From Geodermatophilus amargosae (GTDB lineage Bacteria; Actinomycetota; Actinomycetes; Mycobacteriales; Geodermatophilaceae): a DNA stretch of 64,000 nt. The stretch lies in the NCBI RefSeq assembly GCF_900116515.1, contig NZ_FPBA01000016.1, positions 1 to 64,000 on the forward strand, written 5' to 3'. Under the pieces are notes generated by a model. The model had not been told where the DNA came from and made no database searches. It saw only the letters and a program-made list of their open reading frames with translations. The position numbers were made by a program, and so were the translations under genes. Below are positions 1-64,000 of this stretch, piece after piece. Each line of letters begins with the position of its first letter. Positions within the stretch are counted from its first letter, which is position 1.

Positions 1-272
1 CCGACCACGTCATCCCGCACACCTGCGGCGGCGCCACCGACTGCGCCAACCTGTGCTGCCTGTGCCGCAGCCACCACCGCCTGAAGACCTTCGCCAGAGG
101 CTGGCGGTTCCACATGAGCCCCGACGGCGTCCTCACCGTGACGACGCCCTCCGGGATCACGCGGACGACCCGCCCGCTGGGCCTGCGACCACCACCGGCG
201 GCGCCCGATCCGCCGACGGGTGAGCCCGAGCCGAACGGCATGGCGCCGGCCGACGACCCGCCGCCCTACTGA
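1..272 (+). CDS. HNH endonuclease domain protein, C-terminal end (partial)
   Basis: The reading frame enters from the left edge and ends at the TGA at 270-272. It begins inside an HNH nuclease core: DHVIPHTCGG, then NLCCLCRSHHRLKT, which holds the Asp-His, Asn and His-His of the beta-beta-alpha metal finger. A Pro-rich tail follows and ends PPPY. This ending is typical of the DUF222/HNH proteins found in many copies in high-GC actinobacteria. The family placement is inferred because the N-terminal DUF222 part lies outside the window. Its role in the cell (defence, recombination or a passive repeat family) cannot be told from the fragment. Confidence 0.8.
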   Translation, partial: DHVIPHTCGGATDCANLCCLCRSHHRLKTFARGWRFHMSPDGVLTVTTPSGITRTTRPLGLRPPPAAPDPPTGEPEPNGMAPADDPPPY

Positions 273-312
273 CGCCGACGGTCGGCTGAACGAGCGTGGG
301 GCCGCGGGTCCG

Positions 313-330
313 CCGTTCCACGTGGAACGG
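313..330. promoter_or_regulatory. 18-bp perfect palindrome upstream of aidB
   Basis: CCGTTCCACGTGGAACGG is a perfect palindrome in the short gap between the HNH gene and aidB, 48 bp before the preferred aidB start. It may be an operator for aidB. The inner 14 bp also match 12 of 14 positions of the ParB site parS (GTTTCACGTGAAAC). Neither role is shown by the sequence alone. Confidence 0.4.
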
Positions 331-377
331 GCCGACGGTGTGACCGCAGTGACAGTCGCCGTCGTACGGTGCCCGGC

Positions 378-2006
378 GTGAGTGCGACGCACGAGGTCAC
401 CAACCAGGTCCCGCCCCTGGTGGGCCACGACCCGATCGCCGGGGACGTGGCGCTGGCCGAGGCCTGCGTCCGGCACGCCGACGAGGCGACGCTCACCTCG
501 CTGGCGGACCTCGGCGCCGTCGCCGGCAGCGAGCAGGCGCGCGAGTGGGGCCGGCTGGCCGACGAGAACCGCCCGGTGCTCCGCACGCACGACCGCTACG
601 GCCACCGGATCGACGAGGTGGAGTTCCACCCCGCCTGGCACGAGCTGATGCGGACGGCGTTCGAGCACGGCCTCGCCGGCGCGCCCTGGGCCGCGGCCGA
701 CGCCGGTCACCGGCACGCGCACGTGCGCCGCGCCGTCGGCTACCTCGGCTGGACCCAGGTCGAGGCCGGCCACGGCTGCCCGGTGACGATGACCTACGCC
801 GCCGTCCCGGCGCTCCGCGCCACCCCCGCGCTCGCCGCCCGCTACGAGCCCGGCCTCACCGCGACCGGGTACCGATCCGGTCTCACCGACCCCGCGGTCA
901 AGCCGGGCCTGGTCACGGGCATGGGCATGACCGAGAAGCAGGGCGGCTCCGACGTCCGGTCCAACACCACCCGCGCCGTCGCGAACGCCGACGGCAGCCA
1001 CTCGCTCACCGGGCACAAGTGGTTCACCAGCGCCCCCATGAGCGACCTGTTCCTCGTCCTCGCCCAGCTCGACGAGGGCGTGTCCTGCTTCCTCGTCCCG
1101 CGGGTGCTCCCCGACGGCACCCGCAACGTCTTCCGGCTGCAGCGCCTCAAGGACAAGCTCGGCGACCGCGCCAACGCCTCCAGCGAGGTCGAGTTCGACG
1201 GCACCACCGGCTGGCTGGTGGGCGAGCCCGGCCGGGGCGTGCCGACGATCATCGAGATGGTCAACACGACCCGGCTGGACTGCGTCATCGGCTCGGCGGC
1301 CACGGTCCGCGCGGCGCTCACCCAGGCGATCCACCACGCCCGCCACCGCTCCGCGTTCGGCGCACTGCTGGCCGACCAGCCGCTCATGCAGAACGTGCTC
1401 GCCGACCTCGCCGTCGAGAGCGAGGCCGCCACGGCGCTGGCCGTCCGGCTGGCCGCGGCGCTCGACGGCGGCGAGCGGGCGTTCCTCCGGCTGGCCGGCG
1501 CCGCCGCGAAGTTCCTCGTCTGCAAGCGCACCCCGGCCGTCGTCGGCGAGGCGCTGGAGGTCCTGGGAGGCAACGGCTACGTCGAGGAGTCGGGCATGCC
1601 CCGGCTCTACCGGCAGGCCCCGCTGAACTCGATCTGGGAGGGCTCGGGCAACGTCATCGCGCTCGACGTCCTGCGGGCGCTGGGCCGCAGCAGCGAGTCG
1701 GTGGCCGCCGTCACGGCCGAGATCGAGCTGGCCCGTGGTGTCGACGCCCGGTTCGACGACGCGGTGAAGCGGCTCTCCGCCGAGCTCGGCGACCCCGAGG
1801 GGCTGCCGCTGCGGGCCCGCCGGGTGGCCGGCCTGCTGGCCCAGTGCCTGCAGGGCTCGCTCCTGCTCCGTTCCGCGCCGCCCGAGGTCGCCGACGCCTT
1901 CTGCGCCACCCGCCTGGGCGGGGACTGGGGATCGGTGCTCGGCACGCTGCCCTCCGGCGTTCCCGCGGGACGGATCGTGGAGCGATCAACGATCGACCCT
2001 GCCTGA
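378..2006 (+). CDS. aidB: AidB-like acyl-CoA dehydrogenase
   Basis: This FAD enzyme belongs to the acyl-CoA dehydrogenase superfamily and follows E. coli AidB, an adaptive-response protein, over its whole length. The predicted product is 542 residues; E. coli AidB is about 541. Shared stretches include the MGMTEKQGGSDVRSNTTRA flavin and substrate loop, RLKDKLGDRANAS, the AAAKFLVCKR helix, EVLGGNGYVEES and NSIWEGSGNVIALDVLRAL, as well as the N-terminal NQVPPL motif. AidB binds DNA and FAD and is linked to protection from alkylating agents; its true substrate is unsettled. I chose GTG 378 (MSATHEV) because family members begin like this. An in-frame GTG at 369 is possible, and neither start has a clear Shine-Dalgarno sequence. 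A palindrome at 313-330 lies upstream. Confidence 0.93.
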   Translation: MSATHEVTNQVPPLVGHDPIAGDVALAEACVRHADEATLTSLADLGAVAGSEQAREWGRLADENRPVLRTHDRYGHRIDEVEFHPAWHELMRTAFEHGLAGAPWAAADAGHRHAHVRRAVGYLGWTQVEAGHGCPVTMTYAAVPALRATPALAARYEPGLTATGYRSGLTDPAVKPGLVTGMGMTEKQGGSDVRSNTTRAVANADGSHSLTGHKWFTSAPMSDLFLVLAQLDEGVSCFLVPRVLPDGTRNVFRLQRLKDKLGDRANASSEVEFDGTTGWLVGEPGRGVPTIIEMVNTTRLDCVIGSAATVRAALTQAIHHARHRSAFGALLADQPLMQNVLADLAVESEAATALAVRLAAALDGGERAFLRLAGAAAKFLVCKRTPAVVGEALEVLGGNGYVEESGMPRLYRQAPLNSIWEGSGNVIALDVLRALGRSSESVAAVTAEIELARGVDARFDDAVKRLSAELGDPEGLPLRARRVAGLLAQCLQGSLLLRSAPPEVADAFCATRLGGDWGSVLGTLPSGVPAGRIVERSTIDPA

Positions 2007-2126
2007 CAGCCGGGTGCTCCGTTACTCTCGGGTAGGCGTCGCGCACGGACCGACTTCCCATCGTCCCGGTCCGACACCGGAACCTGCGTAGCGGGGGCCT
2101 GCGTGCGCCAGGGGGAGAGATCACGC

Positions 2127-4226
2127 GTGCACTTATCCGACCACGCGGGTGCGGCCGCGCCGCCGCACCTGCTGGCCAGCGTCCCGGACGCCGTCTACCA
2201 CCTCGACCGCTCGTGGCGGTTCACCTGGCTCAACGCCGCCGCCGAGGTGCTGCTGAACAGGCCGGCCGACACCGTGCTGGGCAGGACCGTGCTCGAGTGC
2301 ATCCCCGATCTCCGGGGCACCGAGTTCGAGGCCGAGGCCCGCGGCGCGATGGAGGACGGCCGTCCGCGCGTCTTCGAGTACCTGCACCGGCCGCGGGACC
2401 GCTGGTTCGAGGTCCGCGCCTCCGCAGACGCCACCGGCCTGGTGGTGTTCGTACGCGACGTCGACTCGCGGCACCGCGCGCAGGCCGCCCAGGCGCACGC
2501 GCTGCGGCAGACCACCGCCGTCCTGGACGCCCTCCCCTCCCCGACCGTGCTGCTCGACCGCGTCGGCCGGATCCGCAGCGTCAACCGGGGGTGGGCCGCC
2601 AACGACCACCTCGTGCGCGAGGCCGGCTGGGAGGTCGCGGGGATCGGTGACGACTACGTGGCGCGGATCGCCCAGGGCCTCGTACCCGACGACCTCGCCC
2701 GCATCGCGGGAGGACTGGCCGAGCTGCGCGTCGCACCGTCCGGCGGGCCCACCCGCACCTTCGCCGCCGACTACTCCCAGCGGCTCGCCGACGGCACCAC
2801 CTGGTGGCGGCTGCAAGCTGCCCCGGTGGACGAAACCGGGCAGCTCGTGGTCACGCACACCGACATCAGCGAACGGGTCCGCGACCAGCAGCGCCTGGCC
2901 TGGCAGGCCACCCACGACGACCTGACCGGACTGCCCAACCGCGCGCGGCTCCTGGAGCTGATCAGCGAGGCCCTGGCCGACGACGCCGCCCGCCCCGCGC
3001 TGCTCTTCCTCGACGTCGACGGCTTCAAGACCATCAACGACTCGCTCGGCCACGAGGTCGGCGACGAGTTGCTGCGCCAGGTGGGCGCCCGCCTGGCGAA
3101 GCAGGTCCGCCCCGGCGACGCCGTCGGCCGGCTCGGCGGCGACCAGTTCGTCGTCCTGGCGCACTCCTGCGACACGTCGGAGGCGGCGTCGCTCGCCTTC
3201 CGTCTGCAGCGCTCCTTCGCCCGTCCCTTCATCGCCGCAGGCGTCTCGGTCCCGGTCTCGGCGAGCATCGGGGTCGCCGTCGCCCAGGACGGCGTGCGCC
3301 ACGCCCACCAGCTCCTCAGCGACGCCGACGCCGCGGGGTACGAGGCCAAGGCGGCCGGCCGCGACCGCGTGCACCTGTTCTCCCCCGGCCTGCGGGACGC
3401 CGCCCGGTGGCGCATGGACGTCGCCACCCGGCTGCGCGACGGCGCCCTCGACCAGTTCGTCGTCCACTACCAACCGGTCGTGCGGCTGGACACCGGCGCG
3501 GTCGAGGGCGTGGAGGCGTTGCTGCGCTGGCAGCACCCCGAGCGCGGCCTGCTCGCGCCCGACGCCTTCCTCTCGGTGGCCGAGGAGACCGGTCAGCTCA
3601 TCCCGATCACCCGCTGGCTGCTGCGCGAGACCACCCGCCAGGCCGCCGACTGGGCGCGGCAGGGCCTCCAGCTGCGGATGGCGGTCAACATCAGCGCCCG
3701 CCACTTCTCCACCGAGACGCTGGTGCGCGACGTCCGGGCGGCGCTGCACGCGTCGGGCCTCGCGGCCGAGCAGCTCATGCTCGAGCTGACCGAGACCTGC
3801 GTGGCCGAGGACCCGACCCGCGCCGAGGACCAGCTCGCCGTCCTGCGCGGCTTCGGCGTGCGGGTCGCGATCGACGACTTCGGCACCGGGTGGTCCTCGC
3901 TGGCCCAGCTCATGGCGCTCCCCATCGGGACGCTGAAGATCGACCGCTCGCTCATCACGGCGGCCGAGCGGCTGGCCGCCGGGGGCACCGGGGCGGTCTT
4001 CGGGGCGATCGTCGAACTCGCGCACACCATGGGCATCAAGTCGGTCGCCGAGGGTGTGGAGACGGCTGACCACCTGCGGATGGTCCGCGAGGCCGGCTGC
4101 GACTCCGCCCAGGGGTACCTGCTGGCCCACCCGATGGCCGCCGGGGACGTCGAGCGCTGGGCGCACCGCGTGGAGGAGGGTGGCGGGGACTCCTGCGCCA
4201 TGGCGCTCGCCGGGCAGCTGGGCTGA
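2127..4226 (+). CDS. PAS-PAS-GGDEF-EAL cyclic-di-GMP protein
   Basis: This 699-residue protein handles cyclic di-GMP. It has two PAS sensor domains (about residues 10-115 and 130-245), a GGDEF domain (about 255-420) and an EAL domain (about 435-685). No membrane segment or signal peptide is visible, so it is probably cytosolic. The EAL domain has its catalytic features: EALLRW, NISARHF, the LELTE glutamate, AIDDFGTG, LKIDRSL, AEGVE and the final glutamine in SAQGYL. It should hydrolyse cyclic di-GMP. The GGDEF signature reads GGDQF, with Gln where Glu is expected, so cyclase activity is doubtful and this domain may only bind GTP. I chose GTG 2127 because GGGGGAG at 2111-2117 lies 9 nt upstream. 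An earlier in-frame GTG at 2103 has no such site. Confidence 0.92.
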   Translation: MHLSDHAGAAAPPHLLASVPDAVYHLDRSWRFTWLNAAAEVLLNRPADTVLGRTVLECIPDLRGTEFEAEARGAMEDGRPRVFEYLHRPRDRWFEVRASADATGLVVFVRDVDSRHRAQAAQAHALRQTTAVLDALPSPTVLLDRVGRIRSVNRGWAANDHLVREAGWEVAGIGDDYVARIAQGLVPDDLARIAGGLAELRVAPSGGPTRTFAADYSQRLADGTTWWRLQAAPVDETGQLVVTHTDISERVRDQQRLAWQATHDDLTGLPNRARLLELISEALADDAARPALLFLDVDGFKTINDSLGHEVGDELLRQVGARLAKQVRPGDAVGRLGGDQFVVLAHSCDTSEAASLAFRLQRSFARPFIAAGVSVPVSASIGVAVAQDGVRHAHQLLSDADAAGYEAKAAGRDRVHLFSPGLRDAARWRMDVATRLRDGALDQFVVHYQPVVRLDTGAVEGVEALLRWQHPERGLLAPDAFLSVAEETGQLIPITRWLLRETTRQAADWARQGLQLRMAVNISARHFSTETLVRDVRAALHASGLAAEQLMLELTETCVAEDPTRAEDQLAVLRGFGVRVAIDDFGTGWSSLAQLMALPIGTLKIDRSLITAAERLAAGGTGAVFGAIVELAHTMGIKSVAEGVETADHLRMVREAGCDSAQGYLLAHPMAAGDVERWAHRVEEGGGDSCAMALAGQLG

Positions 4227-4260
4227 GGACCGCGCGGACGGCACTGCGGAGGGGGAGTGG

Positions 4261-5103
4261 ATGACCGGGTCGCTCCGGCGGCGTGCGGTCCGCCGGGCCA
4301 CCGCGCCGGCGGGACCGCCACCGGCCGCACCCCCCGCCACACCTCTCGCCCCACACACCGCCCCGACCCCCGTACCGGTCACGGCGACGGAACCGACCGG
4401 GCAGACTGCCCCTGTGACCACGATCAGCGAAGAGGCCACCGTCACCGAGCCGCAGCCCGACGAGGGGCGCGGGCGGCCGGCGCTGGACCTGCTGATCTGG
4501 GACGCGCCCAACATCGACATGACCCTGTCGACGGTCATCGGCGCCCGGCCCACCGCCGCCTCCCGACCGCGTTTCGACGCGATCGCCGCCTGGTTCGTCG
4601 ACGCCGCCGGTGACCCGGCCGCTCCGGACGCACCCGAGGTCGAGGCCTGCGTCTTCGCCAACATCCCGCCGGTCGTCGGCTCGCTGCAGCGCTGGGTGGA
4701 GGCGCTGCGCGGCTTCGGCTACGCCGTCTTCGCCCGGCCCAAGAGCCAGCCCGACGACGACATCGACCAGGCGATGCTCGACCACATCGAGGTGCGCACG
4801 CACAGCCACCGGCTGCGGCGGCTGGTCGTCTTCTCCGGCGACGGGCGCAACTTCGCCGAGCCGCTCGAGGACCTCGCGCGCACGGGCACGCAGGTCGTCG
4901 TCGTGGCCTTCAGCGAGGTGGCCGGCTACGCCATCAGCTCCGACCTGCTCGAGTTCATCGACATCGAGGACGTCCCCGGGGCCTTCGCCGCCCCGCTGGA
5001 CCGGGTCCGGCTCGACGCGCTCCCGCCGGACGGCGCCTGGCTGCGGCCCACCCGCAGCCTGCGCGACTTCGTCTCGAACTGGACCGCCCGCCGCAGCAGC
5101 TGA
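4261..5103 (+). CDS. NYN-domain (PIN-like) putative ribonuclease
   Basis: The product carries a NYN domain of the DUF88/LabA type. The PIN-like fold starts at LDLLIWDAPNIDMTL, and acidic residues follow in PDDDIDQAMLDHIE and VVFSGDGRNFAEPL, where the metal-binding aspartates of such nucleases sit. The predicted role is RNA cleavage, and the substrate is unknown. Similar genes are common in actinobacteria. ATG 4261 has a strong AGGGGG site about 5 nt upstream and gives 280 residues, of which the first 50 are a Pro/Ala-rich tail. GTG 4414 would give a 229-residue protein starting just before the conserved domain and is a fair alternative. It follows the GGDEF-EAL gene by 34 bp and may share its transcript. 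Confidence 0.8.
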   Translation: MTGSLRRRAVRRATAPAGPPPAAPPATPLAPHTAPTPVPVTATEPTGQTAPVTTISEEATVTEPQPDEGRGRPALDLLIWDAPNIDMTLSTVIGARPTAASRPRFDAIAAWFVDAAGDPAAPDAPEVEACVFANIPPVVGSLQRWVEALRGFGYAVFARPKSQPDDDIDQAMLDHIEVRTHSHRLRRLVVFSGDGRNFAEPLEDLARTGTQVVVVAFSEVAGYAISSDLLEFIDIEDVPGAFAAPLDRVRLDALPPDGAWLRPTRSLRDFVSNWTARRSS

Positions 5104-5108
5104 TCCCG

Positions 5109-5411
5109 GACGAGGAGCCGCTGACCGGCCTGGCCAACCGCCGCCGCTGGGACCCCGAGCTGGCGCGGGCCTGTGCCTCCGCCGCCCGCGGGGACGGGCC
5201 GTGGCGCTCGCCGAGCGGCTGCGCCGTGCGACGCTCGCGCTGCGGCTGCCCGGGGTTCGACCCGGGAGAGCTCAGCGTCTCCCTCGGCGTCGCGGTGGCC
5301 GACGGGGCCGACGCCACCACCACCCCCACCGCTCTCACCGCGGGCGCCGACCGCTGCCTCTACGCGGCGAAGGCGACCCGGAACGCCGTCGCCACCGCCG
5401 CACCCGCCTGA
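5109..5411 (+). pseudogene. diguanylate cyclase (GGDEF) remnant
   Basis: Both ends of a GGDEF domain are here but the middle is gone. The left end reads DEEPLTGLANRRRW, the usual entry motif. The right end reads LSVSLGVAVADG then ADRCLYAAKATRN, the usual C-terminal half, and stops at 5409-5411. About 60-70 residues that should include the GTP-binding GGDEF loop are missing. A piece that fits the helix after GGDEF (VALAERLRRATLALRLPG) is present only in another frame at about 5200-5252, so there is also a frameshift. No start codon is evident. I read this as a decayed cyclase, perhaps once a longer sensor. It follows the NYN gene directly. Confidence 0.75.
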
Positions 5412-5460
5412 GCTGCCCGCTCCCGGTGTCCGCACCGGTGCGCCGGGGCACACAGGGGGC

Positions 5461-5697
5461 ATGGCGGTCTGCGAGGTCTGCGGCAACGACTACGACATGA
5501 GCTTCGAGGTGGTGGCCCAGGGGGCGCGGCACACCTTCGACAGCTTCGAGTGCGCCATCCACCGCATGGCGCCGATCTGCGAGCACTGCGGGGTGAAGGT
5601 GGTCGGCCACGGCGTCGTCGTGGAGGGCTCCTTCTACTGCTGCGCGCACTGTGCCCGCGCCGAGCACGACGACGCACCGGTGGCCGACTCCGCCTGA
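5461..5697 (+). CDS. small Cys-rich metal-binding protein (metallothionein-like zinc ribbon)
   Basis: A 78-residue protein with four paired-cysteine groups: CEVC near the N-terminus, a lone FECAIH, CEHC in the middle and CCAHC near the end (FYCCAHCARAE). The motif order resembles a family of small actinobacterial proteins often filed under prokaryotic metallothionein, and the YCC.HC ending recalls cyanobacterial SmtA. It probably binds Zn(II) or another soft metal; whether it stores metal or folds as a plain zinc ribbon is open. ATG 5461 starts directly at the conserved MAVCEVCGNDYD. A terminator-like hairpin follows at 5722-5753. Confidence 0.8.
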   Translation: MAVCEVCGNDYDMSFEVVAQGARHTFDSFECAIHRMAPICEHCGVKVVGHGVVVEGSFYCCAHCARAEHDDAPVADSA

Positions 5698-5721
5698 GCT
5701 GCCCGCGACCCGGCGGCCACC

Positions 5722-5753
5722 GTGCCCCGGGGCCCACGAGGGCTCCCGGGCAC
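5722..5753. terminator. imperfect hairpin between convergent genes
   Basis: GTGCCCCGGG at 5722-5731 pairs with CCCGGGCAC at 5745-5753, with one bulged C. It sits between the convergent ends at 5697 and 5840 and could stop transcription from either side. There is no U-tract, as is usual in such GC-rich genomes. Confidence 0.5.
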
Positions 5754-5839
5754 AGAGGGCGGCACACGGACGTCGCGAGCACCGGGTGTTCCGGGCGCTG
5801 CGCGAGCAGAGCGCGCGGGCCGCCGGCCGCTGGGGGCGG

Positions 5840-6337
5840 TCAGTCGCGCGGGATCTCCGGCGCGCGCGGCTCGGGCACCCGGCCGCCGAAGCCCTCGATC
5901 GGCTGCAGGCCCGAGGGCAGCCGCGCCCACACGTGCTTGCGGCCCGGGCGCTTCTCCCAGCCGTAGTCGACCGACAGCTGCGCCACCAGGTGCAGCCCCA
6001 TCCCGCCCAGCGAGGGGTCGCGGTCGACAGCGGGCACCGGCGGGCGGTCGGGCGCCTCGTCGCTGAGGTCGAGCAGCCAGCCCGCGGAGCTGGCCACCAC
6101 CAGCGCCCGGACGTCGCCGCCGCCGTGCCGCAGCGCGTTGGACGCGAGCTCCTCGAACACCAGCAGCAGCCCGTCGCGCGCGTCCTCCGTCGACGACGTG
6201 CTGACCGACGGGTGGGCGATGCGGGCCCGCAGGTCGGAGCGCACCCGGGAGACGACGTGCATGGCCTCGAGCTGCCAGTGCCAGACGTCGCCGGCCACCG
6301 AGGGCACGTGAGCGCACGGCCACGTCTCCTGGCCCAT
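5840..6337 (-). CDS. RsbW-like ATP-binding anti-sigma kinase
   Basis: A 165-residue single-domain protein of the GHKL/HATPase_c fold, in the short RsbW/SpoIIAB-like class. The N-box is LLLVFEELASNALRHGGG, the aspartate-glycine motif is LDLSDEAPDRPP, and GGMGLHLV supplies the glycine-rich lid. Such proteins phosphorylate STAS-domain antagonists and bind sigma factors, but many actinobacterial copies have no known partner. ATG 6337 is preceded by GAGGAG with about 7 nt spacing. The gene stands alone on the minus strand, divergent from the GAF-ANTAR gene at 6473. PP2C and STAS domains that could act with it are encoded at 13571 and 52951. Confidence 0.88.
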   Translation of the reverse strand: MGQETWPCAHVPSVAGDVWHWQLEAMHVVSRVRSDLRARIAHPSVSTSSTEDARDGLLLVFEELASNALRHGGGDVRALVVASSAGWLLDLSDEAPDRPPVPAVDRDPSLGGMGLHLVAQLSVDYGWEKRPGRKHVWARLPSGLQPIEGFGGRVPEPRAPEIPRD

Positions 6338-6472
6338 CGCCCACTCCTCGCGTCTGCTCCGCACGACCGGCGTCCATCCTGACCGAAACCGTTCCCCGCC
6401 GCAGCGGCGGGGGCCTCGTCCGCCCGCACGCGACGGCTCCCCGGCTGCCGGTCCGGCCCCGGGACGGGCAGG

Positions 6473-7177
6473 ATGGGCTGCGTGGAGGACCTGTGGCGCG
6501 CGCTGAGCCGGCTGCAGCTCGCCGAGCGGGAGCTCGGTGACGTGCTCGGCCAGGTCACCCGGCTCGCGGCCGAGCACGTCCCGGGTGCCGAGTCGACGTC
6601 GATCACCCTCGTCCGCGGTGACACGGCCACCACGGCCGCCCACCACGGCGAGATGTCCCTGGCCGCCGACGAGCTGCAGTACGACGAGGGCTACGGCCCG
6701 TGCCTCGACGCCGGCCGGGCCGGGGTGGTCCTGCGGATCGACGACACGCACACCGAGACCCGGTGGCCGACCTACGTCGCCCGCGTCGTGGAGGTCGGCG
6801 TCCGCAGCTCGCTGTCGATGCCGCTGCCCTACCAGGGCACCACGATCGGCGCGCTGAACAACTACTCGACGAAGCCGAGTGCCTTCGCCTCGGAGGAGTC
6901 CGCCGAGGCCGCCCGCGAGGTGGCCGAGGCGGTCGCCGTCGCCGTCGCCAACGCCGACGCGCACGCCCTGCTGGGCGAGCACGCCCGCAACATGGAGCTG
7001 GCGATGCAGTCGCGGGCGGTCATCGAGCAGGCCAAGGGCGTGCTCATGGCCCAGCGGCACGTCGACGCCGACGCGGCCTTCGACCTGCTGCGCGAGGCGT
7101 CGCAGCGCTACAACCGCAAGCTGCGCGACATCGCCGCGGGCATCGTCGACTCCGTCGTCGGGCCGCCGAGGCGCTAG
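6473..7177 (+). CDS. GAF-ANTAR antiterminator protein
   Basis: A 234-residue regulator with a GAF sensor domain (about residues 20-165) and a C-terminal ANTAR RNA-binding domain (about 170-230). The GAF part shows EGYGPCLDAGR and SLSMPLPY. The ANTAR part reads SRAVIEQAKGVLMAQR, then AFDLLREASQRYNRKLRDIA. ANTAR domains bind paired hairpins in nascent RNA and block termination. No ANTAR target hairpins were recognised nearby, so the targets are unknown. The start could be ATG 6473 or GTG 6482, three codons later. It shares a 135-bp divergent promoter region with the RsbW-like gene. Confidence 0.9.
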   Translation: MGCVEDLWRALSRLQLAERELGDVLGQVTRLAAEHVPGAESTSITLVRGDTATTAAHHGEMSLAADELQYDEGYGPCLDAGRAGVVLRIDDTHTETRWPTYVARVVEVGVRSSLSMPLPYQGTTIGALNNYSTKPSAFASEESAEAAREVAEAVAVAVANADAHALLGEHARNMELAMQSRAVIEQAKGVLMAQRHVDADAAFDLLREASQRYNRKLRDIAAGIVDSVVGPPRR

Positions 7178-7183
7178 GACGCC

Positions 7184-8143
7184 TCAACCCACCCGCGCGG
7201 CGAGGCCGGCCAGCCGGGCGACCAGGAACTCGACGGCCGCGGCGCTGTCCACGGTCTCGGCGACGTCGACCGCGGTGGGGGAGTCCGACACCGACCGGCG
7301 GTCCACCAGCGTCTGCCCGCGCGAGGGCCCGTTGCCGGTGTCGACGACGACGTCGCGGCGGACGGTGCCCAGCGTGCCCGGCGCGATCGCCTCGGTGAGC
7401 GCCAGGGCGTCGTGGACGACGACGCCCGAGGTGCCGTACGCCGTCCGGGCGTGGTCGAGGTACTGCTGCAGGATCGCCGCCGCCGTGGCCCCGACCGGCC
7501 CCGCCGCGGCGAAGCGGGCGACGCCGTCCTCGTCCAGCACGGTGGGGATCGTGACGTCCAGGCCGACGAGCACCGTGGGGATGGTGGAGCCGAGCACCCG
7601 CGCCGCGGCCTCCGGGTCGGACCACACGTTGAACTCGGCCGCGGCGGTGACGTTGCCGCCGCGGCCGGCCGAGCCGCCCATGAGCACCAGCCGGCCGATC
7701 CGCGCGGCCGCCTCGGGATAGGTGCCCAGCAGCAGCGCGACGTTCGTCCACGGCCCGATGGCGGCCACCGTCACCGGCTCGTCGGAGGCCATGAGCAGCT
7801 CGGCCAGCGCGACGACGGCCGGGCGCGGGTCGACCGCGGCGGGGGAGGGCGGCAGCTCCACGCCGCCCAGGCCGGTGACGCCGTGCACGTGCCCGGCGCG
7901 CTCGGGCTGCGGGAACACCAGCGACTCGGCGGCACCCGCCGCCACCGGGACGTCGGAGCGGCCGGCCAGGTGCAGCACCCGCAGCGCGTTGTCCGTCGTC
8001 TGCGGCAGCTCCACGTTGCCGTGCACGGTGGTGACCAGGCGCAGGTCGACCTCCGGGCTGCCCAGCGCCAGGAGGATCGCGAGGGCGTCGTCGATGCCGG
8101 GGTCGGTGTCGATCACCAGGGGTCGCGCAGGGGGAGGAGCCAC
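7184..8143 (-). CDS. inosine-uridine-preferring nucleoside hydrolase
   Basis: A 319-residue nucleoside hydrolase, the normal family length. The N-terminal VIDTDPGIDDALA cluster gives the calcium-binding aspartates. AAEFNVWSDPEAA and VVHDALAL near the C-terminus supply the other metal and substrate residues. It should split the N-glycosidic bond of a purine or pyrimidine ribonucleoside to give base and ribose, so it belongs to salvage or catabolism. The exact substrate cannot be read from sequence. I chose GTG 8143 because the conserved strand begins seven residues later. The gene converges with the GAF-ANTAR gene with a 6-bp gap and is divergent from the ATP-grasp gene at 8183. Confidence 0.9.
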   Translation of the reverse strand: MAPPPARPLVIDTDPGIDDALAILLALGSPEVDLRLVTTVHGNVELPQTTDNALRVLHLAGRSDVPVAAGAAESLVFPQPERAGHVHGVTGLGGVELPPSPAAVDPRPAVVALAELLMASDEPVTVAAIGPWTNVALLLGTYPEAAARIGRLVLMGGSAGRGGNVTAAAEFNVWSDPEAAARVLGSTIPTVLVGLDVTIPTVLDEDGVARFAAAGPVGATAAAILQQYLDHARTAYGTSGVVVHDALALTEAIAPGTLGTVRRDVVVDTGNGPSRGQTLVDRRSVSDSPTAVDVAETVDSAAAVEFLVARLAGLAARVG

Positions 8144-8182
8144 CCGGCCATCCTCGCAACCGGCGTGCGGCAGGATAGCGCC

Positions 8183-9058
8183 GTGCCCGACGTGCTCCTC
8201 GCCAGCTGTGCCGCCGCCGCCGGGAGGGACGAGGACGAGCCGCTGCTGCTCGCCGCACTGGCCGCCGAGGGGCTCGCGGCGTCGTCCGCCGACTGGGCCG
8301 ACGGCGACGTCGACTGGGCCGCCGCGGCCGCCGTCGTGGTCCGGTCGGCCTGGGACTACGCACCGCGCCGCGACGAGTTCCTCACCTGGGCTCGGCGCGT
8401 GGAGTCCGGGACCCGGCTGCTCAACCCGGCCGCCGTCCTGGCCTGGAACACCGACAAGCGCTACCTGCGCGAGCTCGCCGCCACCGGGGTGCCCGTGGTG
8501 CCCACCGCGTGGGCCGAGGAGCCGGGCGGGGTGGACGCCGCCCTGGCCCGCTGGCCCGGCGACGTGGTGGTCAAGCCGGTCGTGTCGGCCGGCGCCCGCG
8601 ACACCGCCCGCTTCTCCTCCGCGGAGCGGGCGGACGCCCGGGCGGCCGCGGGCGGCATCCTGGCGAGCGGCCGGGCGGTCATGGTGCAGCCCTACCTCGA
8701 CCGGCTCGACGCCGAGGGCGAGACCGGCCTCGTCTACCTCGACGGCGCGGCGAGCCACGCGTTCGGCAAGGGCGCCCTGCTGGCGGGGGAGGCACTGGGC
8801 CCGGGCCTGTACGCCGAGGAGGAGATCACCCCCCGCACCGCCACCGCGGAGCAGCAGGCGCTCGGCGACCGCGTGCTGGCGTGGGTGGGGGAGCGGACCG
8901 GCACGGTGCCGCTCTACGCCCGGGTCGACCTCGTGCCCGGCGAGGACGGCGCGCCGCAGGTCATCGAGGTGGAGCTGACCGAGCCGAGCCTGTTCCTCAC
9001 CACCGACGCCGGTGCCGCGGCCCGCCTCGCAGGGGCGGTGCGCGCCCGCCTCAGCTGA
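8183..9058 (+). CDS. ATP-grasp domain protein (RimK/glutathione synthetase-like)
   Basis: A 291-residue protein of the ATP-grasp superfamily, similar to the group that includes RimK, glutathione synthetase and the cycloserine enzyme DcsG. It shows an N-terminal VVVRSAWDYAPRRDEF, the lysine of GDVVVKPVVSAGA, the VQPYLDRL hinge and the metal-binding VDLVPGEDG then VIEVELTEPSLFL. It should join a carboxylate to an amine with ATP. The substrates are not identifiable and there is no biosynthetic partner next to it. GTG 8183 begins right at the conserved first strand. Its end overlaps the convergent permease gene by 8 bp. Confidence 0.82.
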   Translation: MPDVLLASCAAAAGRDEDEPLLLAALAAEGLAASSADWADGDVDWAAAAAVVVRSAWDYAPRRDEFLTWARRVESGTRLLNPAAVLAWNTDKRYLRELAATGVPVVPTAWAEEPGGVDAALARWPGDVVVKPVVSAGARDTARFSSAERADARAAAGGILASGRAVMVQPYLDRLDAEGETGLVYLDGAASHAFGKGALLAGEALGPGLYAEEEITPRTATAEQQALGDRVLAWVGERTGTVPLYARVDLVPGEDGAPQVIEVELTEPSLFLTTDAGAAARLAGAVRARLS

Positions 9059-10415
9059 CCGGCGTGCGCTCCCGGGCCTCGGCCCGGCGCCGCGGCAGGG
9101 CGGTCACCAGGTAGAGCAGCACCCCGACGGCGAGCAGGATCCCCGCGAAGGTCCAGGTCCGGGCCTCCTGCTGCCACAGCAGGAGCAGGCACGAGGCGAT
9201 CCCCAGCACCGGCACCACGAACGGCACCCGGAAGTGCGGGGCCTCGACCCGGTCACGGCGCAGCACCAGCACCGCGGTGTTGGTGCTGATGAAGACGAAC
9301 AGCAGCAGGAGCACCACCGTGTTGGCCAGCGTGGCCAGGTCGCCGGCCAGGCTCAGGCCCATGGCCACCAGCGTGGTGACGGCGATGGCCACCCACGGCG
9401 TCCGGCGGCGCGGCAGCACCCGACCCAGGACCGCCGGCAGCAGGCGCTGCTCGGCCAGCCCGTACGCCATGCCGACTGGCCATGATCATGGTGAGCAGCG
9501 CGCCGTTGGCGACGGCGATCAGGGCGACCAGGCTGAACAGCCGGTCGGGGATGCCGGCGTCGGCGGCCCGGACCACCTCGAGCAGCGGCCCGCTGGAGCC
9601 GGCCAGGTCGCCGGGCGGGAGCACCACCGCCGCGGCGATGCCGACCAGCACGTAGACCAGCCCGGCGGTGAGCAGCGCCCCGAACAGCGCCCGCGGGTAG
9701 ACCCGCCGCACGTCGCGGACCTCCTCGGCGACGTTGGCCGACGTCTCGAACCCGACGAAGGAGTAGTAGGCCAGCAGCGCCGCCGACAGCACCGCCGTCC
9801 CCGCTGACACCCCGGGCGGGAACTCCACCGACCGGCCGAGGTCGCCGTCGCCGCGGGACAGCACCACCGCGCCGAGGACGACGACGAGCACCAGGCCCGA
9901 GCTCTCCACCAGCGTCATCACCAGGTTGGCGCGCAGCGACTCCTGGATGCCGCGGGCGTTGAGCAGCGCCACGGCCAGCAGGAACACCAGCGCGGCCGGT
10001 GCGGCCGGCACGTCGAGGAACACGCCCAGGTAGTCGCCGGCGAAGGCCAGCGCGAGGCCCGCGGCGCTGGTGACGCCGGCGGCGAGCATGCAGAAGCCGA
10101 CGAGGAAGGCCACCACCGGCGAGCGGAACACGCGCTCGGCGAAGACCGCCGAGCCGCCGGCGCGGGGATACGTCGTGACCAGCTCCGCGTAGGAGGCCGC
10201 GGTCAGCAGCGCCAGCAGCAGCGCGACCAGCAGCGGCACCCAGATCGCCCCGCCGACCTCGCCCGCGACCTCGCCGACCAGCGCGTAGACGCCGGCACCC
10301 AGGACGTCGCCGAGGATGAACAGGTAGAGCAGCGGCCGGTGACGGCGCGGCGCAGCTTCGTGTCGGGTTCGTCGGTGCTCGTTCCGGCCGTGTCCGCGGC
10401 GGGCCGGTCGGTCAC
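9051..10415 (-). pseudogene. APC-family amino acid permease, frameshifted twice
   Basis: Joined across two frame changes this is a roughly 455-residue, 12-helix permease of the APC superfamily. It starts at GTG 10415 (VTDRPAADTAG), runs to KLRRAVTG, then needs a missing base at about 10333 to continue as PLLYLFILGDVLGAGVYALV. The middle frame stays good to LLTMIMASR, where an extra C at about 9475 shifts to MAYGLAEQRLLPAVLGRVLP and on to the stop at 9051. Both joins fall inside conserved permease motifs, so the original gene is not in doubt. The gene is either inactive or the sequence has two single-base errors. Likely substrate: an amino acid or polyamine, not specified. Confidence 0.8.
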
Positions 10416-10751
10416 CGATCGAGTCCGGGTAGGCCTGGGAGGCCCGGCAACCGGACCACGCCGTTCCGGTGACACGGGTGGACCGGCGACACGCCGGGTG
10501 CGGCGGCGCGTGTCCCGGGGTGACCGGAGGCCCCGCGGCGGCCGTCCGCGCTCGCCGGCCGTCGACGGGTCGACAAGTGATCGCCGCCGGCGATGGGTCG
10601 TCAACCCGCTGGTCAGAGCCCCACAACGGTTGCGTCACGGGGTCTCCAGGGGGTGTCCCGATCGACCGTCCGCGAGGCCCGCCGTCCCTACCGTTCTCCT
10701 CGTCCGCAGCACCTTCCCCTGCTGCGGACACAGACCCCCCAGGAGGACGGC
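10416..10751. other. divergent intergenic region with a leader hairpin
   Basis: This 336-bp gap separates the permease start from the repeat protein. I see no coding sequence in it. A perfect 10-bp stem, GTCCGCAGCA (10702-10711) with TGCTGCGGAC (10720-10729), lies just before the AGGAGG ribosome site at 10741-10746 and would sit in the leader of the downstream mRNA. It may affect translation or mark an operator. Confidence 0.5.
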
Positions 10752-11699
10752 ATGGCGATCGACCGGGCACCTGCCCCGTCGTCGGCGACGCTGCCGGGCG
10801 ACCTGGGCCTGGCCGGCCTCCTCGGCCTGCTCGACCGGGCGCACGAGCTGCCGCAGCGGCCGCGCCCCCGCCGCGCGGTGGTCATCCGCTCGCCGGGCGC
10901 GCCGCGTGCGCTGCGCCCGCTGCCGGTGGCCCGTCCGGTGCCGGTCCCGCGCCCGCGGCCGGTCCCGCCGGCGGCCGTCCCGGCGGCCCCCGCCCCGGTC
11001 GCCGCGGTCCCGGTCGCCGCGGTCCCGGTCGCCGCGGTCCCGGTCGCCACCGCCGCCGCGCCCGTGCCGGTTCCCCGCTGGCGCACCCGGCTGCGCGCGT
11101 CGGTGCGGCGGCTGGCGCTGTGGGGCGCGGGCCCGGACGGTGCGCACACCGCCTGGCCGACCGCTCCCGTCGTCGTCCCGCCCGCCGGGCCGGGCCTGGT
11201 CCGCCGGCTGGCGCTGTGGGGCGCGGGCCCGGACGGTGCGCACACCGCCTGGCCGACCGCTCCCGTCGTCGTCCCGCCCGCCGGGCCGGGCCTGGTCCGC
11301 CGGCTGGCGCTGTGGGGCGCCGGCACCGACGGCGAGCACCTGGCCTGGGGCCGCCCGCGCCCGGCCGCCCCCGCACCGGCCCCCGCTCCCGCTCCGAACG
11401 GCCCCGTGGTGCTCACCGAGCTCCCGAGCACCCCCACGGTCCAGCCCGCGGCGTCTTCCCCCGCTGCGGCGCTGTCCCCGGCCGGCTCCGCCCGGCCGGT
11501 CCCGTCCCGTCCCGCCGCCCCCCGCTCCGCGGGCCCGGCGCTGGCCCCGGCCGGCTGGCCGGCGCGGCCCGCCGCAGGGCGGCCGATGGCGCGGGCGCCC
11601 GACCCACCCGGCACCGCCGGTGCGGTGCGCACCCGGGGCGACCCGGGCGGGCACCCGGCGCGGGGCTCCCCCCGGCCGCCGCCACCGGCTCCCGACTGA
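10752..11699 (+). CDS. Pro/Ala-rich protein with internal tandem repeats, unknown function
   Basis: I do not recognise this 315-residue protein. It is supported as a gene by an AGGAGG site 5 nt before ATG 10752 and by internal DNA repeats whose lengths are multiples of three. A short N-terminal section (DLGLAGLLGLLDRAHELP) could be a helix. A Pro/Val/Ala-rich stretch with VAAVP repeats follows. Then come two copies and a partial third copy of a 32-residue unit beginning RRLALWGAGPDG and ending PPAGPGLV. The tail is Pro/Ala/Ser-rich. No signal peptide, membrane segment or enzyme motif is visible. It may be a scaffold, a nucleoid-associated or a surface-linked protein; there is no evidence to choose. 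Confidence 0.6.
   Translation: MAIDRAPAPSSATLPGDLGLAGLLGLLDRAHELPQRPRPRRAVVIRSPGAPRALRPLPVARPVPVPRPRPVPPAAVPAAPAPVAAVPVAAVPVAAVPVATAAAPVPVPRWRTRLRASVRRLALWGAGPDGAHTAWPTAPVVVPPAGPGLVRRLALWGAGPDGAHTAWPTAPVVVPPAGPGLVRRLALWGAGTDGEHLAWGRPRPAAPAPAPAPAPNGPVVLTELPSTPTVQPAASSPAAALSPAGSARPVPSRPAAPRSAGPALAPAGWPARPAAGRPMARAPDPPGTAGAVRTRGDPGGHPARGSPRPPPPAPD
10998..11042 (+). repeat. 15-bp tandem repeat, three copies
   Basis: GTCGCCGCGGTCCCG occurs three times in a row, at 10998, 11013 and 11028, inside the Pro/Ala-rich gene. Each unit encodes VAAVP, so copy-number change would keep the frame. Confidence 0.9.
11106..11350 (+). repeat. 96-bp in-frame tandem repeat (two copies plus a partial third)
   Basis: Near-identical units start at 11106 and 11202, and a diverged, shortened third starts at 11298. 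The period is 96 bp, or 32 codons. The two full copies differ at very few bases, which indicates a recent duplication or ongoing correction between copies. Confidence 0.9.
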
Positions 11700-11761
11700 T
11701 CCGCAGCGCGCCCCCTCCCCGGGGACGTGCGTCCGCACCCTCGTCGACGTGCTCGACGGGC

Positions 11762-11792
11762 CCGGCCACCCCCTTCCCCCGCGGGTGGCCGG
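11762..11792 (+). terminator. hairpin after the repeat-protein gene
   Basis: CCGGCCACCC at 11762-11771 pairs perfectly with GGGTGGCCGG at 11783-11792 around an 11-nt loop, 63 bp past the stop codon at 11699. It is a plausible terminator and has no U-tract. Confidence 0.55.
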
Positions 11793-11883
11793 ACCGCCGG
11801 CCCGCTCCCCGAGCAGTTCCACCCCCCGGCCGACCACGGCCGCCCCTGGCCCTCCTCCGCGGCACCCCGCCGCCGACCGACCT

Positions 11884-12102
11884 CTCCGCACGACGATCCG
11901 GCCTCGACCCCCGCCGACTGCCTCTGCCGAGGACAGCGCGCGGACCCTCCAGGGAGGCTCCGGACCGCACCGCGGCGCGGCGACCGGCAGCGGGTCCCCC
12001 CGCCGCCGGCAGCAGACCCCTCCGCACGACGATCCGGCCTCGACCCCCCGCCGACTGCCCCGCACGAGGGCAGCGCGCGGACCCTCCCGGGAGGCCCGGA
12101 CG
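11884..12102. repeat. imperfect direct repeat, 136-bp period
   Basis: A segment of about 80 bp starting CTCCGCACGACGATCCGGCC at 11884 recurs at 12020 with roughly 85 percent identity by eye. Each copy ends in a short palindrome, CCTCCAGGGAGG in the first and CCTCCCGGGAGG in the second. The repeat lies in non-coding DNA and looks like a local tandem duplication that has started to diverge. Confidence 0.7.
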
Positions 12103-12495
12103 CCGGCGGCGCGGCTGCCCGGCGACGGCCGCCGCGGCGAGGAGGACCGGGTCCTGCCGGTGCCCGGCGGGAGACGACCCGCCCCGTCGTCCCCCCGGGT
12201 CTCTGACCGCGCACGACCCGGCCGGGGCAGGCGACCGGCGGCCCGGGAACGGCCCGCCGGCCGAGGTGGACGCCCGCAGGGAACCGGCCGCGGTCGCCAG
12301 GCCCGGCGCCGCGACGAGGACGGTGGACGCAGGCCCCGGGCCCGGCGGCGGAGTGCGACGGGACGAGACGACGGGCGCTCCCGCGCGGCCCGACCGGCAC
12401 CGACGCCGGTCCGGGCCGCCGGGGGCGCCCCTCGGCGTCCCGGGGACCGACCCGCCGAGTTGCGCATCCTCTCCGTACCCGGTTCGTTCCCCTCC

Positions 12496-13353
12496 GTGGA
12501 GGACCTCCACCGCGACGAGGGGACGAGGACGTACGCACGCACGAAGGCGGTGCTCACGGGCACCGCTGCACTGCTCACGGTCGGACTGGTCGCCCCGGCG
12601 CCTGCCGGCGCGGTCACCGGGGGCACGGTCGACAGCACCGACGTCTACGAGAACGTCGGGATGCTGGCCTTCTACGATGACGGTGTCCGCTACCGCTGCT
12701 CGGGGACGCTCGTGTCCCCGACGGTGGTGCTCACGGCGGCGCACTGCACGTCCGGGACGGAGGGCACGACCCTCGTCACCTTCGACCCGGACATCGCGCA
12801 GACGCCACCCGGCCCCGGCGATCCCGCCGTCCTGCCGGTCGCCTCGGACCCGGCCGCGGGCTACAGGGGGGACGAGGAGACCGACGGCTCGGACTGGTAC
12901 CCGGGCACCGCCTACACCCACCCGGAGTACTCGGACTTCACCGACCAGGACAACTGGAACGACGTCGGCGTGATCGTCCTCGACGAGCCGGTCACCGGCA
13001 TCGAGCCGGCGCAGCTCGCCGCGCCGAACGAGCTGGACCAGTACGCCCAGCCGCGGCTGAACCGGACGACCTTCACCGCGGTCGGTTACGGCACCGAGGT
13101 GCGGCAGGCCGACTCCGGCCCGCAGAAGCCGACGCCGATGAGCTATCCGCTGGTGCGCCGCTACACCGACGTCGTCGGGCAGAAGCTGACCGCGCAGATC
13201 CTGCAGGTCAACGGCAACGAGCACGACGACCGCGGCGGCGGTGGCACCTGCTTCGGAGACTCGGGCGGGCCCGCCTTCGGCCCGTCGGGGAACGTCGTCA
13301 CGGTGACCAGCTACGGCTACACGAGCAACTGCCGGTACATCGACGGCCTGTAG
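12496..13353 (+). CDS. secreted trypsin-like serine protease, cut short by a TAG
   Basis: A secreted S1-family (trypsin-fold) protease. A basic start (TRTYARTKA), a hydrophobic core (LTGTAALLTVGLV) and APAPAGA look like a signal peptide. The triad is visible: His in VVLTAAHCTSG, Asp in NWNDVGVIVLDEP and Ser in CFGDSGGPAFG. A TAG at 13351-13353 interrupts the frame after YIDGL. The same frame then continues RVDIPVVQDWLAGFGVTPAA to a TGA at 13414-13416, and a strong hairpin terminator follows at 13425. So the ancestral gene ended at 13416 and 21 C-terminal residues, the usual final helix, are lost. Activity is uncertain. The start is also uncertain: GTG 12496 is the best of several weak choices. 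Confidence 0.75.
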   Translation: MEDLHRDEGTRTYARTKAVLTGTAALLTVGLVAPAPAGAVTGGTVDSTDVYENVGMLAFYDDGVRYRCSGTLVSPTVVLTAAHCTSGTEGTTLVTFDPDIAQTPPGPGDPAVLPVASDPAAGYRGDEETDGSDWYPGTAYTHPEYSDFTDQDNWNDVGVIVLDEPVTGIEPAQLAAPNELDQYAQPRLNRTTFTAVGYGTEVRQADSGPQKPTPMSYPLVRRYTDVVGQKLTAQILQVNGNEHDDRGGGGTCFGDSGGPAFGPSGNVVTVTSYGYTSNCRYIDGL

Positions 13354-13424
13354 CGGGTCGACATCCCCGTCGTCCAGGACTGGCTGGCCGGCTTCGGCGT
13401 CACGCCGGCCGCCTGACGCACCGT

Positions 13425-13462
13425 CCGGAGCCCCGGCCCGCCGAGCGTGGCCGGGGCTCCGG
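13425..13462 (+). terminator. perfect 14-bp hairpin terminator
   Basis: CCGGAGCCCCGGCC at 13425-13438 pairs with GGCCGGGGCTCCGG at 13449-13462. It lies 8 bp past the ancestral protease stop at 13416, which supports that end as the original one. Confidence 0.75.
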
Positions 13463-13570
13463 CGCGTGCGCACCCGGTGTCGGCTCCGGCACACGGGTTG
13501 TGATCCGCAGCCCCGGCATGGGACAAAGGACGGCGTACCACCGCCCCCGTAGGAATGGACCCCGCTGCCC

Positions 13571-15652
13571 GTGACCGTCCCCGAGCAGCGTCCGGGGTCG
13601 CCTGGGGCGGCGCCCCGCCCGCTGTCCGTGCTCCCCGACGACCCCGAGGTCAGCCGGCTGCGCTTCGAGCTGGCCATCGACGCCGCCGGCATCGGCAGCT
13701 TCGACTGGGACCTCGTGACCGGGAAGCTCTCCTGGGACGACGCGCTCCTGACGATCTTCGGCTACGACGCCGACGGCTTCGACGAGACGATCGACGCCTT
13801 CGCCGTGCGGCTGCACCCCGACGACCGCGAGCGCACCCTCGGCGCCCTGCAGGACGCCATCGACACCTGCGGTGCTTACGACGCGGAGTTCCGCGTGGTC
13901 CTGCCCTCCGGTGAGACCCGCTGGGTGCAGGGCCGCGGCCGCGCGCTGGCCGACGACCGCGGGACGGCGGTCCGGCTGCTCGGTGCCGGCATCGACACCA
14001 CCCGGTTGCGCGAGGGCGACGCCCGCGTGTCCCGGGTGCTCGAGACGATGCGCTCGGCGTTCTTCGCCCTCGACCGCGAGTGGCGGTTCACCTACGTCAA
14101 CGCCGAGGCCGAGCGGGTGCTGCGCCGCGGCCGCGACGAGCTCCTCGGCGGTGACGTCTGGGCGCTGTTCCCGGCCGCGGTCGGCAGCGACTTCGAGGTC
14201 AACTACCGCGCGGTGATGGAGCGCGGCGAGGAGCGGGTCTTCGAGGCCTACTACCCGCCGCCGCTGGACGCCTGGTACGAGGTGCGCGCGTGGCCGGGGC
14301 CCGACGGGCTGTCGGTCTACTTCCTCGACGTCACCGAGCGGCGCGCCGCCGAGCAGCGGGCCCGCGACAGCGCCGCGCGGCTCGCCCTGGTCGCGGAGGT
14401 CAGCGCGCTCATGTCGGCGTCGCTGGGCTCCGGCGGGGCCGAGGAGCCGGCGCTGCAGCGGGTCGCCGAGGCCGTGGTCCCGGTGCTGGGCGACTGGGTG
14501 ATCCTCACGCTGTCCACCGGCGAGGACGGCCGGATGCGCGACGTCGCGAGCTGGCACCGCGACCCGGCGCTGCGCGGGACCACCGCCTCCTACGCCGACC
14601 TGCGGCTGGCCTCGATCGCCCCGGACGCGCCGGTGCTGCAGGCCCTGGGGTCGGGCCGGTTGCTGACCGTCGCCGACGTCCCGGGGGTGATCCGCCCGAC
14701 GCTGCCCGAGGGCGAGGTGCGCGACGCCTTCGACGCGCTGGCCCCGCGGACGGCCGTCACGCTGCCGCTGCTGGCCCGCGGACGCACGCTCGGCGCGCTG
14801 AGCGTCTACCGCGGCGCCGACCGGCCCGCCGCGAACGCCGAGGAGGTGTCCGCGGCCCGCGAGGTCGCCGACCGCGTCGCGCTGGCGTTGGACAACGCCC
14901 GGCTGTTCGACCAGCAGCGGCGGCTGGCCGAGGCGCTGCAGCGCAGCATGCTCACCGCGCCGCCGCAGCCCGACGACGCCGAGATCGTCGTCCGGTACCA
15001 GCCGGCGGTGGAGGCCGCCCAGGTCGGCGGGGACTGGTACGACGCCTTCCTGCAGCCCGACGGCGCCACCGTGCTCGTCATCGGCGACGTCGTCGGCCAC
15101 GACACCGAGGCGGCCGCGACGATGGGCCAGCTGCGCGGCATGCTGCGCGGGATCGCGTACCGCGGCGACGTCCCGCCCGACGCCGTCCTCGTCGAGCTCG
15201 ACGGTGCCATCGACGCGCTGCGCATGGGCTCGATGGCCACCGCGGTGGTCGCGCGGGTGGAGCAGACGCCGGCGCAGCGCGCGGCCGGGACGACGACGCT
15301 GCGCTGGTCCAACGCCGGCCACCCGCCGCCGCTGCTGCTCCTGCCCGGCGGCGAGGTGCGCGAGCTGGGCACCGAGCGCGGCCAGCTCATGCTCGGCGTC
15401 GACCCGGCCGCCCGGCGGACGTCCGCGGCGGTCGAGGTACCGCGCGGCTCGACGCTGCTGCTCTACACCGACGGGCTGGTCGAGGGCCGGGACCTGCTGC
15501 TCGACGACGGCATCGGGCTGCTGCGCACCGCGCTGGCCCGCCTCGCCGACCTCCCGCTGGACCGGCTGTGCGACGCGCTGGTCTCCCGGCTGCGCCCCGA
15601 GGGCCTCCAGGACGACGTCGCCCTGGTCGCGGTCCGCCTGCACCCCCAGTAG
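13571..15652 (+). CDS. PAS-PAS-GAF-PP2C (RsbU/SpoIIE-type) phosphatase
   Basis: A 693-residue sensor phosphatase. It has two PAS domains (about residues 25-140 and 150-260), a GAF domain (about 275-445) and a SpoIIE/RsbU-type PP2C domain (about 455-690). Catalytic metal motifs are present: GGDWYDAFL, VIGDVVGHDTEAA, LLYTDGLVEGRD and DDVALVAVRL. No membrane segment is seen. The protein should remove phosphate from a STAS-domain antagonist and so release a stress sigma factor in response to signals read by the PAS and GAF domains. An RsbW-like kinase gene converges with it at 15721-16146, and the two may act on the same pathway. GTG 13571 is the first in-frame start. Confidence 0.92.
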   Translation: MTVPEQRPGSPGAAPRPLSVLPDDPEVSRLRFELAIDAAGIGSFDWDLVTGKLSWDDALLTIFGYDADGFDETIDAFAVRLHPDDRERTLGALQDAIDTCGAYDAEFRVVLPSGETRWVQGRGRALADDRGTAVRLLGAGIDTTRLREGDARVSRVLETMRSAFFALDREWRFTYVNAEAERVLRRGRDELLGGDVWALFPAAVGSDFEVNYRAVMERGEERVFEAYYPPPLDAWYEVRAWPGPDGLSVYFLDVTERRAAEQRARDSAARLALVAEVSALMSASLGSGGAEEPALQRVAEAVVPVLGDWVILTLSTGEDGRMRDVASWHRDPALRGTTASYADLRLASIAPDAPVLQALGSGRLLTVADVPGVIRPTLPEGEVRDAFDALAPRTAVTLPLLARGRTLGALSVYRGADRPAANAEEVSAAREVADRVALALDNARLFDQQRRLAEALQRSMLTAPPQPDDAEIVVRYQPAVEAAQVGGDWYDAFLQPDGATVLVIGDVVGHDTEAAATMGQLRGMLRGIAYRGDVPPDAVLVELDGAIDALRMGSMATAVVARVEQTPAQRAAGTTTLRWSNAGHPPPLLLLPGGEVRELGTERGQLMLGVDPAARRTSAAVEVPRGSTLLLYTDGLVEGRDLLLDDGIGLLRTALARLADLPLDRLCDALVSRLRPEGLQDDVALVAVRLHPQ

Positions 15653-15720
15653 GAGGACCCTCCTGTCCCCCACGCCTCGCCGGCCCGGCGCGGGACCCTG
15701 CGTTCCGGCACCTGGCCGGG

Positions 15721-16146
15721 TCAGTGCGGGGGGAGGACCGCCCAGACGGTCTTGGCGTCGCCGTCGACGTACCAGCCGTGCGCGGTCGACAGCTCGGCGA
15801 TGAGGTAGAGGCCCAGGCCGCCCTCGGAGGGGTCGCGGTCGACCGCGGGGGTGGGCGGGGTGCACGCGTCGCCGTCGGACACCGCGACGAGGAAGGCGTC
15901 CCCGGTGTGCCGGACCGCGGCCTCGACGCAGCCGCCGCCGTGGCGCAGCGCGTTGGAGGCCATCTCGTCGAGCACGAGGACCAGCCGGTCGCGCAGGTCG
16001 GCGGCGCCGTCCACCACGTGCGAGCGGCGCAGCTCCTCGCGCACGAGCGGCAGCTGGGAGACGTCGGACAGTGCCCAGGACAGGCCGTCCCACGCGGGCG
16101 GGGGTGACGCCGACGGCCAGCCGGTCGCGGCCGTCCTCCGTCTCAC
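15721..16146 (-). CDS. RsbW-like ATP-binding anti-sigma kinase
   Basis: A 141-residue HATPase_c protein similar in plan to the one at 5840-6337. The N-box is LVLVLDEMASNALRHGGGCV, the acidic motif is AVSDGDACTPPTPAVDRDP, and the lid is GGLGLYLIAEL. It likely binds a sigma factor or phosphorylates an antagonist. GTG 16146 is used because GGGGAG lies about 8 nt upstream. It converges with the PP2C phosphatase at 13571. The shared PTPAVDRDPS.GG phrase with the 5840 gene suggests the two are paralogues. Confidence 0.85.
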   Translation of the reverse strand: MRRRTAATGWPSASPPPAWDGLSWALSDVSQLPLVREELRRSHVVDGAADLRDRLVLVLDEMASNALRHGGGCVEAAVRHTGDAFLVAVSDGDACTPPTPAVDRDPSEGGLGLYLIAELSTAHGWYVDGDAKTVWAVLPPH

Positions 16147-16253
16147 GCGTTGCTCCCCGTTGCCGTGCCCGCCCGTCGGGCGCGAAGTCGAACACCTGCG
16201 TATGGCTCACGAGAGCGGTCGGTAAACACCCGTGCGAGCAGCGTCACAGGAAG

Positions 16254-16281
16254 GGAGCCGGAACGTCGTCGTCACGGCTCC
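16254..16281 (+). other. leader hairpin upstream of the nucleobase permease
   Basis: GGAGCCG at 16254-16260 pairs with CGGCTCC at 16275-16281, 60 bp before the permease start. It could be part of an mRNA leader. It does not match a purine or other riboswitch known to me. Confidence 0.3.
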
Positions 16282-16341
16282 GGAACACGGGCCCCGGGAC
16301 CGTGCTCGGGGTACCGACGTCCCCCGCCGAGGAGAACCCCG

Positions 16342-17742
16342 ATGGCCCTCTCCACCCCGCGGGTGCGCACCGCCGCGCCCGCTTCCCAGGACCCCGCAGA
16401 CCCCGACGCCCGGCCGCCGTGGCGCGTGGCCGTCCCCCTCGGGCTGCAGCACGTCCTGGCGATGTTCACCTCGAACCTGACCCCCGCCATCCTGCTGGCC
16501 GGGGTCATCGGCGCCACCACCGGCGAGGCCACCCTGCTGGTGCAGGCGGCCCTGCTGTGCGCGGGCCTGGCCACCCTGCTCCAGACGGTCGGCATCGGCC
16601 CGGTCGGCAGCCGGCTGCCGCTGATGATGGGGTCGGGCTTCGCGTTCATCGCCGTCGCCGTCCCGCTGGCCGAGGAGCACGGGCTGTCGGCCGTGCTCGG
16701 CGGGGTGCTCGTCACCGCCGCCGTCCAGGTGGCCATCGCGCTGGGCATCCACCGCGTGGTCGCGCTGTTCCCGCCGGTGGTGACCGGCACGATCATCCTG
16801 GTCATCGGACTGGGCCTGCTGCCCAGCGGTCTCACGCTGGCCGCCGGCGGGGCGAACTCGCCGGACTTCGGCTCGCCGGTGAACCTGGGCATCGCCGCGC
16901 TGGTCTGCCTGCTCGCCGTGGCGCTCAACCAGTTCTGCCGCGGGCTGCTGTGCACCGCCTCGGTGCTCGTCGCGGTGGTCGTCGGCTACCTGGTGGCCAT
17001 ACCGTTCGGCCTGCTCGACCTCTCCGGCGTCGGGGACCGGCCGCTGGTCGCCGTCCCCCTGCCGTTCGAGTTCGGCCTGTCCTTCCCGCTGGTCGCCGTC
17101 CTGTCGATGGCGGTCGTCGGCGTGGTCAACACGGTCGACTCGGTCGGCACCGTGCACGCGGTCACCGAGGGGGGCGCCGGGCGGCCGGCCACGACGCGGG
17201 AGCTGCGCGGCGGGATCCTCGCCGAGGGCGGCAGCGCGGTGCTCGGCGGCGTCTTCGGTGCCCTGCCGACGACGATGTTCAGCCAGAACATCGGCCTGGT
17301 GGCGCTGACGAGGCAGATGAGCCGGCACGTGGTCACCCTCGGCGCGCTGGTGCTGGTCGGGCTGGCGCTGCTGCCGCAGGTGGCCGCGGTGCTCGCCGCC
17401 ATCCCGCCCGCGGTGCTCGGCGGCGGCGTGCTCGTGCTGTTCGGCATGGTGTGCGCGATCGGCGTGCAGATGCTGGCCAAGGACGGCCTGGACACCCGCT
17501 CGCTGCTGATCGTCGCGCTGTCCCTGGCCCTGGGCCGCGGCATCGCCTCGGCGCCCGCCGCGCTCGACCGGGTCACCGGCCAGTGGGGCGCGCTGTTCGA
17601 CTCGGGGATCGTCGTCGCGGCCGTCGTCGCCGTCGTGCTCAACCTCGTCCTGCCCGGGCGGAGGGGCGCCGGCGACCCGCCGTCGCCTGCCGAGGGGGGC
17701 GTGGCCGACGCCGTCGCCGGGCAGCGACCGGCGGCCGGCTGA
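16342..17742 (+). CDS. NCS2-family uracil/xanthine permease
   Basis: A 466-residue integral membrane transporter with about 12 to 14 hydrophobic segments, in the nucleobase:cation symporter-2 family (UraA, XanQ). Features include LGLQHVLAMF near the N-terminus, the AALLCAGLATLLQT helix, GSRLPLMMGSGFAFI, and FGALPTTMFSQNIGLVALT, which is the conserved substrate-site stretch. It should import uracil, xanthine or a related base, probably with protons. The choice between uracil and purine is not certain. ATG 16342 has GAGGAG about 6 nt upstream. Uric acid genes at 47-50 kb are too far away to be in the same operon, but a purine substrate would suit them. Confidence 0.9.
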   Translation: MALSTPRVRTAAPASQDPADPDARPPWRVAVPLGLQHVLAMFTSNLTPAILLAGVIGATTGEATLLVQAALLCAGLATLLQTVGIGPVGSRLPLMMGSGFAFIAVAVPLAEEHGLSAVLGGVLVTAAVQVAIALGIHRVVALFPPVVTGTIILVIGLGLLPSGLTLAAGGANSPDFGSPVNLGIAALVCLLAVALNQFCRGLLCTASVLVAVVVGYLVAIPFGLLDLSGVGDRPLVAVPLPFEFGLSFPLVAVLSMAVVGVVNTVDSVGTVHAVTEGGAGRPATTRELRGGILAEGGSAVLGGVFGALPTTMFSQNIGLVALTRQMSRHVVTLGALVLVGLALLPQVAAVLAAIPPAVLGGGVLVLFGMVCAIGVQMLAKDGLDTRSLLIVALSLALGRGIASAPAALDRVTGQWGALFDSGIVVAAVVAVVLNLVLPGRRGAGDPPSPAEGGVADAVAGQRPAAG

Positions 17743-17760
17743 ACCTCGCCTCAGGGCGGC

Positions 17761-17800
17761 CGAGCACCGCCCGGGACCCCTCGGGTGCCGGCGGTGCTCG
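17761..17800. terminator. bidirectional terminator hairpin
   Basis: CGAGCACCGCC at 17761-17771 pairs perfectly with GGCGGTGCTCG at 17790-17800. It is placed between the convergent permease and synthetase genes and can serve both. Confidence 0.75.
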
Positions 17801-17811
17801 ACCCGGTGCGG

Positions 17812-20805
17812 TCAGCGGACCGAGGCCGCCAGGGCCTCGGACACCCGCGCCGCCAGCTCGGGGGCGTGCCCGGCGGCGAGCAGGTCGTGGTGTGCTCCGG
17901 GGACGTCGACGACCGTGAGGTCCGGCGCGATGCGCCGCAGCGCGTACAGCTGGTTCATGATCACCGGGATCCGTCGGCGCGCCCTGAAGTAGCTGACCGG
18001 TCCGGCGTAGGGCCCCCACGCGTGCCGGTTGAACGCCTCCTCGCTGCGGCGCAGCACCTCCTCGTCCGGGCTCGACGGTGCCGCGGCGGGCAGCAGTCGC
18101 CGGAGCGGACCGGCGCGCAGGAAGTCCACCACCGTGTCCCCGGCCATGCCGGGCACCAGGCGGGCGGCCAGCGCAGCCAGGTGGTAGAGCCGCTGGGCGT
18201 TGCGGGACAACTGACCGGTCGGCGGCAGCAGGTCCAGCAGCCCGAGGAAGCCGACCTCGCGGCCGCGCGCCGTCAGGAGGCGGGCCATCTCGAGGGCGAC
18301 GAGCCCGCCGAAGGAGTAGCCGGCCAGCCGCACGGGGCCGGTGGGCTGCAGCTCCTCCAGTCGCTCGGCGTGCCGTCGGGCGAGCTCGGCGACCGAGGCC
18401 TCCCCGACCGCGTCCGCGGTGCCCAGGTGGGCGGTCAGGCCGTACACCGGGGCGTCGGTGTCGAGAGCGTCGACCATCGACCGGTAGAGGTCGACGTCGC
18501 CCTGCGGTCCGTGGACCAGGACCAGGGGCGGGACGCCGGCCACGCCCTCCCGCAGCACCTCGACCGCCACGTCCCGTCCGCCTCCGACGGCCAGGACCGC
18601 GGCCAGTCCGCCGATGGTGGGCGCTGCGACGAGGTCGTCGACGCTCACGGGCCGGCGCAGCTCGCCCCGCAGTCTGCGCAGCAGTGTCATGGACTGGCGC
18701 GAGGTGCCGCCCGCGTCGAAGAAGTCGGCGTCCTCGGGCACCGGGGCCCCGAGCACCTCCGCGAAGACCCGGGCGACGACCGCCTGCACGTCGTCACCCC
18801 GGACGCCGTCCACGGACGACCCGTCCCCCGTGCCCGGGGTCGGCACCTGCGTGGCTGCCAGGGCCGCTGCGATGCCCTCCAGCGACCCCGGGTTCTTCAG
18901 CGCGGAGGCGTTGCGGACCGGCTCGCCGTCGAGCACCGCCCGCGCGGCGCTCTCCGACCGCTTGCCGTTGTGGGTGAGCGGGACCTCGTCGACGGCCAGG
19001 ACCAGCGAGGGCACGTGCGCCGGAGAGCCCTCCCGCCGCAGCGTCGAGCGGATCCGCAGCGCCAGCGCGTCGTCCATGACGACGCCGGGCCGCAGGACGA
19101 CGAGCAGCGCCAGCCGCGTGCTGCCCGGCGTGGCCGGGTCGCGGATCTCGACGGCCATGGCGTCGGCGACGCCGGGTACCGCGCGGACGATCGTGTAGAT
19201 CTCCGACGGGCCGATGCGGATGCCGTTGACGTTGAGGACGCCGTCGGAGCGGCCGTGCAGCCGCGCGGACCCGTCCGTGTCGATCTCGATGCGGTCGCCG
19301 TGGGTCCACGCCCCGGGGTGCGCGGCGAAGTACGCCCGGTGGAACCGCTGCCCGTCCGGGTCGTCGAGGAAGCGGACGGGACGCGACGGGAACGGGTTGC
19401 GGCAGACGAGCTCGCCCACCTCGCCGAGCACCGGGGAGCCGTCCTCGCCGAGGGCCACGACGTCGAGACCGAGACTGAGCGACTGGGCGCGCCCGGGGCG
19501 GACCGGCAGCTCGGGGTGACCGAGGACGAAGCAGCCGATGACGTCGGTGCCGCCGGAGATCGACTGCAGCGGCACGTCCCCGACGGCGTCGGCGACCCAG
19601 GCGAACTGCCACTCGTGCAGCACCGCGCCGGTGGAGAGCACCGCCCGGAGCGCGGAGAGGTCGACGGCGTCACGCGGCCGGTAGCCGTCGTCCTGGCACA
19701 GCTGCAGGTAGGCCGGGCTGGTGCCGAAGACGGTGACCCCGTGCGCAGCGACCAGCTCCCAGAGGGTCTCCGGACCGCTGATCGGACCGTCGTAGACCAC
19801 GACGTGCGCGCCGACGGCCAGGGCCGACAGCTGCCAGTTCCACATCATCCAGGCGGTGGTGGTGTGGAAGTACAGCGTGTCGCCCGGCCCCAGGTCCCCG
19901 TGCAGCCGGTGTTCCTTGACGTGCTCGAGCAGCGTGCCGCCGGCCCCGTGGACCATCGCCTTGGGCGGTCCGGTGGTACCGGAGGAGAACATGACGAACA
20001 GCGGGTGGTCGAAGGCCAGCCGGGGCCACTCGGGGCCCGGGTCGTCGGCGGGGACGGCGGCCACCAGGTCGGTCAGGCGGGCCACCGGCACGCCGTCGAA
20101 CGCGGGCAGCGGGCCGTCGTCGAGGACCAGCACCCGCCGGACCGTGGGCAGGCCCGCCACCACGGTGGCGAGGACCTCGTCGGGGCCGGCCCCGTCCTGG
20201 CCCAGGCCGGCGCGGTCGACGAGCGCGGTCCCGGCCCCCACCTGGCCGAAGCGGCCGAGCAGGGTGGTGGGGCCCATGTCCGGCGTGGCCGTCGAGATCG
20301 TGGCGCCGAGCGCGGCGGCCGCGAGCGCCGCCACCGCTGCTCCGGCCGAGTTGGGTGCGATCGCCAGCACGGTCTCGCCCGGGCCGGTGCCGAGGTCGGC
20401 GAGCGCACGGGAGGTCCGCCGGACGGCCGTGCGCAGCTCGCCCCGGGTGAGGCGCTCCAGCGACCCGTCCGCGTGCACCGACGTGATCGCGGGTGCGTCG
20501 TCGCCGGCACCTGGCACGGCGCGCAGCAGGTTCTCGGTGTAGTTGAGCCGCACCTGCGGGAAGAACCGTGCTTCCTCGACGTCGTCCCCGGTGCGGACCG
20601 GTTCGGCCGATCCCTCCCGGACCAGGCCCGACCAGGTGAGCAGGGTGCGCCAGAAGTCGTCCGGGGAGCGGACCGACCAGTCGTGCAGCGCCGGAGCCGT
20701 GGGCAGCTCCCGGCCGGCGACGGCCTCGGCGCGGGCACGGAAGTCCGCGATCTGCGGCGGCCGGCCGGAGGGCACCGGCTGCCGAGCGGGGGCCAGCACG
20801 CTCAT
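17812..20805 (-). CDS. acetoacetyl-CoA-synthetase-like adenylation domain fused to carrier and thioesterase domains
   Basis: A 997-residue NRPS-like protein in three parts. Residues about 1-640 follow acetoacetyl-CoA synthetase: an N-terminal FFPQVRLNYTENLL, the P-loop FSSGTTGPPKAMVHGAGGT, WMMWNWQLSALA, SISGGTDVIGCFVLG, and the catalytic lysine of PLTHNGKRSES. A carrier domain (about 690-760) has DFFDAGGTSRQSM with the serine for phosphopantetheine. An alpha/beta-hydrolase thioesterase (about 770-997) has GYSFGG and GAHHDLL. The expected chemistry is activation of a small beta-keto or related acid, loading on the carrier, and release by hydrolysis or condensation. No condensation or ketosynthase domain is present. 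ATG 20805 has GGAGGG 6 nt upstream and overlaps the transferase stop. The product is unknown. Confidence 0.9.
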   Translation of the reverse strand: MSVLAPARQPVPSGRPPQIADFRARAEAVAGRELPTAPALHDWSVRSPDDFWRTLLTWSGLVREGSAEPVRTGDDVEEARFFPQVRLNYTENLLRAVPGAGDDAPAITSVHADGSLERLTRGELRTAVRRTSRALADLGTGPGETVLAIAPNSAGAAVAALAAAALGATISTATPDMGPTTLLGRFGQVGAGTALVDRAGLGQDGAGPDEVLATVVAGLPTVRRVLVLDDGPLPAFDGVPVARLTDLVAAVPADDPGPEWPRLAFDHPLFVMFSSGTTGPPKAMVHGAGGTLLEHVKEHRLHGDLGPGDTLYFHTTTAWMMWNWQLSALAVGAHVVVYDGPISGPETLWELVAAHGVTVFGTSPAYLQLCQDDGYRPRDAVDLSALRAVLSTGAVLHEWQFAWVADAVGDVPLQSISGGTDVIGCFVLGHPELPVRPGRAQSLSLGLDVVALGEDGSPVLGEVGELVCRNPFPSRPVRFLDDPDGQRFHRAYFAAHPGAWTHGDRIEIDTDGSARLHGRSDGVLNVNGIRIGPSEIYTIVRAVPGVADAMAVEIRDPATPGSTRLALLVVLRPGVVMDDALALRIRSTLRREGSPAHVPSLVLAVDEVPLTHNGKRSESAARAVLDGEPVRNASALKNPGSLEGIAAALAATQVPTPGTGDGSSVDGVRGDDVQAVVARVFAEVLGAPVPEDADFFDAGGTSRQSMTLLRRLRGELRRPVSVDDLVAAPTIGGLAAVLAVGGGRDVAVEVLREGVAGVPPLVLVHGPQGDVDLYRSMVDALDTDAPVYGLTAHLGTADAVGEASVAELARRHAERLEELQPTGPVRLAGYSFGGLVALEMARLLTARGREVGFLGLLDLLPPTGQLSRNAQRLYHLAALAARLVPGMAGDTVVDFLRAGPLRRLLPAAAPSSPDEEVLRRSEEAFNRHAWGPYAGPVSYFRARRRIPVIMNQLYALRRIAPDLTVVDVPGAHHDLLAAGHAPELAARVSEALAASVR

Positions 20806-21509
20806 CGGGACCCTCCGGGTGTCAGGGGGGCGACGTCGAGGTCGCCGGCGTCCAGCGGCGCATCGCAGGCGAGGCTGGCCACGTACCCCCCGGGTACGGC
20901 GACGGGTGCGAGCCACCACGGTCCTGCCCTCCCGGTGTCGGCCACCGGGGTCACCACGTCGGCAGGAGGACGGCGGACGCCGGTCCCCCGGGCCTTGAGG
21001 ACCGCCTCCTTCTGCGTCCAGCACCGCGTGACGGCGCGCAGCCGGTCGGGCCCCGGCGGCAGGACGGCGAGCCGCGCCCGCTCCGCCGGGCCGAGCCAGC
21101 CCTCGGCGGCGGCGTCGGCGGCCTCCTCGTCGCGGTGGCGCTGCACGTCGACGCCCACGGTGGCGCCGGTGGCGACCGCGACGAGGGCCACGCCCTCGCT
21201 CGCCGAGCAGGAGAGTCCGAGGCCGGAGCCGGGGAGGACCGGGCGGCCGTCGACGGTCACCAGCGGAACGTCGTTCGGAGCGACGTCCAGCAGGCAGCCG
21301 AGGACGCGACGCAGGCCCGAGCGGACCAGCAGCCGCCGGCGGCGGACGGGAGCGACCCCGCGGTCGGCCCGGGCTCGTTCACCCTCCGCGAGATCGGCGG
21401 CCGCCATCGCCAGGTCCCATCCTGGATGCGTCAGGTCGAGGGCACGCAGAGTGATCACCGGCGTCGACGCAGGGTGCGCGACCAGCCGTTCCGACGTCCG
21501 CCTCGACAT
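20802..21509 (-). CDS. Sfp-type 4'-phosphopantetheinyl transferase
   Basis: A 235-residue transferase that would move the phosphopantetheine arm from CoA to a carrier serine. It shows the usual GRPVLPGSGLGLSCSASEG region, a TVGVDVQRH metal motif and CWTQKEAVLKARGTG. The metal motif has Gln where many family members have Glu (GVDVE). ATG 21509 is preceded by GGGGAG. Its TGA overlaps the ATG of the adenylation-carrier-thioesterase gene (ATGA), which indicates coupled translation and a dedicated partner. It could also serve other carrier proteins in the cell. Confidence 0.88.
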   Translation of the reverse strand: MSRRTSERLVAHPASTPVITLRALDLTHPGWDLAMAAADLAEGERARADRGVAPVRRRRLLVRSGLRRVLGCLLDVAPNDVPLVTVDGRPVLPGSGLGLSCSASEGVALVAVATGATVGVDVQRHRDEEAADAAAEGWLGPAERARLAVLPPGPDRLRAVTRCWTQKEAVLKARGTGVRRPPADVVTPVADTGRAGPWWLAPVAVPGGYVASLACDAPLDAGDLDVAPLTPGGSR

Positions 21510-21632
21510 GTCTCCCCGCGCGCCCCGCGGGGGACCCCCGCACCGGGTGCCAAACGGTAGACCCGGCGCCGGCTCCTGCCCAGACCCTCGGGCACGGGGA
21601 ACACCTCGTCCTGCCCGGCCGGGCCGGCGCAC

Positions 21633-23263
<1,631 letters not shown>

Positions 23264-23273
<10 letters not shown>

Positions 23274-24397
23274 TGCGTCCTCCCCATGGGCTCGCTCTCG
23301 AAGCGGTCGGCGCCGAACGGGACGGCGACCTCCGGCAGCGTCCCGCCGGCCAGCAGCTCGGCGGTGGCCTCCGCGGTCACCGGGGTGAGCAGCACGCCGT
23401 TGCGGTGGTGGCCGGTGGCCAGCACCAGCCCGGGCAGCGACGAGGGGCCGAGCAGCGGCGCGTTGTCCGGCGTGCCCGGCCGCCAGCGGGCCAGCGTCTC
23501 GGTCAGCTCCAGCTCGGAGACCTCCGGGACGACGTCGATCGCGTCGTGCAGCAGGTCGTGCACGCCGCCGGCGGTGACCCGCGGGTCGAACCCGCGGTCC
23601 TCGCTGGTGGCGCCCACGACCAGCCGGTCGCCGTGGGGGACCAGGTAGACGTGCCGGCCGCGGACCAGCGCCCGCACGGTGCCCTCGAGCAGCCCCGCCG
23701 CTCCGGCCAGCCGCAGGATCTGGCCCTTGACCGGGCGCACCGGCAGCGGCGGGACGCCGGGCAGTCCTCCGCTGCGCGCGCCGAGCGCGAGCACCGTGGC
23801 GTCCGCGGCGACGACGTCGCCGGAGGCCAGCCGCAGCCCGCCCGCACCGCCGCCGTCGGCCACGACCTCCACCACCCGGTCGCCCACCAGCACGACGCCG
23901 GCGGCCTGTGCGGCGGCCAGGAGCGCGGCGTGCACCGCCCGGCCGTCCACCGAGTGGTCGCCCTCGACCAGCAGCCCGCCGCGCACCCGGGTGGACAGCG
24001 CGGGCTCCCGGCGGCGGGCCTCGCGCGGGGTCAGCCGGTGCGCGGCCAGGCCCAGCTCCCGCTGGAAGGCGTGCAGCGCGCCGAGCTCGCGGACGTCGTC
24101 CTCGTCGAACCCGGCCACCAGCGTGCCCACGGTGCGCAGCCCGACGGGCGTCCCGGCGGCGGCCTCGAGCTCGGCGGCGAAGGCTGGCCAGCGGGCGAGG
24201 GAGTCCAGGCCCAGGCGCAGCAGCGGCTCCTCGCGGTAACCGGCCTCGGTGACCGGGGCGAGCATCCCGGCCGCGGCGGCCGAGGCGCCGGTGCCGGGGG
24301 CGTCGTCGACGACGGTCACCGACAGTCCGCGGCGGGCGGCCCGCCAGGCCACGGCCAGCCCGATCAGGCCGCCGCCGGCGACCGCGACGTCGGTCAC
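23264..24397 (-). CDS. thiO: glycine oxidase
   Basis: ThiO is a FAD enzyme that oxidises glycine to the imine used by ThiG. The 377-residue product opens with the dinucleotide motif VAVAGGGLIGLAVAWRAA, has VVDDAPGTGASAAAAGMLAP, and near the end LATGHHRNGVLLTPVTAE, a typical DAO-family closing motif. GTG 24397 overlaps the cytX stop (GTGA). The use of glycine rather than tyrosine indicates the aerobic thiazole route. Confidence 0.93.
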
Positions 24398-25731
24398 CGC
24401 CGCCGGCCCGCCAGCGCCACCGGCAGCGTGAGCACGACGGCCACGGCCAGCCCGACCAGCGACGCCGACCAGCCGTTGGCCGGGTCGATGCCGAGGTCGG
24501 CCTGCCGCGCGCTCCACCACGCCGTCCAGCCCGCGCCCGGCCCTGGGAAGTACGTGGGCAGGGTGAGCTGGTAGGCGACGAACCCGGCGAGCCAGGGCAG
24601 CAGGTACAGCGGCCGCGCCGGGGCGGTCCCGGAGGTGTCCCAGTGCCCGCGCGGGGTGAGCCGGTAGGCCACGAGCAGCACGCCGGCCAGCGGCACGAAC
24701 ACCGCGCCGATGAGGAAGAGGAACGGCTCGTAGGCGGCGACGTCGAAGGTCAGCGCGAGCAGCGTCGCGACCGCGCCGACGACGACGGCGAGCACCCGCC
24801 GGTCCAGCCGCGCGACGACGTTCTGCGCCGACACCGCTGTCGAGTAGAGGTTGGCGAACGCCTCGTCGAGCTCGACGGTCACCAGCACGAGGACCGCCAC
24901 GGCGCCCAGCGGGACGGCCAGCAGCGCGTCGATGACGTCGAGGCCCGCGCTGCCGTAGGCGGCCAGCGCCAGCACGCCGAGGGTGAACATGACGACGGTG
25001 GCCGCGCCGTAGCCGACTGCCGAGCCGACCCCCGCGGCCCGCGCGCTGCGGGCGTGGCGGGTGTAGTCGGCGGCCAGCGGCAGCCAGGAGACCGGCAGCG
25101 CGATGACGATGTCGGCGGCGGTCCAGAACGACGTCGCCCCGCCGCCCTCGATCGGCGGCAGCGGCTCGGCCAGGACCTGCACGAACAGGTAGGCGACGGC
25201 GGCCAGCGCGGCCCACACCGCGTAACGGGCCAGCACCCGGACGACGCCGAGGGGCCGCAGTGCCATGAGCGTGGCCAGCGCGCCCGCGGCGACGACGAAG
25301 GGCCAGCGCGGCGCGTCGAGCACCCGTGCGGCAGCCTCGGCGATGACGACGATCTCGAACGTCGCCCAGCCGATGCACTGGACGAGGTTGAAGGCCGTGG
25401 GCAGCCAGGAGGTGCGGCGGCCGAGCAGGCCGCGCAGCAGCACCATCCCCGGCACGCTCTCGCGCGCGCCGGCCGCGGCGACCGCGCCCAGCAGCACCGC
25501 CCCGATCGCCGCGCCGACGACGACGGCGGCGAGCGTGACCACCAGCGGCCGCCCCGGCAGGACGACGAAGACCGCTGCCACGGGCAGCAGCACGCTGATG
25601 CCGAGGTTGGCCCACAGTCCGAGGGACTCGCCCAGGCCCATCGTGCGCGGCGGCGCCTGGTCGAGGGTCAGGGGAGCGTCGGCTCCCGGGGTGCGGACGG
25701 CTGCGGTGCGGACACGGTCCGACGTGCTCAT
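24394..25731 (-). CDS. cytX: NCS1-family transporter, probable hydroxymethylpyrimidine permease
   Basis: A 445-residue membrane protein with about 12 hydrophobic segments in the NCS1 cytosine-permease family. Because it is the first gene behind a TPP riboswitch and is translation-coupled to thiO, it is best read as CytX, which imports the pyrimidine part of thiamine. Visible motifs are PPRTMGLGESLGLWANLGIS, ADIVIALPVSWLPLAADYTR and VELDEAFANLYSTAVS. Cytosine transport is the alternative but does not explain the riboswitch. Confidence 0.9.
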   Translation of the reverse strand: MSTSDRVRTAAVRTPGADAPLTLDQAPPRTMGLGESLGLWANLGISVLLPVAAVFVVLPGRPLVVTLAAVVVGAAIGAVLLGAVAAAGARESVPGMVLLRGLLGRRTSWLPTAFNLVQCIGWATFEIVVIAEAAARVLDAPRWPFVVAAGALATLMALRPLGVVRVLARYAVWAALAAVAYLFVQVLAEPLPPIEGGGATSFWTAADIVIALPVSWLPLAADYTRHARSARAAGVGSAVGYGAATVVMFTLGVLALAAYGSAGLDVIDALLAVPLGAVAVLVLVTVELDEAFANLYSTAVSAQNVVARLDRRVLAVVVGAVATLLALTFDVAAYEPFLFLIGAVFVPLAGVLLVAYRLTPRGHWDTSGTAPARPLYLLPWLAGFVAYQLTLPTYFPGPGAGWTAWWSARQADLGIDPANGWSASLVGLAVAVVLTLPVALAGRRR

Positions 25732-25734
25732 GGC

Positions 25735-25822
25735 TGCTCCCTACGCCGGCATTACCCGGTCAGGTTCCAGCGGTCGGCGGCGCGCGCAGCCGCCCTCTCA
25801 GCCCGGTTGCCCCGAGCTCCCG
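25735..25822 (-). promoter_or_regulatory. TPP riboswitch upstream of cytX-thiO-thiS-thiG
   Basis: Read on the minus strand the leader has the thi-box pieces in order: CGGGGCAACCGGGCTGAGAG, a variable arm, then GGAACCTGACCGGGTAATGC and CGTAGGGA, ending a few bases before the cytX ATG at 25731. Thiamine pyrophosphate binding should hide the ribosome site or stop transcription and so turn off the operon. Confidence 0.95.
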
Positions 25823-25908
25823 CACATGGCGCCGCCACCATACGTCGGCTCCGAGGGGTCGGCCGAGCCGGGCGCGGCTCCCGCTCGCACGCCGTAACGT
25901 GCTCGGCC

Positions 25909-26526
25909 GTGCCGGTCGCCGACCTGCTCGCCCGCCACGCCGACGCGTGGCGGCGGGCCACCCGCCATCCGTTCATCGACGCCGTCCGCGACGGCACGCT
26001 GCCGCCCGCCGCGTTCGACACCTGGCTGGTGCAGGACGCGCACTTCGTCGCCGACCTGCTGCGCTTCCAGGCGCGGCTGCTGGCCCGCGCGCCCCGTCCG
26101 GCGCAGGCGGTGCTGGCCGGCGGGTGCGTGGCGCTGGTCGGGGAGCTGGACTGGTTCGCGCGGATCGCCGACGCCCGGGGCCTGGACCTCGACGCGCCGC
26201 AGCTGCCGGTGACCATCGCCTACGGGGACCTGCTGTACCGGCTCGACGCCGCGGACGTCGGCACCGCCCTCACTGCGCTGTGGACCGTCGAGCGGACCTA
26301 CCTCGACGCCTGGTCGGCCGCGCTCCCCGGCGCCGGGCCGTACCGCGCGTTCGTCGAGCACTGGACCGCGCCCGGCTTCGCGTCCTACGTCGCCGGACTG
26401 GAGACGGCGGCCGACCACGCCGCGGTCGACCAGGCGGCCCCCGGCGACGACGCCGTCTTCCTCGAGGTGGTGGCCGCCGAGACGGCGTTCTGGGGGATGG
26501 CACTCGACGACGGGGCCCTGTCGTGA
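25909..26526 (+). CDS. TenA-family protein without the active-site cysteine
   Basis: A 205-residue all-helical protein of the TenA/heme-oxygenase fold: TWLVQDAHFVADLLRFQARLLARAP near the N-terminus and ETAFWGMALDD at the end. The position where B. subtilis TenA has its catalytic Cys reads TVERTYLDAW here, so this belongs to the Cys-less (TenA_E-like) class. That class acts on pyrimidine breakdown products in thiamine salvage or has other roles. GTG 25909 is the first start inside the domain. Its stop overlaps the next TenA gene as GTGA. Unlike its neighbours on both sides it has no riboswitch directly before it. Confidence 0.85.
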   Translation: MPVADLLARHADAWRRATRHPFIDAVRDGTLPPAAFDTWLVQDAHFVADLLRFQARLLARAPRPAQAVLAGGCVALVGELDWFARIADARGLDLDAPQLPVTIAYGDLLYRLDAADVGTALTALWTVERTYLDAWSAALPGAGPYRAFVEHWTAPGFASYVAGLETAADHAAVDQAAPGDDAVFLEVVAAETAFWGMALDDGALS

Positions 26527-27173
26527 CCCTCTCCGCCGGGCTGTGGGTCGGCAGCGCCGACCTGGCGTCGGCCGCGCTCGCCTCCCCGTTCGTCACCGGG
26601 ATCGCCGACGGCACGCTGCCGCACGAGCGGTTCGCCGGCTACGTCGCCCAGGACGCGTTCTTCCTCGAGGCGTTCGCCCGCGCCTACGCCCTCGGCGTCG
26701 CGCACAGCCGCGACCGCTCGACGCTCGAGGCCTTCGCCGACCTGCTGGCCGGCGTCCGCGAGGAGTTGCGGCTGCACGACGGCTACGCCGCCCGGTGGGG
26801 GATCGACCTGGCCGCGGTGTCCCCGGCGCCGGCGACGCTCGCCTACACCGAGTTCCTGCTGGCCACGGCCGCGCTGGGCGACGTCGGCGAGGTGGCTGCC
26901 GCGATGACGCCGTGCATGCGGCTCTACGCGCACCTCGGGCAGGCGCTGGTCCTCCGTGCGACCGGGCCGTACCGCGAGTGGGTGGACACCTACGCCGACC
27001 CCGGGTTCGAGGAGCTGGCCGCCACCCTCGAGGCGCTGCTCGACCGGGTCGCCGCCGACACCCCTGGCGTGCGGCGGGCGTACCGCCGGGCGATGGGGCT
27101 GGAACTCGGCTTCTTCACCGCGGCCGGGGAGTCCACGGCCTGGGAGGCCGGGGGTAGCGTCGGCAGGCAGTGA
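26523..27173 (+). CDS. tenA: TenA-family aminopyrimidine aminohydrolase
   Basis: A 216-residue TenA-family enzyme predicted to release hydroxymethylpyrimidine from aminopyrimidine products of thiamine decay. It has QDAFFLEAFARAYALG, TPCMRLYAHLGQA with the cysteine matching Cys135 of B. subtilis TenA, and LELGFFTAA with the C-terminal glutamate. This is the Cys-containing partner of the preceding gene, to which it is coupled by GTGA. The second TPP riboswitch starts immediately after its stop. Confidence 0.88.
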   Translation: MTLSAGLWVGSADLASAALASPFVTGIADGTLPHERFAGYVAQDAFFLEAFARAYALGVAHSRDRSTLEAFADLLAGVREELRLHDGYAARWGIDLAAVSPAPATLAYTEFLLATAALGDVGEVAAAMTPCMRLYAHLGQALVLRATGPYREWVDTYADPGFEELAATLEALLDRVAADTPGVRRAYRRAMGLELGFFTAAGESTAWEAGGSVGRQ

Positions 27174-27247
27174 CCCGGGGTGTCCGCCGTCCGGCGGGCT
27201 GAGAACACACCCGTCGAACCTGTCCAGGTCATGCTGGCGAAGGGACG
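27174..27247 (+). promoter_or_regulatory. TPP riboswitch upstream of thiM-thiE-thiD
   Basis: The leader carries GGGGTGTCC, then CGGCGGGCTGAGAACACACC, then CGAACCTGTCCAGGTCATGC and GGCGAAGGGA, the expected thi-box order. The final AAGGGA also serves as the ribosome site for thiM at 27255, so ligand binding would directly block translation. Confidence 0.95.
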
Positions 27248-27254
27248 TCACGGC

Positions 27255-28040
27255 GTGGATGCCGCTGCACTGACTGCTGCCCGTTCGGCGCTGAGCAGCG
27301 CCGCACCGCTCGTGCACTGCCTGACCAACACCGTCGTCCAGACGCTCACCGCCAACGCGCTGCTCGCCGTCGGCGCGGCGCCGGCGATGGTCGACGAGCC
27401 GCGCGAGGCCGAGGGCTTCGCGGCCGTGGCCTCGGCGGTGCTGGTCAACGTGGGCACCGTCAACCAGCGGACGGCCGAGGCCATGCGGCTGGCTGCCCGG
27501 TCCGCTGCGGGCGCGGGGACGCCGTGGGTGCTCGACCCGGTCGCCGTCGGCGGGCTGGCGTTCCGCACGGACCTGGCCGCCGAGCTGCTCGACTCGCGTC
27601 CGGCGGTCGTCCGCGGCAACGCCAGCGAGGTCATGGCGCTGGCCGGTGCGGGCTCGGGCGGGCGCGGGGTCGACTCCACGGCATCGGCCGACGAGGCGCT
27701 CGAGGCCGCCGTCGCTCTGGCCGGGCGCACCGGGGGAGTGGTCGCGGTGAGCGGCGAGGTCGACGTCGTCACCGACGGGTCGCGCACCGTGCGGGTCGGC
27801 GGCGGCTCGGTGCTGCTCACCCGCACCACCGGCGCCGGCTGCGCGCTCGGTGCGCTGGTCGCCGCTTACGTCGCGGCCACCGGCGACCCGCTGACCGGCG
27901 CGGTCGCCGCGCACGCGCACGTGGCGCTGGCCGCCGAGGCCGCGGCCGCCGTGGCCGCCGGTCCGGGCACCTTCGCCCCGCTGTGGCTCGACGCCCTCGA
28001 CGCCGTGACCGACTTGTCCGCCGCGCAGGTGACCGCGTGA
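27255..28040 (+). CDS. thiM: hydroxyethylthiazole kinase
   Basis: ThiM phosphorylates the thiazole alcohol for thiamine salvage. The 261-residue product shows [44 protein letters not shown] and [19 protein letters not shown] with the catalytic cysteine region. GTG 27255 follows AAGGGA at the riboswitch end with 9 nt spacing. Its stop overlaps thiE (GTGA). First gene of the salvage operon. Confidence 0.96.
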
Positions 28041-28672
28041 GGCCGCCGTTCGACCCGGCCCTGTACCTGGTCACCGACACCGCGCTGGCCGGGCCGCGCG
28101 GCGTACCCGAGGTCGTCCGCGCGGCGGTGGCCGGCGGGGTGACCGCGGTGCAGGTGCGGGACAAGACGGCGTCGCGGCGGGAGCTGTACGCGCTCACGCT
28201 CGCCGTCAAGGAGGTCCTGGCCGGCACCGGGGTGGTGCTGTTCGTCAACGACGCCGTCGACGTCGCCCTCCTGGCCGACGCCGACGGCGTGCACGTCGGG
28301 CAGGACGACCTGCCGGCCGCCGACGTGCGCACGCTCGTCGGCCCCGACCGGCTGCTCGGCCTGTCCGCCGGGTCCGACGACGAGCTGGCCGTCGCGCTGG
28401 CGCTGCCGCCGGGCACGGTCGACGTCGTGGGCATCGGGCCGGTGTGGTCGACGCCCACCAAGCCCGACGCCGGCACCGGCCTCGGGCCCGGGGGCGTGGC
28501 CGCGCTGGCGGCGAAGGCGGCGGCCGGCGGGCTGCAGTCGGTGGCCATCGGCGGCATCGACGTGGAGCGGGCGCCGCTGGTCACCGGGGTCGACGGCATC
28601 TGCGTCGTCTCGGCCATCTGCGCCGCGCCCGACCCGGCCGCCGCGGCGCGCGCCCTGCGGAGCGCCCGGTGA
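28037..28672 (+). CDS. thiE: thiamine phosphate synthase
   Basis: ThiE joins the pyrimidine diphosphate and thiazole phosphate. The 211-residue protein has the complete set of ThiE motifs: [64 protein letters not shown] and SVAIGGID. It is coupled to thiM upstream and thiD downstream by GTGA overlaps. It is the true synthase of the window, in contrast to the TenI-like gene at 21633. Confidence 0.96.
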
Positions 28673-29484
28673 CCCCCGTCGCGCTGACCGTCGCGGGCAG
28701 CGACCCCAGCGGCGGCGCCGGCATCCAGGCCGACCTCAAGACCTTCGGCGCGCTCGGCGCCTACGGCACCGCCGTCCTCACCGCCCTCACCGCGCAGAAC
28801 ACCCGCGGCGTCACCGGCGTGCACCCGGTGCCCGCGGCGTTCGTCGGCGAGCAGATCCGCACGCTGCTCGACGACGTGACCGTGCACGCGGCCAAGACCG
28901 GCATGCTCGGCACCGCCGACGTCGTCCGCGAGGTCGCCGCGTGCCTCGCCGGCCGCGCCGCCGGGCCGGTCGTGTGCGACCCCGTCATGGTCGCCACCAG
29001 CGGCGACCGGCTGGTCGGCGACGACGCGGTCCTCGCCGTCCGCACCGAGCTGCTGCCGGTGGTCGAGCTGGTCACCCCGAACGTGCCCGAGGCGGCCGCG
29101 CTGCTCGGCGTCGCGCCTGCGACCTCCGTCGACGAGCTGGCCGCGCAGGCCGAGGCGCTGCTCGAGCTCGGGCCCGGTGCCGTGCTGGCCAAGGGCGGGC
29201 ACCTCGGCGGGCCGGAGAGCGTCGACGTCCTGGCCACCGCCGACGGCGTGGTCGTCACCCGCCGGCCGCGGGTGGACACCACCGCCACGCACGGCACCGG
29301 CTGCACGCTGTCCTCGGCGATCGCGGCGCTGGTGGCCCGCGGGGTCGGCGGCCCGGGCCGGTGGGAGCCGGCGGTCGAGCAGGCACGCGACTACCTGCAG
29401 CGGGCGCTGCAGGCCGGTGCGTCGCTGGGCATCGGCTCCGGACACGGACCGGTGCACCACTTCGCCGGGATCTGGCCCGCCTGA
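28669..29484 (+). CDS. thiD: hydroxymethylpyrimidine (phosphate) kinase
   Basis: ThiD adds two phosphates to the hydroxymethylpyrimidine. The 271-residue ribokinase-fold product shows [57 protein letters not shown] and the anion hole [14 protein letters not shown]. It ends the thiM-thiE-thiD operon, which is followed by a 44-bp gap and a GNAT gene. Confidence 0.96.
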
Positions 29485-29528
29485 GCTCCCGGCCGGAACC
29501 CGGTTGCACCGGAGGACAGGATCTCCGC

Positions 29529-30536
29529 GTGCAGATCGTGGAGACCGGCCCGGACGACGAGCGGTTCGCCGCCTGGTGCGAGGTGTGGGCGGCGACCCAG
29601 CTCGCCGACCACCCCGACGAGGCGCCGCGGCCGGCGAGCGACCACGTCGCGCTGGGACGGCGGCTCACCACCCCGGGCGGTGCGGTGCAGGGCACCCACC
29701 GGGCCGGGATCGCCGGCGGCACCGTCGTCGGCGCCCTGCGCCTGTTGCTGCCGGTGCGGGACAACACCGCCGTCGCGTACCTCGACGTGGCCGTGCACCC
29801 CGCCCACCGCCGCCGCGGCGTCGGCACCGCGTTGCTGGCGGAGGGGGTGCGGCTGGCCCGGGCGGCCGGACGCTCGTCGCTGGTGGCCGAGGTCGACGAG
29901 CCCGGAGCGGGCGTGGCCGGCAGCGCCTTCGCCCGGCACCACGGGTGGGCCTGCGACCTGCGGGAGACCCGCCGCGACCTGCTGCTCCCCGTGGACGAGG
30001 AGCGGCTGTCGGTCCTGGAGTCCGAGGCGGTCGCCGCCAGCGCGGGCTACGAGGTGCTCACCTGGAGGGACCGGACACCGGACGCGCTGCTCGAGGACCG
30101 GGCACTGCTCAGCCGCCGGATGTCGACCGACACCCCGAACGGGGACGTGCCGGTCGGCGAGGAGGACTGGGACGCCGCACGGGTCCGCGAGCAGGAGACC
30201 GTCGCGCTAGACCGCGGCCGCACCGTGCTGTCGGCCGGTGCGCTGCACGACGGCCGGCTGGTCGCGTTCACCGACCTGCACGTCCCGCTGGCGCAGCCCG
30301 AGCGCGCCGACCAGAGCGGCACGCTGGTGCTGCCCGAGCACCGGGGGCACCGCCTCGGCGCCCGCGTCAAGATCGCGGTCCTGCGCGAGCTCGCCGCGGA
30401 CGTGCCGCAGGTCCGGCGGATCAGCACCTACAACTCCGACACCAACCGGCCGATGGTCGCGGTCAACGAGGCGCTCGGCTTCCGCCGCGCGGGTGGGCTG
30501 TCCACCTGGTCGACCCGGCTCCGGCCGGGCACCTGA
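29529..30536 (+). CDS. two-domain GNAT acetyltransferase
   Basis: A 335-residue protein with two GNAT domains. The first (about 1-155) has VAYLDVAVHPAHRRRGVGTA, the acetyl-CoA pyrophosphate loop. The second (about 165-335) has GTLVLPEHRGHRLGARVK and a C-terminal NRPMVAVNEALGFRRAGG. This layout resembles the MshD-like and other tandem GNAT proteins of actinobacteria, but I cannot assign a substrate. GTG 29529 lies 9 nt after GGAGGACAGG. It may be read from the thiamine operon or its own promoter. It ends 1 bp before the convergent TetR gene. Confidence 0.85.
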   Translation: MQIVETGPDDERFAAWCEVWAATQLADHPDEAPRPASDHVALGRRLTTPGGAVQGTHRAGIAGGTVVGALRLLLPVRDNTAVAYLDVAVHPAHRRRGVGTALLAEGVRLARAAGRSSLVAEVDEPGAGVAGSAFARHHGWACDLRETRRDLLLPVDEERLSVLESEAVAASAGYEVLTWRDRTPDALLEDRALLSRRMSTDTPNGDVPVGEEDWDAARVREQETVALDRGRTVLSAGALHDGRLVAFTDLHVPLAQPERADQSGTLVLPEHRGHRLGARVKIAVLRELAADVPQVRRISTYNSDTNRPMVAVNEALGFRRAGGLSTWSTRLRPGT

Positions 30537-30537
30537 G

Positions 30538-31149
30538 CTACCCGCGGGTCGCCGCGCCGAACAGCCGGTCCAGGCGGTAGCGGACCACACGCAGGGCGTC
30601 GTCGACGTCGCGCTGCCGGCCCAGCACGCTGCTGACCAGGCCGTTGGTCAGCGCCAGCAAGCTGACCACCTCGATCCGCGGGTCGACGCCGGCGGGCACG
30701 TCGCCGGTCTCGACGGCCGTCGCGAGCACCCCGGTGAGCCAGCGCTCCAGCGCGTCGGGGGCGTAGCGGCCGTCCACCGCCTCGGCGGGGTCGGTCAGGC
30801 CGGCGGCGTAGTAGGCGGTCCAGGCCAGCTGGTCGGCCCGGCTGTCGTCGTCGGTGGGCAGGATCGCGCCGAGGACGACGTCGAACACCGTCCGCGGCGG
30901 GAGCCCGGTGCCGATCGCGGCCGCGCGCTCGCGCACCCGCCGGTCCAGCCGGGCAGCGAGCTCGGTGATGCCGGAGAGCATCAGCGTCCTCTTGTCGGTG
31001 AAGTAGTACTGCACCACCCGCAGCGAGACGCCGGCCTCCGCGGCCACCTCGCGCATCGAGACCGCCTGCAGGCCACGGGTGCTGGCGATGCGCAGCAGGG
31101 CGGCGGTGAGGTGCCGGCGCCGCTCGTCGTGGTCGACCCTGCGCGGCAT
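30538..31149 (-). CDS. TetR-family transcriptional regulator
   Basis: A 203-residue TetR-type repressor. The helix-turn-helix is VSMREVAAEAGVSLRVVQYY followed by FTDKRTLM. The C-terminal half is the variable ligand domain, with DQLAWTAYYAAGL and VSLLALTNGLVSSVL. ATG 31149 follows AAGGAGGTGCCG, an excellent ribosome site. It is divergent from the hydrolase gene at 31203 with only 53 bp between starts, so it very likely controls that gene and itself. The gap contains the imperfect repeat GTACGACTGTAT as a possible operator core. Confidence 0.92.
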   Translation of the reverse strand: MPRRVDHDERRRHLTAALLRIASTRGLQAVSMREVAAEAGVSLRVVQYYFTDKRTLMLSGITELAARLDRRVRERAAAIGTGLPPRTVFDVVLGAILPTDDDSRADQLAWTAYYAAGLTDPAEAVDGRYAPDALERWLTGVLATAVETGDVPAGVDPRIEVVSLLALTNGLVSSVLGRQRDVDDALRVVRYRLDRLFGAATRG

Positions 31150-31202
31150 CGGCACCTCCTTCGTGGTACGACTGTATCCCCACCAACTCCCCGGAGGCAG
31201 CC

Positions 31203-32108
31203 GTGACCATCCTGACCGCACGTTCCGGGGACCTCGACATCGCCTACGAGGTGCTCGGCGACCCCGGCGGCGAGCCGCTGCTGCTGGTCATGGGCCTCGG
31301 CGCGCAGATGGTGGGCTGGCCCGACGGGTTCTGCGCCGAGCTGACCGCGCGCGGCTTCCGCGTCGTGCGCTTCGACAACCGCGACGTCGGGCTGTCCACC
31401 CACCTCGACGGGCCGGTGCCGAAGCGGCCGTGGTCGCGGGTGCCGGCGGCCTACACGCTGGCCGACATGGCCGGCGACGCGCTGGCGGTGATGGACGCCG
31501 TCGGCTGGCCGGCCGCGCACGTCGTCGGCGCCTCGCTCGGCGGGATGATCGCCCAGCAACTCGCCGTCTCCGCGCCGGAGCGGGTGCTGTCGCTGACGTC
31601 GGTCATGTCGACGCCGTCGCCGCGCATCGGCCGGATGCGCCCGCGGACGGTGCTGACGCTGGTGCGCAGGGCCCGGCGGCTCTCGAGGGATCGTGGCCCC
31701 GCGACGACGCCCGAGGCGATGGCGGACTTCATGGTGGCCATGCAGGAGGTCACCGGCTCACCCGGCTACCCGGCCCGGCGGGAGGACCACCTGGAGATGC
31801 TGCGGGTGGCCATGGCCCGCGACCACTCGGGGCTGACCGGGCCGGGGGCCAAGCGGCAGAACGCCGCCGAGCGGATCGCGCCGGACCTGCGCCCGGCGCT
31901 CGCCGGGGTGCGGGTGCCGACGCTGGTGGTGCACGGCGACAGCGACGTGGTGATCCGGCCCGAGGGCGGGAGGGCGACCGCGGACGCGATCCCCGGGGCC
32001 CGCCTCGTCGTCCACCCGGGGATGGGCCACGAGCTGCCGCGGGCGCTGTGGCCGCGCCTGGCCGACGACGTCCGGGCCGTCGCCGACGAGGCCGCTCGCC
32101 GCTGGTGA
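31203..32108 (+). CDS. alpha/beta-hydrolase
   Basis: A 301-residue alpha/beta-hydrolase. The oxyanion region is LLLVMGLGAQMVGW, the nucleophile elbow is VGASLGGMIAQ, the acid is in LVVHGDSDVVI and the histidine is in HPGMGHELP. Similar proteins are annotated as lactone or ester hydrolases (LipG-like); the substrate here is unknown. GTG 31203 has GGAGG about 6 nt upstream. The divergent TetR gene probably regulates it. Confidence 0.88.
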   Translation: MTILTARSGDLDIAYEVLGDPGGEPLLLVMGLGAQMVGWPDGFCAELTARGFRVVRFDNRDVGLSTHLDGPVPKRPWSRVPAAYTLADMAGDALAVMDAVGWPAAHVVGASLGGMIAQQLAVSAPERVLSLTSVMSTPSPRIGRMRPRTVLTLVRRARRLSRDRGPATTPEAMADFMVAMQEVTGSPGYPARREDHLEMLRVAMARDHSGLTGPGAKRQNAAERIAPDLRPALAGVRVPTLVVHGDSDVVIRPEGGRATADAIPGARLVVHPGMGHELPRALWPRLADDVRAVADEAARRW

Positions 32109-32121
32109 CCTGATCCGGTGG

Positions 32122-32171
32122 CCTCCCTGCAGGGCCCGCCGCGAGCCTGCGAGCGGTGGGGTGCAGGGAGG
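32122..32171. terminator. bidirectional terminator hairpin
   Basis: CCTCCCTGCA at 32122-32131 pairs perfectly with TGCAGGGAGG at 32162-32171, and an inner stem (32135-32142 with 32153-32160) pairs at 7 of 8 positions. It lies between convergent genes ending at 32108 and 32176. Confidence 0.75.
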
Positions 32172-32175
32172 TCCT

Positions 32176-33474
32176 TCATCCGGCGACGAAGCCGATCAGC
32201 AGGTGGGCGTTGAGGCCGATGATCAGCGCCGCCACCACGCAGCCGACGGCGGTGGTGACCCCCCGGTTGGTCCAGCCGCCCATGAGGTCGCGGCTGCTGG
32301 TCAGCCACAGCAGCGGCACCAGCGCGAACGGGATGCCGAAGGACAGCACCACCTGCGACCACACCAGCGCCGTCGTCGGGTCGCCGCCGAGGACGAGCAC
32401 CGCCAGCGCCGGCGTCAGGGTGATCAGCCGGCGGGTGAGGACGGGGATGTGCCGCTTGAGGAAGCCGGCCATCACGACCTGACCGGCGTGCGTGCCGACC
32501 GAGGAGGACGCGAACCCGGAGGCCAGCAGCGCCAGGGCGAAGGCGATCGCCGCGCCGGTGCCCAGCTGGTCGCCGAGGCCGGCGTGCACGCCCTCGAGCG
32601 TGGTGGCCTGGTCGCCGGAGCCGGTGAACAGCTGCGCGGCGACGACCAGCATCGCGGCGTTGACCAGCCCGGCCAGGCCCATGGCCAGCAGGACGTCGAT
32701 GCGCTGGGCCCGCAGCAGCCGGCTGCGTCCCTGGTGCGTGCGGCCGGCGGTGACGACGTCGCCGTAGCGGCCGGGCGTGAGCGCGGAGTGCACGTAGATC
32801 ACGTGCGGCATCACCGTGGCGCCGAGGATGCCGGTGGCCAGCACCAGGCTCTCCGGGCCGTCGAAGGACGGGACCATGCCGCCGGCGACCCCGCCGAGGT
32901 CGACCCCCGCGCCGATGAGCGTGTAGCCGAAGCCCAGCCCGATCACCAGCAGCAGCCCGGTGATGACCCGCTCGAAGGGCCGGTGCCCGCGCGACTGCGC
33001 CCCCAGCAGCACGAACGCGACGACGGCGGTGATGAGCCCCCCGATGGGCAGCGGCACCCCGAACAGCAGGTTCAGCGCCACGGCCCCGCCGACGATCTCG
33101 GCGAGGTCGGTGGCGATGGCGACCGCCTCGGCCTGCACCCACAGCCCCCAGGTGACCGGCCTGGGCAGCCGCTCACGGCACAGCGTGGCGAGGTCGCGGC
33201 CGGTCGCGAGGCCGAGCTTGGCCGTCAGCGACTGGATGAGCATCGCCATGAGGTTCGCCGCGACGATCACCCACAGCAGCGTGTAGCCGAACGAGGCGCC
33301 GCCGGAGAAGTTGGTGGCGAAGTTGCCGGGGTCGACGTAGGCGACGGCGGCGACGAAGGCCGGGCCGAGCATGGGCCAGATCCGCCGGCGGCCCGTGGGC
33401 GCCGGCGCCGGGGTCTTGGGGGTGCCGACCAGCGTCGTCGGCAGGACGGCGGCCTCGGTCTTCGACAGGTACAC
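32176..33474 (-). CDS. mntH: Nramp-family manganese/divalent metal transporter
   Basis: A 432-residue integral membrane protein, about 11 helices, of the Nramp family. The metal-site motif of helix 1 is VAYVDPGNFATNF and that of helix 6 is ILGATVMPHVIYVHSAL, with the Met and His expected. It should import Mn(II) and perhaps Fe(II) with protons. GTG 33474 is used, about 5 nt after a GAGG. An IdeR/DtxR-like box at 33578-33596 lies 104 bp upstream, so metal control is likely. The neighbouring sodA encodes a Mn/Fe superoxide dismutase, a natural user of the metal. Confidence 0.93.
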   Translation of the reverse strand: MYLSKTEAAVLPTTLVGTPKTPAPAPTGRRRIWPMLGPAFVAAVAYVDPGNFATNFSGGASFGYTLLWVIVAANLMAMLIQSLTAKLGLATGRDLATLCRERLPRPVTWGLWVQAEAVAIATDLAEIVGGAVALNLLFGVPLPIGGLITAVVAFVLLGAQSRGHRPFERVITGLLLVIGLGFGYTLIGAGVDLGGVAGGMVPSFDGPESLVLATGILGATVMPHVIYVHSALTPGRYGDVVTAGRTHQGRSRLLRAQRIDVLLAMGLAGLVNAAMLVVAAQLFTGSGDQATTLEGVHAGLGDQLGTGAAIAFALALLASGFASSSVGTHAGQVVMAGFLKRHIPVLTRRLITLTPALAVLVLGGDPTTALVWSQVVLSFGIPFALVPLLWLTSSRDLMGGWTNRGVTTAVGCVVAALIIGLNAHLLIGFVAG

Positions 33475-33577
33475 GGGGGCCTCACAGGGCTGCTCAGCAG
33501 GGGACGGGAGTGGGGGCTCGTCCCTGGTCTGCCCGTCGGGGGTGTCACGGTCGGGCCAGGACGTGGCCCGCGCGGGC

Positions 33578-33596
33578 CGAGGTGAGCCTTGCCTGG
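33578..33596. promoter_or_regulatory. iron-box-like (DtxR/IdeR family) operator upstream of mntH
   Basis: Read on the minus strand the site is CCAGGCAAGGCTCACCTCG. It closely follows the actinobacterial iron box (TTAGGTTAGGCTCACCTAA), keeping AGG, AGGCTCACCT and lacking only the outer A/T bases. It sits between the sodA terminator and mntH. A DtxR-family regulator such as IdeR or MntR probably binds here; the regulator is not in the window. Confidence 0.65.
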
Positions 33597-33599
33597 GCC

Positions 33600-33634
33600 G
33601 TCCCGGGGCCGCGGGGGTGCCGCGGCCCCGGGAC
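33600..33634 (-). terminator. perfect 15-bp terminator of sodA
   Basis: GTCCCGGGGCCGCGG at 33600-33614 pairs with CCGCGGCCCCGGGAC at 33620-33634 around a 5-nt loop. It starts 4 bp past the sodA stop and directly abuts the iron box. Confidence 0.85.
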
Positions 33635-33638
33635 CGGC

Positions 33639-34268
33639 TCAGGCCGCCGGGACGACGAGCCCGGAGGTGGCGGTGCCGGCGGTGGTGAACCGGCGGGTGA
33701 CGTCGGCCCAGTTGACGACGTTCCACCAGGCCTTCACGTAGTCGGCCTTCACGTTCTGGTACTGCAGGTAGAAGGCGTGCTCCCACATGTCCAGCATCAG
33801 CAGCGGGACCTGGCCGACGGCGAGGTTCCCCTGGTGGTCGTAGAGCTGGAAGATCAGCAGCTTCTGGCCCACGGAGTCCCAGGCGAGGATCGCCCAGCCC
33901 GACCCCTGCACCCCGTTGGCGACGGCGTTGAAGTGCGCCTGGAACGCCTCGAAGGACCCGAACTGGTCGGTGATCGCGGCGGCGAGCTCGCCGTCGGGCC
34001 GGTCGCCGCCGTCGGGGCTCATGTTCGGCCAGAACACCGAGTGGTTGACGTGCCCGGCGAGGTTGAACGCCAGGTTCTTCTCGTGCAGGTTGGCCGTGCC
34101 CAGCCCGTCGTTCTCGCGCGCCTCGGCGAGCTTCTCCAGCGCGGTGTTCGCCCCGGTCACGTAGGTCTGGTGGTGCTTGTCGTGGTGCAGCTCCATGATG
34201 CGGCCGGAGATGTGCGGCTCCAGTGCCCCGTAGTCGTAGGGCAGGTCCGGGAGCACGTACTCGGGCAT
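33639..34268 (-). CDS. sodA: superoxide dismutase (Fe/Mn)
   Basis: A 209-residue cytosolic superoxide dismutase. Metal ligands are visible: His in [11 protein letters not shown], His in [10 protein letters not shown], and Asp and His in [20 protein letters not shown]. Family landmarks [17 protein letters not shown] and the C-terminal [14 protein letters not shown] are complete. ATG 34268 follows GGAGGAGACCCC. Whether it uses Mn or Fe cannot be fixed by eye, but the adjacent mntH favours Mn. Confidence 0.97.
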
Positions 34269-34389
34269 GGGGTCTCCTCCGTCTGGCTGGGTGGACGCTC
34301 CTCGTCCTGCCCGGTGGGGATGACACGTCGGGGCCGACCCGTGGCCCGCGCGGGCCAGCCCGGGGAGCCGGCGTCGCGCTCGCTGGCTC

Positions 34390-34910
34390 CTGGTGATCCG
34401 GCGGGCGCGCTCGACGAGGGCGTCGATGCGGCGGGCGTGCGCGCCGCGCCAGTAGAGCCGGCACCGGGGGCAGCGGGAGAACTCCGTGGCGGTGTGCCGG
34501 GTGCCGGGCTGCAGCTCGCCGGCCACCTCGGCGGCGTCGACGGCGACCGGCACGCCGTTGCACGCCGGGCAGCGGGCGCGCGGTCCCCCGGGGACTACGC
34601 GGTGTCCAGGCCGAGCAGCCGCATCCGGCGGGCCAGGGTGCCCAGGCCGACGTCGAGCAGGAAGCCGCCGGGCGGCACCGGCCGGGGCCGCGGCGCGGGG
34701 CGGGCGGCGAGGGTCGCCCCGGGGAGCGGAGGGGCGTCGCGCGGCACCGGGACGCCGTCGACGAGCAGCGTGCCCACCTCGGTCAGCGGGACGCCGGCGG
34801 CCTGCACGAGGTGGCCCACGGTCGTGTCGGGGTCGGCGGCCAGCACCCGTCGCCCGGGCCGGGCGGTCGCGGGCCGGCAGCAGCGGCCGCAGGACGTCGT
34901 CGCCCGTCAC
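34390..34910 (-). pseudogene. Mut7-C RNase-type protein, decayed
   Basis: Three fragments of a Mut7-C protein lie in order but in different frames. GTG 34910 starts [17 protein letters not shown] with a GGGAGG site. A frame change leads to the ubiquitin-like domain [17 protein letters not shown] and [13 protein letters not shown], then [20 protein letters not shown], the start of the PIN-like RNase, which ends at a TAG at 34595. Another frame then gives the C-terminal zinc ribbon [12 protein letters not shown] and [18 protein letters not shown]. About 55-60 residues of the RNase core, including most catalytic acids, are missing. The gene is not functional. The 3' limit is approximate. Confidence 0.75.
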
Positions 34911-34986
34911 CGTGACCCTCCCCACGGGGCAGCCCCACCTCGACGAGATACTTGAGCGTTCATCGAAATGGGCGCACACTGGGGAC

Positions 34987-35505
34987 ATGCCGGTCCAGCG
35001 CCTCAACCACGCCGTCCTCTACGTCCGCGACGTCGAGCGCAGCACCGCCTTCTACCGCGACGTGCTCGGCTTCCGGGTGAAGGTGGAGATCCCCGGCCGG
35101 GCGGTGTTCCTGCAGGCCGAGGGCTCGACCAACGACCACGATCTCGGCCTGTTCGCCGTCGGCACGGGCGCCGGCCCCTCGCAGGCCGGCCGCGCGACCG
35201 TCGGGCTCTACCACCTGGCCTGGGAGGTCGACACCCTCGCCGAGCTCGCGCGCGTCCGGGACGCGCTGGTCGCCGCCGGGGCGCTGGTCGGCGCCTCCGA
35301 CCACGCCACCACCAAGGCCCTCTACGCGCAGGACCCCGACGGGCTGGAGTTCGAGGTCTCCTGGCTGCTGCCGGCCGACCTGATCGGCGACGACGTGCGC
35401 GCGCAGGCCATGGCGATCCGCCCGCTGGACCTCGACGCCGAGATCGCCCGCTACGGCGCGCAGACCCGCGGCGGCCTCGGCGTCTCGGTGCCGCTCCCCG
35501 CCTGA
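34987..35505 (+). CDS. VOC-family (glyoxalase/dioxygenase-like) protein
   Basis: A 172-residue vicinal-oxygen-chelate protein: [20 protein letters not shown] opens the first beta-alpha-beta-beta-beta unit, and [15 protein letters not shown] plus [15 protein letters not shown] form the second, with the His and Glu metal ligands in typical places. It may be a glyoxalase, an extradiol dioxygenase or a resistance protein. ATG 34987 is the only good start. The 76-bp upstream gap holds a TTGAGC at about 34954 that could be a -35 box. Confidence 0.85.
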
Positions 35506-35579
35506 GCGCAGGGGTCGGACCCCACCGGACCGGGCATGACCCGGGGCGACCGCAGCCGCGACCGACCCCGGGAGCTCCC

Positions 35580-36383
35580 GTGACCCTGCCGACCGCCCGT
35601 CCCCTCGCCCTCGTCACCGGTGCCTCGAGCGGCATCGGCCTCGAGCTGGCCAAGCAGTTCGCCGAGCACGGCTACGACCTGGTCGTCGCCGCGGAGGACG
35701 ACGAGCTCGACGCCGCCGCCGAGACGCTGCGCGGACTCGGTGCCGCCGTCTCCCCCGTCCGCGGCGACCTGACCAGGTACGAGGACCGCGAGCTGCTCGT
35801 GGCCGCCTACCGCGGCTCGGGCCGGCCCCTGGCCGCCGCGGCCATCAACGCCGGCGTCGGCGTCGGCGGGGCGTTCGTGGACACCGACCTGGACGCCGAG
35901 CTGGGCATCGTGGCGCTCAACTGCGGGTCCACGGTGCACATCGCCAAGCGGGTCGCGCAGGACATGGCCGCCGAGGGCGAGGGGCGGATCCTGTTCACCT
36001 CCTCGGTGGCCTCGCAGGCACCCCAGCCGTTCCAGGCCGTGTACGGCGCGAGCAAGTCCTTCGTGCAGCACCTGGCGCTGGCGCTGCGCGAGGAGCTCTC
36101 CGACCGCGGCGTGAGCGTCACCGCGCTGCTGCCCGGGCCGACCGACACCGAGTTCTTCGACCGCGGCGACCTCACCGACACCCGGATGGGCGCCACCGAC
36201 AAGAAGGACGACCCCGCGCTGGTCGCCCACCAGGGCTTCGAGGGCCTCATGAAGGGCGAGGCGTCGGTGTTCGCCGGGTCGGTCGCCAGCAAGGCGATGG
36301 GTCGGCTGTCCGCGCTCACGCCCGGTAACGTCGCGGCCAAGCTCAACCGGAAGATGACCGAGCCGGGCTCGGGCGGGAGCTGA
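35580..36383 (+). CDS. short-chain dehydrogenase/reductase
   Basis: A 267-residue Rossmann-fold oxidoreductase of the SDR family. It has the cofactor motif LVTGASSGIGLELAK, the INAGVG strand, the catalytic serine in LFTSSVAS and the Tyr-x-x-x-Lys in AVYGASKSF. PGPTDTEFF follows as in classical SDRs. The substrate is unknown. The typical NAD(P) ribose position after strand 2 (VVAAEDD) suggests NAD use but this is weak. GTG 35580 begins just before the first strand. Confidence 0.9.
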   Translation: MTLPTARPLALVTGASSGIGLELAKQFAEHGYDLVVAAEDDELDAAAETLRGLGAAVSPVRGDLTRYEDRELLVAAYRGSGRPLAAAAINAGVGVGGAFVDTDLDAELGIVALNCGSTVHIAKRVAQDMAAEGEGRILFTSSVASQAPQPFQAVYGASKSFVQHLALALREELSDRGVSVTALLPGPTDTEFFDRGDLTDTRMGATDKKDDPALVAHQGFEGLMKGEASVFAGSVASKAMGRLSALTPGNVAAKLNRKMTEPGSGGS

Positions 36384-36405
36384 GCCCTCCGGCACGATCG
36401 GGGGC

Positions 36406-36969
36406 GTGACCGGACCCGTCGAGGTGCCCGCCGGCCCGCTGCTGCTGCGTCCGTGGCGGGCCGGTGACGCCCCGGCGGTCCTCGTCGGGCTCACCGACCC
36501 GGTCGCCCGCGTGTGGAGCGACCCCGGCGGGCTGAGCACGCTCGACGACGCGCGGGCGTGGGTCGCGCGCCGCGCCGACCGGAGCAGCGGGCGTCACGCC
36601 GGCTGGGCCGTCGTCGACGCTGCCGGCGGTGGGCTGGTCGGCTCGGTCAACGTGCACGCCATCGACCGCGAGCAGGGCGACGCCGAGATCGGCTACTGGA
36701 CGGTGCCCGCCGCCCGGGGCCGCGGGGTGGCGCCGATCGCCGTCGACGCCGCCGTCCGCTGGGCGTTCGCGTCCCTGCCGGTGGACCGCATCGAGCTGGT
36801 GCACGCCGTCGAGAACACCGCCTCCGGCCGGGTGGCCGAGAAGGCCGGCTTCACGTTCGAGGGCCGGCTGCGCCGCTCCTACCGGTACGGCGACGGCGTG
36901 AAGCACGACGAGCTGCTGTGGGCGCGGCTGGCCGACGACGACGACCCCGACCTCAGCACCCGCAGCTGA
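36406..36969 (+). CDS. GNAT acetyltransferase (RimJ/RimL-like)
   Basis: A 187-residue N-acetyltransferase. LLLRPWRAGDAPAV is the usual RimJ/RimL start, EIGYWTVPAARGRGVAPIAV contains the acetyl-CoA loop, and NTASGRVAEKAGFTFEGRLR the C-terminal signature. It may acetylate a protein N-terminus, an amino acid or an antibiotic. GTG 36406 starts 22 bp after the SDR stop, so the two are probably co-transcribed. It overlaps the convergent rhodanese gene by 17 bp. Confidence 0.9.
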   Translation: MTGPVEVPAGPLLLRPWRAGDAPAVLVGLTDPVARVWSDPGGLSTLDDARAWVARRADRSSGRHAGWAVVDAAGGGLVGSVNVHAIDREQGDAEIGYWTVPAARGRGVAPIAVDAAVRWAFASLPVDRIELVHAVENTASGRVAEKAGFTFEGRLRRSYRYGDGVKHDELLWARLADDDDPDLSTRS

Positions 36970-37399
36970 CCGCCCGCGGGGCGGTGAGCGGGTCGACGTC
37001 CGGGCGGCGGAGGCCGTCGGCGGTCTGCACCGGCAGCCCCTCGCGGGCCCAGTACTCGAAGCCGCCGATCATCTCCCGCACCCGGTAGCCGAGCAGCGAC
37101 AGCGCCAGCGCGGCCCGCGTGGCGCCGTTGCAGCCGGGGCCCCAGCAGTAGGTGACCACCGGGACGGACCGGTCCAGCTCGGCCTCCGCGCGCGCGGCGA
37201 CCTCCCGGCCGGGCAGGTGGACCGCGCCGGGGACGTGCCCCTGGTCCCAGGCCTCCCGGCTGCGGCTGTCGAGCAGCACGAAACCCGGGGTGCCGGACTC
37301 CAGCGCGGCGTGCACGTCGCTGACGTCGGTCTCCACGGCCAGCCGGCGGGCGAAGTGCGCGGCGGCGTCGGCGGGGTCGGTGGTCCAGTCGCTGGTCAC
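36953..37399 (-). CDS. rhodanese-domain sulfurtransferase
   Basis: A 148-residue single-domain rhodanese. VLLDSRSREAWDQGHVPGA is the N-terminal signature and VVTYCWGPGCNGATRAAL holds the active cysteine in the loop after YC. ALSLLGYRVREMIGGFEYW completes the domain. The CWGPGCNGA loop is longer than in simple rhodaneses. The sulfur donor and acceptor are unknown. GTG 37399 gives an N-terminal helix before the domain. It is divergent from the GntR regulator. Confidence 0.9.
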   Translation of the reverse strand: MTSDWTTDPADAAAHFARRLAVETDVSDVHAALESGTPGFVLLDSRSREAWDQGHVPGAVHLPGREVAARAEAELDRSVPVVTYCWGPGCNGATRAALALSLLGYRVREMIGGFEYWAREGLPVQTADGLRRPDVDPLTAPRAVSCGC

Positions 37400-37490
37400 G
37401 ACGCCGATCGTGCGGCCGGTCGCCGTCCCGGCGTGAGGCCCGGCCCTGCCACCGACCGCACGAGAACGGCCTGTATCGCTCCGTCGGCTC

Positions 37491-37524
37491 TTGACTCGGA
37501 CGGATCTGACATCTGAGATGTCAG
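37491..37524 (+). promoter_or_regulatory. promoter and 19-bp palindromic operator of the GntR regulator
   Basis: TTGACT at 37491-37496 and TGAGAT at 37514-37519, 17 bp apart, look like -35 and -10 boxes. Over the -10 box lies a perfect 19-bp palindrome, CTGACATCTGAGATGTCAG (37506-37524). A protein bound there would block RNA polymerase. The expected transcript start is close to GTG 37527, giving a leaderless mRNA. Confidence 0.7.
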
Positions 37525-37526
37525 CT

Positions 37527-38192
37527 GTGACCGCACCGCTCGCCCCCGTCGGCCGGGTGCTGCTGCGCGACGAGGCCCTGGTGCGGATCCGGACGGCGAT
37601 CGTCAGCGGCGAGCTGGCGCCGGGATCGGTCGTCAAGGACGCCGACCTCGCCCTCCGCCTGGGCCTGTCGGTGGCCCCGGTGCGCGCCGCGCTGGCGCGG
37701 CTGGTCGACGAGGGGCTCGTCGAGGCCAAGCCGCAGAGCCACACCCGGGTCACCCCGCTGCGGCCGCGGCAGGTGCGCGACGCCGCCGTCGTCGTCGGGG
37801 CGATGCACGGGCTGGCCGCCCGCGAGGCCGCCGGACGGACGACCGCCGACGACGTCGCCGTCATGCGCGCGGCCAACGAGCGGTTCGCCGCGGCGGTGGA
37901 CGCCGGCGACCTCGACGCCGCGCTCGCTGCCGACGACGACCTGCACGCCGTCCTGCTCGCCCGCGCCGGCAACAGCGCGCTGACCGCGACCGTCGAGCGG
38001 TTCACGCCCACGATCCGCCGGCTGGAGCGGGCCCGCTTCGCCGCGGCACACGGCCGGGAGTCCGTCGTCCTGCACGACCGCCTGATCGCCGCCTGCGCGG
38101 CCGACGACGTCGACGCCGCCGTCGCCACGACCACCGAGATCTGGACGGCGCTGCTGTCCGAACTGGAGGAGACCGATGACGAGCCTCGCTGA
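37527..38192 (+). CDS. GntR/FadR-family regulator, probable regulator of acdS
   Basis: A 221-residue regulator of the FadR subgroup. The winged helix is [20 protein letters not shown] and [20 protein letters not shown], followed by TRVTPL. The C-terminal FCD-type helical domain has [14 protein letters not shown] and [15 protein letters not shown]. The gene overlaps acdS by 17 bp and so should regulate it together with itself through the palindrome at 37506-37524. ATG 37518 is an alternative start but would lie upstream of the predicted transcript start, so I prefer GTG 37527. Confidence 0.85.
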
Positions 38193-39198
38193 CTTCCCCC
38201 GCACCCCGCTGCTGTTCGGGCCCTCGCCGGTGCACCGGCTGGACCGGCTCACCGAGCGCCTGGGCGGGGCCGCGGTCTGGGCCAAGCGGGAGGACTGCAA
38301 CTCCGGCATCGCCTACGGCGGCAACAAGACCCGCAAGCTGGAGTACCTCGTCGCCGACGCGCTGGCGCAGGGCTGCGACACCCTGGTCTCCATCGGGGGG
38401 GTGCAGAGCAACCACACCCGGCAGGTGGCCGCCGTGGCCGCGCACGTCGGGCTGTCGTGCGTGCTGGTGCAGGAGAGCTGGGTGGACTGGCCCGACGCCG
38501 TCTACGACAAGGTCGGCAACATCCTGGTCAGCCGGCTGGCCGGCGCGGACGTGCGGCTGGTCAAGGCCGGGTTCGGCATCGGGTTCAAGGAGAGCTGGGA
38601 GACCGCGCTCGCCGGGATCGAGGCGCGCGGCGGCAAGCCCTACGCCATCCCGGCCGGCGCCAGCGACCACCCGCTCGGCGGGCACGGCTTCGCGAACTGG
38701 GCGCTGGAGGTGGCGCAGCAGGAAGCCGAGCTGGGCGTCTTCTTCGACACCGTCGTCGTCTGCTCGGTCACCGGGTCCACGCAGGCCGGGATGGTCGCCG
38801 GGTTCGCGCTGCTCGAGGAGCAGGGCGGCCGGCCGCGGCGGGTGCTCGGCATCGACGCCTCCGCCAAGCCCGCCGAGACCCGCGACCAGGTGCTGCGCAT
38901 CGCCCAGCGCACGGCCCGGGCCATCGGCGTGCAGCGCGAGCTGTCCCTCGACGACGTCGAGCTCGACGAGCGCTTCCACGGCGGCGTCTACGGCATCCCC
39001 GACGAGGCGACGATCCGCGCGATGGAGACCGCGGCTCGCACCGAGGGCATGGTCACCGACCCCGTGTACGAGGGGAAGTCGATGGCCGCGACGATCGACC
39101 TGGTCGGCCGGCGCGAGATCGACCCGTCGTCCACGGTGCTCTACGCCCACCTCGGCGGCCAGCCCGCGCTCAACGGCTACAGCGCGCTGTTCTGCTGA
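38176..39198 (+). CDS. acdS: 1-aminocyclopropane-1-carboxylate deaminase
   Basis: A 340-residue PLP enzyme that splits ACC, the precursor of plant ethylene, to ammonia and alpha-ketobutyrate. PLP lysine is Lys51 in [11 protein letters not shown], and Ser78 in [11 protein letters not shown] is the second conserved residue. The residues that separate true ACC deaminases from D-cysteine desulfhydrases are present: Glu299 in DPVYEGKSM (matching E295) and Leu326 in [13 protein letters not shown] (matching L322). ATG 38176 follows GGAGGA. Together with its GntR regulator it forms a plant-association trait module. Confidence 0.95.
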
Positions 39199-39635
39199 AC
39201 CAGCAGCGTCGCCGGGCCGGGGAGCCGGTCCAGGGCGGCCGCGATCCGGCGCTCCTCGAAGGAGAAGTGCGACTCGACGATCGCGGCGAGCCCGTCGAGC
39301 TCCCCGGCCAGCCGGGGTGAGGTGCCCGAGGCGGCGAGCTCGCCGGCCAGCTCCTCGACGCGGGCGAGGATGCCGGAGATCCACACGTGGTCCTCGGCCA
39401 TCTCGTCCAGCACCGACGCGAGCTCGGGGAAGCGCTGCGCCAGCGCGGGGAAGGCGCCGGCGTCCTCGCCGGTGTGGTGCGCGGTCAGCGCGGCGCAGAA
39501 GGCCAGGCAGTGCGCCGCCAGGGTCCGGCGGACGTCCGGGCGGGCGCCGGTGGCGGCCGCCGCCTGCAGGGCGCGCAGGTCGGCGCGGAGCGAGTCGTGG
39601 ATGCGGCGCAGCTCCGCGCCGAGGGGAGAGGTCAT
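39177..39635 (-). CDS. hemerythrin-like HHE-domain protein
   Basis: A 152-residue helical protein with the HHE cation-binding pattern: [37 protein letters not shown] and [10 protein letters not shown], which together give His, His-Glu and Glu ligands. Such proteins bind diiron or other metals and may sense oxygen or nitric oxide. ATG 39635 is used. An inverted repeat, GTCCTGTCC (39641-39649) with GGACAGGAC (39674-39682), lies just upstream and could be an operator. The gene overlaps the convergent acdS end by 22 bp. Confidence 0.88.
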
Positions 39636-39811
39636 GCGGGGTCCTGTCCAGGGGAGGTGCGGGGGAGGGGCGGGGACAGGACGATGCGGGCGGGCCGCGG
39701 GCCCGCCGCGGGCTCACCCGGCGGCCGGGGACCCGATCCGTGCGCGGCGCGAGGCCGGCCCGGCAGTCACGGCCGGGGACGCTAGCGGCCGCGGGGCCTC
39801 CCGGGCAACGC

Positions 39812-40510
39812 TCAGAGCGGGACGGCGAGGCCCTCCGGCGGCGGCGCGTCCAGGGCGGCGCGGACGTCGCGGGGCATGGGACCGAGTCCGGCACCGGCCA
39901 GGACGACGTCGCGGACCAGCGCGTGCCACCGGCCGACCGCGCGCACCATCCCGTGTCCGCCGGGCAGCGTGAAGCGGGCGACGGGCACGCCGGCCCGGTG
40001 CGCGCGGACGGCGAAGTCCTCCGACAGCCGCGCGGGCACCCACCGGTCGCCGCGGCCGTGCGCCAGGACGACGGTGCGCCCGCGCAGGTGGGCGACCGGC
40101 TCGCCCGGCGGCGTCCACGGCGCCAGCCCGCAGACGGCGGTCACCGACGGGTCGCCGCCGGCGCGCAGCACCGCGCGGCCGCCCATCGAGTGCCCGACGA
40201 GCACCACCGGGACGTCACCGTGCCGCTCGCGCACCTGGTCCAGCGCCCACCGGACGTCGGCGTGCGCGTCGGCGGCCGCGCCGTTCCACCCGGCCACGCG
40301 GTAGCGCACCACGTACGCCTCGACGCCCCGGCCGGCGGCGGCGCGGGACACCGCCTCCTGGATCGCGCGCATCCGGACCAGGGACAGCGCCCGGTCCCGG
40401 GGCGGCTCCACGCTGGCCACGGTGCCGCCGTGCGCGAAGACGGCCACCGCGCGGGTGGGCGCGGTCGCCGGGGTGTGGTCGAGAGCCGGGACCCGGGACG
40501 CCGTCGTCAC
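39812..40510 (-). CDS. alpha/beta-hydrolase fold protein
   Basis: A 232-residue hydrolase-fold protein: VAVFAHGGTVASVEPP at the oxyanion loop, VVLVGHSMGGRAVL for the nucleophile, VVLAHGRGDRWVPA for the acid and LPGGHGMVRAV for the histidine. It resembles dienelactone-hydrolase-like esterases. The substrate is unknown. GTG 40510 overlaps the stop of the small membrane protein gene upstream (GTGA), so the two are coupled. Confidence 0.82.
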   Translation of the reverse strand: MTTASRVPALDHTPATAPTRAVAVFAHGGTVASVEPPRDRALSLVRMRAIQEAVSRAAAGRGVEAYVVRYRVAGWNGAAADAHADVRWALDQVRERHGDVPVVLVGHSMGGRAVLRAGGDPSVTAVCGLAPWTPPGEPVAHLRGRTVVLAHGRGDRWVPARLSEDFAVRAHRAGVPVARFTLPGGHGMVRAVGRWHALVRDVVLAGAGLGPMPRDVRAALDAPPPEGLAVPL

Positions 40511-40713
40511 CGGCGCCGGCGGCCGCCACCGCGCAGCCGGGCGCGCGCCCGGTCGCCGAGGTCGCCGGCCTGCAGGAGCGCCCGGCTGACCGGGGTGGAG
40601 CCGCCGCGCCGCTCGAGGGCGTGCCCGACCCGCCGGAGCAGTCCGGTGGCGAGGGGGACGAGCACGGTCACGATGAGCCAGACGCGCAGGCGCCGGGTGA
40701 GGAAGAGCCACAT
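40507..40713 (-). CDS. small membrane protein, unknown function
   Basis: A 68-residue protein with one hydrophobic segment, MWLFLTRRLRVWLIVTVLVP, followed by a basic, Arg/Gly-rich tail ending GGGRRRR. ATG 40713 is chosen as the start at the edge of the membrane segment; a TTG at 40746 is possible. Its TGA overlaps the GTG of the hydrolase gene, which supports it as a real gene. The sequence is not assigned to a family. Confidence 0.6.
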   Translation of the reverse strand: MWLFLTRRLRVWLIVTVLVPLATGLLRRVGHALERRGGSTPVSRALLQAGDLGDRARARLRGGGRRRR

Positions 40714-40752
40714 GGACAGGCCCTGCCCGGCACCCGGGACGCGCAACCGTGC

Positions 40753-41775
40753 TCAGTCGGGATCGGGGGCCAGCCGGACGACCATCTTCCCGGTGTTGGC
40801 GCCCTTGAGGAGGTCGAGGAAGGCGGGGACGGCGTTGTCCAGGCCCTCGTAGACGGTCTCCCGCACGACCAGCTCGCCCGAGCGGATCCAGCCGGACACC
40901 GTCTCGGTGAACTCGGCGCGCAGGTCGTCGTGGTCGCCCACGAGCAGTCCGGTCACCGCGAGCCGCTTGCTCACCATGAGCGCGCTGAAGTTCTTCGGCC
41001 CGGGCACCGCCTCGGTGGCGTTGTAGCCGGAGATCGACCCGCACAGCGCCGCCCGGCCGTGCACGTGCAGCGCGCCCAGGGCGGCGTCGAGGTGCTCGCC
41101 GCCCACGTTGTCGAAGTAGACGTCGATGCCGTCGGGCGCGGCCTGCGCGAGCAGGTCCTTCACCCGCCCGTCGTGGTAGTCGAAGGCGCCGGTGAAGCCG
41201 ATCTCGCGCAGCCAGGCCACCTTCTCCGGGCTGCCGGCGCTGCCGATCACCGCCGAGGCGCCGCGCAGCCGCGCGAACTGGCCGACCGCGCTGCCCACCG
41301 CCCCGGCCGCGCCGGACACGAAGACGGCGTCGCCCTCGCGGAAGGCGGCCACCCGGAACAGCCCGGCGTAGGCGGTCTGCCCGGGCATCCCGAGGATGCC
41401 GAGGGAGTAGGTGAGCGGCAGGTCCTCGGTCGCCGGCAGCTGCCGGACGGCGCGGGCGTCGAGGACGGCGACGTCGCGCCAGGCGGCGTCGGTGAGGACG
41501 AGTGCCCCCTCCGGGACGTCGGGGGAGCGCGACTCGACGACCCGGCCGACCGCGCCGCCCTTCATCACCTCGCCGACCTCCCACGGCGCGGCGTAGGAGG
41601 GGCCCAGCCGCATGCGCCCGCGCATGTAGGGGTCGACCGACATCGCGACCATCCGCACCACCACCTGGCCCTCGGCGGGGTCGGGGTGCTCGACCTCGAC
41701 CAGCCTGAAGTCCTCGGGGGTGGGCTCGCCGTGGGGACGGGCGGCCAGGTGCCACTCGCGGGCGGTGATCGGCAC
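40753..41775 (-). CDS. zinc-independent MDR-type NADP-dependent oxidoreductase
   Basis: A 340-residue medium-chain reductase of the CurA/leukotriene B4 dehydrogenase group (YncB-like). Landmarks are [23 protein letters not shown], the nucleotide motif [36 protein letters not shown] and a C-terminal [12 protein letters not shown]. No catalytic zinc cysteines are present, as expected for this group. It probably reduces a double bond next to a carbonyl with NADPH. GTG 41775 is the start. It is divergent from msrA. Confidence 0.92.
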
Positions 41776-41876
41776 GGGGCGCTCCCTGCGTCGTCGGGTG
41801 GGGGTCCGCAGGTGATCCTGCCGCCGCTGCGACGGCGGCGGCCCGCCGGGTGGCGCGCCCGTCCTACGCTCGGATC

Positions 41877-42530
<654 letters not shown>

Positions 42531-42538
42531 GGGACCAG

Positions 42539-42599
42539 GGGCATAGGAAGCTCTCCCCACGTCCTCACGGCGAGAACGTGGGGATCGCTTCCTATGCCC
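42539..42599. repeat. 61-bp inverted repeat (long hairpin) between msrA and the dehalogenase gene
   Basis: The arms are 24 nt each, 42539-42562 and 42576-42599, starting GGGCATAGGAAGC on the left and ending GCTTCCTATGCCC on the right. Only two central positions do not pair. The loop is 13 nt. It lies 8 bp after the msrA stop and 11 bp before the next ATG, so it may act as terminator, attenuator or a scattered palindromic element. Confidence 0.85.
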
Positions 42600-42610
42600 G
42601 AGGGGTCTGC

Positions 42611-43528
42611 ATGGACGTCGTCCGCACGCCGGGGGAGCGGTTCGCCGCGCTGCCGGACTTCCCGTACCCGCCCACGTACGTCACCTTCGACGGCGGCGAC
42701 GGCACGATGCTGCGGGTCGCGGTGGTCGACACCGGGCCGGCCGACGGCGAGGTCGTGCTGCTGCTGCACGGCGAGCCGTCGTGGTCCTTCCTCTGGCGCC
42801 GGGTGATCCCGGAGCTCACCGCTGCCGGGCTGCGTGTCGTCGCGCCCGACCTGGTCGGCTTCGGCCGCTCCGACAAGCCCACCGACCCGGCCGCCTACAG
42901 CTACGCCGCACACGTCGAGTGGATGCGGCAGACGCTGTTCGAGGGCCTCGGCCTGGTCGGCGTCACGCTCGTCGGGCAGGACTGGGGCGGGCTCGTGGGG
43001 CTGCGGCTGGTGGCCGAGCACCCCGACCGGTTCGCGCGGGTGGTGGTCGCCAACACGGGCCTGCCCACCGGCGACACACCGATGAGCGAGGCGTTCCTCG
43101 CCTGGCAGCGCTTCGCCACGACGGCGCCCGCCTTCGACGTCGGCCGCGTCGTGTCCAACGGGACGGTCACCGCCCTGCCGCCGGAGGTGGTCGCCGCCTA
43201 CGACGCGCCGTTCCCCGACGAGGCCTCCAAGGCCGGCGCCCGTGTCTTCCCGAGCCTCGTCCCGACCGCGCCCGACGACCCCGCCGCGGCGGCGAACCGC
43301 GCCGCCTGGGAGGTGCTCGCGCGCTGGGAGAAGCCCCTGCTCACCGCGTTCTCCGACTCCGACCCGATCACCGGCGGCGGGGACCGGGTGTTCCGGCGGG
43401 TCGTCCCGGGGGCGCAGGGCATGCCGCACACCACCCTGCGCGGCGGCGGGCACTTCCTGCAGGAGGACGTCGGCCCGGAGCTCGGCCGCGTGGTGGCCGC
43501 GTTCGTCGCCGCCACTCCGCGTCCCTGA
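42611..43528 (+). CDS. haloalkane-dehalogenase-like alpha/beta-hydrolase
   Basis: A 305-residue hydrolase of the haloalkane dehalogenase subfamily I. The oxyanion motif LLLHGEPSWSFLWRRVIPEL, the nucleophile Asp with the halide-binding Trp in VGQDWGGLVGLRL, the acid in FSDSDPITGG and the base His in GGGHFLQED are all in place. It may hydrolyse carbon-halogen bonds; epoxide or ester hydrolysis is the main alternative. ATG 42611 starts right after the hairpin at 42539-42599. The stop abuts a 30-bp palindrome. Confidence 0.88.
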   Translation: MDVVRTPGERFAALPDFPYPPTYVTFDGGDGTMLRVAVVDTGPADGEVVLLLHGEPSWSFLWRRVIPELTAAGLRVVAPDLVGFGRSDKPTDPAAYSYAAHVEWMRQTLFEGLGLVGVTLVGQDWGGLVGLRLVAEHPDRFARVVVANTGLPTGDTPMSEAFLAWQRFATTAPAFDVGRVVSNGTVTALPPEVVAAYDAPFPDEASKAGARVFPSLVPTAPDDPAAAANRAAWEVLARWEKPLLTAFSDSDPITGGGDRVFRRVVPGAQGMPHTTLRGGGHFLQEDVGPELGRVVAAFVAATPRP

Positions 43529-43558
43529 CAGCGGCAGAGATGGCCATCTCTGCCGCTG
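43529..43558. promoter_or_regulatory. 30-bp perfect palindrome over the methyltransferase start codon
   Basis: The arms CAGCGGCAGAGATGG (43529-43543) and CCATCTCTGCCGCTG (43544-43558) are exact complements with no loop bases. The palindrome starts 1 bp after the dehalogenase stop and contains the ATG at 43540. It could end the upstream transcript, block the start of the next gene, or be an operator. Confidence 0.8.
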
Positions 43559-44655
43559 AGCTGCTCGCCGAGCTGAGGAGGGAGCCCGACGTCGAGGCGC
43601 CGGACCTGGTCGCCGTCGACGCCACCGACCGGCTGCTGCTCGACACCGCCGAACGGCTCCCCGAGCAGCGGGTGGTCGTCGTCGACGACGCGTACGGGGC
43701 GCTCACCCTCGGCGCGGTCGCGGCCGGGGCACGGGACGTCCGCGTGTCCCAGGACCTGCTGGTCGGGGAGCAGGCGCTGGCGCTGAACGCCGGGCGCAGC
43801 GGCCTGACCGGCACGTACCGGTCCGCGCCGCTGGACGCCGGGCTCTTCGACGGCGCGACGCTCGTGCTGGCCCGCGCGCCGCGCGCCCTCGACGCGCTGC
43901 GCGAGCTCACCGAGCTGGCCGCCGCCACGGCCGACCCCGGCGTCACCGTGCTGGTCGGCGGGCGGGTCAAGCACATGACGCTCGGCATGAACGACGTGCT
44001 GCGGGCCGGGTTCACCGAGGTCTCGGCCACCCTGGCCCGGCAGAAGTCGCGGGTGCTCGTCGCCCGCGGGCCGCGGCCGGACGTGCGGTCCTCCTTCCCC
44101 CGCTGCCGGCACGACGACGCCCTGGACCTCGACGTGTGCGCGCACGGCGCCGCCTTCGCCGGCACGCGCGTCGACGACGGCACCCGGCTGCTGCTCGGCG
44201 CCCTCGACGGTGCCGGCCAGGACGCGCGCACCGCCGTCGACCTGGGCTGCGGCACCGGTGTGCTGGCCGCCGCCCTCGCCCGCTCCCGGCCGGACCTGAC
44301 GGTGACCGCCACCGACCAGTCGGCCGCCGCGGTCGCCTCGGCGCGGGCCACGCTGGCGCGCGCCGGGCTCGACCGGGTGCACGTCCTGCGCGACGACGCC
44401 GCGTCCACCCTGCCCGACGGCAGGGTGGACCTCGTCGTCTGCAACCCGCCGTTCCACCTGGGCACGGCCGTGGTGACGGCGGCCGCGGACCGGCTGTTCA
44501 CCGCCGCGGCGCGGGTGCTGCGGCCCGGTGGGGAGCTGTGGACGGTCTACAACAACCGGCTGCCGCACCGCGCGGCGCTCCGGCGCATCGTCGGCCCGAC
44601 CCGCGTCGCCGCGAACGACCGCCGGTACACCGTGACGGTGTCGGCCCGCACGTAG
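43540..44655 (+). CDS. class I SAM-dependent methyltransferase (RlmG/RsmC-like)
   Basis: A 371-residue protein with two halves, as in 16S/23S rRNA guanine-N2 methyltransferases RsmC and RlmG. The N-terminal half is a degenerate copy (VVVVDDAYGALTLGAVAAG). The C-terminal half has the SAM motif AVDLGCGTGVLAAALA, the acidic TATDQSAAAV and the catalytic VVCNPPFHLGTAV. It probably methylates a guanine in rRNA. ATG 43540 lies inside a 30-bp palindrome, which would limit ribosome access. The protein end is VTVSART. Confidence 0.88.
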   Translation: MAISAAELLAELRREPDVEAPDLVAVDATDRLLLDTAERLPEQRVVVVDDAYGALTLGAVAAGARDVRVSQDLLVGEQALALNAGRSGLTGTYRSAPLDAGLFDGATLVLARAPRALDALRELTELAAATADPGVTVLVGGRVKHMTLGMNDVLRAGFTEVSATLARQKSRVLVARGPRPDVRSSFPRCRHDDALDLDVCAHGAAFAGTRVDDGTRLLLGALDGAGQDARTAVDLGCGTGVLAAALARSRPDLTVTATDQSAAAVASARATLARAGLDRVHVLRDDAASTLPDGRVDLVVCNPPFHLGTAVVTAAADRLFTAAARVLRPGGELWTVYNNRLPHRAALRRIVGPTRVAANDRRYTVTVSART

Positions 44656-44686
44656 CCACGTGCTTCCGCCGTAGTCGGTCCACCGG

Positions 44687-45846
44687 GTGCCGAAGGACCT
44701 CAGGACGGTGTCCGCCGTCGCCCCCGCCGAGCAGACCGACGTGCGCCGCTCCGGCCGCGACCTCCCCGCCGCGCGGGCCGCCTGTCCGGAGTTCGCCACG
44801 GCCTTCGGCGTCCTCGAGGACCAGCTGCCGGCCGTGGGCGCCGCCGTCGACGCGGAGGCCGACGCCGCGGCCCGGGCCGGCGAGGACCAGCGCGCCACCG
44901 CGGTCACCCTCGCCCTCGTCGTCGCGGTCACGGGCGTCCTCGTCCTGGCCGCCCTCGGCTGGGCGGTGACCCGCTCGGTGGTGCGGCCGCTGCGCCGGGT
45001 CGGCGCCGTGGTCGCGGCGATGGCCGACGGCGACCTGCGCGGCACCAGCGGCCTGACCAGCCGGGACGAGGTCGGCCGTATGGCCACCGCGCTCGAGGAC
45101 TCCCTGGCGCAGGTGCGCGGCGTCCTCGCCGCGATCGGCACGACGACGGCGACGCTCGGCGCGGCCGGGGAGCAGCTGTCGGCGGCCGCCGCGGAGATGG
45201 GCACGCGGGTCGGTGAGTCCTCGTCCCGGACCGGTGCGGTGGCCACGGCCGCCGCCGACGTGTCGCAGAGCGTGCAGACGGTCGCGGCCGGCTCGGTGCA
45301 GATGGGCTCCTCGATCCGCGAGATCGCGCGCAACGCCACCGAGGCGCGCGGGTGGCCGGCGAGGCGGTGGCCGTCACCGCGATCGCCGAGCAGACCAACC
45401 TGCCCGCGCTCAACGCCACCATCGAGGCGGCGCGGGCCGGCGAGGCGGGAAAGGGCTTCGCCGTCGTCGCCGACGAGGTCGAGCAGCTCGCGCAGGGGAC
45501 CGCCCGGGCAACGCAGGACATCACCGCGCGGGTCGAGGCCATCCAGGCCGACACGGGCAGCGCCGTCGCCGCGATCGGTGAGATCACCGCGATCATCGGG
45601 CTGGTCGACGACTCCCAGGGCACCATCGCCGCCGCGGTCGAGGAGCAGACGGCGACGACGGCGGAGATGGACCGCAGCGTCGCGGCCGCCGCGGCCTCGG
45701 TGGGGGAGATCGCCGCCGACGCCGCGGAGGTCGCCACCGCGACGGCGGCCGCGAGCCGCGCGGTGGGGGAGGCCCGGTCCGCTGTCGAGGAGGTCACCCG
45801 GACGACGGCCGAGCTGGCCGGGGCGGTCGCCCGATTCCGCTACTGG
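44687..45846 (+). pseudogene. methyl-accepting chemotaxis protein, decayed
   Basis: Pieces of a chemoreceptor remain. The first frame has a membrane helix (VTLALVVAVTGVLVLAALGW), a HAMP domain (VVRPLRRVGAVVAAMADGDL) and the start of the signalling domain to [12 protein letters not shown] second frame resumes at [18 protein letters not shown], then the tip [15 protein letters not shown], and ends AVARFRY. About 40 residues are missing between them, and the first transmembrane helix and most of the sensor domain are absent. The usual stop after RFRY has become TGG, so translation would run on. Not functional. Confidence 0.8.
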
Positions 45847-45866
45847 AAGGACCCCCGTGCCCCCCA

Positions 45867-46355
45867 CTACTCGCAGGATCGCAGCGGGACCCTGCACGGG
45901 GCCGCCGGGCCACTGGTCCAGAGGGTCAGCGCGTACACCGGCTCGTCGTCGGCCATCTCGCCGGTGGGGACGAAGCCCAGCGACCGGTAGAACGGCGCCG
46001 GGCTCCCCTCGCCCTCCACCAGGCTCACCCTCAGCACGCCGACGCCCTGCGCCCGGACGTGGTCGGCGACGGCCGCCACCACCTGCCGGCCGATGCCCTG
46101 CCCCTGCGCGGAGGCGTCGACCATCAGCCGCCACAGCATGTGCCCGAGCTCCTCGGGTGAGTCCCAGAGCATCACGAAACCGACCAGGCGGCCGTCGGAG
46201 CGCACCGCGCGGCACCAGGCCTGCGGGTACACGTACGCCTCGGCGAGGGACACCGCGTTCGGCGCGACGAGGTGCTCCTGGCCGGGCGCCACGCGCAGGT
46301 CGCACACCGCGCGGACGTTCTCCGGCGTGATCGGCTCCAGCTCGACGGCGGCCAC
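45867..46355 (-). CDS. GNAT acetyltransferase
   Basis: A 162-residue acetyltransferase similar to diamine/spermine N-acetyltransferases: [21 protein letters not shown] at the start, [14 protein letters not shown], and [20 protein letters not shown] as the acetyl-CoA loop. The end has [20 protein letters not shown]. The likely substrate is a small amine. GTG 46355 lies 2 bp after the stop of the phosphoribosyltransferase gene, so both share an operon. Confidence 0.9.
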
Positions 46356-46357
46356 GG

Positions 46358-46852
46358 CTAGTGGGCGGGGCGGCTGCTGCGCGTGCGCACCGGCGGCTGC
46401 GAGGACCACGGGAAGTCGATCCGCGCGTCGGTGCGGCGCCACACGTAGTCGCACGTCACCAGCGACCGGGACTTCTCGTAGACGACGGCCGTCCGCACCG
46501 AGGAGACGTAGCCGGCGCAGAAGTCGCGGACCAGCTCCAGCGTCTTCCCGGTGTCGGCGACGTCGTCGGCGACGAGCACGTTCGCGCCGGTCAGGTCGAC
46601 GGCGTCCAGCGTCGGCGGCAGCACCACCGGCAGGTCCAGCCGCTCGTCGACGCCGGTGTAGAACTCGACGTTCATCACGAAGAGGTTCTTCACGTCGAGC
46701 GCGTAGCCCAGCGCGCCGCCGAGGAAGAGGCCGCCGCGGGCGATCGACAGGATCAGGTCGGGCTCGAAGCCGTCGTCGGCGACCTGCTGGGCCAGCTCGC
46801 GGGCCGCCGTGCCGAACAGGTCGTAGGTCAGGACCTCGCGCTCGTCGCCCAC
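46358..46852 (-). CDS. phosphoribosyltransferase-domain protein
   Basis: A 164-residue type I phosphoribosyltransferase. The PRPP loop is NVLVADDVADTGKTLELVRD, and FEPDLILSIARGGLFLGGAL is the conserved first loop. It is short and close to the actinobacterial xanthine/hypoxanthine PRTase-like proteins. The base is unknown, but a purine is a fair guess given the uricase operon next door. GTG 46852 is the start. It is the first gene of a two-gene operon with the GNAT gene. Confidence 0.88.
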   Translation of the reverse strand: MGDEREVLTYDLFGTAARELAQQVADDGFEPDLILSIARGGLFLGGALGYALDVKNLFVMNVEFYTGVDERLDLPVVLPPTLDAVDLTGANVLVADDVADTGKTLELVRDFCAGYVSSVRTAVVYEKSRSLVTCDYVWRRTDARIDFPWSSQPPVRTRSSRPAH

Positions 46853-46903
46853 GGCGGCCGATGGTGCCAGGCGGCCACCCGCAGGACGGCGAGCGGGTAG
46901 TGA

Positions 46904-46963
46904 TCAACCAGATAGTTGACGATGACGGCGGCGCTGGCCACGGTTCATCAACCAATCGGTTGA
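46904..46963. promoter_or_regulatory. twin operator-like inverted repeats
   Basis: TCAACCAGATAGTTGA (46904-46919) and TCAACCAATCGGTTGA (46948-46963) share the pattern TCAAC-N6-GTTGA and lie 44 bp centre to centre, about four helical turns. They are in the divergent gap between the phosphoribosyltransferase and DoxX genes. The motif resembles operators of small ArsR- or MarR-type repressors, but no such gene is adjacent. Confidence 0.55.
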
Positions 46964-47030
46964 ACGAGCTCAGGAGCGCGACACGACCAGCACCTCGTTC
47001 CCCAGGACCTCCGCCGGCGGCCGCGCCGGG

Positions 47031-47477
47031 ACCGTCACCCTCTGGACCGGCCAGGCGCTGCTCGCCGCGGTCTTCGCCGGGGCCGGCCTGACCAAGCTGG
47101 CCGGCGACCCCGCCATGGTCGAGATGTTCGCCGACGTGGGGGCCGGTCAGTGGCTGCGGATCCTGGTCGGGGTCTGCGAGGTCACCGGTGCGGTCGGGGT
47201 CCTGGTGCCCCGCCTCGCCGTCGCCGCCGCGAGCGGGCTGGCCCTGCTCATGGTCGGGGCGACGGTCACCGACCTCGCCGTCCTGCAGGCCAGCCCGGTC
47301 CCGTCTGCCGCACTGCTGGTCCTGGCCGTCCTCGTCGCGTGGGGCCGCCGCACGACGACGCAGCGGTCCTGGCTCTCCGGTCCCCGGACGGTTCAGCAGA
47401 AGCCGGGCGTGCCCAGCCAGGCGACCTCGGCGGGCGGGACGTCGTCGCGCAGCACGCTGCCCTCGATGAGGCCGTAG
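47031..47477 (+). CDS. DoxX-like membrane protein with unclear start and lost stop
   Basis: A four-helix DoxX-family membrane protein. LWTGQALLAAVFAGAGLTKL is the typical first helix and WLRILVGVCEVTGAVGVLVP the second. No ATG, GTG or TTG precedes the conserved first helix in frame. The first ATG (47115) would delete it. A TTG at 46960 in another frame gives MNELRSATRPAPR, so a single-base shift near 47030 could have broken the start. At the other end the frame runs 85 bp into the convergent uricase gene, which suggests a lost stop after AWGRRTT. It may be a recent pseudogene. The range gives the conserved region up to the stop. Confidence 0.5.
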   Translation, partial: TVTLWTGQALLAAVFAGAGLTKLAGDPAMVEMFADVGAGQWLRILVGVCEVTGAVGVLVPRLAVAAASGLALLMVGATVTDLAVLQASPVPSAALLVLAVLVAWGRRTTTQRSWLSGPRTVQQKPGVPSQATSAGGTSSRSTLPSMRP

Positions 47478-48298
47478 GGCCGGTCGTCGGCGTGGTAGAC
47501 CACGGCGCCGTCCGGGCCCGGGGTGTTGTCCAGGCCGTACGCCGACAGGTCCTGCAGGAAGTGGTGCCGGTTCGGCATCGACATCCGCACCTCGGCGACG
47601 TCGCCGAAGCGCTCGAGCACCGCCTCGCCCATCGCGTACAGCGTCTGCTGCAGGGCGAGGGAGTGGGTGGCGGCGAAGGTCTCGAGCAGCGTCGTCCGGA
47701 CGCCGTCGTACACGCCCGACCAGTCGAGGTCGGCCGACGTGTAGCGCCAGCGTGCGGTGACCGCGGTGGCCAGGACGCGGTCGCGGGTCTCGGCCAGCGT
47801 CGTGTACCGGTCGCGCGGGAAGCCCCAGAACTCCGAGCCGGTGGTCTTGAGGACGACGAGGTCGGTGAGGCCGGCCAGCACGTGCACGTCGTCCCCGTCG
47901 GCGGTGACCACCGCCGTCCGGACCTCCCCGCCGGGGCGCCGGAAGGCGTGCTCGTGCGGCTGCCCGCCCACGGCGATCCGCTCCCAGCCGTAGGACTCCA
48001 CGGCCACCCGGGCGCCGGTGATCCAGTCGTAGGAGCCGGCGAGGTGGCGGGCCAGGCGCAGGCCGAAGGCCTCCGGCGAGCCGACGCCGTCGCGGGCGAA
48101 GGCGAAGACGGTGTTCTTCTGCGCGTCGGTGGTCAGGACGTGCGCGTTGTCGCCCGCGGTGTGGGCGGCGGCGAAGTCCCCGCGCAGGGCGGTGCTGACG
48201 TTGAGGTCGACGAGCTCGTGGGACGACTCGCTGCGGTCGACCGCGACGACGCGGACCTCCGCCTTCCCGTACTGGTTGGGTCCGAGCACGATCGCCAT
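47393..48298 (-). CDS. pucL: factor-independent urate oxidase (uricase)
   Basis: A 301-residue cofactor-free uricase that turns uric acid into 5-hydroxyisourate. Motifs in order: GPNQYGKAEVRVVAVDR, LTTDAQKNTVFAFA with the catalytic Thr-Asp and Lys, GLTDLVVLKTTGSEFWGF, ATAVTARWRY and MSMPNRHHFLQDL. It is the last gene of the minus-strand uric acid operon that begins at 50077. The intergenic piece before it contains GTTGCACGTGGAAC. ATG 48298 is clear. Confidence 0.97.
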   Translation of the reverse strand: MAIVLGPNQYGKAEVRVVAVDRSESSHELVDLNVSTALRGDFAAAHTAGDNAHVLTTDAQKNTVFAFARDGVGSPEAFGLRLARHLAGSYDWITGARVAVESYGWERIAVGGQPHEHAFRRPGGEVRTAVVTADGDDVHVLAGLTDLVVLKTTGSEFWGFPRDRYTTLAETRDRVLATAVTARWRYTSADLDWSGVYDGVRTTLLETFAATHSLALQQTLYAMGEAVLERFGDVAEVRMSMPNRHHFLQDLSAYGLDNTPGPDGAVVYHADDRPYGLIEGSVLRDDVPPAEVAWLGTPGFC

Positions 48299-48353
48299 GC
48301 CCCGCAGCCTGCCCCACGCGGGTTGCGGGGGTGTTGCACGTGGAACCGGCGGG

Positions 48354-49252
48354 TCAGCCGAGGGCGGCGGCAAGGTGTCCGGCGAGCCGGACGACGTCGC
48401 GGCCGCAGGTGCCGTCCGGGTCCTGCTCGGGGTCGTGGACCGCCACGCTCCAGCCGGCGCACCCGGGCACCTCGAGCGTGCCCAGCAGGTCGGTGAGCCC
48501 GTCCCAGCGCAGTCCGCCGGGGTCGTCCGGGACGCCGGGCAGCCCCTGGGCGGGGAAGACGACGGGGTCCAGGACGTCGAGGTCGACGTGCAGCCACCAC
48601 CGGGGCGCCGCGCCGGCCACGTGCTCCGCCGCGTCCCGGCCGGCCACCCGCGGGACGGCCGCCACCTCGTCGACGTCGCGGAGCCACACCCCGGCGTCGC
48701 GCAGCGAGCCGACGGCGAAGCGCGCCCGCCAGTCGCGGTCGCGCGTGCCGAGCACCGCCAGCGCCGCCGGGTCGAGGACACCGCGGCGACGGGCGAGCGG
48801 CCCGGTGAGCAGCCGGCCGGTCAGCCCGAGAAGCAGCCCGACCTCGGTGTTGGCCGCCTCGCCGTCCTCGGAGACGTCCAGCGGCACCGCGTCCTCGTGG
48901 CCGTCGACGAACACCAGGCCGGCGGTCCCGGCCACGGTCCGCAGGCCGGCGACCGATCCCAGCAGCAGAGCCCAGTCACCGCCGTGGACGACCGGGAAGC
49001 GGCCGGCGGCGACGGCCGCGCGACCCGCGCGGCGAGCCGGTCGGTGGCCGCGACCAGGGCCGGCTCGTCGAGCAGGCCACCGGCGGGGCCCCGCTCCGCG
49101 ACGGGCCCGGGGATCTCCAGCAGGGTGTCGCGCGCAGGGGAGCCGAGGGCCGCGGCGAGCCCGGCCCGGCGCAGGGCACCGGCGGCGAGCGCCTGGTTCC
49201 CGGGCCGGCCGTAGCCGTCGAACGGCACGCCGACGAGCTCGACCTCGGGCAC
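48354..49252 (-). pseudogene. arginase-family protein with a one-base frameshift
   Basis: An arginase/agmatinase-family gene of about 300 codons in the uricase operon. The first frame gives VELVGVPFDGYGRPGNQAL to ATDRLAARV at about 49018. A missing C then shifts the frame to RAAVAAGRFPVVHGGDWALL, LVFVDGHEDAVPLD with the metal-binding Asp-His, and WWLHVDLDVLDPVVF with the second Asp cluster. Where the family usually has GGDCP or GGDHS this has GGDWA. If the shift is a sequencing error the enzyme would be a ureohydrolase, perhaps acting on an allantoin-pathway intermediate. If it is real, the gene is dead. Confidence 0.75.
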
Positions 49253-49262
49253 GGCCCTCCCG

Positions 49263-49580
49263 TCAGCTGCCGCGGTAGGTGGAGTAGGCGAACGGGGAGA
49301 GCAGCAGCGGCACGTGGTGGTGGGCGGCCGGCTCGGTGACGGCGAAGGTCAGCGTGACCTCCGGCCAGAACGCCGTCGTCCCGCGCGCCCCGAACCACGC
49401 GCCGGTGGCGAACACCAGCCGGTGCGGCCCCGCGGCGGTGGACTCCTCGGTGAGCCGGCAGCGGCCGTCGTCGTCGGTGACCCCCTCGGCGACGACGTCG
49501 TCACCGGCCAGCAGCCGGACGGCGATCCCCGCCGCCGGCCGCCCGGCGACGGCGTCGAGCACGTGCGTGGACACGCTCAT
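49263..49580 (-). CDS. pucM: 5-hydroxyisourate hydrolase
   Basis: A 105-residue transthyretin-like enzyme that opens the ring of 5-hydroxyisourate, the uricase product. It starts MSVSTHVLDAVAGRPA with the first active-site His and ends HHHVPLLLSPFAYSTYRGS, the family signature. ATG 49580 overlaps the stop of the OHCU decarboxylase gene (ATGA), showing coupled translation. Confidence 0.97.
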   Translation of the reverse strand: MSVSTHVLDAVAGRPAAGIAVRLLAGDDVVAEGVTDDDGRCRLTEESTAAGPHRLVFATGAWFGARGTTAFWPEVTLTFAVTEPAAHHHVPLLLSPFAYSTYRGS

Positions 49581-50077
49581 GCGTCGACCAGCCCCTGCAC
49601 CCGCAGCTCGGTGATCTGCGCCAGCTGCTCGACCACCTCGGCCCGCTCGGCGTCGGGGTCGTTGTCCAGGCGGCGGCGCAGCTCGGCGAGCATCTCCTCC
49701 GGAGACCGGCCGGCCGCGCGGATCAGGTAGACGTGCCCGAAGCGCTCCTCGTACGCGCGGTTGCCCTCGACGATCGCGGCGCGGGTGTCGTCGTCGGCGC
49801 CGCCCACCGCGCCCTGCTCGCGGCGGGAGGCCTGCGCCTCGGCCGAGGAGCCCTCCACCCGGTCGCCGATCCGCGGATGGGTGGCCAGCGCCAGCTGCAC
49901 CTCGTCCCACGGCAGGCCGCGGGCGACCTCCCCGGCGCGGCGGACCAGCGTCCCGGCGTCGGGGAAGGGGCGGGCGGCGACCAGCTCGGCGGCGAAGCGC
50001 GGGGCGGCGTTGCAGCCGCGCAGCGCCTCCACGGCGGCGTCCGCGGGCTCGCTGTTGAACTCGTCCAGGCGGGACAC
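49577..50077 (-). CDS. OHCU decarboxylase
   Basis: A 166-residue helical enzyme that decarboxylates 2-oxo-4-hydroxy-4-carboxy-5-ureidoimidazoline to S-allantoin, the third step after uricase. It has LRGCNAAPRFAAELVAARPF, the THPRIGDR motif with its active His, REQGAVGGADDDTRAAIVEG and YEERFGHVYLIRAAGRS. GTG 50077 opens the operon OHCU decarboxylase, pucM, arginase-like, uricase. It is divergent from malate synthase with a 45-bp gap. Confidence 0.95.
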   Translation of the reverse strand: MSRLDEFNSEPADAAVEALRGCNAAPRFAAELVAARPFPDAGTLVRRAGEVARGLPWDEVQLALATHPRIGDRVEGSSAEAQASRREQGAVGGADDDTRAAIVEGNRAYEERFGHVYLIRAAGRSPEEMLAELRRRLDNDPDAERAEVVEQLAQITELRVQGLVDA

Positions 50078-50122
50078 GGTGACAGGATGGCAGCCCATCC
50101 GTGCCGGCGAAGGGGACCAGCA

Positions 50123-51706
50123 GTGAGTGACGTGCGCGTGGAGGGCCCCGAGGTCGAGCGGGCCGGGGAGGTCCTCACGCCCGAGGCGCTGGAGTTCCTC
50201 GCCGACCTGCAGCGCCGCTTCGGCCCCCAGCGCGACGCCCTGCTGGCCGCCCGGGCCACCCGGCGGGCCGAGATCGCCACCGCCCGCTGGCTGGACTTCC
50301 GCCCGGAGACCGCCGACGTGCGCGACGGGGACTGGCAGGTGCCCCCGCCGCCGCCCGGCCTGGTCGACCGCCGCGTGGAGATCACCGGCCCGACCGAGCA
50401 GAAGATGGCGGTCAACGCGCTCAACTGCGGCGCCGACGTGTGGCTGGCCGACCTCGAGGACGCCAACACCCCGCACTGGCGCAACGTCGTCACCGGGCAG
50501 CTGGTGCTGCGCGACGCCGTCCGCCGGCAGCTCGCCTTCTCCACCCCCGAGGGCCGGGAGTACCGGCTCCGGGACGACGGCGACCTGCCCACGATCGTCC
50601 CGCGCCCCCGCGGCTGGCACCTGCCCGAGCGGCACCTGCTGGTCGACGGGCAGCCGGCGGTCGGCGCGCTGGTCGACGCGGGGCTGTACCTGTTCCACAA
50701 CGCCGCCGAGCAGCTCTCGCGCGGCAGCGGCCCGTACTTCTACCTGCCGAAGATGGAGGGCCACCTCGAGGCGGGGCTGTGGAGGCTGGTCTTCGACGCC
50801 GCCGAGCGGTCGCTGGGGATCCCCGAGGGGTCGATCCGCGCCACGATGCTCGTCGAGACCATCCCGGCCGCCTTCGAGATGGAGGAGATGCTGCACGCGC
50901 TGGGCAGCCACGCCACCGGTCTCAACGCCGGCCGCTGGGACTACCTGTTCAGCGTCATCAAGGTCTTCCGCGAGGCCGGGCCGGAGTTCGTGCTGCCCGA
51001 CCGGGCGGCGGTCACCATGACGGCGCCGATGATGCGGGCCTACACCGACCAGCTGGTCGCCGTCTGCCACCGCCGCGGCGCCATGGCCATCGGCGGCATG
51101 GCCGCGGCCATCCCCAGCCGCAAGGACGCCGAGGCCAACGAGCGCGCGCTGGCGAAGGTCCGCGAGGACAAGACCCGTGAGGCCGGCGACGGCTTCGACG
51201 GCTCCTGGGTGGCCCACCCCGACCTCGTCCCGGTCTGCCGCGAGGCCTTCGACGCCGTCCTGGGCGACCGCCCCAACCAGCTCGACCGGCAGCGCCCCGA
51301 GGTGTCGGTGACCGCGTCGCAGCTCCTCGACGTCGCCGGCGTCCCGGGCGGGCGCACGCTGGCGGGTCTGCGGGCCAACGTCGAGGTGGCGATCCGCTAC
51401 CTGGCGGCGTGGCTGGGCGGCAACGGCGCGGTCGGCATCCACGGCCTCATGGAGGACGCCGCCACCGCCGAGATCAGCCGCTCGCAGGTGTGGCAGTGGG
51501 TGCACGCCGGCGTCGAGCTCGACACCGGCGAGACGGTGACCGAGGACCTGGTCCGCCGGGTGGTCGCCGAGGAGGTCGAGAACATCACGACGGGCATCGG
51601 CGAGCTGCCGCACCTCGACGACGCCCGGCGGCTGTTCGAGCAGGTGGCGCTGGCCGACGACTTCCCCGACTTCCTCACCCTGCCCGCGTACGAGCTCATC
51701 AGTTGA
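50123..51706 (+). CDS. aceB: malate synthase A
   Basis: A 527-residue malate synthase that condenses glyoxylate with acetyl-CoA. Type A features: NCGADVWLADLEDANTPHW, GPYFYLPKMEGHLEAGLW, RATMLVETIPAAFEMEEML, GRWDYLFSVIK, GMAAAIPSRKD and the catalytic acid near GIHGLMEDAATAEISRSQVW. The short 45-bp divergent spacer to the uric acid operon suggests joint control, because allantoin breakdown yields glyoxylate. GTG 50123 is the start. The stop overlaps the next gene (TGATG). Confidence 0.96.
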   Translation: MSDVRVEGPEVERAGEVLTPEALEFLADLQRRFGPQRDALLAARATRRAEIATARWLDFRPETADVRDGDWQVPPPPPGLVDRRVEITGPTEQKMAVNALNCGADVWLADLEDANTPHWRNVVTGQLVLRDAVRRQLAFSTPEGREYRLRDDGDLPTIVPRPRGWHLPERHLLVDGQPAVGALVDAGLYLFHNAAEQLSRGSGPYFYLPKMEGHLEAGLWRLVFDAAERSLGIPEGSIRATMLVETIPAAFEMEEMLHALGSHATGLNAGRWDYLFSVIKVFREAGPEFVLPDRAAVTMTAPMMRAYTDQLVAVCHRRGAMAIGGMAAAIPSRKDAEANERALAKVREDKTREAGDGFDGSWVAHPDLVPVCREAFDAVLGDRPNQLDRQRPEVSVTASQLLDVAGVPGGRTLAGLRANVEVAIRYLAAWLGGNGAVGIHGLMEDAATAEISRSQVWQWVHAGVELDTGETVTEDLVRRVVAEEVENITTGIGELPHLDDARRLFEQVALADDFPDFLTLPAYELIS

Positions 51707-52929
51707 TGCTCGGCGACGACGTCTACGCCGAGCTGGACCGCCGGCTCGCGCCGGTCGACGCCGCCCGCGCGGCCGCCTACCCCGGCGAGCGGCCGGGCCG
51801 GCAACCGGTGCACACCTGCTACGTCCCGGTCGACGCCGTCGTCCCCGGCCTGGCCGCCCGGTGGGGCGCCGCCGCCCTGGAAGCGCTCGACGAGCACGGC
51901 CTCCCCGACCTGGGGTACGACGCCGGCCTGCTCGAGCAGGTGCTGCCGCGGGTGCGCGCCAAGCTCGCCGCCGAGCCGGTCGAGGACCTGCGGGTCGACG
52001 CCGAGGACGGCTACCGCGGCCGTCCCGAGGAGGAGGACGACGACGTGCGCCGGGCCGCGGCCGCCGTCGCCGCGGACCTCGCCGACGGCACCGCCCCGCC
52101 GTCGCTCGGCATCCGCGCGAAGTCGCTGGAGGGGCCCACCCGCCGCCGCGGCGTCCGCTCGCTCGACCTCTTCCTGTCCGCCTCCCGCGTGGGGAAGGCC
52201 ACCGTCGTCCTCCCCAAGGTCACCGACGTCGAGCAGGTTCGGGCCTTCCTGCCCGTCCTCGACGCGCTGGAGGACGCGCACGGCGTCGCGCTGGACCTGG
52301 AGCTGCAGGTGGAGACCCCGCAGGCGGTGCTCGGTGCCGACGGCGGGGTGACGCTGGCCCGCATGGTGCACGCCGCCGGCCCGCGGCTGACCGGGCTGCA
52401 CCACGGCACCTACGACTACAGCGCGGCGCTGGGCATCGCGGCGGCGCACCAGTCCTCCGACCACCCCGCGCTCGACCTCGCCAAGCAGCTCATGCAGGTC
52501 GCCGTCGCGGGGACCGGCGCGCGGGCGGTCGACGGGTCCACCAACCTGCTGCCCGTCGGTCCCCGCGAGCAGGTGCACGCCGGCTGGCGGGTGCACGCCG
52601 GGCTGGTCCGGCGGGCGCTGGAGCGCGGCATCTACCAGGGCTGGGACCTGCACCCCGCACAGCTGGTCACCCGCCACGTGGCCACCCAGGCGTTCTTCCG
52701 CGGCGCACTCCCGGCGGCCGCCGCGCGCCTGGCGGCGTACGTGGAGCGGGCCGACGCCGGGGTGCTCGACGAGCCGGCCACCGCGCGGGCGCTGGCCGGG
52801 GTGGTGGTGCGCGGGCTCGACTGCGGCGCCGTCGACGCAGACGAGGTCTCCGCCGCCACGGGCCTGGACCGGGCGACCCTCGACGCGCTGTCCGGACGGG
52901 GTCCGGCACGCCCGGGGGGCAGCGCTTAG
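51706..52929 (+). CDS. CitE/HpcH-aldolase-like protein next to malate synthase
   Basis: A 407-residue TIM-barrel protein of the citrate lyase beta/HpcH family, probably the DUF6986 group of actinobacteria. It shows LRVDAEDGYRGRPEEEDDDV (acidic metal residues), VVLPKVTDVEQVRAF, LELQVETPQAVLGADG and GLHHGTYDYSAALGI. Such enzymes make or break C-C bonds of small acids or CoA esters. ATG 51706 overlaps the malate synthase stop, so they form one operon and may both use glyoxylate. The specific reaction is unknown. Confidence 0.85.
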   Translation: MLGDDVYAELDRRLAPVDAARAAAYPGERPGRQPVHTCYVPVDAVVPGLAARWGAAALEALDEHGLPDLGYDAGLLEQVLPRVRAKLAAEPVEDLRVDAEDGYRGRPEEEDDDVRRAAAAVAADLADGTAPPSLGIRAKSLEGPTRRRGVRSLDLFLSASRVGKATVVLPKVTDVEQVRAFLPVLDALEDAHGVALDLELQVETPQAVLGADGGVTLARMVHAAGPRLTGLHHGTYDYSAALGIAAAHQSSDHPALDLAKQLMQVAVAGTGARAVDGSTNLLPVGPREQVHAGWRVHAGLVRRALERGIYQGWDLHPAQLVTRHVATQAFFRGALPAAAARLAAYVERADAGVLDEPATARALAGVVVRGLDCGAVDADEVSAATGLDRATLDALSGRGPARPGGSA

Positions 52930-52950
52930 GCTGCCCTCCGTGGTGGCGCG

Positions 52951-55900
52951 GTGACGGGGGACGCGCCCGGCTCCCTGTTCGCCGGCGGTGGGGAGGTGGG
53001 CCGGGAGATGGCCGCCCGCGACTGGGCGGACACCCCGCTCGGACCCTCCGGGCAGTGGCCCTCGGCGCTGCGCAACCTCGTGCGCATCGTCCTGACCTCG
53101 CGGTTCCCGATGTGGGCCGCATGGGGTCCGGAGCTGGCGTTCTTCTACAACGACGCGTACCGGCGCGACACCCTGCAGGCCAAGCACCCGTGGGCACTGG
53201 GCCGCCCGGCGTCCGAGGTGTGGGCCGAGATCTGGGACGACGTCGGCCCGCGGGTGCAGTCGGTCCTCGAGACCGGGGTCGCCACCTGGGACGAGGACCT
53301 GATGCTCTTCCTGGAGCGCAGCGGGTACCCGGAGGAGACCTACCACACCTTCTCCTACAGCCCGGTCGCCGACGACGACGGCCGCACCGCCGGGTTGCTC
53401 TGCGTCGTCACCGAGAACACCGACCGGGTGCTCGCCGAGCGGCGGATGGCCAGCCTGCGCGACCTCGCCACGGCGATCGCCGCGACCCGGACCGAGGCCG
53501 ACGTGCTCGCCGCCGTCGGCGGGCAGCTGGCCCGCAACGACGCCGACCTGCCCTTCTCGGCCACCTACCTGGTCGACGACGACGGGTGCGCGCGGCTGGG
53601 CACCACGACCGGGCTGACCCCGGGCTCCCCGGCCGCGCCGGAGACCCTCGCCGACGACGGGGTCTGGCCGCTGTCCCGGCTGCGCGCCGGCGAGCAGGCC
53701 GTCGTCGACCTCGCCGGGATCCCCGGACTGCCCACCGGCGCCTGGGACCGGCCGCCGTCGCGGGCGCTCGCGGTGCCGGTCGCCTCCCCGGTCGCGGACA
53801 CCGCCGCGGTCGCCGGCTTCCTGGTCGTGGGGCTCAACCCGCACCGCGCCCTCGACGAGGCCTACGCCGGATTCCTCTTGCTGGTGGCCGGCCAGATCGC
53901 CTCGGGCCTGGCCAACGCGGGCAGCCACGCGGCCGAGCGGCGCCGCGCGGAGGCCCTGGCCGAGCTCGACCGCGCCAAGACCGACTTCTTCAGCAACGTC
54001 AGCCACGAGTTCCGCACCCCGCTGACGCTGATCATGGGCCCGGTCGCGGAGCTGCGGGCCTCGGCGGTGGCCACCGCCGACCCGCGGGTGGCCGAGGAGC
54101 TCGAGGTCGTCGAGCGCAACGCGCTGCGGCTGCAGAAGCTGGTCAACACCCTGCTCGACTTCTCGCGCATCCAGGCCGGCCGCATCGACGCGCGGTTCGA
54201 GCCGGTCGACCTCGCCACGACCACCGCGGAGCTGGCCAGCGTCTTCCGCTCCGCCGTCGACCGGGCGGGCCTGCGGCTGACCGTCGACTGCCCGCCGCTG
54301 TCGCAGCCGGTGCACGTCGACCGGGACATGTGGGAGAAGGTCGTCCTCAACCTGCTCTCCAACGCCCTGAAGTTCACCTTCGAGGGCGGCATCACCGTGC
54401 GGCTCCGGCAGGGCGAGGACGCCGCGGTCCTCACCGTCGCCGACACCGGCACCGGCATCCCCGCCGCCGAGCTGCCCCGGCTGTTCGAGCGGTTCACCCG
54501 CGTGTCCGGCGCCCGCTCGCGCTCCGGTGAGGGCAGCGGCATCGGGCTGGCGATGGTCGAGGAGCTGGTCGGCCTGCACGGCGGCTCCGTGGAGGTGCAG
54601 AGCGCCCCTGACGTCGGGACGACCTTCACCGTCACCGTGCCGCTGGGCACCGCGCACCTGCCCGCCGACCGCCTGGCCCCCGCGGTGGCCGAGCCGCCGG
54701 CGATCTCGCCCGGCGCCACGCCGTTCGTCGCCGAGGCGCTGCGCTGGCTGCCGTCGGCGGGCGACGACGCCCCCGCGGCCGCCCCCGGTTCGCAGGGCAG
54801 CCGCGCCGGCCGTGTGCTGGTGGCCGACGACAACGCCGACGTGCGCGACTACGTGGTGCGGCTGCTCGCGCCGGTGCACGAGGTCCGTGCGGTCGCCGAC
54901 GGCCAGGCGGCCCTGGAGGCTGCCCTGGCCGACCCGCCCGACCTCGTCGTCAGCGACGTGATGATGCCGCGGCTGGACGGCGTGCAGCTGCTCGCCGCCC
55001 TGCGCGCCGACGCCCGCACCTCCCGCGTCCCGGTGGTCCTGCTCTCGGCCCGCGCCGGCCAGGAGTCCGCCGTCGAGGGGCTGGCCGCCGGGGCCGACGA
55101 CTACCTCGTCAAGCCCTTCTCCGCCCAGGAGCTGCTCGCCCGCGTCGACGCCCACCTGCAGCTCGGCCGCGCCCGCCGCGAGGCCGAGGAGCGGTTCACC
55201 ACGATGGCCGACCTCGCGCCCGCGCTGATCTGGGTCGCCGACGGCACCGGCCGGCGGGAGTTCCTCAACGCCGCCTGGACGACGTTCACCGGCCGCCCGA
55301 TGGAGGCGGAGCTCGGCGACGGGTGGCGGGCCGGGCTGCACCCCGGCGACGCCCGGCGCTACGCCGGCACGGTGGCGGCCGCGACGGCGGCGGGGGAGGG
55401 CTGGGAGGTCGAGTTCCGGCTGCGCCGCGCCGACGGCGCCCACCACTGGCTGCTCGAGCGCGCGGTGCCCATCGGCGGCACCGCCGGGGGCTGGGTGGGC
55501 AGCTGCACCGACATCAACGCCCGCTACCGGGAGACCGAGCGGCAGACGCTGCTCGCCGAGGTCGGCACGGCGCTCGACCGCGAGACCGAGGTCGAGCGGC
55601 AGCTGGCCGGCCTGGCGCGGCTGGTCGTCGACCGCCGCCTGGCCGACGTCTGCACCGCGCGGGTCGTCGGGCCGGACGGGCGGCTGCGCTACGCCGGCCT
55701 CGCGGGCGTCGAGGACACCGCCCGGCCGGAGCCGCACGGCGGGCTGGGCGTCGAGGTGCTCGACACCGGCGCGCCGGTGCTGCGCCGGCACCTGTCCGGC
55801 GCCGGCGACGGCGGTGTCCGGCTGGACCTGCACTCGGCGCTGCTGGTGCCGCTCACCGTCCGCGGCCGGGTGCGCGCGGTCCTGGCGCTCGGGCGCCGCG

Positions 55901-58011
55901 ACGACGCCCCGCCCTTCCACGACGACGACCGCGCGCTGGCCGAGGAGATCGCCGCCCGCGCCGCGCTGGCCCTCGACAACGCGCTGCTGCTGGCCGACGA
56001 GCGCGCCGCGGCGCGGCGGCTGGGCCTGCTCCAGCGGGTGACCGCCGAGCTCTCGGCCGCCACCACGCCGGTCGAGGTGGCCGAGGCGGCCGCCGCCTCG
56101 GTCCTCTCGCTCACCGGGGACGGCAGCCGGGTCGGCGTCTACGAGGTCGACGACGCCGGCCGCGCCCTGCGCCTGCTCGCGCAGGCCGGCCCCCCGGCCG
56201 ACGACCGGCACCGGTGGGCCGAGATCCCGCTCGGCACACCGGTGGCGGTCACCACCGCGGTCACCGGACGTCGCCCGGTGTGGATCGACGACGTCCCGGA
56301 CCGGGTGGCCGGCGCACCCGGGTCCGTCGTGGCGCTGCCGCTGCTGGCCGCCGGCCGCGTGGTCGGCGTGGTGGGCGTGGGTGCCGCCGAGGCGGGCCGG
56401 CTGGGTGTGGCCGAGCGCGGCATGCTGCTGGCGGTGGCCGAGCAGTGCGCCTCGGCGCTGGACCGGGCCCGCCTCTACCGCGCCGAGCAGGACATCGCCT
56501 CGACCCTGCAGCTGAGCCTGCTGCCCGCCGCGGTGCCCCGGCTGGAGCGGCTCGCGCTGGCCGCCGAGTACCTGCCCGGCGCCGCGGGCACCTCGGCCGG
56601 CGGCGACTGGTACGACGTCGTCGAGCTGGGCGGGAGCCGGGTGGCCATCGCCGTCGGCGACGTCGTCGGCCAGGGCCCGGCGGCCGCCGCCGTGATGGGC
56701 CAGCTGCGCAGCGCGCTGTCGGCGGCGCTGCTGCAGGGTGACTCCCCGGCGGAGGCCCTGGAGCTGCTCGACCGGTTCGCCGCCCGGCTGCCCGGCGCGC
56801 TGGCCTCGACCGCGGCCTGCCTGGTGCTCGACTGGGCGGCCGGCACCGTGCGGTGGGCCCGCGCCGGCCACCCCCCGCCGCTGCTGGTGACCGACGGCGC
56901 GGCGACCTTCCTCGAGGAGGGCGGAGGTGCGGTCCTCGGCGCGCCGGGCCGCCGGCCGTACGCCGAGGGCGGCACCACGGTCAAGCCGGGGACGACGCTG
57001 CTGCTCTACACCGACGGCCTGGTCGAGCGCCGCGGCGAGTCCCTCGACACCGGCCTGCGCCGCGTCGCCGAGGCCGCCGCACGGCTGGGCGGCGCCGAGC
57101 CGCGCCGGCTGACCCGCGCGCTGCTGGCCGAGGTGCTCGACGACTCGGCACTGCCCGACGACGTCGCGGTCATCGCCGCCCGCCTCACCCCCGAGCCGCT
57201 GCACGAGGTGCTGCGCGCCGAGCCGGCCCGGCTGCGCGGGGTGCGGCGCCGGGTGACCGCCTGGGCGCTGGCCGCCGGGCTCACCGGCGACTCCCTCGAC
57301 GACCTGCAGCTGGCCCTCGGCGAGGCGCTGGCCAACGCCGTCGAGCACGCCTACGCCGCCACCGCCGGGGAGGGGCGCTGCGAGTACCGGCTCGAGCGGA
57401 CCGCCGACGGCGGCGTCGACGTCTGCGTGCGCGACGAGGGCGTGTGGCGCCCGGCGCCGGCCGACAAGGGGTACCGCGGCCGCGGACTGGAGCTGATCTC
57501 CGCGCTGGCCACCGACGTCGAGGTCGGCCGCACTATCGACGAGGGCGGCGGCGAGGGGGCCGGCACCACGGTGCACTTCCGCTTCGTCCCGGCCGGACCG
57601 GGGCCGGACGAGCCGGTGGTCCGGGGCGACGGCGCGCGGCCCGACGCCGGGGCGGCCCGGTTGACGGTGGACCGCGGGCCCGGGAGCGTGCGGCTGGCGC
57701 TCTCCGGCGAGCTCGACCTGGTCGCCGCCCCGGGCCTGCGCGCCGAGGCCCTGCGCGCCCTCGACGAGATCCCCGGCGGCACGCGGGTGCTGGTCGACCT
57801 GGAGGCGGTCACCTACCTGGCCAGCGCCGGCGTGGGGTTGCTGCTCGAGCTGCTCCGGGTGGCGAGCGCGCGCTCGGTGGTCGTCCGGGTGCGCACCCGC
57901 GAGGGGTCCGCGCCGGCCCGCGTGCTCGCGCTGGCCGGGGTGGACCCCGGCGCCGGGCCGGGCCGGGCGGACGGCCCGCGGGGGAGCCGGTACACCCCCC
58001 GGGGGACCTGA
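52951..58011 (+). CDS. composite signalling protein: hybrid histidine kinase, PP2C phosphatase, RsbW-like kinase and STAS on one chain
   Basis: A 1686-residue soluble signalling protein. Domains in order with rough residues: PAS-like sensor (20-150), GAF (165-320), histidine kinase with His352 in SNVSHEFRTPLT and N-box NLLSNALKF (340-575), response regulator receiver with Asp669 in VVSDVMMP (620-740), PAS (750-860), two GAF domains (870-1020, 1035-1180), SpoIIE-type PP2C with GGDWYDVVEL and LLYTDGLVERRG (1190-1410), RsbW-like HATPase with LGEALANAVEHAYA and GRGLELIS (1415-1550), and a STAS domain with the phosphorylatable serine in TYLASAGVGLLL (1565-1665). All key residues appear intact. Phosphorelay input and a full partner-switching output are thus combined. 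GTG 52951 starts 21 bp after the aldolase-like gene. Confidence 0.93.
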   Translation: MTGDAPGSLFAGGGEVGREMAARDWADTPLGPSGQWPSALRNLVRIVLTSRFPMWAAWGPELAFFYNDAYRRDTLQAKHPWALGRPASEVWAEIWDDVGPRVQSVLETGVATWDEDLMLFLERSGYPEETYHTFSYSPVADDDGRTAGLLCVVTENTDRVLAERRMASLRDLATAIAATRTEADVLAAVGGQLARNDADLPFSATYLVDDDGCARLGTTTGLTPGSPAAPETLADDGVWPLSRLRAGEQAVVDLAGIPGLPTGAWDRPPSRALAVPVASPVADTAAVAGFLVVGLNPHRALDEAYAGFLLLVAGQIASGLANAGSHAAERRRAEALAELDRAKTDFFSNVSHEFRTPLTLIMGPVAELRASAVATADPRVAEELEVVERNALRLQKLVNTLLDFSRIQAGRIDARFEPVDLATTTAELASVFRSAVDRAGLRLTVDCPPLSQPVHVDRDMWEKVVLNLLSNALKFTFEGGITVRLRQGEDAAVLTVADTGTGIPAAELPRLFERFTRVSGARSRSGEGSGIGLAMVEELVGLHGGSVEVQSAPDVGTTFTVTVPLGTAHLPADRLAPAVAEPPAISPGATPFVAEALRWLPSAGDDAPAAAPGSQGSRAGRVLVADDNADVRDYVVRLLAPVHEVRAVADGQAALEAALADPPDLVVSDVMMPRLDGVQLLAALRADARTSRVPVVLLSARAGQESAVEGLAAGADDYLVKPFSAQELLARVDAHLQLGRARREAEERFTTMADLAPALIWVADGTGRREFLNAAWTTFTGRPMEAELGDGWRAGLHPGDARRYAGTVAAATAAGEGWEVEFRLRRADGAHHWLLERAVPIGGTAGGWVGSCTDINARYRETERQTLLAEVGTALDRETEVERQLAGLARLVVDRRLADVCTARVVGPDGRLRYAGLAGVEDTARPEPHGGLGVEVLDTGAPVLRRHLSGAGDGGVRLDLHSALLVPLTVRGRVRAVLALGRRDDAPPFHDDDRALAEEIAARAALALDNALLLADERAAARRLGLLQRVTAELSAATTPVEVAEAAAASVLSLTGDGSRVGVYEVDDAGRALRLLAQAGPPADDRHRWAEIPLGTPVAVTTAVTGRRPVWIDDVPDRVAGAPGSVVALPLLAAGRVVGVVGVGAAEAGRLGVAERGMLLAVAEQCASALDRARLYRAEQDIASTLQLSLLPAAVPRLERLALAAEYLPGAAGTSAGGDWYDVVELGGSRVAIAVGDVVGQGPAAAAVMGQLRSALSAALLQGDSPAEALELLDRFAARLPGALASTAACLVLDWAAGTVRWARAGHPPPLLVTDGAATFLEEGGGAVLGAPGRRPYAEGGTTVKPGTTLLLYTDGLVERRGESLDTGLRRVAEAAARLGGAEPRRLTRALLAEVLDDSALPDDVAVIAARLTPEPLHEVLRAEPARLRGVRRRVTAWALAAGLTGDSLDDLQLALGEALANAVEHAYAATAGEGRCEYRLERTADGGVDVCVRDEGVWRPAPADKGYRGRGLELISALATDVEVGRTIDEGGGEGAGTTVHFRFVPAGPGPDEPVVRGDGARPDAGAARLTVDRGPGSVRLALSGELDLVAAPGLRAEALRALDEIPGGTRVLVDLEAVTYLASAGVGLLLELLRVASARSVVVRVRTREGSAPARVLALAGVDPGAGPGRADGPRGSRYTPRGT

Positions 58012-58103
58012 GGAGCACCCGGGGGGCGCCGTCCCGGGGACGTGTTCCACAATCGAGGCGACCGGGCCGGGGCAGTCCCGGCCCACAGTCGGTCGAGGGG
58101 CCA

Positions 58104-59153
58104 GTGGATCCAGTGGCTGAGGCCTCCGCCTCGCAGGCGGAGCAAGGGAGCGGCGCGGCCGCGCGGGGCACCCGCGCGCCGTCGTCGGGCTCGGCCTTCG
58201 TGCACGGCGCCGCGCTCGTCCACTCCCCCGGCGAGGCGGTCGGGGTGGCCGCCGCCTACGTCGACGAGGGCCTGCGGGCCGGGGACCTGGCGGTCCTCGC
58301 CTGCGCGCCGGAGACCGCGGCGGCCGTCCGCCGGGCGCTGGGCATGCGGGCCCGCGAGGTCGAGGAGGACGCCCGCATCTGCCTCGTCGGCGCCCGCGCC
58401 CCCGACGCCATGGCCGTCATCCGGCAGCGGGTCGAGCAGGCCGCCACGAGGGGGTCCGGCCGGCTGCGGATCCTCGCCGAGCCCCTGTTCGGGTCCGACC
58501 CCCGGCGCTGGCGGGAGGTCCGGCGGTACGAGGCGGCGGCGAACGCGCTGGTGGACGGCGCGCCGGTGACGTGCCTGTGCGTCTACGACCGCGAGCACCT
58601 GCCGGCCGAGGTCCTCGGGACCGCGCGGCACACCCACCCGGAGCTGTGGATGGGCGGCGTGCGGGTCGCGAACTCCGAGTACCGGGACCAGACGGCCGTG
58701 CTGCGCGACCTGGGCGCGGCCCGCGAGCCGGTGGAGGCGGGGGAGCCGGTCCTCGTCCTCGACGGCGTGCCGGCGCTGGCCGTCCTGCGCGGGGAGCTGC
58801 GGCACACCTTCCACGCCGTCGTCCCCGACGCCGACCAGCGCGCCGACCTCCACCTGGGCGTGAGCGAGGTGGCGGCCAACGCCTTCCGGCACGGACGGCG
58901 GCCGATCTCCGCGCGCGTGTGGGCCGACGGCTCCACCGTCGTCTGCACGATCTCCGACTCCGGCACCACCTTCAGCGACCCCCTCGCGGGCTTCGTGCCG
59001 GCGCACGGCGACGACCTCGCCGCCGGCGGCATGGGCCTGTGGCTGGCCCGCAAGCTCTGGGACTCCGTCGACCTGGTGGCCGGTCCGCAGGGGCTCACCG
59101 TCCGGCTGGCCACCGGTCTGGTGCGCCCCGACGAGGGGCGCGGCGCGGCTTGA
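58104..59153 (+). CDS. MEDS-domain anti-sigma-type ATPase
   Basis: A 349-residue protein with an N-terminal MEDS/DcmR-type sensory domain (about 30-190: FVHGAALVHSPGEAVGVAAA, RICLVGARAPDAM, VTCLCVYDREHLPAEVL) and a C-terminal RsbW-like HATPase (about 230-340: LHLGVSEVAANAFRHGRRP, CTISDSGTTFSDP, GGMGLWLARKL). It is likely a sensor that controls a sigma factor or a STAS antagonist. It follows the composite signalling gene by 92 bp and may be its partner. GTG 58104 or GTG 58113 can start it. Confidence 0.88.
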   Translation: MDPVAEASASQAEQGSGAAARGTRAPSSGSAFVHGAALVHSPGEAVGVAAAYVDEGLRAGDLAVLACAPETAAAVRRALGMRAREVEEDARICLVGARAPDAMAVIRQRVEQAATRGSGRLRILAEPLFGSDPRRWREVRRYEAAANALVDGAPVTCLCVYDREHLPAEVLGTARHTHPELWMGGVRVANSEYRDQTAVLRDLGAAREPVEAGEPVLVLDGVPALAVLRGELRHTFHAVVPDADQRADLHLGVSEVAANAFRHGRRPISARVWADGSTVVCTISDSGTTFSDPLAGFVPAHGDDLAAGGMGLWLARKLWDSVDLVAGPQGLTVRLATGLVRPDEGRGAA

Positions 59154-59185
59154 CGCTCGCGTTCTCTCACTGCTGAGGTACCGGC

Positions 59186-59689
59186 GTGGAGGATGCCGTG
59201 GACCTCATCCTCGAGCAGTGGTCCCGGGAGCGCCCGGACCTCGACTGCTCGCCCATGGGGATCATCGGCCGGATCACGCAGCTGCAGCGGGAGGTCCACC
59301 TCGCCCAGCGTGCGACGTTCGCGCGGCACGGCCTCGACGCGCCGTCCTTCGACGTCCTCGCCGCCCTCCGCCGGGCCGGGCAGCCCTACCAGCTGACGCC
59401 CACCGCGCTCATGCGGACGGCGCTGGTCACCTCGGGGGCGATCACCCAGCGGCTGGACCGGTTGGAGGAGAAGGGGCTGATCACCCGGACGCGCAGCGAG
59501 GCCGACGGGCGGGCCGTCGTCGTCACCCTGACCGCGGCCGGCCGGGAGGCCCTCGACGCCGCGCTGCCCGACCACCTGGAGACCGAGCGCGGCCTGCTCG
59601 CCGGCCTGTCGGAGGACGAGCTGGCCCAGCTCGCCTGCCTGCTGCGGCGGTTCCTCGTGACGCTGGGCCGCGTTCCGCAACGTCCCTGA
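59186..59689 (+). CDS. MarR-family transcriptional regulator
   Basis: A 167-residue winged-helix regulator. Its N-terminal helices are followed by the DNA-binding unit LTPTALMRTALVTSGAITQRLDRLEEKGL and the wing RTRSEADGRAVVVTLTAAG. The ligand and targets are unknown. GTG 59186 is used; GTG 59198 is possible. It starts 32 bp after the MEDS-HATPase gene. Confidence 0.92.
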   Translation: MEDAVDLILEQWSRERPDLDCSPMGIIGRITQLQREVHLAQRATFARHGLDAPSFDVLAALRRAGQPYQLTPTALMRTALVTSGAITQRLDRLEEKGLITRTRSEADGRAVVVTLTAAGREALDAALPDHLETERGLLAGLSEDELAQLACLLRRFLVTLGRVPQRP

Positions 59690-59706
59690 GCCGGCGCCCC
59701 GGAGCC

Positions 59707-60741
59707 TCAGCCGGCGGGCGGGACGTCCCCGGGCGCGAGGTCGGGGCGGACCCGGACGAAGCGCAGCGGGTGCCGGAACACCCCGGCGGTCAGGGCGGCG
59801 TCCGCGCTGACCTCGACGACGGCGGCCGGCTCCACCCGGGTGAGCGCCACCGACAGCCGCCCGCCGCCGAAGCGGCCGGTGCCGATCCGCTCGGGCCAGG
59901 GGTGGTCCGGACCTGCCGGGGTGAGGACGGCGGCCAGCTCGGCCGACTGGGCGGGCGACAGCGGGCTGGTGCGCCCGACGACGACCAGCTCGCCGTCGCG
60001 GTAGCGGCCGGCCACCAGCTGGCTCGGCCGGTCCAGGGTGCCGATGACGCCGCCGGCCAGGACCTCCGTCGTCTCCCAGGACTTGACCTTGAGCCACTCG
60101 CGGCGGCCGCCGGCGTACCGGGTGGACGCGCCCTTGGCGACCAGCCCCTCGATGCCGAGGGGGCGCAGGTCCTCGGCCCAGCCGCGGGCCTCCTCGGGAT
60201 CGGCGGTGACCGGGGACAGCTGCATGGGGGGAGCCCACCGCCGGGCGAGGTCCTCGAGCGCGGACCGGCGGCTGCGCAACGGCCGGCGGCGCTGGTCCTC
60301 ACCGCCGGCGGCGAGCAGGTCGAAGGCCACGTAGGACGCGGGGTGCGCGGCGGCCAGCGCGGCCACCCGGGAGGGCGCGGTGACCATGCGGCGCTGCAGC
60401 AGGCCGAAGTCGAGCCGCTCGCCGTTCCAGGCGACGACCTCGCCGTCGAGCACCGTGCCGGCCGGGACCTGGGCGAGCGCGGCCGCGGCGACGTCGGGGA
60501 AGCGGTCGGTGAGGTCGCGGCCCTGCTTGGACCACAGCCGGGTCCCGCTGCGGCCGCGGACGACGACCAGCCGGTAGCCGTCCCACTTGGGCTCGTAACG
60601 GCAGCCGCCGGGCAGTGCGGACGCCGTCGGCAGGTCGCGCACCGGCTTGGCCAGCTGCACCGCCACCGGACCGGCGAGGTCCGGCGGCAGGTCCGGCAAC
60701 CCGGGGACGCTGAGCGGCACGCGGACAGCCTCGGGGCTCAC
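59707..60741 (-). CDS. ATP-dependent DNA ligase (LigC-like)
   Basis: A 344-residue ATP-dependent DNA ligase of the LigC/LigD-ligase type. The adenylated lysine lies in CRYEPKWDGYRLVVVRG, the next motif is WSKQGRDLTDRFPDVA, motif III is VLDGEVVAWNGERLDF, and IEGLVAKGASTRYAGG then WLKVKSWETTEVL are motifs IV and V. An OB-fold domain follows. It may act in base excision or end-joining repair beside the essential NAD ligase. No Ku or LigD polymerase is in the window. GTG 60741 may be slightly too far upstream. Confidence 0.92.
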   Translation of the reverse strand: MSPEAVRVPLSVPGLPDLPPDLAGPVAVQLAKPVRDLPTASALPGGCRYEPKWDGYRLVVVRGRSGTRLWSKQGRDLTDRFPDVAAAALAQVPAGTVLDGEVVAWNGERLDFGLLQRRMVTAPSRVAALAAAHPASYVAFDLLAAGGEDQRRRPLRSRRSALEDLARRWAPPMQLSPVTADPEEARGWAEDLRPLGIEGLVAKGASTRYAGGRREWLKVKSWETTEVLAGGVIGTLDRPSQLVAGRYRDGELVVVGRTSPLSPAQSAELAAVLTPAGPDHPWPERIGTGRFGGGRLSVALTRVEPAAVVEVSADAALTAGVFRHPLRFVRVRPDLAPGDVPPAG

Positions 60742-60956
60742 GTCGCCGTGCGCAGGCTCCTGAGCTGCGGGATCACCCGTTCAGGGCAGGTCGCCACGCT
60801 CCGCGACGTCTCCGCCCGGCGGCACGTCCGGGGCGCCGCTGTCCAGGCACGATCGGGTCACGGCGCTGCGGCGGGGATCACCCGCGGTGCGGGAAGCGGC
60901 CGGGCGGAGGGACGTTGAGCACTCCACGAGTCGTCCCCGCGTCCTCGGAGGTCCCG

Positions 60957-61529
60957 GTGTCCCGTCCCGTCCTGCAGGTCGTCGCCGCCAGCACCCGTCC
61001 CGGCCGCCGCGGCCTCGCCGTCGCCCGCTGGGTCCAGCGCCTGGCCGGGGAGCACGCCGGCTTCGACGTCGAGCTCGTCGACCTCGCCGAGGTGGGCCTG
61101 CCGGTGTTCGACGAGCCGAACCACCCCCGGCTGCAGCAGTACACCCACCAGCACACGCGGGACTGGAGCGCGACGGTCTCCCGCGCCGACGCGTTCGTCT
61201 TCGTGACGCCGGAGTACAACCACTCCTTCCCGGCGTCGCTGAAGAACGCGCTGGACTACCTGTCGGCCGAGTGGGCGGACAAGGCGGCCGGGCTGGTCAC
61301 CTACGGCGGCGTCTCGGCCGGGCTGCGCGCCTCGTCGGCGGTCAAGCCGGTGCTCGGCGCGCTGCGGGTGCACGTCGTCCCCGAGGCGGTGTCGGTCCCG
61401 TTCTTCGCGCAGTTCCTCGACGAGGAGGACGAGTTCGTGCCCAACGCCGAGCTCGAGGCCGGCGGCAAGGCGATGCTCGACGAGCTGGCCCGGGTCACCA
61501 CCGCGCTGAGCACCCTCCGCGCCGCCTGA
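60957..61529 (+). CDS. NADPH-dependent FMN reductase
   Basis: A 190-residue flavodoxin-fold reductase. The phosphate loop is VVAASTRPGRRGLAVARW, and FVFVTPEYNHSFPASLKNALDYL is the family hallmark of NADPH:FMN or quinone reductases. GTG 60957 follows GGAGG with 5 nt spacing. A TTG at 60915 would add 14 residues. It may support quinone detoxification or supply reduced flavin. Confidence 0.92.
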   Translation: MSRPVLQVVAASTRPGRRGLAVARWVQRLAGEHAGFDVELVDLAEVGLPVFDEPNHPRLQQYTHQHTRDWSATVSRADAFVFVTPEYNHSFPASLKNALDYLSAEWADKAAGLVTYGGVSAGLRASSAVKPVLGALRVHVVPEAVSVPFFAQFLDEEDEFVPNAELEAGGKAMLDELARVTTALSTLRAA

Positions 61530-61538
61530 GGGGCGCCC

Positions 61539-62093
61539 CTAGCGCTGATGCCTCCCCCGGGACAGCAGGAGCAGGGCGTAGGCGGCCAGCGAGGGACCGT
61601 CGGTGAGGCGGCCGTCGCGGACCATCGCCCGCAGCTCGGCCTCGGTCACGAAGGCCGCCACCATGTCCGCCTCGGTGACCTCCCGGGCCGTCGGGCCGGG
61701 CGTGAGGCCGGTGGCCAGCCAGACGTCGAACTCCTGGGTGGACAGTCCGGGCGCGAGGTCGAGGTGGCCGAGGTGCTCGACCCGGGCCGCCCGCAGGCCG
61801 GTCTCCTCGGCGAGCTCGGCGCGGGCGAGCTCCTCGGGCGTCCCGCCGCTGCCGGCCGTCAGCACCTCGGCGGACCAGGTGCCCTGGGGGAACTCCCAGG
61901 CCCGGCGGGTCACCGGGTGGCGGAACTGCTCGACCAGCCAGAAGCCGTCCCGTTCGGCGGCGATCACCAGGGCGAAGTCGGGCTTCTCGACGACGGAGTA
62001 GACGCCGGTGGAGCCGTCGGCGCGCTCGACGGTGTCCTCCCGCAGCCGGATCCACGGGTTGCGGTAGACCTCCCGGCTGCCCGTCGTCCGCAT
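61539..62093 (-). CDS. Nudix hydrolase (ADP-ribose pyrophosphatase-like)
   Basis: A 184-residue Nudix enzyme like ADP-sugar pyrophosphatases: NPWIRLREDTVERADG, FALVIAAERDGFWLVEQFRHPV and WEFPQGTW before the Nudix box GGTPEELARAELAEETGL. The box has Ala-Glu where Arg-Glu is usual, a small deviation. It should cleave a nucleoside diphosphate linked to another group. ATG 62093 is the start. It converges with the FMN reductase gene. Confidence 0.9.
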   Translation of the reverse strand: MRTTGSREVYRNPWIRLREDTVERADGSTGVYSVVEKPDFALVIAAERDGFWLVEQFRHPVTRRAWEFPQGTWSAEVLTAGSGGTPEELARAELAEETGLRAARVEHLGHLDLAPGLSTQEFDVWLATGLTPGPTAREVTEADMVAAFVTEAELRAMVRDGRLTDGPSLAAYALLLLSRGRHQR

Positions 62094-62140
62094 GCGGCCG
62101 AGCCTCCCAGAGGCGGAGCATGGGAGCAGGAGGTGGTCGG

Positions 62141-62641
62141 GTGACCGAGCGCAAGCCGCCGGGGGTGTCGTTCGAGACCTGGGTCGAGCGGCAGATCGGC
62201 CAGGCCCAGGAGCGTGGCGACTTCACCGGCCTGCGGGGTGCGGGCAAGCCGCTGCCGGCCTGGGACCCCGACGAGACCGCCTACGACTGGGCGATCGCCA
62301 AGGCCCGCCGCGAGGGGATCAAGCCGGCGGAGATGCTGCCGCCGGGGCTGGCGCTGCGCCGGGAGCGCGACGAGCTGCCCGAGCGGGTGGCCGGGCTGCC
62401 GTCGGAGGGCGCCGTCCGCGCCGTCGCCGAGGACTACAACGCCCGGGTGGAGGCCTTCTGGCGCCAGCCGCAGCCGAGCCGGTGGTCGCCGGTGCCGGGC
62501 CTGGCCGACGTCGAGGCGCTGGTGGAGGGCTGGCGCCGCGACCGCCCGCCGCCGCCACCGCCGCCCGCCGCCGAGGCGGACGTGCCGGACACGCCGCCGC
62601 GCCGCCGCTGGTGGCAGCGGCGGCGCGGGCCGGGGCGCTAG
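62141..62641 (+). CDS. DUF1992 (DnaJ-homologue subfamily C member 28-like) protein
   Basis: A 166-residue protein with the DUF1992 core FETWVERQIGQAQERGDFTG, GAGKPLPAWD and WAIAKARREGIKPAEMLPPG. The C-terminal part is Pro-rich and ends in a basic RRRWWQRRRGPGR. The family is widespread but has no settled role. GTG 62141 follows AGGAGGTGG. The stop overlaps the convergent SnoaL-like gene by 4 bp. Confidence 0.88.
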   Translation: MTERKPPGVSFETWVERQIGQAQERGDFTGLRGAGKPLPAWDPDETAYDWAIAKARREGIKPAEMLPPGLALRRERDELPERVAGLPSEGAVRAVAEDYNARVEAFWRQPQPSRWSPVPGLADVEALVEGWRRDRPPPPPPPAAEADVPDTPPRRRWWQRRRGPGR

Positions 62642-62997
62642 CGCCCGGTCAGGTGCTCCCGCCCGGCCGGCGGCTCGTACGGCTCGGGCCAGTAGTCGAC
62701 GACCTCGGCCACCCGGCCCCCGGCGAAGCGCAGCACGGTGACCCCGACCTGGGACTCCCCGACGCCGTAGTCGCCGTGCAGCACCCCGCCGCGCTCGTCC
62801 CCGTAGGCGTCCAGCACGGTCAGCTCCCAGGCCCCCGGGAACTCGCGGTTGTAGCGCAGGAAGGCCTCGCGTCCGCGGACGACCTCCCCGGTCTGCGGCA
62901 GCCGGTAGACGACGTCGTCGGCCAGCAACGTGGCGAACGCGTCCCAGTCCCGGGCGCCCAGCGCCGCCGCGTACCGCTGCACGAGCGCGCTGCCCAC
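62638..62997 (-). CDS. SnoaL-like (NTF2-fold) protein
   Basis: A 119-residue protein of the SnoaL/NTF2-like fold: LVQRYAAALGARDWDAFATL, LADDVVYRLPQTGEVVRGRE and VVDYWPEPYEPP. Members are isomerases, cyclases or unassigned small-molecule binding proteins. GTG 62997 follows GGGAGGG. A hairpin at 63023-63076 separates it from the next SnoaL-like gene. Confidence 0.82.
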   Translation of the reverse strand: MGSALVQRYAAALGARDWDAFATLLADDVVYRLPQTGEVVRGREAFLRYNREFPGAWELTVLDAYGDERGGVLHGDYGVGESQVGVTVLRFAGGRVAEVVDYWPEPYEPPAGREHLTGR

Positions 62998-63022
62998 TGC
63001 GGACCCTCCCCTCGACGAACAC

Positions 63023-63076
63023 GGACCTGCGGGAGCGACGCGCCGGCCGGGCCGGGGGTGTTGCTCCCGCAGGTCC
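63023..63076 (-). terminator. 14-bp perfect-stem hairpin between two SnoaL-like genes
   Basis: GGACCTGCGGGAGC at 63023-63036 pairs with GCTCCCGCAGGTCC at 63063-63076 around a 26-nt loop. On the minus strand it follows the gene ending at 63101 and precedes the one starting at 62997. It could end transcription or separate expression of the two genes. Confidence 0.6.
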
Positions 63077-63100
63077 ATGATCGCGGGGAGTACGACGCTT

Positions 63101-63469
63101 TCACGCGGGCGAGGGCACCCGGTCGAGGAAGCCGAGCACGGTGCGGATGCGCCCGTCCGCGTCGGTCACCGCGACGTCGGAGCCGATCACCGGCGCCTCC
63201 GCGCCCTCGGGTCCGAGGTGCCACGTGAAACGCAGCTGGTCGTGGTGGGCGTCGGCCGGGCCGGCCAGCCGGAAGACGAAGCCCGGGAACATCTCGTGCA
63301 CGGCGGCGATGGTGGCGTCCAGCGCGGCCCGGCCGGCGACGTCGGCCATCGGGTCGGTGTAGGTGACGTCCTCGGCGAACACCTCCTCGACCAGCGCCCG
63401 CCGCGCGGCGGGGTCGGTCTCGTTCCAGGCGGCGAGGTAGCGGTCGGCGAGCTGGGGCGTGGCGGTCAT
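63101..63469 (-). CDS. SnoaL-like (NTF2-fold) protein
   Basis: A 122-residue NTF2-fold protein: QLADRYLAAWNETDPAARRA, VFAEDVTYTDPMADVAGRAA and FPGFVFRLAGPADAHHDQLR. It is distinct from its neighbour at 62638 but has the same fold. Role unknown. ATG 63469 is clear. It lies 27 bp past the membrane protein gene and probably shares its transcript. Confidence 0.85.
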   Translation of the reverse strand: MTATPQLADRYLAAWNETDPAARRALVEEVFAEDVTYTDPMADVAGRAALDATIAAVHEMFPGFVFRLAGPADAHHDQLRFTWHLGPEGAEAPVIGSDVAVTDADGRIRTVLGFLDRVPSPA

Positions 63470-63496
63470 GGCGGGTCTCCTCTTCGGGTGGGTGGA

Positions 63497-63910
63497 TCAG
63501 CGGTTGCGCAGGGCGGTGAGCTGGAGGACGGCGAAGCCGGCGACGACGGCGGCCTGCAGCAGCACCCAGGTGCTGCCGACGGCGGTGAGGTCGAACCGGC
63601 CGGTGACGACGGCGGCGACGCTGGCGGCCGCCCACAGCAGGTTGGCGCCGATGACGACCTCGGTGGCGCCGGCCGAGATCACGGGGCGGGCCGCGACCAG
63701 GGCGACGCCGGCCGCGTAGACCAGCAGGAAGGTGCCGAGGCCGCGCAGCACCCCGGACGGGACGCCGAGCAGCTCGGTCAGCAGCGGGGCGGCGGCCAGG
63801 TAGGCCGCGCCGTTGGCGCCGGTGACGACCGCGTCGAGGCGAAGGGCGGTGCGCAGCGGGTCGGAGCCGAGTCGACCGAGGGTGCGGGGGCGGGTGGCTG
63901 TCGTTGTCAT
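63497..63910 (-). CDS. four-helix membrane protein, unknown function
   Basis: A 137-residue protein with four hydrophobic stretches: GANGAAYLAAAPLLTELLGV, GLGTFLLVYAAGVALVAA, VVIGANLLWAAASVAAVV and WVLLQAAVVAGFAVLQL. Similar small integral membrane proteins occur next to SnoaL-like genes in actinobacteria. ATG 63910 is the start. The operator-like repeat at 63948-63960 lies upstream. Confidence 0.78.
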   Translation of the reverse strand: MTTTATRPRTLGRLGSDPLRTALRLDAVVTGANGAAYLAAAPLLTELLGVPSGVLRGLGTFLLVYAAGVALVAARPVISAGATEVVIGANLLWAAASVAAVVTGRFDLTAVGSTWVLLQAAVVAGFAVLQLTALRNR

Positions 63911-63947
63911 GCCGCAGACCGTGGCGCCGCGAGGGAGGCGGGTCGAT

Positions 63948-63960
63948 TACCTCGCAGGTA
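63948..63960. promoter_or_regulatory. palindromic operator in the divergent region at the right edge
   Basis: TACCTCGCAGGTA is a perfect inverted repeat of 5 bp arms with a 3-bp centre, 38 bp before the minus-strand membrane protein start. The window ends in GTG at 63998-64000, which may be the start of a divergent plus-strand gene, possibly the regulator. That gene cannot be read here. Confidence 0.5.
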
Positions 63961-64000
63961 GGCGACGCCGGCCGCCGTCGTCACTAGCGTCGCCGTCGTG

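Follow-up and report, generated by a model that had tools for sequence, protein, structure and literature searches.

An acetoacetyl-CoA synthetase-like domain fused to a carrier and a thioesterase, with a linked phosphopantetheinyl transferase, in Geodermatophilus amargosae and other bacteria

Here, we analysed a window of 64,000 nucleotides, positions 1 to 64,000 of contig NZ_FPBA01000016.1 of Geodermatophilus amargosae, in which two overlapping genes occupy positions 17812-21509 of the minus strand. The downstream gene (17812..20805) encodes P0002, a protein of 997 aa delineated from its open reading frame and translation, Pfam, NCBIfam and an AlphaFold model (pLDDT 86.5), and consisting of three parts, all on the minus strand. 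An adenylation domain of the acetoacetyl-CoA synthetase (AACS) type (residues 16-648, 18862..20760; NF002937/TIGR01217), with the catalytic Lys615 at 18961-18963, is followed by a carrier (PP-binding, residues 677-737, 18595..18777; PF00550, 4.2e-12) whose attachment serine, Ser702 of the GGTS motif, lies at 18700-18702, and by a type I thioesterase with the motif GYSFGG (residues 760-997, 17815..18528; PF00975, 4.5e-22; model pLDDT 90.6), the catalytic triad of which is formed by Ser831 (18313-18315), Asp858 (18232-18234) and His972 (17890-17892). The Pfam matches (AMP-binding 103-471, AMP-binding_C 538-615, PP-binding 677-737, Thioesterase 760-926) thus give the order adenylation-carrier-thioesterase (A-T-TE), with no condensation domain. 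Directly upstream and co-directional is the gene for P0001 (20802..21509, minus strand), a 4'-phosphopantetheinyl transferase of 235 aa that matches the ACPS family (PF01648, 6.9e-12) with 45.8 bits against a cut-off of 25. The two genes share the tetranucleotide ATGA, the ATG of P0002 being at 20805-20803 and the TGA of P0001 at 20804-20802. Both genes, their domains and the overlap are as the sequence-only reading had described them. Its statement that no other biosynthetic gene is adjacent holds for small-molecule tailoring genes only, given that a xanthine/uracil permease flanks the pair on one side and thiE/thiG/thiS/thiO, together with a cytosine-type permease, lie on the opposite side. 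A link to thiamine was considered and rejected, because thiE/G/S/O adjoin the unit only here and in one close relative.

The adenylation domain had been proposed to follow AACS rather than the amino acid-activating domains of nonribosomal peptide synthetases (NRPS), and our analysis bears this out. Compared with the curated NCBIfam models, P0002 scores above the cut-off for acetoacetate--CoA ligase (TIGR01217, 585.8 bits; cut-off 520.9) and far below that for amino acid adenylation (TIGR01733, 90.7 bits; cut-off 317.4). The best PDB match, nearest both by sequence and by fold, is the AACS of Streptomyces lividans (4wd1); since the fold match to the P0002 model (Z 46.0) spans residues 5-654, the C-terminal extension of AACS is present as well. 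In a maximum likelihood tree of 85 domains, comprising 48 fused proteins, 25 AACS, 7 acetyl-CoA synthetases (ACS) and 5 other adenylation proteins, of which 4 are A-T-TE proteins, the fused proteins form a single clade (SH-aLRT 100) beside AACS and apart from ACS and the other adenylation proteins, which rules out a grouping with ordinary NRPS domains. The branch that sets the fused proteins apart has a support of 100, and that of the AACS group only 77, so that the family may be either sister to AACS or nested among them. A single fusion event would be the simplest history of the family.

The acyl pocket tells the same lineage. The ACS positions V310, T311, V386 and W414 (numbered as in Acs, with GrsA as the NRPS reference) are replaced by M, M, T and G in both the fused family (M320 in 82/82, M321 in 78/82, T392 in 77/82, G418 in 82/82) and AACS (22, 24, 23 and 25 of 25, respectively). 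The position of the aspartate that binds the alpha-amino group in NRPS is occupied by Thr, or else by Ser or Ala, in all 82 fused sequences, never by Asp. This lineage and the four AACS-type positions point to a short beta-keto or beta-hydroxy acid as the likely substrate. Outer positions, e.g., Q325, V395 and R475, depart from AACS, and hence the activated acid may differ from acetoacetate itself. The CoA site has a different fate. The Arg segment of ACS and its equivalent in AACS bind CoA; in AACS, the motif DGYxYxG[KR], whose Tyr is kept in 25/25 sequences, aligns with this CoA-contacting segment, which includes R194, a position that is among those mutated in the solved Salmonella enzymes. 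We searched for this motif in the 82 fused sequences and found it in none of them, a loss that is expected if a carrier in cis replaces CoA.

The residues required for loading and release are conserved. Across 80 fused sequences, counted after setting aside two with an exchanged C-terminus (L069, L071), the adenylation Lys and the carrier Ser are invariant (80/80 each), and the thioesterase triad is kept in nearly all (Ser 78/80, Asp 80/80, His 78/80); in P0002 itself, the proposed catalytic residues of the carrier and thioesterase, S702, S831, D858 and H972, are all intact. The thioesterase model is closest to the type I thioesterases of EntF (3tej, Z 26.8) and NocB (6ojd, Z 26.7). It shares the fold and the Ser-Asp-His triad with these and other NRPS/PKS thioesterases, such as that of Pks13, but is only ~20-32% identical to them over the aligned parts.

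The pairing of the synthetase with the transferase is not due to chance, because in 37 of the 40 Geodermatophilaceae loci with gene calls a transferase lies directly upstream on the same strand, mostly overlapping by 4 bases. Over 81 loci from all hosts, a transferase is found within 3.5 kb, on either side, in 45. These include 29 of the 31 Geodermatophilaceae loci, upstream with one downstream exception; the transferase is downstream in all 3 Microbacteriaceae and in Cupriavidus, and upstream in Thermoleophilia-type genomes. That the pairing occurs on either side in different lineages speaks for a functional tie between the two genes. Most of the 36 loci with no transferase within 3.5 kb are from Burkholderiaceae, and those of the unlinked Burkholderiaceae genomes that were checked contain other ACPS-family genes; one Amnibacterium genome carries the linked transferase and just one more ACPS-family match. 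In the transferase tree, where some rows labelled unlinked are the linked gene found twice, the linked transferases split over several lineages. A search of the contexts of the fused loci for any other recurrent partner returned none, leaving the transferase as the sole recurring gene.

The survey of other genomes that had been called for reveals that the two-gene unit recurs. The source genome itself carries a second unit, 60% identical and with its own transferase directly upstream, located elsewhere, between what we take, from reading the sequences, to be mazG/surA-like genes and mfd; it also has three standalone AACS genes. Among 112 Geodermatophilaceae genomes, 35 encode a total of 42 fused proteins, and the separation of these from standalone AACS is wide (lowest fused score 888 bits, for a frameshifted copy; highest standalone AACS score 413 bits). 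Evenly drawn samples at the order, class and phylum levels yielded one additional copy outside the family. A wider scan, with one genome per species and seeded with two short adenylation-domain motifs, retrieved 256 relatives, ranked by full-length match and, hence, biased toward fused forms; the best 80, which we read, and one further copy (L107) each consist of one uninterrupted frame, 924-1055 aa long. These relatives span Actinomycetota (Geodermatophilaceae, Microbacteriaceae, Micromonosporaceae, Pseudonocardiaceae and Thermoleophilia-type MAGs) and Pseudomonadota, the further hosts being Burkholderiaceae (Cupriavidus, Paraburkholderia, Caballeronia), Oxalobacteraceae, Comamonadaceae and Acetobacteraceae. 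No description of an AACS-carrier-thioesterase protein was found in the largely open-access literature searched, and the family is apparently undescribed.

Several relatives have lost the thioesterase or its activity. In Blastococcus tunisiensis and B. xanthinilyticus (L069, L071), a hexapeptide acyltransferase domain takes the place of the thioesterase, and in three others (L072, L086, L087) the thioesterase Ser and His are mutated; a further candidate, L073, was dismissed as a frameshift, its carrier and thioesterase being located in the next frame. In all five cases, a hexapeptide acyltransferase is fused to the protein, encoded within 121 bp or 4.8 kb off, and these acyltransferases belong to one EpsC/CysE-like family. 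The five belong to two separate clades in the adenylation tree and share an mfd/polysaccharide neighbourhood, so that few independent events of thioesterase loss can be counted; a test of the exchange between thioesterase and acyltransferase with independent pairs from the tree was not significant. Nevertheless, persistence of the rest of the synthetase when the thioesterase no longer works is a hint that the loaded acyl group is normally transferred. In view of these relatives, whose thioesterase is inactive next to a hexapeptide acyltransferase or has given way to one, acyl transfer would be at least as probable as dimerisation to a small molecule.

We propose that P0002 is a self-contained acyl-activating synthetase. 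P0001 would attach the phosphopantetheine arm to the carrier domain at Ser702; the AACS-type domain, judging from its lineage and pocket, would adenylate a short beta-keto or beta-hydroxy acid of about the size of acetoacetate; and the acid would be loaded in cis onto the carrier arm rather than onto free CoA, as suggested by the fusion and by the loss of the CoA motif. The acyl group would then pass to Ser831 of the thioesterase and from there to an acceptor; acyl transfer to a nucleophile, either a diffusible one or a glycan, is the most likely release, whereas self-condensation and hydrolysis are less likely. That such an acid is activated and loaded in cis is probable. Acyl transfer as the release chemistry is a more tentative assignment, to which we give slightly less than an even chance, and the complete sequence from priming through cis loading to acyl transfer is held with the same reserve. 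Acyl transfer is, however, our first choice among the possible modes of release, ahead of self-condensation to a small product, glycan modification and futile editing, in this order.

The strongest competitor of acyl transfer is the coupling of two loaded acyl units by the thioesterase, in the manner of the A-T-TE enzymes that dimerise aryl pyruvates, which would yield a small cyclic product, e.g., a pyrone if two beta-keto units are joined or a cyclic ester if the acids are hydroxy acids; in this case, two genes would make up the full pathway. Condensation of aromatic keto acids is an established activity of A-T-TE enzymes, albeit of ones with another adenylation lineage. The fungal NRPS-like synthetases of atromentin, polyporic acid and furanones resemble P0002 in combining adenylation, carrier and thioesterase domains within one protein that lacks a condensation domain (PMC9047271, PMC12105029); the absence of a recurring tailoring gene and the proximity of the thioesterase fold to those of EntF and NocB, which form products, speak for a similar reaction. 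However, the P0002 family is bacterial, its adenylation domain derives from the AACS rather than the NRPS lineage, and it has a recurrent dedicated transferase; the fungal furanone and quinone synthetases provide only an analogy. Moreover, dimerisation does not predict that five relatives would lose the thioesterase, keep the rest of the protein and have an acyltransferase gained or nearby. We consider dimerisation rather unlikely; equally doubtful is its broader corollary, that the two genes would be a widespread pathway to a new small molecule, formed by an AACS-derived synthetase through condensation of two short beta-keto or beta-hydroxy acids of central metabolism, with the transferase as the sole helper.

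Less probable still is that the unit adds a short acyl group to exopolysaccharide or another glycan. This idea draws on the EpsC/WcaB-like nature of the enzyme that replaces the thioesterase and on the many Geodermatophilaceae copies that adjoin capsule or exopolysaccharide genes. The copy in the window has no such neighbour, however, and exopolysaccharide genes are present at the mfd site also in several relatives without the unit. Outside the family, in Burkholderiales and Acetobacteraceae, marker genes occur in 4 of 18 contexts versus 7 of 40 systematically placed control windows (P = 0.46); a test with a single marker family (3 of 35 contexts versus 1.3% expected, P = 0.011) was not relied on. 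With the mfd genes present in the absence of the unit and no enrichment outside the family, an exopolysaccharide function is in general not supported, and a polysaccharide link of the fused unit is unproven.

P0002 does resemble AACS in its adenylation domain with the C-terminal extension, its M/M/T/G pocket and its catalytic lysine, but differs in the carrier and thioesterase, the lost CoA motif, the separate clade and the linked transferase. That it is a true acetoacetate--CoA ligase, its carrier being accessory and its thioesterase serving just to edit or hydrolyse, as the score above the TIGR01217 cut-off and the naming of relatives as acetoacetate--CoA ligase in public plasmid records might imply, is highly improbable, given that the family forms a clade apart from AACS and lacks the CoA-site motif in 82/82 sequences, that the same genome has standalone AACS genes, and that the strictly kept carrier and thioesterase residues would be wasted in a futile cycle.

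The results presented here have implications for how this enzyme family is recognised and studied. Being filed as acetoacetate--CoA ligase, the fused enzyme is easily taken for an ordinary enzyme of ketone-body metabolism. The product that a single adenylation-carrier-thioesterase protein makes from acetoacetate or its relatives is a testable question, for which the relatives with a disabled or swapped release domain form a natural series. More generally, it appears that a CoA ligase of primary metabolism was turned, once, into a carrier-loading synthetase that has since spread across two or more phyla and numerous genera, often together with its own activating enzyme.

Relatives in which the thioesterase has been replaced by, or lies dead beside, an EpsC/CysE-like hexapeptide acyltransferase fall into two clades on the tree: the domain is exchanged in Blastococcus tunisiensis (L069:7249-10023) and B. 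xanthinilyticus (L071:8494-11232), and the thioesterase Ser and His are mutated in three further loci (L072:6354-9692, L087:7979-11576 and L086:8228-16495).

Four relatives encode, divergent from the acetoacetyl-CoA synthetase (AACS)-type adenylation-carrier-thioesterase (A-T-TE) protein, a second A-T-TE protein, NRPS-type and of about 870 aa (L026:5948-8485, L028:10758-13376, L029:6905-9514 and L074:12462-15080), accompanied in identical order by a GT2 gene and GH16-like genes. Additional A-T-TE proteins, whose adenylation domains are of the ordinary NRPS type, are encoded in the G. amargosae genome itself, on contigs C28 (L197:3443-6016 and 14687-17278) and C29 (L198); one of these proteins adjoins two family-2-like glycosyltransferases.

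Elsewhere in the window, two tandem TENA/THI-4 family genes (25909-27173) overlap by 4 bases and adjoin thiamine genes, and a 1686-aa signalling protein (52951-58011) combines histidine kinase, receiver, PAS, GAF, SpoIIE phosphatase, second ATPase and STAS domains.

Near three AACS-carrier-thioesterase copies (loci L082, L031 and L084) lies a 431-aa protein (L082:421-1716) with zero Pfam matches; carrying an NHxxxDG-like motif, it is possibly a condensation-like acyltransferase.

Follow-up and report, generated by a model that had tools for sequence, protein, structure and literature searches.

A two-component sensor and a partner switch, both complete, are joined in one protein chain in Geodermatophilus amargosae. 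The gene lies in the window, by which we mean the whole stretch of 64,000 nucleotides analysed here (contig NZ_FPBA01000016.1, positions 1 to 64,000). Two-component systems and partner switches are the two main phosphate routes by which bacteria convert a signal into gene expression, and this core gene of Geodermatophilus unites both in one chain. Fused partner switches are already known; what is new is the hybrid kinase added to the chain and the assembly of the protein from swappable halves. Our best explanation, to which we give as a whole a probability of roughly 0.55, is a self-contained chain in which the receiver would govern the balance between the kinase and PP2C activities on Ser1625 of the STAS domain, and which would free a SigF-type sigma factor.

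Domain organization and catalytic residues

The gene is read from a GTG at 52951 to the stop at 58011 without internal stop codons, and the order of the domains from the frame check and Pfam search is PAS-GAF-HisKA-HATPase-receiver-PAS-GAF-GAF-PP2C-RsbW kinase-STAS (Table 1). The initial annotation, which had proposed a single chain, was exact in domain order, coordinates and strand. The boundaries of the N-terminal PAS and GAF domains were estimated by hand; both have Pfam matches, and the positions given for them are approximate. CHASE3 was not among the Pfam matches of the protein, and no NCBIfam family was above its cut-off among the matches listed (25 of 170). In each of 16 hundred-codon stretches along the gene, GC3 was between 0.95 and 1.00, therefore no frame break lies between the receiver and PP2C halves. 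The region is also open on the minus strand, owing to its GC of 73-81%: an antisense frame of 2229 aa (51397-58086) covers the whole gene, the tested part of it had no Pfam family at E<=0.01, and an antisense gene was rejected.

Table 1. Features of the fused gene and of the genes behind it (residues of the 1686-aa protein, positions in the window)
Feature	Residues	Position	Strand	Basis
Whole gene, GTG start, hybrid histidine kinase and PP2C-RsbW-STAS partner switch	1686 aa	52951..58011	+	Frame, Pfam
N-terminal PAS-like sensor	~30-170 (approximate)	53038..53460	+	Second Pfam PAS_4 stretch
N-terminal GAF	~172-325 (approximate)	53464..53925	+	Pfam GAF_2 stretches
HisKA, phospho-acceptor His352 at 54004-54006	342-410	53974..54180	+	Pfam
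HATPase_c of histidine kinase	457-566	54319..54648	+	Pfam, residues
Receiver, phospho-acceptor Asp669 at 54955-54957	622-732	54814..55146	+	Pfam, residues
Middle sensors PAS, GAF, GAF	755-860, 873-1008, 1038-1171	55213..56463	+	Pfam
PP2C/SpoIIE phosphatase	Pfam 1228-1412 (2e-45), fold from ~1190	56518..57186	+	Pfam, residues, model
RsbW-like anti-sigma/serine kinase	HATPase_c_2 1422-1531 (5e-28)	57214..57543	+	Pfam, residues, fold
STAS anti-sigma antagonist, Ser1625 at 57823-57825 in LASAG	STAS_2 1582-1665 (6e-10)	57694..57945	+	Pfam, residues
Next gene, MEDS sensory domain and HATPase_c_2 (RsbW-like) kinase, 92 nt after stop		58104..59153	+	
MarR regulator, neighbour of fused gene		59186-59689		

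The key residues named in the initial annotation were all correct by residue check, namely His352, Asp669, GGDWYD (1217-1222), EALANA (1458-1463) and LASAG (1623-1627). The front half has the features of a hybrid histidine kinase in one chain, that is, the HisKA histidine, the N and G boxes of HATPase_c, and the receiver Asp and Lys, and the back half has those of the Rv1364c type, with PP2C, RsbW-type kinase and STAS in order and with PP2C acidic residues, N-box Asn and STAS serine intact. E353 and T356 follow His352 as an ExxT motif, which is typical of histidine kinases with additional phosphatase activity. Conservation was counted over 37 related loci of the same architecture (group A, see below), where lower denominators mean contig ends or unaligned sequence. 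His352 was kept in 35/35, Asp669 and K721 in 37/37, and each of the PP2C acidic residues 1219, 1222, 1237, 1355, 1403 and 1404 in 37/37; the RsbW-type kinase kept N1462 and D1495 in 36/36 and E1458 in 35/36 (one Ala), and the STAS domain kept S1625 and D1589, the latter being the position that we equate with SpoIIAA Asp23, in 36/36. Among the key residues of the group A loci there was no sign of an inactive domain. The initial annotation had named HATPase and STAS domains unable to bind ATP or to be phosphorylated as fatal to its proposal; the sequences gave no hint of these, N1462 and S1625 being invariant.

The fold of residues 1186-1686 was modelled with AlphaFold2 from 34 sequences, i.e., the window and 33 of the 37 group A loci (pLDDT 86.8, pTM 0.83). 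Among solved structures, the best match was 3ke6, which covers RsbU-RsbW of Rv1364c (340 residues aligned with Z 30.2, rmsd 7.6 and 36% identity; Foldseek 5e-29), and it was also the best PDB match by sequence (1e-49). The RsbW part of the model aligned over 115 residues with B. subtilis RsbW (6m37_C; Z 17.2, rmsd 1.8). The model shows that the PP2C-RsbW part of the protein has a predicted Rv1364c-like fold.

Distribution of the architecture

We scanned 84,980 species genomes and retained the top 80 of 571 related stretches, therefore the counts of distribution are lower bounds; loci were assigned to two groups by frame length and match range. Group A (37 of the best 80; L031-L067) has the whole domain order, which answers the call of the initial annotation to seek the same architecture in actinobacteria. 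Its hosts are Geodermatophilus, Blastococcus, Trujillonella, Actinomycetospora and one Pseudonocardia, with Geodermatophilus/Blastococcus and Actinomycetospora making up most. All 25 Geodermatophilus genomes searched (own included) have a matching region; its frame is at least 1693 aa long in 23 of them and is truncated at a contig end in the other two. When the class was sampled evenly (246 genomes), the 350-aa receiver-PAS piece found matches at 1e-50 in 27 genomes, the own one among them, and of these only the window's own frame exceeded 1500 aa. That a frame error or mis-assembly fused two genes, a failure foreseen in the initial annotation, has a negligible chance and was rejected, since all five catalytic domains lie in one frame in 35/37 group A loci from other assemblies (the remaining two run off their contigs), since GC3 is even all along the gene, and since the region recurs throughout the genus.

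Group B (43 of the best 80; L068-L110) consists of hybrid kinases, mostly of about 1390 aa, that end after the RsbW domain, and is found in Streptomyces, Micromonosporaceae (Micromonospora), Mycobacteriaceae (Mycobacterium), Streptosporangiaceae and others. The STAS domain is encoded separately in this group: in 41/43 loci a STAS frame follows the main stop on the same strand at a distance of at most 120 nt, and in 39 its in-frame start codon, usually ATG, overlaps that stop. The exceptions are L083, in which no STAS was found, and L109, the Mycolicibacterium litorale copy, in which the main frame is interrupted and the STAS lies further on. This downstream STAS supports, by analogy, that the kinase and STAS of the fused protein are partners. 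Derivation of the group A STAS from the separate STAS of group B was unsupported, the back halves being of different lineages.

For S. coelicolor, PMC8346170 reports that SigB is activated by SCO7325, a homologue of RsbV, and lists SCO7328 as a homologue of RsbW, and SCO7327 appears in PMC9739842 as an orphan hybrid kinase whose cascade is unclear. Our guess, from the locus numbers only, is that SCO7327 is a group B protein; the fused gene suggests a possible role for such orphan hybrid kinases without a known response regulator, SCO7327 among them if the guessed kinship is right.

Origin of the two halves

The two halves of the protein differ in their kinship, the kinase-receiver half being sister to that of group B. 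Compared by domain with 19 group B proteins, the kinase and receiver of group A are 66-76% identical and the N-terminal PAS-like sensor is 70-76% identical, whereas BLAST finds hardly any counterpart in group B for the PAS and two GAF domains that follow the receiver (a few weak matches of 23-26 bits) and the PP2C and RsbW domains are only 42-48% and 28-39% identical. Four proteins of Pseudonocardia and Actinokineospora without a histidine kinase (L161-L164) are closer to the window there, with 53-58% identity in PP2C and 48-59% in RsbW. Two of these loci encode large non-mycobacterial PP2C-RsbW-STAS proteins with several PAS/GAF sensors (L162:679-5007 (-), L164:2211-5585).

For the trees, 15 group A sequences out of 38, the window's among them, and 19 group B sequences out of 43 were picked by hand for spread, with Rv1364c left out. 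In the PP2C-RsbW tree, group A joined L161-L164 (support 99/98) and group B stood apart (100/99), and holding A and B together was rejected at p 0.025. In the kinase-receiver tree, 14/15 group A and 19/19 group B sequences formed one clade (100/98), the Pseudonocardia L062 fell outside it, and a single clade for all 15 group A sequences was weakly rejected at p 0.048. These tests were framed after the trees had been seen, both p values are modest, and both trees have long branches. The simplest reading of the sequences is that the fused gene is a chimaera, with its junction just after the receiver, of two halves that had evolved separately; the chimaera was possibly made twice. The alternative is that the front half was lost in L161-L164.

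The front half is also joined to other outputs. It is followed by PAS-PP2C-RsbW in group B, whose STAS gene is separate, by RsbW alone in L119 and, by BLAST, in L172-L174, by PP2C-RsbW in L171 and L177, by PAS-PP2C-RsbW in L178 and L179, and, by BLAST, by PP2C in L175 and L176. The protein of L119 (3539-6379) is a 947-aa paralogue in which the same kinase-receiver front is joined directly to an RsbW-like kinase, without PP2C. In two loci of the same genus (L169:3214-6999, L170:1485-6365), the cassette of kinase and receiver stands between a CheB methylesterase domain in front and PAS or GAF domains behind. These two lack PP2C and RsbW, therefore partner switches are not the only outputs of the front half, and this counts against our best explanation. 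Judged by its relatives, the front half behaves as a cassette that is joined to partner switches in most cases but not in all.

Comparison with known systems

The initial annotation started from the premise that phosphatase, kinase and STAS antagonist are separate proteins in known stress pathways, which is incorrect, as Rv1364c already fuses them. According to excerpts of PMC9138534 and PMC10950880, Rv1364c of M. tuberculosis is a single PAS-PP2C-kinase-STAS chain whose own kinase phosphorylates STAS Ser600 and whose own phosphatase dephosphorylates it. Like the window protein, it is a single polypeptide with PP2C followed by kinase and then STAS; however, this regulator of SigF has 653 aa, one PAS and no histidine kinase or receiver, whereas the window protein has 1686 aa and a full hybrid kinase in front. 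The G. amargosae genome itself encodes two further PP2C-kinase-STAS fusions without a histidine kinase (L120:4663-7596, a 978-aa frame; L118:5430-7658, 743 aa). Since Rv1364c and these fusions already join the three domains, what differs here is the hybrid kinase in front. In a 2022 review (PMC9138534), fusions of the Rv1364c type are stated to occur only in pathogenic mycobacteria, and our results correct this statement.

The group B proteins are like the window protein in the kinase-receiver front and also carry PP2C and RsbW, but differ in their length, in the separate STAS downstream (YLDSAG-type) and in the lineage of PP2C-RsbW. In proteobacteria, HsbR-HsbA/CrsR-CrsA and SypE-SypA have a receiver that toggles kinase and PP2C activity on a STAS protein, as proposed for the window protein. 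HsbR/CrsR join receiver, PP2C and kinase in one protein, and phosphorylation of the HsbR receiver turns the STAS kinase into a STAS phosphatase acting on HsbA (PMC6482189); SypE, too, changes from a kinase into a phosphatase of SypA when its receiver is phosphorylated (PMC10120452). In these systems, likened here by their description, the STAS and the histidine kinases are separate. A histidine kinase stands above a receiver-PP2C protein acting on the antagonist in RsbK-RsbY of the SigB switch of Bacillus cereus (PMC4574943) and, in excerpts of PMC10950880, in RsfS-RsfR of the SigF switch of M. smegmatis. Both differ from the window protein in that kinase, phosphatase, anti-sigma and antagonist are all separate, and RsbK and RsfS carry CHASE3, for which the window protein has no Pfam match, and are reported to be membrane-bound. 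Kinases of the RsbK type (RsbKMY) are recognized by CHASE3, a methylatable S-helix and adjacent RsbY and RsbM; the genes next to the fused gene encode the MEDS-kinase and a MarR regulator. No description of a hybrid histidine kinase with a whole PP2C-kinase-STAS switch in the same chain was found in the open-licence literature searched, which covers only part of what is published. An article by de Been et al. from 2011 on RsbK-type kinases may describe related domain orders.

Proposed mechanism and alternatives

By analogy with these systems, an internal phosphatase/kinase/STAS switch governed by a phosphorelay is likely. The protein would be cytosolic, and signals at the N-terminal PAS-GAF would set the histidine kinase, whose His352 would hand its phosphate on to the receiver residue Asp669 within the chain or the dimer. 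The receiver and the PAS-GAF-GAF sensors behind it would then shift the back half between two opposite activities on one substrate, and the sign of this control may be either. The RsbW-like domain would phosphorylate Ser1625 and the PP2C domain would remove the phosphate, presumably in cis. Unphosphorylated STAS would engage an anti-sigma kinase, either the RsbW domain of the chain itself or an RsbW/UsfX encoded elsewhere, and this engagement would free the putative target, a SigF-type sigma factor. The repeated joining of the front half to partner-switch outputs argues that receiver and switch work together. On the other side, receiver phosphorylation lowers the phosphatase activity of RsfR (excerpts of PMC10950880), which counts against this explanation. 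Only tentatively do we propose its more specific form: a closed single-chain device in which phosphorylation of Asp669 may toggle kinase and phosphatase activity on the attached STAS, which may then sequester an unlinked anti-sigma factor, the whole having been built from a mobile kinase-receiver cassette and a pre-existing fused switch, perhaps twice (in the main lineage and in Pseudonocardia L062).

The attached STAS may instead not be the substrate, a reading that we find rather doubtful, with RsbW and PP2C acting in trans on a separate STAS protein and the tethered STAS serving as a docking or autoinhibitory piece that occupies RsbW. The LASAG motif of the initial annotation is present and its serine is invariant, but that annotation missed the residue before it, which is Ala in 36/36 group A loci and Asp in 41/41 of the separate STAS proteins of group B (YLDSAG and similar). 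This Ala for Asp counts against our best explanation and favours a STAS that is not a substrate, as does the variability of the domain, which is conserved less than any other catalytic piece (39-67% identity in group A, nearest relative excluded). In SipA of Actinoplanes, which has a kinase and a STAS, the kinase binds both its own STAS and that of another protein (excerpts of PMC10733313), which points the same way. Against this stand the invariance of Ser1625 and D1589 and the precedent of Rv1364c, which phosphorylates its own STAS.

It is unlikely that the halves are only tethered, so that Asp669 would be a phosphate sink or a donor to other proteins and the back half would obey its own PAS-GAF-GAF sensors. 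Mere tethering is favoured by back halves with STAS that Pseudonocardia and Actinokineospora encode without any histidine kinase (L161, L162, L164). It is also favoured by the RsbK receiver, which is described as inhibiting its kinase and not as relaying (PMC4574943); this receiver weighs against our best explanation as well. But the front half is joined directly behind the receiver to several partner-switch outputs, and in L177 only about 35 residues separate receiver and PP2C.

Sigma factor target and neighbouring genes

The initial annotation had placed the output of the switch in an unlinked protein, and this agrees with the gene neighbourhoods. None of the 37 group A loci had a SigF-like gene in its fetched flanks, and a linked sigma factor as target was rejected for these flanks; a SigF-like frame was found in the flanks of 2/43 group B loci (L085, L089). 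The G. amargosae genome has a single SigB/F/G-type sigma factor above the curated cut-off, unlinked to the fused gene, and 12/12 other genomes searched have at least one. As SigBFG factors occur in all genomes searched and none flanks the fused genes, the target is probably unlinked. In the G. amargosae genome, the Rv1364c-like PP2C-RsbW-STAS gene at L118:5430-7658 is divergent from an rsbW-sigF pair (7534-9023), in which rsbW (L118:7534-8028) was called by reading the translation and sigF is the only SigBFG match above the cut-off. SigF thus adjoins its own rsbW and another fused switch, which may already serve it, and this arrangement and the lack of a flanking SigF-like gene both count against our best explanation.

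The MEDS-kinase gene that follows the fused gene is a possible partner. It follows in 25/37 group A loci and in 25/26 loci of the Geodermatophilaceae type, the contig of the remaining one ending inside the gene, and it was found in 0/11 Actinomycetospora/Pseudonocardia loci. Genes for MarR, a ligase-like and a CitE-like protein are also kept downstream (23/37, 23/37 and 20/37 group A loci), so the linkage may be plain synteny, and a conserved partner gene was not upheld. In L051, L055, L062 and L063, the genes on either side are unrelated ones. The fused gene and its relatives offer a direct experimental handle on the control of an anti-sigma switch by a receiver. In two Streptomyces loci of group B (L081, L106), a MEDS domain is joined to STAS downstream instead.
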